Position numbers and translations under genes: made by a program. The notes beneath the pieces were generated by a model. The model worked only from the letters and a program-made list of their open reading frames with translations, was not told the DNA's origin and did no database searches. A stretch of 20,755 bases of DNA from a virus: positions 1 to 20,755 of the IMG/VR virus record IMGVR_UViG_3300030406_002194; one strand, written 5' to 3'. The stretch's first letter is position 1, and every line of letters starts with the position of its first letter. Positions 1 through 20,755 of this stretch are shown here, one piece after another.

Positions 1-206
1 ACAATAAAAGATGTTTTCAAGTTATGTTTCCAATAGATATGAGAGTAGCACCAACTGCTGACGTAACTTATGATGCTGATGGAAGTAGTGCTACACTAGA
101 CACTCCAACAATAAGCACAGATATGTTAAGGGCAAATACATCTGCAATAAGTGACTCAAACCGAGACCCTAGATTTACTGCTTTTAAAATGGATGCAGAG
201 TTATAG
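1..206 (+). CDS. C-terminal end of a probable tail fibre / receptor-binding protein (partial)
   Basis: The reading frame is open from the left edge of the window to a TAG at 204-206, so this is most likely the last 67 or so residues of a longer protein and not a small gene starting at the ATG at 24; no ribosome binding site precedes that ATG. The visible part contains the stretch FPIDMRVAPT and ends in KMDAEL. A 'Met-Arg-x-x-Pro-Thr' strand followed by a small beta-rich tail and an acidic last few residues is familiar from the C-termini of phage fibre and tail-spike proteins with a carbohydrate-binding beta-sandwich; this is recognition from memory of the family, not an alignment. It is followed by four more tail-appendage-like genes, which fits. 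The N-terminal part is outside the window, so the fold and length cannot be judged. Confidence 0.6.
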   Translation, partial: NKRCFQVMFPIDMRVAPTADVTYDADGSSATLDTPTISTDMLRANTSAISDSNRDPRFTAFKMDAEL

Positions 207-214
207 GAGATACT

Positions 215-391
215 ATGAATATTACAAAAGCTAAATATTGTTTAAATGAAGATGGCAATGCTAATCAAGTAATAGTTGTTACTATAGATGGAAAAGAACT
301 GTTTGTACCACTAGACCCTAACAACAGACACTACATAGAAATAATGAAACAAGTTGAAGAAGGTACACTTACAATAGAGGATGCTGATTAA
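215..391 (+). CDS. Small conserved phage protein, tail-appendage cluster (58 aa)
   Basis: An ATG at 215 is preceded five bases upstream by AGGAGA (205-210), which overlaps the stop of the previous gene, and the frame ends in TAA at 389-391, where the A is also the first base of the next ATG. The product starts MNITKAKY, carries a VPLDPNNRHY segment in the middle and ends EEGTLTIEDAD; it is acidic with no membrane segment. Small proteins with this 'MNITKAKY ... VPLDP-N ... EG-LTI-DAD' layout are common beside tail-fibre genes of marine phages, as far as I recall. Their function is unknown to me; a fibre accessory or chaperone role is only a guess from position. Start, ribosome binding site and overlap make it a convincing gene despite its size. 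Confidence 0.8.
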   Translation: MNITKAKYCLNEDGNANQVIVVTIDGKELFVPLDPNNRHYIEIMKQVEEGTLTIEDAD

Positions 392-873
392 TGTTAGGTC
401 ACGCTGCCATAGCAGAAACTGCTCTTGCTGATGTAGGTGGCGTATTACAAGTAGCAACAGCAGAGATGAGTGGTATCTCATCTGCAAGTTCTGTAGGTGT
501 AGGAACGCTTGTTGGTGTTGCATCAATGAGTTCAGCTTTCAGTCAACAGACTGAAGTTAGTACAAAAGTAAGTGGTGTTATAGATCTTAGTTCTGTTTTT
601 CTTATCACCGCAGAGAACATAAAAGTTGTTAACTTTACTGATGCAACTTTAAGTACAGCGTTTACACAAACTGCTGATGGTATTAAGATAGCATCAGGTG
701 TTGTAACAAAAGATTTGAATTTTACAAAAACAACATCTGGAGATATACTGTATGTAGCAGTAACAACAGATGCAACAACAGAGACGTACACAGAAATTAC
801 GCCAAGTGGTACAGAAACTTGGACAGAAATAACACCGAGTGGCACCGAAACTTGGACAGAAATAATACAGTGA
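391..873 (+). CDS. Tail fibre-like structural protein with C-terminal Trp-Thr repeats (160 aa)
   Basis: The ATG overlaps the previous stop by one base and is preceded by AGAGG about ten bases upstream. The first residues (MLGHAAIAETALADV) are a recognisable N-terminus of small marine-phage tail proteins. The middle (about residues 40-125) is Ser/Thr/Val/Ala-rich and predicted all-beta, with imperfect units such as SSAFSQQTE, SSVFLITAE and STAFTQTADG spaced roughly 20-25 residues apart, as in fibres built from stacked short beta repeats. Residues 131-160 are two and a half copies of an 11-residue unit of the form E-T-W/Y-T-E-I-T-P-S-G-T. It probably forms part of the distal tail or fibre; no enzymatic motif is visible. 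The assignment rests on composition, repeats and the neighbouring appendage genes. Confidence 0.65.
   Translation: MLGHAAIAETALADVGGVLQVATAEMSGISSASSVGVGTLVGVASMSSAFSQQTEVSTKVSGVIDLSSVFLITAENIKVVNFTDATLSTAFTQTADGIKIASGVVTKDLNFTKTTSGDILYVAVTTDATTETYTEITPSGTETWTEITPSGTETWTEIIQ
781..873 (+). repeat. 33-base in-frame tandem repeat, 2.7 copies
   Basis: Units begin at 781, 814 and 847, the last cut short by the TGA stop at 871-873. Each encodes E-T-(Y/W)-T-E-I-T-P-S-G-T. The units differ mainly at third codon positions (ACG/ACA, GGT/GGC, ACA/ACC), while the protein differs by only one Tyr/Trp change within the complete units. The peptide repeat is therefore conserved beyond what very recent DNA duplication would explain. 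Confidence 0.85.
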
Positions 874-881
874 GGTAAAAA

Positions 882-1508
882 ATGGCAAGTACATACACAT
901 CAAATACTGGCATAGAAAAAATAGGTGCTGGTGAACAAGCAGGTACTTGGGGTAATACCACCAATAACAATCTTGATATAGTAGATAGAACACTAAATGG
1001 TGTTATAACCTTAACAATCACTGGCAACAAAACACTAACAACAAGCGATGGCACTTTATCAGAAGGACACTATAAAGTTTTAGTTTTATCTGGTTCTCCA
1101 TCTGGTGCATTTGATTTAACCATAGATCCTAACGATCAACAAAAATGGTTTTTTATAAAAAACTCAACCAACCAAACAGCCACAGTAAAACAAGGCGGTG
1201 GATCAGGGACCACAGTAGCTTTAGCCACTAACACCTCTGGTATAATCTTTGCTGACGGCACTGGTGCAAATGCAAATGTAGCAGCAGTTCCAACAGATTT
1301 AGTAGGAGACACAAGTCCTCAACTTGGAGGAGATTTAGACACAAATGGTAACGCAATTTTATTTGGTTCTAGTAAATGGGCAATATCATTAGATACTGGT
1401 GATAATGAATTATTGTTTAAGTATAATGGCACAACTGTATTTAAATTAGGATCTAATGGTGCAGTAACATCAGCAAATAACATAACAGCGTTTGGAACAA
1501 GTTTATAA
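882..1508 (+). CDS. Probable tail fibre / tail appendage protein (208 aa)
   Basis: GAGG eight bases before the ATG is the likely ribosome binding site, and the stop overlaps the next ATG by one base. The N-terminus (residues 3-35) shows the pattern TYTSNTGIEKIGAGEQAGTWG followed by Asn-rich residues and LDIVD, a signature I associate with marine-phage fibre proteins of the 'G-x-GE-x-G-TWG-x-T-x-N-N-x-N' type. The middle is beta-rich (alternating Thr/Val/Leu, with WFFIKN at about 87-92). The C-terminal third holds a LGGDLDTNGNAI segment typical of stacked fibre repeats before the distal tip. Role: structural component of an adsorption fibre. The exact position in the virion cannot be told from sequence. 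Confidence 0.65.
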   Translation: MASTYTSNTGIEKIGAGEQAGTWGNTTNNNLDIVDRTLNGVITLTITGNKTLTTSDGTLSEGHYKVLVLSGSPSGAFDLTIDPNDQQKWFFIKNSTNQTATVKQGGGSGTTVALATNTSGIIFADGTGANANVAAVPTDLVGDTSPQLGGDLDTNGNAILFGSSKWAISLDTGDNELLFKYNGTTVFKLGSNGAVTSANNITAFGTSL

Positions 1509-2923
1509 TGGCAGCATTACAAGCATCTGGAGCCATATCACTTCAAGATATTGAAGAACAATACAATCCCGGAACGAACTTACCAAGTCGAGGATTGAGT
1601 GAGTTCTATCTTGGTGGTTCATTGGTTCGTGCTAATGCTGGTAATAATTCTTCTACAAACATGTCGGCTGGTGTGCCTACTTCTGGAACAATTTCATTTA
1701 ATGATTTTTATAGTAAAGAAAGAGCTTTTAAAAAAACGTACTCATCGACTGCCACAAATCAAAGTGCAGATAATGTTTTTGGAGATGACTTTGAAGTAGA
1801 TTATCCAAAACAAATTGTCATAGATTCGTCTCAAACAGTTGGATCAACTAGTACATCTAATGCTGCTTTGACAATAGAAAGCAATGGAGTTGGCTCTATT
1901 ACTATTACAAATAATGGTAGTATAGAAGGTGCTGGTGGAGCGGCAGGAGCGGCAGGTGGTAATGCTCTTGAAGTTGCTGGAAGTGTTGCAGTTACACTAG
2001 TTAATAATGGCACGATCAAAGCTGGTGGTGGCGGTGGTGGTGCTGGAGGCACTGGTGGTAAAGGTGTTTTTACAGCTAACGCTACGTTTTCAAGTTTAGT
2101 GGATCAAGGTGGTGGTGGATCATCTACACCACAAAATAATTCTCCAAGTTGGTTTACTACTTATGGATCATCTGGAAATGATTTAGATGGTAGAGGCGTT
2201 GTAGCAGATAGACAATGGGGTGGTATTGGAGCGCAATTTAACAGAGGTATTAATCCATCACAGTTTGATTTAAATTCTTTAGGTGGTGCAGGAACAGGTC
2301 TGTCTGGTAATTGTGCCAATAGAGGTCCTATTTACTTTTCTGCACAGACTAATACAACTGGCGTATACACTGTTTCAGCTTCGATTAGTTCTTTATATGG
2401 AAGTGGCTATGGAACACCAAAAATTTCTGTAAGTACAAGCACATCAAGCTCTGGTACTACTATATCTAATAGTGGTACAGTAGGTATTACTGCATCGACA
2501 ACTACTTATTTTACTGTTTTTGGATCAACTGCACATCAAGGAACAAATTCACCAAACTTTTATTATAATTCGTTGAGTGGTTCTGTCTCTGGTACTTGTT
2601 TAGCCACACAAGCTGGTGGTTCTGGAGGAGCAGGTGGTGTTGGTCAAGGATACAATCAATCTGCTGCGTCTGGGTCTAGTGGTAGTTCTGGATCTAACAA
2701 TTCGGGTGCTGGTGGAACAGGAGGTGCTGGTGGAGCATTTGGTGCATCTGGATCAACTGGATCAACAGGCAGTAATGGTAGTGGATCGTCAGTAAGTTTC
2801 CCAGCCACTGCACCAACAAATGGATCAAGTGGTAGTGCTGGTGGAGCTTCTGGTAAATCAATACAAGGTGTTAGCAATGTAACATCAAGTGGTAGTGGAT
2901 CTTTGACTGGAGGTACAGCGTAA
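1508..2923 (+). CDS. Glycine-rich tail adhesin (471 aa)
   Basis: The N-terminal 70 residues (LQASGAISLQDI, then LSEFYLGGSLV and TSGTISFNDFYSK) match a conserved attachment domain of marine-phage Gly-rich tail proteins as I remember it. Residues about 128-187 hold two copies of a module of the form 'ITI-NNG-I-x-G-x-GG-x-x-G': first around 130-150, again around 162-186 with a run of six glycines. Residues about 365-471 are dominated by Gly and Ser with spaced Gly-Gly pairs. Such patterns are known from phage adhesins in which bundled polyglycine type II helices form the host-recognition tip, for example gp38-type adhesins of some T4-like phages. Host receptor binding is therefore the likely role, by inference. 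GGAAC upstream is only a weak ribosome site; the TAATG overlap suggests translational coupling. Confidence 0.65.
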   Translation: MAALQASGAISLQDIEEQYNPGTNLPSRGLSEFYLGGSLVRANAGNNSSTNMSAGVPTSGTISFNDFYSKERAFKKTYSSTATNQSADNVFGDDFEVDYPKQIVIDSSQTVGSTSTSNAALTIESNGVGSITITNNGSIEGAGGAAGAAGGNALEVAGSVAVTLVNNGTIKAGGGGGGAGGTGGKGVFTANATFSSLVDQGGGGSSTPQNNSPSWFTTYGSSGNDLDGRGVVADRQWGGIGAQFNRGINPSQFDLNSLGGAGTGLSGNCANRGPIYFSAQTNTTGVYTVSASISSLYGSGYGTPKISVSTSTSSSGTTISNSGTVGITASTTTYFTVFGSTAHQGTNSPNFYYNSLSGSVSGTCLATQAGGSGGAGGVGQGYNQSAASGSSGSSGSNNSGAGGTGGAGGAFGASGSTGSTGSNGSGSSVSFPATAPTNGSSGSAGGASGKSIQGVSNVTSSGSGSLTGGTA

Positions 2924-5073
2924 TGCCTATGACAGCTTTAAAATTTAGGCCCGGTATAATATCTGACATCACATCTTACAGTAACGAAGGTGGTTTTGTT
3001 GATGGTGATAAAGTAAGATTTCGTTTTGGCTTTCCAGAAAAGTTTGGTGGTTGGGAGAAATATAGTTCTAATCAGTATCTAGGCAGTGCTAGAAGACTAC
3101 ACAACTGGGTAGCTCTTGATGGCTCTGACTTTATGGGTATTGGAACGCACCTTAAATACTACATAGAAGAAGGTCAGACATTTAATGACATTACGCCAAT
3201 TAGAAATACCACAGGTGCAGGCGATGTAACCTTTTCTGCGACAAACGGATCTACAACCATAACTGTTACCGATCCAGCACATGGTGCTAATGAAAAAGAC
3301 TTTGTAACATTCTCTGGTGCAGCAACTTTAGGTGGTACAATAACTGCCACAATACTTAATGCAGAGTTTCAAATTGCATCTATTATAAGTTCTAATGCTT
3401 ACACAATTACATCTAGTGTTGCAGCAAACTCATCTGATACTGGTAATGGTGGGTCTAGCGTTGTAGGTGCGTATCAATTGAATGTTGGATTAGATGTAAC
3501 AGTCGGTGGAACTGGTTGGGGTGCAGGTCAGTGGAGTGGTACAACATCAGGTGCTTTGGCAACTCAACTTAACGAAGCCTTAGACGCAAGTGAAACTGCA
3601 ATAGACGTAGACAGTGCAACAGGGATCACGGCTGGTGATTTGATATTAATAGAAGAAGAACTAATTACTGTTGGCACGATAAGTTCTAATACTTTAGGAA
3701 CTGGTGGAGGTCCATCAACCAGAGGTGCAAGTGGTACAGATGCAGCCACACACGCAGACAATACTCTTGTAAGATTAGCAACTGGTAATGCAGATTCTGC
3801 CAATGACTTTGTTGGATGGGGTGATGCAGCAAGTGTCACGACCCCCGGAGCACAGATTAGGTTATGGTCACATGACAATTTTGGTGAAGACATCATTATT
3901 AATCCCAGAGATGGTGGTTTATTTTACTGGGATAAAACAAATGGTTTAGGCAACAGAGCAGTAGAACTCAGCGCAACAAGCACATATTCTGGAGAAACAA
4001 GTGTTCCAACAGTAGCTAAACAAGTGCTTGTATCAGACCAAGACCGGCATGTTATCGTGTTTGGTTGTGATGGATTAGGTGCAACGTCTTCGGCTACAAT
4101 AGGAAATGGAATACAAGATCCATTGTTAATACGTTTCTCTTCACAAGAAAACCCAGTAGATTTTTTTCCAACTGCTACAAACACAGCAGGTGATTTAAGG
4201 TTAGGTGGTGGATCTACCTTCGTACAAGCTGTTGAAACAAAACAACAGATACTCGTCTTCACAAACAAAACACTGCACGCTATGAAGTTTATAGGTCCAC
4301 CATTTACGTTTGGTTTACAAGAACTGTCTAAGAACATAACGATTATGAGTCCTTTTTCTGCTGTTGCTGTTGAGGATGCTGTGTACTGGATGGGTGTTGA
4401 TACGTTTTATGTTTACTCTGGTGGTCAAACAATACAACTACCTTGCACAGTAAAAGATAAAGTATTTCTAGATTTTAATTTTGCAGAGCGTGACAAAGTT
4501 CATGTTGGTGTTAACTCAGAGTTTAGTGAGTTATTATGGTTTTATCCATCGTCTGCTGGTACACAGATAGATAAGTATGTTGCTTACAATTATTTAGAAA
4601 AAGTTTGGTATTACGGAACATTAGCAAGAGATGCGTGGATTGACAGAGGTATAAGAAATCTGCCACAAGCCACTGGTAATCAGTTTTTATACAACCATGA
4701 AGTTGGATTTGATGATGACGGTTCTGCTATGACATCGTTTATAGAGTCTTCTGCGATTGATATAGGTGACGGCGATAAGTTTGTTTTTTTAAAACAAGTC
4801 ATACCGGATATTACATTTAACGGGTCTACTAGTGTTAACCCTGACGTAGCGTTTACTATGAAGTCAAGAAACAATCCGGGTGCGAACTTTAATGAAAGCA
4901 CACAAGGCACGGCTCAAAGGTCCGCCACGAGCCCTGTTGAGCAGTTTACAGAAAAATTAAATTATCGTTTACGAGGCCGGTCTTTTGCATTAAGAATTGA
5001 TTCCACATCGCTAGGAACAAAGTATAAGTTAGGCACTCCCCGTGTGGATATAAGAGAGGATGGTAGACGCTAA
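2923..5073 (+). CDS. P22 gp10-like tail/DNA-stabilisation structural protein (716 aa)
   Basis: GGAGG nine bases before the ATG and a one-base overlap with the previous stop support this start. The first 95 residues (FRPGIISDITSYSNEGG, RFGFPEKFGGWEKY, RRLHNW, DITPIR) form a highly recognisable N-terminus of a large podovirus-type protein which I relate to the P22 packaged-DNA stabilisation / tail-hub family (gp10, Phage_stabilise); that relation is remembered, not computed. The rest is beta-rich with repeated Trp/Tyr-Gly motifs (LRLWSHDNFGED-like at 311-323, VYWMGVDTFYVYSGG). Residues about 211-286 look like a separate small domain inserted into it, ending in RGxxGTxAxxH. The protein probably sits at the head-tail junction and keeps packaged DNA in place. 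The exact subfamily is uncertain. Confidence 0.65.
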   Translation: MPMTALKFRPGIISDITSYSNEGGFVDGDKVRFRFGFPEKFGGWEKYSSNQYLGSARRLHNWVALDGSDFMGIGTHLKYYIEEGQTFNDITPIRNTTGAGDVTFSATNGSTTITVTDPAHGANEKDFVTFSGAATLGGTITATILNAEFQIASIISSNAYTITSSVAANSSDTGNGGSSVVGAYQLNVGLDVTVGGTGWGAGQWSGTTSGALATQLNEALDASETAIDVDSATGITAGDLILIEEELITVGTISSNTLGTGGGPSTRGASGTDAATHADNTLVRLATGNADSANDFVGWGDAASVTTPGAQIRLWSHDNFGEDIIINPRDGGLFYWDKTNGLGNRAVELSATSTYSGETSVPTVAKQVLVSDQDRHVIVFGCDGLGATSSATIGNGIQDPLLIRFSSQENPVDFFPTATNTAGDLRLGGGSTFVQAVETKQQILVFTNKTLHAMKFIGPPFTFGLQELSKNITIMSPFSAVAVEDAVYWMGVDTFYVYSGGQTIQLPCTVKDKVFLDFNFAERDKVHVGVNSEFSELLWFYPSSAGTQIDKYVAYNYLEKVWYYGTLARDAWIDRGIRNLPQATGNQFLYNHEVGFDDDGSAMTSFIESSAIDIGDGDKFVFLKQVIPDITFNGSTSVNPDVAFTMKSRNNPGANFNESTQGTAQRSATSPVEQFTEKLNYRLRGRSFALRIDSTSLGTKYKLGTPRVDIREDGRR

Positions 5074-5462
5074 TGTTAATCACTAGTATTCCTCAGTATA
5101 TTCAAGGTGTAACAAATGCAAAGTTAGATTTAACTACCACTGATTTAACTACGCTATTTACAGTTCCTAGTGATGCCGATTTCAACGCAGCTATTGTCAA
5201 TTCTATATTAGTATCTGAAGACAGTGGTAACGCTGACACAATAACAGTACAACTTGTTAACGGTAGCGATACGTTTAGTTTATTTAAAGTCAAAGCAGTA
5301 GGAGCTAATACAACGATAGAACTGCTTACAAAAGATTTAATACTACAAAGTGGCGAAGTGTTGAAAGTACAAGCAGCAACAGCAAACAGATTGCATGTTG
5401 TAGCCAGTATACAAGAGCTGTCTAAGACTAGGGTTACAACAAGTGCGCTATCGAGAATATAA
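5073..5462 (+). CDS. Small beta-rich virion protein (129 aa)
   Basis: The TAATG overlap with the preceding gene and GAGAGGATGG shortly upstream define the start. The sequence has alternating hydrophobic and polar residues throughout (LTTLFTVPS, ADTITVQLVNG, TIELLTKDLIL, RLHVVASIQEL) and no long helix, fitting a single beta-sandwich domain. Proteins of this size and pattern are frequent among structural genes of marine phages, where they may be decoration or tail-associated proteins. No catalytic or metal-binding motif is visible. Its place between the gp10-like protein and the internal virion proteins supports a structural role, but I cannot name the exact one. Confidence 0.6.
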   Translation: MLITSIPQYIQGVTNAKLDLTTTDLTTLFTVPSDADFNAAIVNSILVSEDSGNADTITVQLVNGSDTFSLFKVKAVGANTTIELLTKDLILQSGEVLKVQAATANRLHVVASIQELSKTRVTTSALSRI

Positions 5463-5500
5463 GATTGAACAAATAAATAAAATAGGGTAGACTTTGGAAC

Positions 5501-7078
5501 ATGGACCAAGCACTTAAACAAGAAGAGATACCGTCAGGTGGTATAGCTGACTTCATTTACAGTGATGAAGAGATTAAGCTTCTTGAAGAAAAGGAGTTGC
5601 AGGATCTTTATGGCCAGAACGGCATAGCTCAGTTTAAAGCCATTGGTAAAGAGATGGCTAACTTTGGTCGTTATGGCGATGATACCGTAGCTCATGTGGA
5701 AACAGGCGAGCTTATCGTCCCACGAGCCTTAATAGAAAACAATCCAAAGTTAAAAGAAAGCATATTTGGTCATTTGCGTGAGCTTGGCGTAGAAGATCCA
5801 GAAAGATATGTGGTTGGTACAAGCAAGAACAGTTTGAACCCAGACACAGGGTTACCAGAGTTCTTTCTTAAAAAGTTATTTAAAGGAGCTAAGAAAGCTG
5901 TTAGCTCTGTTGCAAAAGGTGTTGGCAAAGCATTAAAAGGTGTAGGTAAGGCGCTCAAGAGAGTAGCTCCTGTCATAGTGCCTTTGGCTCTAAACTATTT
6001 CTTACCGGGTCTTGGAGCAGTCTACTCAGGAGCACTTGGTGCTGGTATTACAACACTACTGCAAGGCGGCGATGTGAAAGATGCATTAAAGTCAGCTTTT
6101 GTCGGTGGGGCTACTGGTGCAGTAACCGCTGGTTTCGCTGGGCCTAACAAAGGATTAGAAGGTTTTGGTAAAAACATAGCTGCTGACGTAAGCGGAGGCA
6201 CCGGTAATATAGGTAAAGCTTTAACTGAAGGAAGTTTTGAACCACTAACAAGTACCAGTTTGCCGAGTTTACAAGATGTAACTAAGCAAGATACAAAACT
6301 AGTAGATACTGATGTTAAAGTTGATAAATTGCCAGCCTTATCAGAAAAGACTACTTTAGATTTAGAAGGTGGTGTAGCACAAGGTGTAGATGGTTTTGAA
6401 TTGCCAAAAGAACCACCAACAATGTTTGATAAAACAACTGACTTTTTGTTTAGGGGTGGTAAAACAGCCGACCAAGTTACTTTGGCACAAGATGCAGCCG
6501 AACAAAAATACTTGGCAAATGCTAAACTTAAAGGTATCACCCCAACACAAGCAGGTATTGATGCCGCTAGATCTGCGGCGGGACCGAGCTTTTTAGAAAG
6601 ATTTGGCCCATCAGCCGCTTTAGGTATAGCAGGATTGTCCGCAGCTGGGGCTTTTGACACACCAAAAGATGAGCCTCTACCGCCTCTTGAGACAGGGTTT
6701 GATATATACAGAAGAGATCCAGACAGATTTAATGTAGCTAACATAGATGTTAGAAAAGCAGAAGGACCGTTTGAAACTGATACTAGTTATGGTTTTGATT
6801 ATACTGCTCCCGTTTTCCCTAGAAATCCTTTTCTACCCCCTGTCTTCACTCAAAACGTAGCTGAAGGTGGTGAGATATTTCCAAGACGTAACGGTGGCAT
6901 AAGCCCCAGAGAAGGCACACCGGGCAAAGATAGTGTACGAGCCATGTTAATGCCGGGTGAGTTTGTTATGACAACAGATGCTGTAAAAGGTCTAGGTGAC
7001 GGGAACTTAGACAAAGGCATCAAAAACATGTATAGTGTGATGAGTAAACTAGAAAAGCGTGGAAAGGCGATGGCATAA
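5501..7078 (+). CDS. Probable internal virion / ejection protein with cationic amphipathic segment (525 aa)
   Basis: This gene follows a 38-base gap, one of the few in the structural cluster, and has only a modest ribosome site (TTGGAAC). Domains seen: an acidic N-terminus; a GDDTVAHVETGELIV motif at 59-73; a cationic stretch at 124-154 with eleven Lys/Arg and no acidic residues, containing the heptad GVGKALK twice; a hydrophobic, then Gly/Ala-rich region at about 155-214; an extended middle; and, near the end, two GG motifs (456-457, 465-466) and GKDSVRAMLMPGEFVM at 475-490. The 'D-S-V-x-A-M-L-x-PGEFV' motif is widespread in phage tape-measure and internal proteins. With no tape measure here and three ejection-like genes behind it, an internal virion protein that helps DNA cross the host envelope is the best reading; this role is inferred. 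Confidence 0.6.
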   Translation: MDQALKQEEIPSGGIADFIYSDEEIKLLEEKELQDLYGQNGIAQFKAIGKEMANFGRYGDDTVAHVETGELIVPRALIENNPKLKESIFGHLRELGVEDPERYVVGTSKNSLNPDTGLPEFFLKKLFKGAKKAVSSVAKGVGKALKGVGKALKRVAPVIVPLALNYFLPGLGAVYSGALGAGITTLLQGGDVKDALKSAFVGGATGAVTAGFAGPNKGLEGFGKNIAADVSGGTGNIGKALTEGSFEPLTSTSLPSLQDVTKQDTKLVDTDVKVDKLPALSEKTTLDLEGGVAQGVDGFELPKEPPTMFDKTTDFLFRGGKTADQVTLAQDAAEQKYLANAKLKGITPTQAGIDAARSAAGPSFLERFGPSAALGIAGLSAAGAFDTPKDEPLPPLETGFDIYRRDPDRFNVANIDVRKAEGPFETDTSYGFDYTAPVFPRNPFLPPVFTQNVAEGGEIFPRRNGGISPREGTPGKDSVRAMLMPGEFVMTTDAVKGLGDGNLDKGIKNMYSVMSKLEKRGKAMA

Positions 7079-7986
7079 TGGCAACAGAAGAAGTTATCCA
7101 AACCGTTAGAGAAACGCCTGAGATAGAAGCGTATCGAATAGGTTTACTAGAGTCTGCAAAGAAACTGGCAGATCAGGGAATTACATTACCAACACAACAA
7201 GTAGCAGGGCTCACGGGTCTTCAAGAAGCAGCTAGACGTCAGGCAGAAGCTGGTGTTGGTGCATTTATGCCATTTGTACAACAAGCTGGACAGACGTTAG
7301 GTGCATCAGGACAAACACTAGGCGGTGTTGAATCAGCACTAAGAGCGGGTGCCGGTCCAGTCACCCAAGAGATGATTGCTCGTAATATGAACCCTTTTCA
7401 ACAGGCAATCGCAGATGAGATTAACAGAGCATATGACAGACAGCTAAGGTCCAGTGCAGCTGGTGCAGTAGGAGCAGGCGCATTTGGTGGTTCAAGAGGT
7501 GAGATAGCAGCGTCTGAAATAGATAGAAACAGAGCAGCTGCGTTAGCACAGGCACAAGCGCAAAACTTTATGCAAGCACAGCAAGCAGCAGAAAGAGAAC
7601 TTGGAAGACAAACACAACTAGGGCAAGGCATCGCGGCTCTCGCAGGACAGGAGGGTCAGCTTGGTCTAAGACAGGCAGCCCTTGGAGAGACCGTACAGGG
7701 TCTTGGTCAAAGAGATGTAGAAGGTGCATTTAGAATAGGGCAGTTATTGCAAGCACAGGATCAGGCTAGATTAGATGCACAAAGACAAAGTGATTTAGCA
7801 CAAATTTACGAGCCTTATCAAAGACTTGGCTTTTTGTCAGACATATACAGTAAGACACCAACAACACAACAGACTATAACACAGTCTACTTCACCTAATG
7901 TATCACCATTTCAGCAATATTTAGGCCTCGGTATTGCAGGATTATCAGCGGCAGCAGGGGCGCAGAAAGCAGGGTTATTTGGATGA
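7078..7986 (+). CDS. Probable internal virion protein, Ala/Gln-rich (302 aa)
   Basis: The ATG overlaps the upstream stop (TAATG) and is preceded by GGAAAGG. The protein is almost wholly alpha-helical and rich in Ala, Gln and Gly. A conserved block at about 103-153 reads MNPFQQAIADEINR ... AGAFGGSRGEIAASEIDRNR, followed by an Ala-Gln helix; near 245-254 is YEPYQRLGFL; the last 22 residues form a hydrophobic Gly/Ala helix ending in GLFG. This layout is one I know from small DNA-ejection / internal virion proteins of podovirus-like marine phages, comparable in role to T7 gp14 or P22 gp7, although similarity to those was not tested. Its place before two larger ejection-like genes fits. A membrane-inserting C-terminus is plausible but inferred. 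Confidence 0.65.
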   Translation: MATEEVIQTVRETPEIEAYRIGLLESAKKLADQGITLPTQQVAGLTGLQEAARRQAEAGVGAFMPFVQQAGQTLGASGQTLGGVESALRAGAGPVTQEMIARNMNPFQQAIADEINRAYDRQLRSSAAGAVGAGAFGGSRGEIAASEIDRNRAAALAQAQAQNFMQAQQAAERELGRQTQLGQGIAALAGQEGQLGLRQAALGETVQGLGQRDVEGAFRIGQLLQAQDQARLDAQRQSDLAQIYEPYQRLGFLSDIYSKTPTTQQTITQSTSPNVSPFQQYLGLGIAGLSAAAGAQKAGLFG

Positions 7987-10745
7987 TGAACAGAGCTTTA
8001 TTACAACGGCAGATGTTTGCCAATGGCGGAGCAGCTGTGCCTAATGAATTTAAGGGTTTTTCTAAACTGCCTGAAGATGTGCAAATGAAGATGAACCCAG
8101 AACTAGCTAAAAAGTATGAAGAAGGCGGTGTAGCTGGTCTTATGTCACAACCTGACATGGCGGCAATGCCTATGGGGTCTACACAAGAGGCTGTTGATCC
8201 AGCTGTACTGGAGACTGCACTACAAGGTGCTTCAGAAGAAGTTGGTGATTTAGAGCAAGCTGGTGATTTTAAAAGTATGATGGATCAGTTCTCTGGTGAA
8301 GAAAAGTCAGAAGAAGAAAGACGGGATGATTTAGCAAGCATAGTTGGACCTGAAGACGCGGCTCAAACACCGGACAGTGTTTTGGCCCTTGTTACACCAG
8401 TTGTACAAATATCTATGTTAGATCAGGGCATCGCGCCGATGGCTCAGGAAGCGATGGACACCCCAGTTGAAGGCGATATGGCTGGCGGAATAATGAGCAT
8501 GACGGGGGCTGGCAACGAACCACCCGTAAATTTTAACCAAGGCGGGGAGGTCCTCCGCCGTGGAGACGAGGACCCAGTTAAGTTTTTTCAAGGCGGTGAT
8601 GTATCGATTACACCTATGACCGATTTTGATCTTGATCTTGGCGCGGACATAGCTAAACTTCAACCGGTATTTGCTAAGTATATGAAAGGTACTGATCCCG
8701 AAGTCCGCAAAAGAAATTTACAGTCAGACATATTATTTGATATAGCTAATACAGCTTTGGCTTTTTCTGCGCCTATGCAAGGGGAAAAAGCTGGATTGAG
8801 CCCAATTCAACGATTGGCTATGGCTACACAACAAACACAGCTACTACCAAAAATACAACAACGAACTGCAAAAAGCCTTGCAGAAGCGAAAGCTGAAGAA
8901 AAAGCACCTTTAACCGCTGCTATAAATACCGCGACACAACTTGGGTTAGAAAAATTAAAGCAAACAGGTAAAGAAAGACTAACTGTTTTTGATACGGCTA
9001 CACAACTTTTGAAACAATCAAGAGAACTTACATCTAAAAAGGCTTTACAAGAAGATGCTCAAGAATATGGTTTAAATTTACAAAAGTCTAAGTTTGGTTT
9101 GCAAACTTTGTTGGATAAGATAAATGCAGGTTTAAAATTTAAATACGATAGTAAATTAGCAGATCAAAAACTTGAGGCTGAAAAAGAATTAAAAGCTGTG
9201 CAAGCTAAAATTGATGAAAACCAAATAGAAATTAAACATCAAAACTTAGTGAAGATAGAGAATCAAAAATTAGCAGGCAATAAAGAGTTGCAAGAAATGA
9301 AAGATATTTCAGCCATGGCTAGAACTAATGCTGACAATACAACCAAAATAGGTATAGCCGCATCTAATAATCAAACTAAAAAAGAAATCGCCTCTGAAAA
9401 CAACAACGTCAAAAGAATTATAGCAGATAACAAATTAAAATTAGATAAAGAAAGATTAGATTTTAATAAAGTACAAGAAGAAAACAAAGTAAACCAGCTT
9501 GCTATATCTAATAGTTTAAATGCAGATAAATTTAATCTTGATGTACAAAAGTTAGAGGCAGAAAAACTCAAAAACTTTTTAGCAAATGAAAGAGCAAAAG
9601 AGGCAGGTTTTAGAGACTCACGGCGAATAAGATTAGCAGAAAAACGTCTAGAGGATATTGACCGAGCTACCCTTCAATTTAATAAATTTAAATTTTTGAC
9701 TGGAAACGAACTTGAAAAAGCAAAGTTTGAGTTTAACAAATTGCAAGAAGAAAACAAAGTTAGGTATCAAAATGAACAACTTATAGTGTCACAACGACTT
9801 GCTGGTATAAAAGCTAATCTAGCTGCTTTAGAACAAAGTAAGTTTACTTTTGAGAAACAGGCAGCAGATTTAGATAAGTTTGGTAAAACATTAGATGCGA
9901 GAACTTTATCATACATATCAAGTCAAAGTGTACTAAATGACTATGCAAAAGGTGAAAACAACCAGACTAGTAATGAAATAAACGCTCTTGTGACACAATA
10001 TATTTCACCAACACCTCGTTGGGACGAAGCTACGAAGAGTTTTGTTATGAGAACAAACAAACTGCCACAAGAGTTTTTAAATGCTGTTAAACAAAGATCA
10101 CAAATATCAGGTGCTAATCTACCAACCGGTCTTGAAGAGGTAAAAACTGGCGATAAAAAAGACGATAAACAAACCGGTATAGATCAAAGATTAGTTGTTG
10201 ATGACTTCATGGGCACTGGTCAATCAGTCAATCTAACAGATATAAACATACCAAAATTACCAATAGATGCCGAAAAAGCGGGAGCTACGGGATCAGGTGA
10301 TTATCTAGCAAATGTTGTAAATTTAGTCTTTGAAACAGCAGGTATAGGACAACCGTTTAAAGGAACAGCTCGTTCTAAGAAAGAGCTTGATGCAATAAAT
10401 GTTGATCTTGTAAACGTAATACTTGAAGGTATTGAAGGTACAACTGCAAGAGATCAACGAAGAGAGATTAGAAGAATATTACCTGATGTAAGTGCGTTTA
10501 TAGGTGGCGATGAGACAGCGGCCGGCAAAGTTAAGGAAGTGATAAATTTCATTGACAGAAAGTTAGAAACTGAGATCACAGGTTTAAATCAACTTGTGTT
10601 AGGCAAAGTTGACTTTACAAAACAGGCGTCAAGAGTATTAAGATTAAAACAATTAAAAGCAGGATATCAAGGATTTTTAGATGCTTACAATTTACAAAAA
10701 GGCGGTGGAAGTGAAAAACCTCCACTATCTAGTTTTAGGAAATAA
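7983..10745 (+). CDS. Probable internal virion protein with long coiled coil (920 aa)
   Basis: ATG at 7983 overlaps the previous TGA by the ATGA arrangement; a second ATG at 7986 would remove one residue and cannot be excluded. Residues 1-210 are low-complexity and acidic with four Gly-Gly motifs (15-16, 48-49, 187-188, 204-205). Residues about 210-300 form a conserved block (KLQPVFAKYMKG, ILFDIANTALAFSAP) that I recognise from marine-phage internal proteins. Residues about 340-650 are a Lys/Glu/Asn/Gln-rich helical region with heptad-like spacing, in which a 17-residue segment recurs at 487-503 and 577-593. The last 270 residues are mixed helical. An elongated virion protein ejected with the DNA, or forming a trans-envelope channel, is the likely role by analogy with T7 gp15/gp16. 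No peptidase or transglycosylase motif was seen. Confidence 0.6.
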   Translation: MMNRALLQRQMFANGGAAVPNEFKGFSKLPEDVQMKMNPELAKKYEEGGVAGLMSQPDMAAMPMGSTQEAVDPAVLETALQGASEEVGDLEQAGDFKSMMDQFSGEEKSEEERRDDLASIVGPEDAAQTPDSVLALVTPVVQISMLDQGIAPMAQEAMDTPVEGDMAGGIMSMTGAGNEPPVNFNQGGEVLRRGDEDPVKFFQGGDVSITPMTDFDLDLGADIAKLQPVFAKYMKGTDPEVRKRNLQSDILFDIANTALAFSAPMQGEKAGLSPIQRLAMATQQTQLLPKIQQRTAKSLAEAKAEEKAPLTAAINTATQLGLEKLKQTGKERLTVFDTATQLLKQSRELTSKKALQEDAQEYGLNLQKSKFGLQTLLDKINAGLKFKYDSKLADQKLEAEKELKAVQAKIDENQIEIKHQNLVKIENQKLAGNKELQEMKDISAMARTNADNTTKIGIAASNNQTKKEIASENNNVKRIIADNKLKLDKERLDFNKVQEENKVNQLAISNSLNADKFNLDVQKLEAEKLKNFLANERAKEAGFRDSRRIRLAEKRLEDIDRATLQFNKFKFLTGNELEKAKFEFNKLQEENKVRYQNEQLIVSQRLAGIKANLAALEQSKFTFEKQAADLDKFGKTLDARTLSYISSQSVLNDYAKGENNQTSNEINALVTQYISPTPRWDEATKSFVMRTNKLPQEFLNAVKQRSQISGANLPTGLEEVKTGDKKDDKQTGIDQRLVVDDFMGTGQSVNLTDINIPKLPIDAEKAGATGSGDYLANVVNLVFETAGIGQPFKGTARSKKELDAINVDLVNVILEGIEGTTARDQRREIRRILPDVSAFIGGDETAAGKVKEVINFIDRKLETEITGLNQLVLGKVDFTKQASRVLRLKQLKAGYQGFLDAYNLQKGGGSEKPPLSSFRK
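9441..9761 (+). repeat. Two 51-base coding repeats exactly 270 bases apart in the coiled coil
   Basis: Copy one (9441-9491) and copy two (9711-9761) encode 17-residue segments that share F-N-K-x-Q-E-E-N-K-V and begin L-D/E-K. The DNA of the last 21 bases is nearly identical, while earlier codons differ. A partial third version (QFNKFKF) precedes copy two. This suggests that the coiled coil grew by duplication with a period of 90 residues. Confidence 0.7.
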
Positions 10746-10750
10746 AATTA

Positions 10751-13700
10751 ATGGCAGAAAAAGAACCACCAAAAATTGAGTTTGACGTTCCGTCAGCTTT
10801 ATCTTCAGGCTATACAGCGTCTGACATTGCTAAATATTTAACAGAGCAATCTGGATTAGATTATGACGAAGCTATAAGAGGCGGTTATGATGATGACTCT
10901 TTAATTATGAATTTAGCTACAAAAGACGGAGAGGCCTACACGGATCCAAGTGCTTTCAAGGTATTTACAGAGTCAGCAGCTAAAGGTTTGATGCAATCGA
11001 TCCCTGCTTTTGAAGGCGGTAAGATGGGTTTTCAAATAGGTATGAAATTACCGGGGCCTTTAAAACTTCTAACACCTATAACAACTGCTGGCGGAGCTTT
11101 GTCTGGTTACGTTTTTGGAGATAACTTATCTGAGTTGTTTAATTTTGAAGATAATGTAGTGCCCAGTAAGATGCCTTATAAAGTTATGGGCGAAACTGCG
11201 GGTGGTGGTATGGGTTTTTTTCAGGCTCCATTTAGGGCAGCAGCAACCGTGCAACCCGGCACTTTTGCATGGATGAAACAAAATGCAAAAGATTTAGGAT
11301 CAAAACTTGACTCAACCTTTTTAGAGAAATTAGGATATTCGGCACAAAGGTTTCCGGGACTTACGCTTGCCATGGAGGGTACCAGCGTTGCTGGAGCTTC
11401 GGTTGCTGGTGCCTTATCAGAAGCAGCAAAACCCGGAGATAATTTTAATAGATTACTGTCTGAGCTTTTTGGCGGCACAGCTGGGCCTACAATACTAATG
11501 GGTTTTGCACCGGCTATATTTACAGGTGCTAAAAATTTAAGTAAATATTTTACAGCTGAAGGTAGAATGGATTTAGCTGGCACTCAACTGAAAAAAATAT
11601 TAGATGATGCCGGCGTTGATATAAACAAACTTCTTCAAACTATTGATGATGCAGATGATATGGGCATAGAAAATATGTCCACAGCGGCTGTGACTGGGGA
11701 GCAAGCTCTAACATCATTAAACAAAAAACTATTTAGTAATTATAAGTATTTTGAACCAGAGTTAGTTGGTCAACTTAGAAAAAATTTATCTGGCGCAGAA
11801 AAGCTGATAACTAAAATGGTTGGAACAAATGATCCAAACTTAATAGCAGATGCAGCTAAGATTAGAGATGAACTGTTTAAGGCTAAAATCACTTTACGTT
11901 TAGCAGATGCAAGGATAAAAGCTGAGAACATTATTGGTAAAATGGCTCCGGGTCCGGACACAGCTACTAAAGCGTCAAACACAATACAAGATTTAGTCTT
12001 CAAAGCTTTAGATGATGTAAGAGCAGAAGAAAAAAGATTATATCAACTTATACCCGGTGGCACAGAAATCACCGCCCCTGCGACACGAAAAACATTACAA
12101 CAAATTATTGGCAAAGAAATATTAGAGGGTGAGTTAAAAGAATTAGGGATTAAACCATCTGGTTTGCAGGTAATTAATAAAATATTAGGTGTAACAACAG
12201 AAGCACCCGGTTTTACAAAAAACTTTTTAAATGCAAGTGACAAAAATCAAAGAGGGTTTTTTTCAGTTGTTGGTTACTCACCAACGCCTTTAGTGGGAGT
12301 TAAGGAGCCTAGTGGAAAATGGCAAATCGATAAATCAATAATTGAAGGTGAGTATGATTTAAAAAGAGGTGCTCTAAACAATTTAACAATAGATGATTTA
12401 CGAAAAAACAATCTCTCTGCATTGGATAACGTATTCTTCCAAGAAACTGGCGAAGCTATACCTGAAAGTATAAGAAAAGATTTACTTAACGATTTATCAA
12501 GTAAGCATCTGAAATCTTTAAGAGAAGCTTCTTCATCCTTAACATTTAGGGGAAGTGCAGATAATAAAAGTTTAGGTAAATTAATTGACGAATACATTAA
12601 GGAATTTACTTCAAAACAACCTGAACAAGAAACTACATCTCTTCTTGACGAAAAGTTTTTATCTTTAAAAGAAATATTAAATTTAAGGTCACAACTTTTC
12701 TCTACAGCAAGAGCTAAATCAGCTTCGGGTGATACAAGAGACGCGGGTATAATTAACAAAATAGCAAATGCCATAACAGACGACATTGGGACTAAAGCTG
12801 ATGCTGGAGATGGCACAAGTGTAACAAATTTACTTAAACAGGCACATTCTTTTAGTAAATCCTTGAATGATACTTTCACAAGAGGCTTTCCAAACACAAT
12901 ATTAAAAAGACAAAAGTCTGGTAAGTTGAATGTAATTCCTGAGTTGGCTATAAATTCAATTTTTCAAGGTGGAGGAGACGCAGTAGCTTATAATTACAGC
13001 GGGATAGAAAGTGCAATTACTTTTTTACAAAAACAGTCTGGTAAAGAATTAGACGAGGCTCTTACTAACAAATTAGGTACATTGAAGGCATCACAGGAAG
13101 ACTTACTATATGTTATGTTTTCTGAAGTTGTAAACCAAGAAACTAAACGCGTCGATGGGGATAAACTTGCAAGGTTTATGAGTTATGCAAAAGGGGGCTA
13201 TGGCAAAGTTTTAGACCGCTTTCCTGATCTTAAAAATGATTTAAAAGATTTACAAACAGCACAAAACCTATATGACGCACGAAAACAATATTATGGCGAG
13301 GTGGTGCAAGGTATTTTAAAACCGGGTAATTTACAAGCAAAAAGACGATTAAAAAATGTATTCTCATTTGCCGACTTACTTCCCGCCGATACAAATCCGG
13401 GTTTTGTTATTTCAAACGCAATAGGTGAACCAAATAGAAGACCGGGAAACCCAGTAAATAATCTTAAAAGAATTATTGCTTTTGGTAAAAAAGCCGAAAA
13501 CCCTGATGTATTGGAAGGTATTAAAGAAACTATTTTTGATAGAGCGTTTCAATTTGCTCGTAATGAAAAAGACGTTATAGATTTTAAAGCTTTTAAAGAT
13601 TATTTAATTAAACCGATGGTAAAGGGACAGCCTAGTGTATTGGAGATATTGAGAAACACCGGTGTATTAAGTAGTGATGAAGCGTTGAGGTTTAGTCAAA

Positions 13701-15655
13701 TAACTAACAGGATGATTACAGCACAAAAAAGCATACCGGATGATGCTACAAAACCTATTGAGGGTCCTTTAGTATCAGGCGTCAATACCTTTGTTGATTT
13801 GTTTGCTAGATTAGTTGGTTCTAAAGTTGGTAGTATGTTAGCAAGTGTAATACCGGGTAGAGGTCAGGGTATAATTGAATCTGCTGCGGGTGTTAGAACT
13901 GTGATTGGTGGTTTAAACATACCAACCTCAATGACACAAGATTTATTATTGCAAGCTGCAAGAGATCCTAAATTTTTTAAATTGTTAGTTACAAGACCTA
14001 AAACAGAAAAAGAAGCTGTAGTTACAGCGAAAAGAGTTAGAGCTTACTTACTAAATGCTGGGCTTGGATTTGTATCAAGAGAATTAGATGATGACACAGA
14101 AGAATTTAAAAAAGGTGCACCGCCTTTACCACGACAGTTTGATCCAGATTTCATACCAGATAAACAGAGTTCGGTTAACTTGCCAAAAGAGGGGTTTCCC
14201 ACCACCCAAACGGCAACGGTACCACAAAGCGGGGTGAACGCCCGTCTCGCGGCTAATGTGGGCGCAGCCCCACAGGCCGCGCCTAATCTTAATCAGAGAC
14301 AGCAGTTCGCATCTTTGTTTCCTAATGATCCAATATCCGGATTGATAAATGCACAGCAGCCTCCAAGATTAATGGCTGAAGGCGGTGATGTACCTGATTT
14401 AAGAGAAGCACCAGAAGTTGATGATTTAAGAGCTCTTACTCTTGAAGAGTTTAAAGAGGCTACCCTAAAACATTTGCTTGAGCTACAAGATCAAAAAGAC
14501 AGAGCTTACGAAAAATATGTTGAACCAACAAAATACTCAATAATAGGACCTCTTTACGGAGGCCGCGGTCCACAAAACAATCCTATTTTTTTAAAGGAAG
14601 CTCAACAACTAGAACAAGAAATGCGAAACTTTGGTATAGATAGACAAAAAGCAATAGCTAATTATGAGGATGCTTTGCGAGAGGGCAAGATGGTAAGCAT
14701 GAGAAGTGCTAAAGATATTGAACAAGGCAATGTCATAATTAGGGGTTTTCCTGATTATTTAGTAAACCCTGTAAAAAACATGAGGCAAGGCGGAGCTGCT
14801 TATGACATGGGACTTGAAGGCGATCTCGCGGCTCAAGAGACAATACAAAGTGCTTTGGAGGGCGGGTCTGATAATAATGAAACACCACCATCTTTTAATT
14901 TTCGTAACGTACCCACTACAGTTAGCAGAGGTATATTAAGCCTCATGGATAAAATAAACATGGCTCCTGATATAACAGGCTTACAGGGTTTTGTAAGAAA
15001 TACACCTGTTGGAGTAACCGCACCTGTAGGTTTACAAACAAACATAGGGGGTTTTCCTGTAAGTTTTACACCAACTTTTAACAAAGGCGGTATTGGGTTT
15101 CTTGCTGAAACTACCTTCAAAGACGGTGGTGCGGTTGAGGATGAGTACGGTCAAGATGACGATATGGATTACACCGACGTAGATTATGGGTATATGAGCG
15201 ACGAAGATGGTTCTACAGATGATTTTGATATTGCAACAAATATTGGTAAAGCCACTGGTGGAACTTTAGTAGGTGAAATACCTTATGATCTTTTTAATTT
15301 AAGAGATCAAATGAATAAAAAAGCTTTAGAAACTTATAAACAAGGTCAAATACCTGACTATTTATATGATGACAAAGGTAACATAACCGCGGTAGGTGGC
15401 TTGGCTCCTCCCGGCTCTAGCTTCAGAGGCATACCAACAAATCCTGTCTCTGCAATAGCCATGTTAGGTAATATGATGGGAGCTCGTACCTACACAGGAT
15501 ATGATCCTTCTTTATATGCTGGTGGTGATCCTAACAGTGAAAATGGTGGCATAGCTAATTTACCAAGCGCGCCTGTTGACACAGCAGAAATAAGAAGAAG
15601 AGCCATAGATTTATACAACATGGACCCAAACAGATACAGATTATTCGGATCATAA
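10751..15655 (+). CDS. Large internal virion / ejection protein with C-terminal extension (1634 aa)
   Basis: AGGAAAT about ten bases before the ATG marks the start, five bases after the previous stop. Residues 10-55 contain a GYTASDIAKYL unit and a weaker second GGYDDDSL unit, a signature of very large internal proteins of podovirus-like phages ('GYS-x-x-EI-x-x-YL'). Gly/Ala-rich hydrophobic stretches at about 83-130, 205-225 and 240-262 could contact membrane. Residues 270-1120 are mainly helical and charged. Near 1180-1200 is QRQQFASLFPNDPISGLI, which I recall as lying close to the C-terminus of related proteins. Beyond it lie about 430 more residues with five Gly-Gly motifs and an acidic Asp/Tyr stretch at about 1463-1492. 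It probably forms or lines the DNA ejection conduit. No lytic transglycosylase motif was identified. Confidence 0.6.
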   Translation: MAEKEPPKIEFDVPSALSSGYTASDIAKYLTEQSGLDYDEAIRGGYDDDSLIMNLATKDGEAYTDPSAFKVFTESAAKGLMQSIPAFEGGKMGFQIGMKLPGPLKLLTPITTAGGALSGYVFGDNLSELFNFEDNVVPSKMPYKVMGETAGGGMGFFQAPFRAAATVQPGTFAWMKQNAKDLGSKLDSTFLEKLGYSAQRFPGLTLAMEGTSVAGASVAGALSEAAKPGDNFNRLLSELFGGTAGPTILMGFAPAIFTGAKNLSKYFTAEGRMDLAGTQLKKILDDAGVDINKLLQTIDDADDMGIENMSTAAVTGEQALTSLNKKLFSNYKYFEPELVGQLRKNLSGAEKLITKMVGTNDPNLIADAAKIRDELFKAKITLRLADARIKAENIIGKMAPGPDTATKASNTIQDLVFKALDDVRAEEKRLYQLIPGGTEITAPATRKTLQQIIGKEILEGELKELGIKPSGLQVINKILGVTTEAPGFTKNFLNASDKNQRGFFSVVGYSPTPLVGVKEPSGKWQIDKSIIEGEYDLKRGALNNLTIDDLRKNNLSALDNVFFQETGEAIPESIRKDLLNDLSSKHLKSLREASSSLTFRGSADNKSLGKLIDEYIKEFTSKQPEQETTSLLDEKFLSLKEILNLRSQLFSTARAKSASGDTRDAGIINKIANAITDDIGTKADAGDGTSVTNLLKQAHSFSKSLNDTFTRGFPNTILKRQKSGKLNVIPELAINSIFQGGGDAVAYNYSGIESAITFLQKQSGKELDEALTNKLGTLKASQEDLLYVMFSEVVNQETKRVDGDKLARFMSYAKGGYGKVLDRFPDLKNDLKDLQTAQNLYDARKQYYGEVVQGILKPGNLQAKRRLKNVFSFADLLPADTNPGFVISNAIGEPNRRPGNPVNNLKRIIAFGKKAENPDVLEGIKETIFDRAFQFARNEKDVIDFKAFKDYLIKPMVKGQPSVLEILRNTGVLSSDEALRFSQITNRMITAQKSIPDDATKPIEGPLVSGVNTFVDLFARLVGSKVGSMLASVIPGRGQGIIESAAGVRTVIGGLNIPTSMTQDLLLQAARDPKFFKLLVTRPKTEKEAVVTAKRVRAYLLNAGLGFVSRELDDDTEEFKKGAPPLPRQFDPDFIPDKQSSVNLPKEGFPTTQTATVPQSGVNARLAANVGAAPQAAPNLNQRQQFASLFPNDPISGLINAQQPPRLMAEGGDVPDLREAPEVDDLRALTLEEFKEATLKHLLELQDQKDRAYEKYVEPTKYSIIGPLYGGRGPQNNPIFLKEAQQLEQEMRNFGIDRQKAIANYEDALREGKMVSMRSAKDIEQGNVIIRGFPDYLVNPVKNMRQGGAAYDMGLEGDLAAQETIQSALEGGSDNNETPPSFNFRNVPTTVSRGILSLMDKINMAPDITGLQGFVRNTPVGVTAPVGLQTNIGGFPVSFTPTFNKGGIGFLAETTFKDGGAVEDEYGQDDDMDYTDVDYGYMSDEDGSTDDFDIATNIGKATGGTLVGEIPYDLFNLRDQMNKKALETYKQGQIPDYLYDDKGNITAVGGLAPPGSSFRGIPTNPVSAIAMLGNMMGARTYTGYDPSLYAGGDPNSENGGIANLPSAPVDTAEIRRRAIDLYNMDPNRYRLFGS
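14190..14280 (+). other. GC-rich linker patch inside the 1634-aa gene
   Basis: By direct count, 42 of the 60 bases at 14221-14280 are G or C, against 22 of 60 at 14041-14100 in the same gene. The patch encodes an extended Pro/Ala/Gln/Gly linker and uses codons such as GCC, GCG, CTC, GGG and CCC that are scarce nearby. It contains a hairpin with TGTGGG (14257-14262) pairing with CCCACA (14269-14274) across six bases. It lies just before the QFASLFPNDP motif. Confidence 0.75.
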
Positions 15656-15656
15656 G

Positions 15657-16100
15657 ATGCAACTTAGTAAAAACTTTACATTGCTTGAACTTACAAAAAG
15701 CCAGACCGCTGAACGTAAGGGTATAGACAATACACCTAACGCAGATCATATATATAACCTTACCGCACTAGCTGAAAACATTTTGCAGCCAATAAGAGAT
15801 GAGTGGGGCTCTTTTATTGTATCAAGCGGTTATCGTTCAGTAGCTTTGTGTGAGGCGATTGGCTCAAAATCAACTAGCCAACATGCAAAAGGCGAAGCAG
15901 CTGACTTTGAAGTAGCTGGTGTAGACAACTACAAATTAGCGTCTTGGATAGAAGCAAACTTACCCTTCGATCAGTTAATATTAGAGTGTTATACAGGTGG
16001 CAACACAGGCTGGATACACTGCTCATATGTCCCAGACGGACGTAAAGAAACACTCACCTATGACAGACAGAACGGCTACAGAAAAGGTTTGCTATCTTAA
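15657..16100 (+). CDS. Peptidase M15-type peptidoglycan hydrolase, probable endolysin (147 aa)
   Basis: The protein has the layout of the small D-Ala-D-Ala carboxypeptidase/endopeptidase family M15 (M15_3 type). It has an N-terminal FTLLELTKSQTA segment, SGYRS at 57-61, a zinc-site motif SQHAKGEAADF (His76, Asp83), a probable catalytic Glu110 in LILE, and the third zinc ligand His121 in GWIHCSY. All expected catalytic positions are present and the length is normal for a single-domain enzyme. It would cut peptide bonds in peptidoglycan. No signal peptide or membrane segment is visible, so release to the wall would need a holin, which I do not see. The start lies one base after the preceding stop with a weak GGAT upstream. 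Its position after the ejection genes also allows a role in entry. It converges with the helicase gene and overlaps it by nine bases. Confidence 0.88.
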   Translation: MQLSKNFTLLELTKSQTAERKGIDNTPNADHIYNLTALAENILQPIRDEWGSFIVSSGYRSVALCEAIGSKSTSQHAKGEAADFEVAGVDNYKLASWIEANLPFDQLILECYTGGNTGWIHCSYVPDGRKETLTYDRQNGYRKGLLS

Positions 16101-17534
16101 CCAGTTCTTAGTCTCTTCGTTCAACACTTGGTCAGCTAGATTTATCTTATTACGCAGAGCTTCTACTATTTTCTCGTCTATAGTATCCGGTGCAATCAAA
16201 TCGACGTAAGTCACTGATTTTTTTTGACCTATCCTATGCGCCCTGTCTTCAGACTGTAAACGGCTCTCCAAGTCATAGCTATTACTATAATATATGACAG
16301 TGCTTGCCTCGTTGAGTGTAATACCGTACCCACCAGTCTTGGGATGGCCAACAAAGAACCGCAACGGGCTGTCCGGATCTTCAAAGCGCTTTACAATATC
16401 TTGTCTGTCTTCTTGCTTAGTCGCACCATAATACGCGGCTACCGAATCAGCGCCATAAACTGCCGTAAGATTTTTTATTATCTCTTGTATACCATATACA
16501 TAGTTACACCATATAATAGCTTTGCCTGAGTTCTCTTCTACGACGTTCATCAGCTCAGTAATTCTGTTGTTATCAAGCACTTGCAAACGGCCTTCGTCGC
16601 TTTCAAGATAACCACAACATATCTGCTGTAGGCGCATGAGTTGTGTCAACACACTGGCTGTTGTCGCAAGCTCGCCACGCTCCAGCTGTGCTAGTGCGAA
16701 TCGCCGCATTTGCTCATAAATCGTAGTCTGCTCACTAGTCAAAGCAACATTTCTTTTCACATAAATCTTGTCAGGTAGATCCAAACAATCTTTTTTAAGT
16801 GTCCTAGCTGAAAACTGTGTCAATATACCATTTAACTCATCTAATCGTTTGTAGCCTACTATGTCATTGAAGCTACGGCTTCCAAAGGTTTTGCGCTGTA
16901 CAACAGCATATCTGTTTTGAAAAGCAAAATAACTAGCCTGACCAAGCGCCATAGGATCTAGGAAGCCGCACTGAGAAAACAAATCCATAGGCGATTTGGT
17001 TATGGGCGATCCTGTGAGTATTCGCTTATATTTAGCATATTTACTTACATCTATTATGTTCTTCGTTCTGTTAGCTTTTCTATTTTTAATAGTTGTGCTT
17101 TCATCTATAATCATTATGTTGTCTTCGTTCTTACGCAGAAAGTAATAAGCAGCTTTCTTACCACGCTCCGAGCTAAACGCTTCAATGTTCATAATAAGGA
17201 ACTTAACACCGGCCATCATCTCGAAGACAACCTTTTGCATATCGTCCTGAAACTTCTTAGCCTTGCTTGGTTGCCAACGCACCACGAACCTTTGTATCTC
17301 GTCAGGTAAGTGATTCGGTATCTCTTGTTTTACCCAGTTATCGTACACACCCTTGGGTGCAATAATCAGTGCAGAATCTATTTCGCCTTCTAATTTAAGC
17401 TTGCCAATCGTATCAATAATAACTTTTGATTTACCTAAACCCATCTCCATGAACAAGGCGTAGTATGGTCTTTTCCAACTGTCATCAATTATTTCTTCCT
17501 GATGCTTAAATGGTTTTGTCTTATATATATACAT
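16092..17534 (-). CDS. SNF2-like superfamily 2 DNA helicase / translocase (480 aa)
   Basis: All main SF2 motifs are visible: the Q-like KPFKHQ (7-11 region), Walker A MGLGKSK (31-37), motif Ia LIIAPKGVYDNW (56-67), motif II DEST (144-147), motif III LTGSPI (173-178), motif V GGYGITLNEA (401-410) and motif VI QSEDRAHRIGQ (427-437). Motif VI is typical of the SNF2/Rad54 branch. Motif II is DEST where many relatives have DEAH; the Asp-Glu pair needed for ATP hydrolysis is intact. The protein has just the two RecA-like lobes with no nuclease or extra DNA-binding domain. It is the only leftward gene, read from a CGGAGA ribosome site in the divergent control region. Beside primase and SSB genes, a role in phage DNA replication, recombination or remodelling is likely. 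The substrate is not evident. Confidence 0.9.
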   Translation of the reverse strand: MYIYKTKPFKHQEEIIDDSWKRPYYALFMEMGLGKSKVIIDTIGKLKLEGEIDSALIIAPKGVYDNWVKQEIPNHLPDEIQRFVVRWQPSKAKKFQDDMQKVVFEMMAGVKFLIMNIEAFSSERGKKAAYYFLRKNEDNIMIIDESTTIKNRKANRTKNIIDVSKYAKYKRILTGSPITKSPMDLFSQCGFLDPMALGQASYFAFQNRYAVVQRKTFGSRSFNDIVGYKRLDELNGILTQFSARTLKKDCLDLPDKIYVKRNVALTSEQTTIYEQMRRFALAQLERGELATTASVLTQLMRLQQICCGYLESDEGRLQVLDNNRITELMNVVEENSGKAIIWCNYVYGIQEIIKNLTAVYGADSVAAYYGATKQEDRQDIVKRFEDPDSPLRFFVGHPKTGGYGITLNEASTVIYYSNSYDLESRLQSEDRAHRIGQKKSVTYVDLIAPDTIDEKIVEALRNKINLADQVLNEETKNWLR

Positions 17535-17549
17535 TTTTTATCTCCGTGC

Positions 17550-17577
17550 TTGACATATAAGATAAACCTTTTATATT
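17550..17577 (+). promoter_or_regulatory. Predicted sigma70-type promoter, rightward (replication genes)
   Basis: A perfect -35 TTGACA (17550-17555) and -10 TATATT (17572-17577, five of six consensus bases) are separated by 16 bases. Transcription would begin near 17584, about 50 bases before the ATG at 17633, and would read the unknown protein, SSB and primase genes as one unit. It lies in the only sizeable non-coding gap of the window. Confidence 0.65.
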
Positions 17578-17587
17578 CTTATATCAA
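17559..17587 (-). promoter_or_regulatory. Predicted sigma70-type promoter, leftward (helicase)
   Basis: Read on the minus strand, -35 TTGATA (17587-17582, five of six) is followed after 17 bases by -10 TATCTT (17564-17559, four of six). The start would lie near 17552, leaving a leader of about 17 bases before the helicase ATG. It overlaps the rightward promoter almost completely. It is weaker by consensus than the rightward one. Confidence 0.45.
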
Positions 17588-17605
17588 GACAATAATAAAA
17601 GTCTT
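17586..17605. repeat. Small inverted repeat in the rightward leader
   Basis: AAGAC (17586-17590) and GTCTT (17601-17605) flank ten A/T-rich bases just downstream of the predicted rightward start. It could be an operator half-site pair or a weak leader hairpin. It is short, so chance occurrence is possible. Confidence 0.35.
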
Positions 17606-17621
17606 TAATCACGAAACACGG

Positions 17622-17629
17622 AAGGAGAT
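17622..17629 (+). promoter_or_regulatory. Strong ribosome binding site for the first replication gene
   Basis: AAGGAGAT lies three bases before the ATG at 17633 (about five from the GGAG core) and is among the best Shine-Dalgarno matches in the window. It fixes the start of the 189-residue protein and suggests high expression. Confidence 0.75.
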
Positions 17630-17632
17630 GGT

Positions 17633-18202
17633 ATGAGTGATTTAATGCAACAAGTAGAGGCTGATGCACAAAGCCTCGGCGATCTAAGTGATCTTTCTAC
17701 AGATAAACTTAGTAGCGTAGCTGAAACAGCTGAAAACATTAAGCAAAAAGAAGACGAAGTATTCCAGCTTGAGGAGAAACTCAAACAGGCTAAAAAAGAT
17801 CTGCTTAAAATGACAGATGAAGATTTGCCTATGTTAATGGAAGAGATTAATCTTGAAAGCTTTGCGTTATCAGATGGTTCAAAAATAAACATAACCCCTA
17901 CATATGGGGGCACAATCAAGGTTGATGATAGACCTGAAGCACATCAATGGCTTAGAGATAATGGTTTTGGAGATCTAATTAAGAACTCTATAGCCGCTGA
18001 GTTTGGTATGGGCGAAGATAATTTAGCTAAAGATTTTTATGAAACAGCTTTAGCTAAAGGTTTTAATGTTAATCAAAAAGAACAGATCCATAACATGACA
18101 CTACGTTCTTGGGTAAAAGAACAGACAGAGGCGGGTAATTCTATCCCGGCTGTGTTTGGTGCATGGACAGGTCGAAGAGCTAAAATCACGAGGAGTAAAT
18201 AA
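17633..18202 (+). CDS. Conserved phage protein of unknown function, coiled-coil N-terminus (189 aa)
   Basis: This is the first gene of the rightward replication unit, with a strong ribosome binding site. Residues 27-62 form a charged coiled coil (ETAENIKQKEDEVFQLEEKL region). Then comes a conserved LPMLMEEI turn at 66-72, a short beta region at 75-97 (FALSDGSKINITPTYGG), and a helical C-terminal half with WLRDNGFGDLIKN (106-118), TLRSWVKEQ (156-164) and IPAVFGA (171-177). I recall this pattern from many marine phage genomes, always without a function. It overlaps the SSB-like gene by one base, which suggests linked expression and a role in DNA replication or recombination. A Gam-like nuclease inhibitor was considered because of the coiled coil, but nothing specific supports it. 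Confidence 0.75.
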   Translation: MSDLMQQVEADAQSLGDLSDLSTDKLSSVAETAENIKQKEDEVFQLEEKLKQAKKDLLKMTDEDLPMLMEEINLESFALSDGSKINITPTYGGTIKVDDRPEAHQWLRDNGFGDLIKNSIAAEFGMGEDNLAKDFYETALAKGFNVNQKEQIHNMTLRSWVKEQTEAGNSIPAVFGAWTGRRAKITRSK

Positions 18203-19032
18203 TGTCGAATGTAGCTAAAAAGAAACCGGCAGAGATTGTTGGTATAGATCAATCAATATTTGAGAATGACTCAGGTCTTGGTAATTCAGAGATAGATCAG
18301 GATGTACTTGGTATTCCTTTTCTAAAAACAAATTTAACACCTGCCGTATTAGATGCCAATAGAGGTGCATTGAAAGGCGATATGTTAAACACTGTAACTG
18401 GTGAAATATACAATGGAACAGAAGGTGTTCTTGTAATACCGTGTCACTTCCAAAGACGTTTCATTCACTGGTCAGCATTAGGTGACGATCAAAAAGCACC
18501 GATTGCTATTTATGACAAAGCCTCTGACTGTCCTAAAACAGACAGGATAAAGAAAGATCAAGGCGATAATAAAGATTATCTACTTGATGGTTCTGGTCAC
18601 TACATTGAAGAGACACATCAACATTATGTGCTTGTCTGCAAAGAAGATGGATCTACAGACGCTGTAATGATAGCAATGAAAAGCACATCACTGAAGAAAA
18701 GCCGTCAGTGGAATATGTTAATTCAAACTAGACGTAAGCAAAGAGCTGATGGTTCTACTTTTCAACCACCAAGGTTTTTATATCTTTACAGATTAAGCAC
18801 CGTTATGGAGAGCAATGCTAAGGCGAGCTATGCTGTGTGGGAAGCCAAGTTAGAAAAAGAATTATCTAACATAAATGTCTACAACGAAGCTAAAGCTTTT
18901 GCCATGTCTATAGAGAAGGGAGCTGTCGAAGTTAAGCACGAACAAGACAAAGAAGACGCTCCAGTAGCTGAACCGCAAGCCAAAACTCAGCCACCGGCTG
19001 ATGAGCCATTGCAGAAAGATATACCGTTCTAG
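18202..19032 (+). CDS. Probable single-stranded-DNA-binding protein (276 aa)
   Basis: The ATG overlaps the previous stop (TAATG) and follows AGGAG. The core, residues about 34-238, starts with LGIPFLKTN and continues with KGDMLNTVTGEIYNG, FIHW (87-90), a THQHYVLV strand (138-145) and a lysine/arginine-rich MKSTSLKKSRQWNML segment (159-173). This resembles a phage ssDNA-binding family I know by pattern, presumably an OB-type fold. Residues 240-270 are a flexible Glu/Pro/Ala/Gln linker, and the chain ends QKDIPF. A disordered linker followed by Asp-(Asp)-Ile-Pro-Phe is the hallmark of bacterial SSB tails that bind partner proteins. It would coat ssDNA during phage replication beside the primase and helicase. 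The fold is inferred; the tail is directly visible. Confidence 0.7.
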   Translation: MSNVAKKKPAEIVGIDQSIFENDSGLGNSEIDQDVLGIPFLKTNLTPAVLDANRGALKGDMLNTVTGEIYNGTEGVLVIPCHFQRRFIHWSALGDDQKAPIAIYDKASDCPKTDRIKKDQGDNKDYLLDGSGHYIEETHQHYVLVCKEDGSTDAVMIAMKSTSLKKSRQWNMLIQTRRKQRADGSTFQPPRFLYLYRLSTVMESNAKASYAVWEAKLEKELSNINVYNEAKAFAMSIEKGAVEVKHEQDKEDAPVAEPQAKTQPPADEPLQKDIPF

Positions 19033-19034
19033 TC

Positions 19035-20567
19035 ATGTGGGAAACTTTTAGTTCCATATTTGATGGACTGGAAGAAGCCTTTGGAACCTACAAGATAGAT
19101 AAGACCCAGACCAATGGTAAGAAGTCTGGTAGAGCGTCCCTAGTAAGGGAACCACGGACCAAGGATCATTGGTTGGGTCATCTGTCAGGTCAAGGCGACT
19201 CTCTCGGTATCATCCCGATCAACGCCAACTCACAATGTAAGTGGGGGTGCATAGATATTGATATGTATCCTTTGGATCACAAAGTGTTAGTGCAGAAGAT
19301 CAGAAAGATGAAACTACCTCTGGTTGTGTGTAGATCAAAGAGCGGTGGCGCACATTGCTTCTTGTTCTGCATGGACTGGATTGATGCCAAAGATATGCAA
19401 CAGACACTACAACATATATCTGCATCGCTTGGCTACGGCCAAAGCGAGATATTCCCAAAACAGATAAAACTACACCTCGATAGAGGAGACGTAGGTAATT
19501 TTCTTAACTTACCGTATTACGACGCTGAAGGCGGTCTCAGGTACGGTATTAATGACGATGGCACTTCTGCTACCCTAGAAGAGTTTATAGCGCTGTACGA
19601 GCAATATAAGCAGACTATTGAACAGATTGTATCGCTACAGATAGAAGAAACGCCTGACACAACAATAAAAGACGGACCACCATGCTTACAGACGCTATGT
19701 GCTGGTAAGATAAGTGAGGGTGGACGCAACAACGGATTATTTAATATCGCAGTGTATCTGCGTAAAGCATACCCAGACAGCTGGGAGACAGAGATACTTA
19801 CATACAACATGACATTCTTAGACCCACCGCTACCTTTATCAGAGGTTAACATAGTGGCTAACCAAGCTAAGAAGAAGGATTACGCCTACAAATGCAACGA
19901 TGCACCAATCAATGCACACTGTAACAAAGAGTTGTGCCGAACTAGGATGCACGGCGTAGGATCAGCCGTACAAGGCGCAACCATAGCTAACCTTAGAAAG
20001 TACAACTCCATACCACCTGTGTGGTTCATGGATGTAAGTGGAGAGCCCTTGGAGCTCGATACAGAAGCGCTTCTATCACAGCCTACATTTCAGAAGGCTT
20101 GTCTTGAACAGCTGAACTTCATGCCAAGAACAGTAAGCAAGCAAGTGTGGGAGGCTCGTATTGGTGCGTTGATGACAGAGATGAAAGAAAATGAAGCAGC
20201 AATCATAGAAGTTGCAGAAGATGCAAGCACCAGTGGTCAGTTCTATGATTATCTAGAAGAGTTCTGTAGTCATCTACAGCAAGCTCAAGAAAAAGAAGAG
20301 ATATTGTTAAGACGGCCTTGGACAGACGAAGAGGCTAACTTAACCTACTTTAGACTTCGTGATTTTGAGAACTTTCTCAAGAAGAATAAGTTCTTTGATT
20401 ACAAGTCACACAAGATTGCCCAGCGCTTACGGGATATAAATGGGTCCAGTTTGGTTATGAAAATAAGTAACCGTTCCGTTCGCGTTTGGGCAATACCATC
20501 ATACCATAACATGGATCATCAATTTAATACACCTGATATGGGTCCAAAAGAAAAGGAGCCCTTTTAA
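19035..20567 (+). CDS. Archaeo-eukaryotic-type DNA primase with Cys cluster and winged-helix-like C-terminus (510 aa)
   Basis: The AEP catalytic motifs are visible: CIDID with Asp74 and Asp76 as metal ligands, RSKSGGAH ending in His107, and GNFLNLPYY at 154-162. A second domain at about 213-310 has PPCLQTL, GGRNNGLFNIAVYL, a PPLPLSEV segment and four spaced cysteines (Cys217, 287, 296, 301), a likely zinc or iron-sulphur site reminiscent of PriL-type or PriCT regions. Residues about 415-490 (RRPWTDEEA, YFRLRDFENFL, KIAQRLRDI, VRVWAIP) look like a winged-helix DNA-binding domain. It should make primers for phage replication, possibly with polymerase activity. The start is two bases after the SSB stop with no good ribosome site, so coupling is likely. 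Replicative helicase motifs are absent, so unwinding must be supplied by another protein. Confidence 0.82.
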   Translation: MWETFSSIFDGLEEAFGTYKIDKTQTNGKKSGRASLVREPRTKDHWLGHLSGQGDSLGIIPINANSQCKWGCIDIDMYPLDHKVLVQKIRKMKLPLVVCRSKSGGAHCFLFCMDWIDAKDMQQTLQHISASLGYGQSEIFPKQIKLHLDRGDVGNFLNLPYYDAEGGLRYGINDDGTSATLEEFIALYEQYKQTIEQIVSLQIEETPDTTIKDGPPCLQTLCAGKISEGGRNNGLFNIAVYLRKAYPDSWETEILTYNMTFLDPPLPLSEVNIVANQAKKKDYAYKCNDAPINAHCNKELCRTRMHGVGSAVQGATIANLRKYNSIPPVWFMDVSGEPLELDTEALLSQPTFQKACLEQLNFMPRTVSKQVWEARIGALMTEMKENEAAIIEVAEDASTSGQFYDYLEEFCSHLQQAQEKEEILLRRPWTDEEANLTYFRLRDFENFLKKNKFFDYKSHKIAQRLRDINGSSLVMKISNRSVRVWAIPSYHNMDHQFNTPDMGPKEKEPF

Positions 20568-20755
20568 TGGTTAAGATGTTTGTTTTAATCTGTGTTGTAT
20601 GGGTAGAAGGCAGTCGCCATGATGGTGGAGAGCAGAAGTGTATTATGCACCAAAGTCAGGTGTATTATGCAAACATGGATCAATGTCGTGCCGATATACC
20701 TAAAAGTAAATTTTTAATTGAAAACGGCATTTTTGATAATTTTGGCGAAGAGCCA
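20567..20755 (+). CDS. Small protein with hydrophobic N-terminus, cut by window end (63 aa seen)
   Basis: ATG overlaps the primase stop by one base (TAATG), and GGAG at 20555-20558 stands eight bases upstream, so the start is well supported. The frame stays open to the last base. Residues 4-13 (MFVLICVVWV) are hydrophobic and could be a short signal peptide or membrane anchor. The following part has two cysteines (25 and 40) and charged residues, as in small exported phage proteins. I do not recognise a family. Co-expression with the primase follows from the overlap, but that does not show a replication role. Confidence 0.65.
   Translation, partial: MVKMFVLICVVWVEGSRHDGGEQKCIMHQSQVYYANMDQCRADIPKSKFLIENGIFDNFGEEP

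Follow-up and report, generated by a model that had tools for sequence, protein, structure and literature searches.

Genes and opposed promoters of the gap

The window (the whole stretch of DNA analysed, a virus record of 20,755 bases) contains a 98-bp gap between oppositely directed genes, in which the finding described here is located. A helicase gene is read leftwards from the gap, while three further genes are read rightwards:

16092..17534, minus strand: SNF2-like superfamily II helicase (phrog_62, SNF2-rel_dom, Helicase_C)
17540..17545, minus strand: ribosome-binding site of the leftward gene, GGAGAT on the minus strand, found by eye
17622..17629, plus strand: ribosome-binding site of the rightward gene, AAGGAGAT, found by eye
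17633..18202, plus strand: Pam3 gp33-like protein, DUF7307 (PF23984, phrog_2378)
18202..19032, plus strand: Pam3 gp34-like protein, Pam3_Gp34 (PF23977, phrog_2402)
19035..20567, plus strand: AEP-type primase (AEP-TOTE, PriCT_1, phrog_21866)

The 'SSB' that the initial annotation named in the rightward unit was not recovered, as the rightward genes match DUF7307 (gp33-like), Pam3_Gp34 and AEP primase instead. None of the gp33-like relatives listed carries an SSB label; one is annotated as a DNA-ends protecting protein, one as a host-nuclease inhibitor protein and most as hypothetical.

The phages concerned are uncultured and distantly related to Pelagibacter phage HTVC023P. A DNA search of a phage collection with the locus gave three partial matches. 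A helicase scan of viral contigs yielded 27 loci, from which L027 was left out because only the end of the helicase gene is present. The comparison set of 27 sequences consists of the window and 26 relatives holding the gap, and is divided into group A (n = 8, including the window), group B (n = 8) and group C (n = 11). Two opposed sets of promoter hexamers are found in the gap:

17550..17555, plus strand: rightward -35, TTGACA, present in every one of the 27 gaps
17572..17577, plus strand: rightward -10, TATATT, after a 16-base spacer; TAnnnT at 16-18 bases only in groups A and B (16 of 27)
17587-17582, minus strand: leftward -35, TTGATA (TTGCAT in groups B and C), from promoter scan and gap comparison
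17564-17559, minus strand: leftward -10, TATCTT, after a 17-base spacer; TAnnnT at 17-18 bases in 27 of 27

The hexamers, spacers and coordinates of both promoters given in the initial annotation match the sequence and the scan exactly. Both promoters share the 38 bases from 17550 to 17587. The predicted starts, about 7 bases past each -10, are at approximately 17584 (rightward) and 17552 (leftward), i.e. about 32 bp apart, and each falls within the opposing -35, which confirms the full overlap that had been claimed. Since the face-to-face promoters occupy the same 38 bases, only one polymerase should be seated at a time, and the mutual exclusion proposed earlier is thus supported on steric grounds, provided that both motifs are active, as we infer from their sequence.

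The rightward promoter scores 11/12 and ranks top among 20 promoter-like sites in 10755-20755, while the leftward promoter scores 9/12 in the same scan. Shuffled sequences of this 10 kb region contain 25.4 such sites, so a lone 9/12 match is not unusual. An overlapping opposed pair with scores of at least 11 and at least 9 was observed in 1 of 5000 dinucleotide shuffles of the gap and in none of 100 shuffles of the whole window, and a pair with both scores of at least 9 in 41 of 5000 gap shuffles. Simple chance as the origin of the pair is ruled out by the gap and window shuffles.

The best ungapped inverted repeat in the gap spans the same region:

17555..17584, no strand: inverted repeat without gaps, ATATAAGA/TCTTATAT, arms of 8 bp separated by 14 bp

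Its arms (17555-17562 and 17577-17584) pair in 8 of 8 positions. The 12-of-14 inverted repeat noted before is real, but requires a 2-base bulge (CTTGA(CA)TATAAGA / TCTTATATCAAG). When the gaps of the relatives were aligned, groups B and C turned out not to keep the symmetry with the -35 boxes in its arms. The 14-base palindrome was rejected as a conserved element on both counts, its ungapped arms being only 8 bp long and not kept in these two groups.

Conservation of promoters and rightward leader

Between groups, the helicase proteins are 75-82% identical and the third codon positions of the gene 47-53%. Against this background, TTGACA with its flank is identical in 7 of 7 positions, and the hexamer itself is unchanged even where the flank has diverged in group B. 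In group C, the middle three letters of the leftward -10 vary (GGA, TTG, TGA, CAA, GAA), with TA and T constant. The rightward -10 is TATATT at 16 bases in group A and TATCTT at 17 in group B, whereas a rightward TAnnnT at 16-18 bp is absent from all 11 group C sequences. The best candidate at 16-18 in this group is ATTTAT (3/6) in eight sequences, which also have TATTAT at 21, and ATTAAT (4/6) at 18 in the remaining three. The outer ends of the -35 boxes span 38 bp in group A, 40 bp in B and 43 bp in C.

Whether relatives keep both hexamer pairs can hence be answered in part: all 27 gaps retain both -35 boxes and the leftward -10, but only 16 of them the rightward -10. The retained boxes on the one hand and the TAnnnT missing from group C on the other hand show that the opposed arrangement is conserved across the groups, while the rightward promoter is uncertain in group C.

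Downstream of the promoters, the rightward leader CAAGnC ... GnCTTTAAYCACGAA (window 17585-17615) is identical between groups in 26-27 of 31-32 positions, a value above that of the operator array described below. Two features were recognised in it:

17586..17605, plus strand: possible stem AAGAC/GTCTT in the leader, close to where the rightward mRNA is predicted to begin, from sequence comparison
17604..17615, plus strand: conserved leader stretch TTTAATCACGAA, in most relatives TTTAAYCACGAA

The stem reads AAGTC/GACTT in group B, and some sequences of group C have one G-U pair in it. In 12 sequences, 60 of 60 cells pair, with one compensatory pair, a result equalled by 34 of 500 shuffles. The leader of the window folds no better than its shuffles and does not adopt the AAGAC/GTCTT pairing; the stem does form in the tested leaders of groups B and C (z -0.19 and -1.70). 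By comparison of the sequences, a weak stem may be present at the 5' end of the leader, with TTTAAYCACGAA after it. The TCTTTAAYCA within the leader may resemble a boxA antitermination site of the rrn type, a likeness that is weaker in group B.

A known structured RNA was not found in the leader, as the window gave no Rfam match at the gathering threshold; a mir-218 hit in 17500-17700 (E 0.68 at a lax threshold) was dismissed as a chance hit. The leader is not a repeated element either: its pattern recovered the gap in five of six records and elsewhere only hits with three mismatches. The gap it missed is that of G005, the leader of which differs. As a separate observation, TTTAATCACGAAA, as present in the conserved leader, recurs at L055 421-435 (G001 36720-36734), shortly before a terminator-like hairpin.

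Half-site array and a candidate RHH-like reader

Between the two -35 boxes, the following array was found at the level of motifs:

17556..17563, plus strand: half-site 1, TATAAGAT, 6 of 6 informative positions
17566..17573, minus strand: half-site 2, ACCTTTTA on the plus strand, 4 of 6 compared to ATCnnATA
17576..17583, minus strand: half-site 3, TTCTTATA on the plus strand, 5 of 6, with the same 8 bases in group B
17556..17583, no strand: array of the three half-sites at 10-bp steps, 15/18

The step of 10 bp corresponds to about one half-site per helical turn. This array is the only one of at least 15/18 in the window, with 0.2 expected from shuffles.

Two facing half-sites ATCnnATA make up a palindrome, TATNNGATWWATCNNATA (14 informative positions), which recurs at other promoters of the relatives G001, G002 and G005 (58-60 kb). 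At 13/14 or better, 11 sites were detected (5, 3 and 3, respectively), compared to 0.05-0.2 per record in shuffles. Judged by a rough gene caller, eight of them are wholly noncoding; the other three overlap ORFs made by the caller and lie directly before a ribosome site and start codon. Read backwards, the pattern gave 0-2 hits per record and strand. Four control phages yielded seven sites in two records, and the three inspected fall within annotated genes or at their start. In the window, the sole 13/14 hit (8734) lies inside a gene and the gap copy reaches 12/14. Of 16 further records, 15 have a gap copy with at most two mismatches; the one without it is G019, the source of L027, where only the end of the helicase gene is present. 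The view that a regulator reads the palindrome of the gap thus stands insofar as a repeated regulator-like site lies between the promoters, but the shared feature is the half-site array and not the palindrome as originally drawn.

Arrays of at least 15/18 at 10-bp steps number 15 in G001, 12 in G002 and 5 in G005, with overlapping registers counted, compared to 0.3-0.4 in shuffles; the 10-bp step of two half-sites is built into these counts because half-site and step were defined from the same genomes, and promoters are naturally enriched for the half-site because ATCnnATA resembles a -10 sequence. One 15/18 array of G001 (32783) lies inside a gene.

The gap array reads TATAAGAT-aa-ACCTTTTA-ta-TTCTTATA in group A, TATATTAT-at-AACGCATA-tc-TTCTTATA in group B (with TATAGTAT as last half-site in L013) and TATGTAAT-nn-TATGCGAT-tw-ATTATATT in group C, where L016 and L018 start with TATATTAC. 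The changes in group C mainly concern the 2-bp linkers and half-site 1. For eight of ten distinct cores, the score is reached in 2-6 of 3000 mononucleotide shuffles. The cores of L016 and L018 are reached in 32-33 of 3000 and score higher with a 9-bp step; in four further group C cores both steps tie, and overall the 9-bp step scores at least as high as the 10-bp step in six of seven group C core types. The aligned array core is identical between groups in 15-22 of 30 positions, which is no clear excess over third codon positions.

A candidate reader is a protein of 65-69 amino acids beginning with MDTxKWKS[VI]LVP, encoded downstream of the DNA polymerase in relatives. It matches Pfam RHH_5 with E values of 2.2e-5 and 6.8e-5 (24.5 and 23 bits, below the 26-bit cut-off), and the L137 protein matches phrog_11622, a transcriptional regulator (E 1.7e-4). 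The predicted model (mean pLDDT 82.3) has helices at 13-26 and 30-63, corresponding to the two of an RHH fold, and no strand in the monomer. Its nearest PDB folds are mostly RHH proteins such as Arc, CopG, AmrZ and PutA; the Foldseek E values of at least 0.38 and Z scores of up to 7.6 are weak for a short chain, and the latter may reflect only a common arrangement. No match was found in the annotated phage collection at E 0.01.

The gene is present in seven of seven group records searched, and going by the best 80 matches listed, at least 12 of the 27 helicase-scan contigs carry it. Its presence in the phage of the window is inferred from these relatives, because the window stops before its expected place. 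At E 0.001, no RHH match was obtained in three of the four control phages, among them 023Pt. The fourth, HTVC023P, has a weak match (E 1.9e-4), namely gp13 (MN698239.1 8538-8759), annotated as hypothetical. The gap of 023Pt keeps opposed TTGACA...TGTCAA boxes face to face and has no array (P 0.92); a convincing gap array was likewise not found in HTVC023P (P 0.17) or DSL-LC04 (P 0.9965).

The promoter of the RHH-like gene itself carries three direct half-sites at 10-bp steps. Array scores are 17/18 in group A relatives, 16-17 in B-like and 14-16 in C-like sequences, and 13-15/18 in more distant relatives among the matches listed. In G001, this promoter holds the highest array of the record (17/18), compared to which the gap arrays are weaker (14-15/18). 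Fifteen RHH-like genes were picked by hand; they are non-independent, and seven stem from the groups of this gap or are close to them. An upstream array with a shuffle P of at most 0.013 was observed in 12 of these, the exceptions being L135 (P 0.053) and the distant L170 and L171, which show nothing; the 10-bp step is uniquely best in nine of the 15. On L168, a contig of another genome, the array reads CTCTTATA-ta-ATCCCATA-aa-ATCTGATA (17/18). Among random 85-bp windows of the RHH loci, 26 of 1080 reach at least 15, some of them overlapping true sites. The upstream arrays tie the RHH family to the half-site better than co-occurrence alone. An RHH-like gene with a promoter of the group C type was also seen on L166, a contig binned as a Rhodobacteraceae genome, which is either a hint at the host or a binning error.

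Proposed control of the gap and alternative readings

Taken together, we consider it fairly probable that the face-to-face promoters of the gap overlap a central operator read by an RHH repressor of the phage, which would also regulate its own gene and probably shuts both directions together. The 98 bp would then form a compact control point for phage replication genes, from which host-type RNA polymerase would start either leftwards (helicase) or rightwards (gp33-like protein, gp34-like protein and primase). The RHH-like protein, as the most likely reader, would bind the half-sites side by side and may repress its own gene, the other promoters with half-sites and both gap promoters. Once enough of it is present, the helicase and the replication operon would be turned down together. 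As the array extends over both promoters, a protein bound to it would be expected to block them jointly instead of selecting one direction.

Overlapping promoters that face each other and share an operator are already known. In the bio operator (bioA/bioBFCD, BirA) and the bipolar argECBH operator (ArgR) of E. coli, such promoters overlap a central operator, and one repressor controls both directions. The gap resembles these systems in its two opposed promoters of the sigma-70 type, which as judged from their motifs share the same DNA, and in the operator motif between the -35 boxes. It differs in the genes controlled, which serve phage replication and not host biosynthesis, and in its array of three half-sites with a probable RHH reader, whereas BirA and ArgR are unrelated repressors that have small-molecule ligands. 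RHH repressors such as P22 Arc, CopG, MetJ, AmrZ and the plasmid omega repressor bind short sites side by side and regulate their own genes. The candidate is similar in its small size and in the half-sites at its own promoter, and may share their beta-alpha-alpha type fold, side-by-side binding and autoregulation. Unlike the named repressors, the MDTxKWKS[VI]LVP family stays below the cut-off for any named regulator family and would use ATCnnATA at 10-bp steps. A keyword literature search, from which no wider absence is claimed, found no description of such an RHH regulon, and the promoter-operator arrangement of this phage group is new to our searches.

Bidirectional promoters as described by Warman, Grainger and colleagues share or reciprocally overlap one -10 element, with starts 7-25 bp apart and 18 bp as the commonest distance (PMC10268837). 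The gap shares with them the divergent transcription (here predicted) from one short stretch and the exclusion of polymerases. However, its -10 boxes (17559-17564 and 17572-17577) do not overlap and its predicted starts are about 32 bp apart, so it falls outside the strict published definition of a bidirectional promoter.

Polymerase competition alone could balance the helicase against the replication operon, with the AT-rich half-sites being mere promoter DNA. The conservation of both -35 boxes and the leftward -10 fits such simple exclusion, as do the opposed TTGACA boxes of 023Pt, which lack an array, and the mutually exclusive binding of opposing polymerases to bidirectional promoters stated in PMC12825309. 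According to the same source, though, the five E. coli promoters tested there were too weakly transcribed at the basal level for polymerases to compete, and competition was seen once one direction had been activated. Since the array is also the best of the window and its half-site motif recurs at other promoters and upstream of the RHH-like gene, we regard exclusion alone as unlikely. It is more doubtful still that the operator is real but read by another host or phage protein, with the RHH-like gene merely a target. The promoter of the RHH-like gene might simply belong to a larger regulon, and another regulator could hide in G001 because 16 of its 27 scanned proteins have no Pfam match. These 27 proteins (of 79 called ORFs) include no regulator family at the Pfam cut-off, with only weak zinc-ribbon and other sub-threshold hits, and both the top array of G001 at the RHH promoter and the arrays directly upstream of diverged RHH-like genes, including that of L168, argue for the RHH-like protein itself.

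There is also little to recommend the view that only the leftward (helicase) promoter is real and that the rightward one is vestigial or starts elsewhere, with TTGACA kept for another reason. It would account for the lack of a well-spaced rightward -10 in group C compared to the leftward TAnnnT in 27 of 27. In contrast, the rightward site of the window is the best of the scan (11/12), TTGACA is constant in 27 of 27 gaps despite the diverged flank in group B, and the rightward leader is strongly conserved. An alternation of directions, as proposed in the initial annotation, is conceivable. A repressor-dosed switch, in which graded filling of the three helically phased half-sites blocks one promoter and then both, is improbable; the gap would pass from one direction to the other and then off as RHH protein accumulates. 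In this improbable reading, the RHH protein might even act as an activator in eight of the 11 group C sequences, where the array lies in a 21-bp spacer between TTGACA and TATTAT, the nearest good rightward -10, and bending of this spacer would switch on the rightward promoter.

With a shared operator and an RHH-like repressor as the favoured reading, a lone motif sighting becomes a testable regulon consisting of a very small RHH-like protein, a single half-site motif and a few promoters. Should this prove correct, it would reveal the way in which these phages time their replication genes and provide a natural case of a repressor array between two mutually exclusive promoters.

Some operator sites elsewhere in the relatives have unusual surroundings. 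Inspection by eye showed promoter-like stretches with an operator that run directly into a terminator-like hairpin and a T run at L058 13918-13990 (G001 33918), in L061 from 13324 (G002) and in L065 at about 18692 on the other strand (G005). It is as if the product of these three stretches were no more than a very short RNA, or as if they acted as decoys. Further operator sites at L058 17233 (G001 37233), L061 17609 (G002 37609) and L065 15830 (G005 55830) precede one gene, which starts just past GGGGCCCCT or GGGACCCCT without an ordinary ribosome-binding site, and the G001 version of which matches Terminase_6C.
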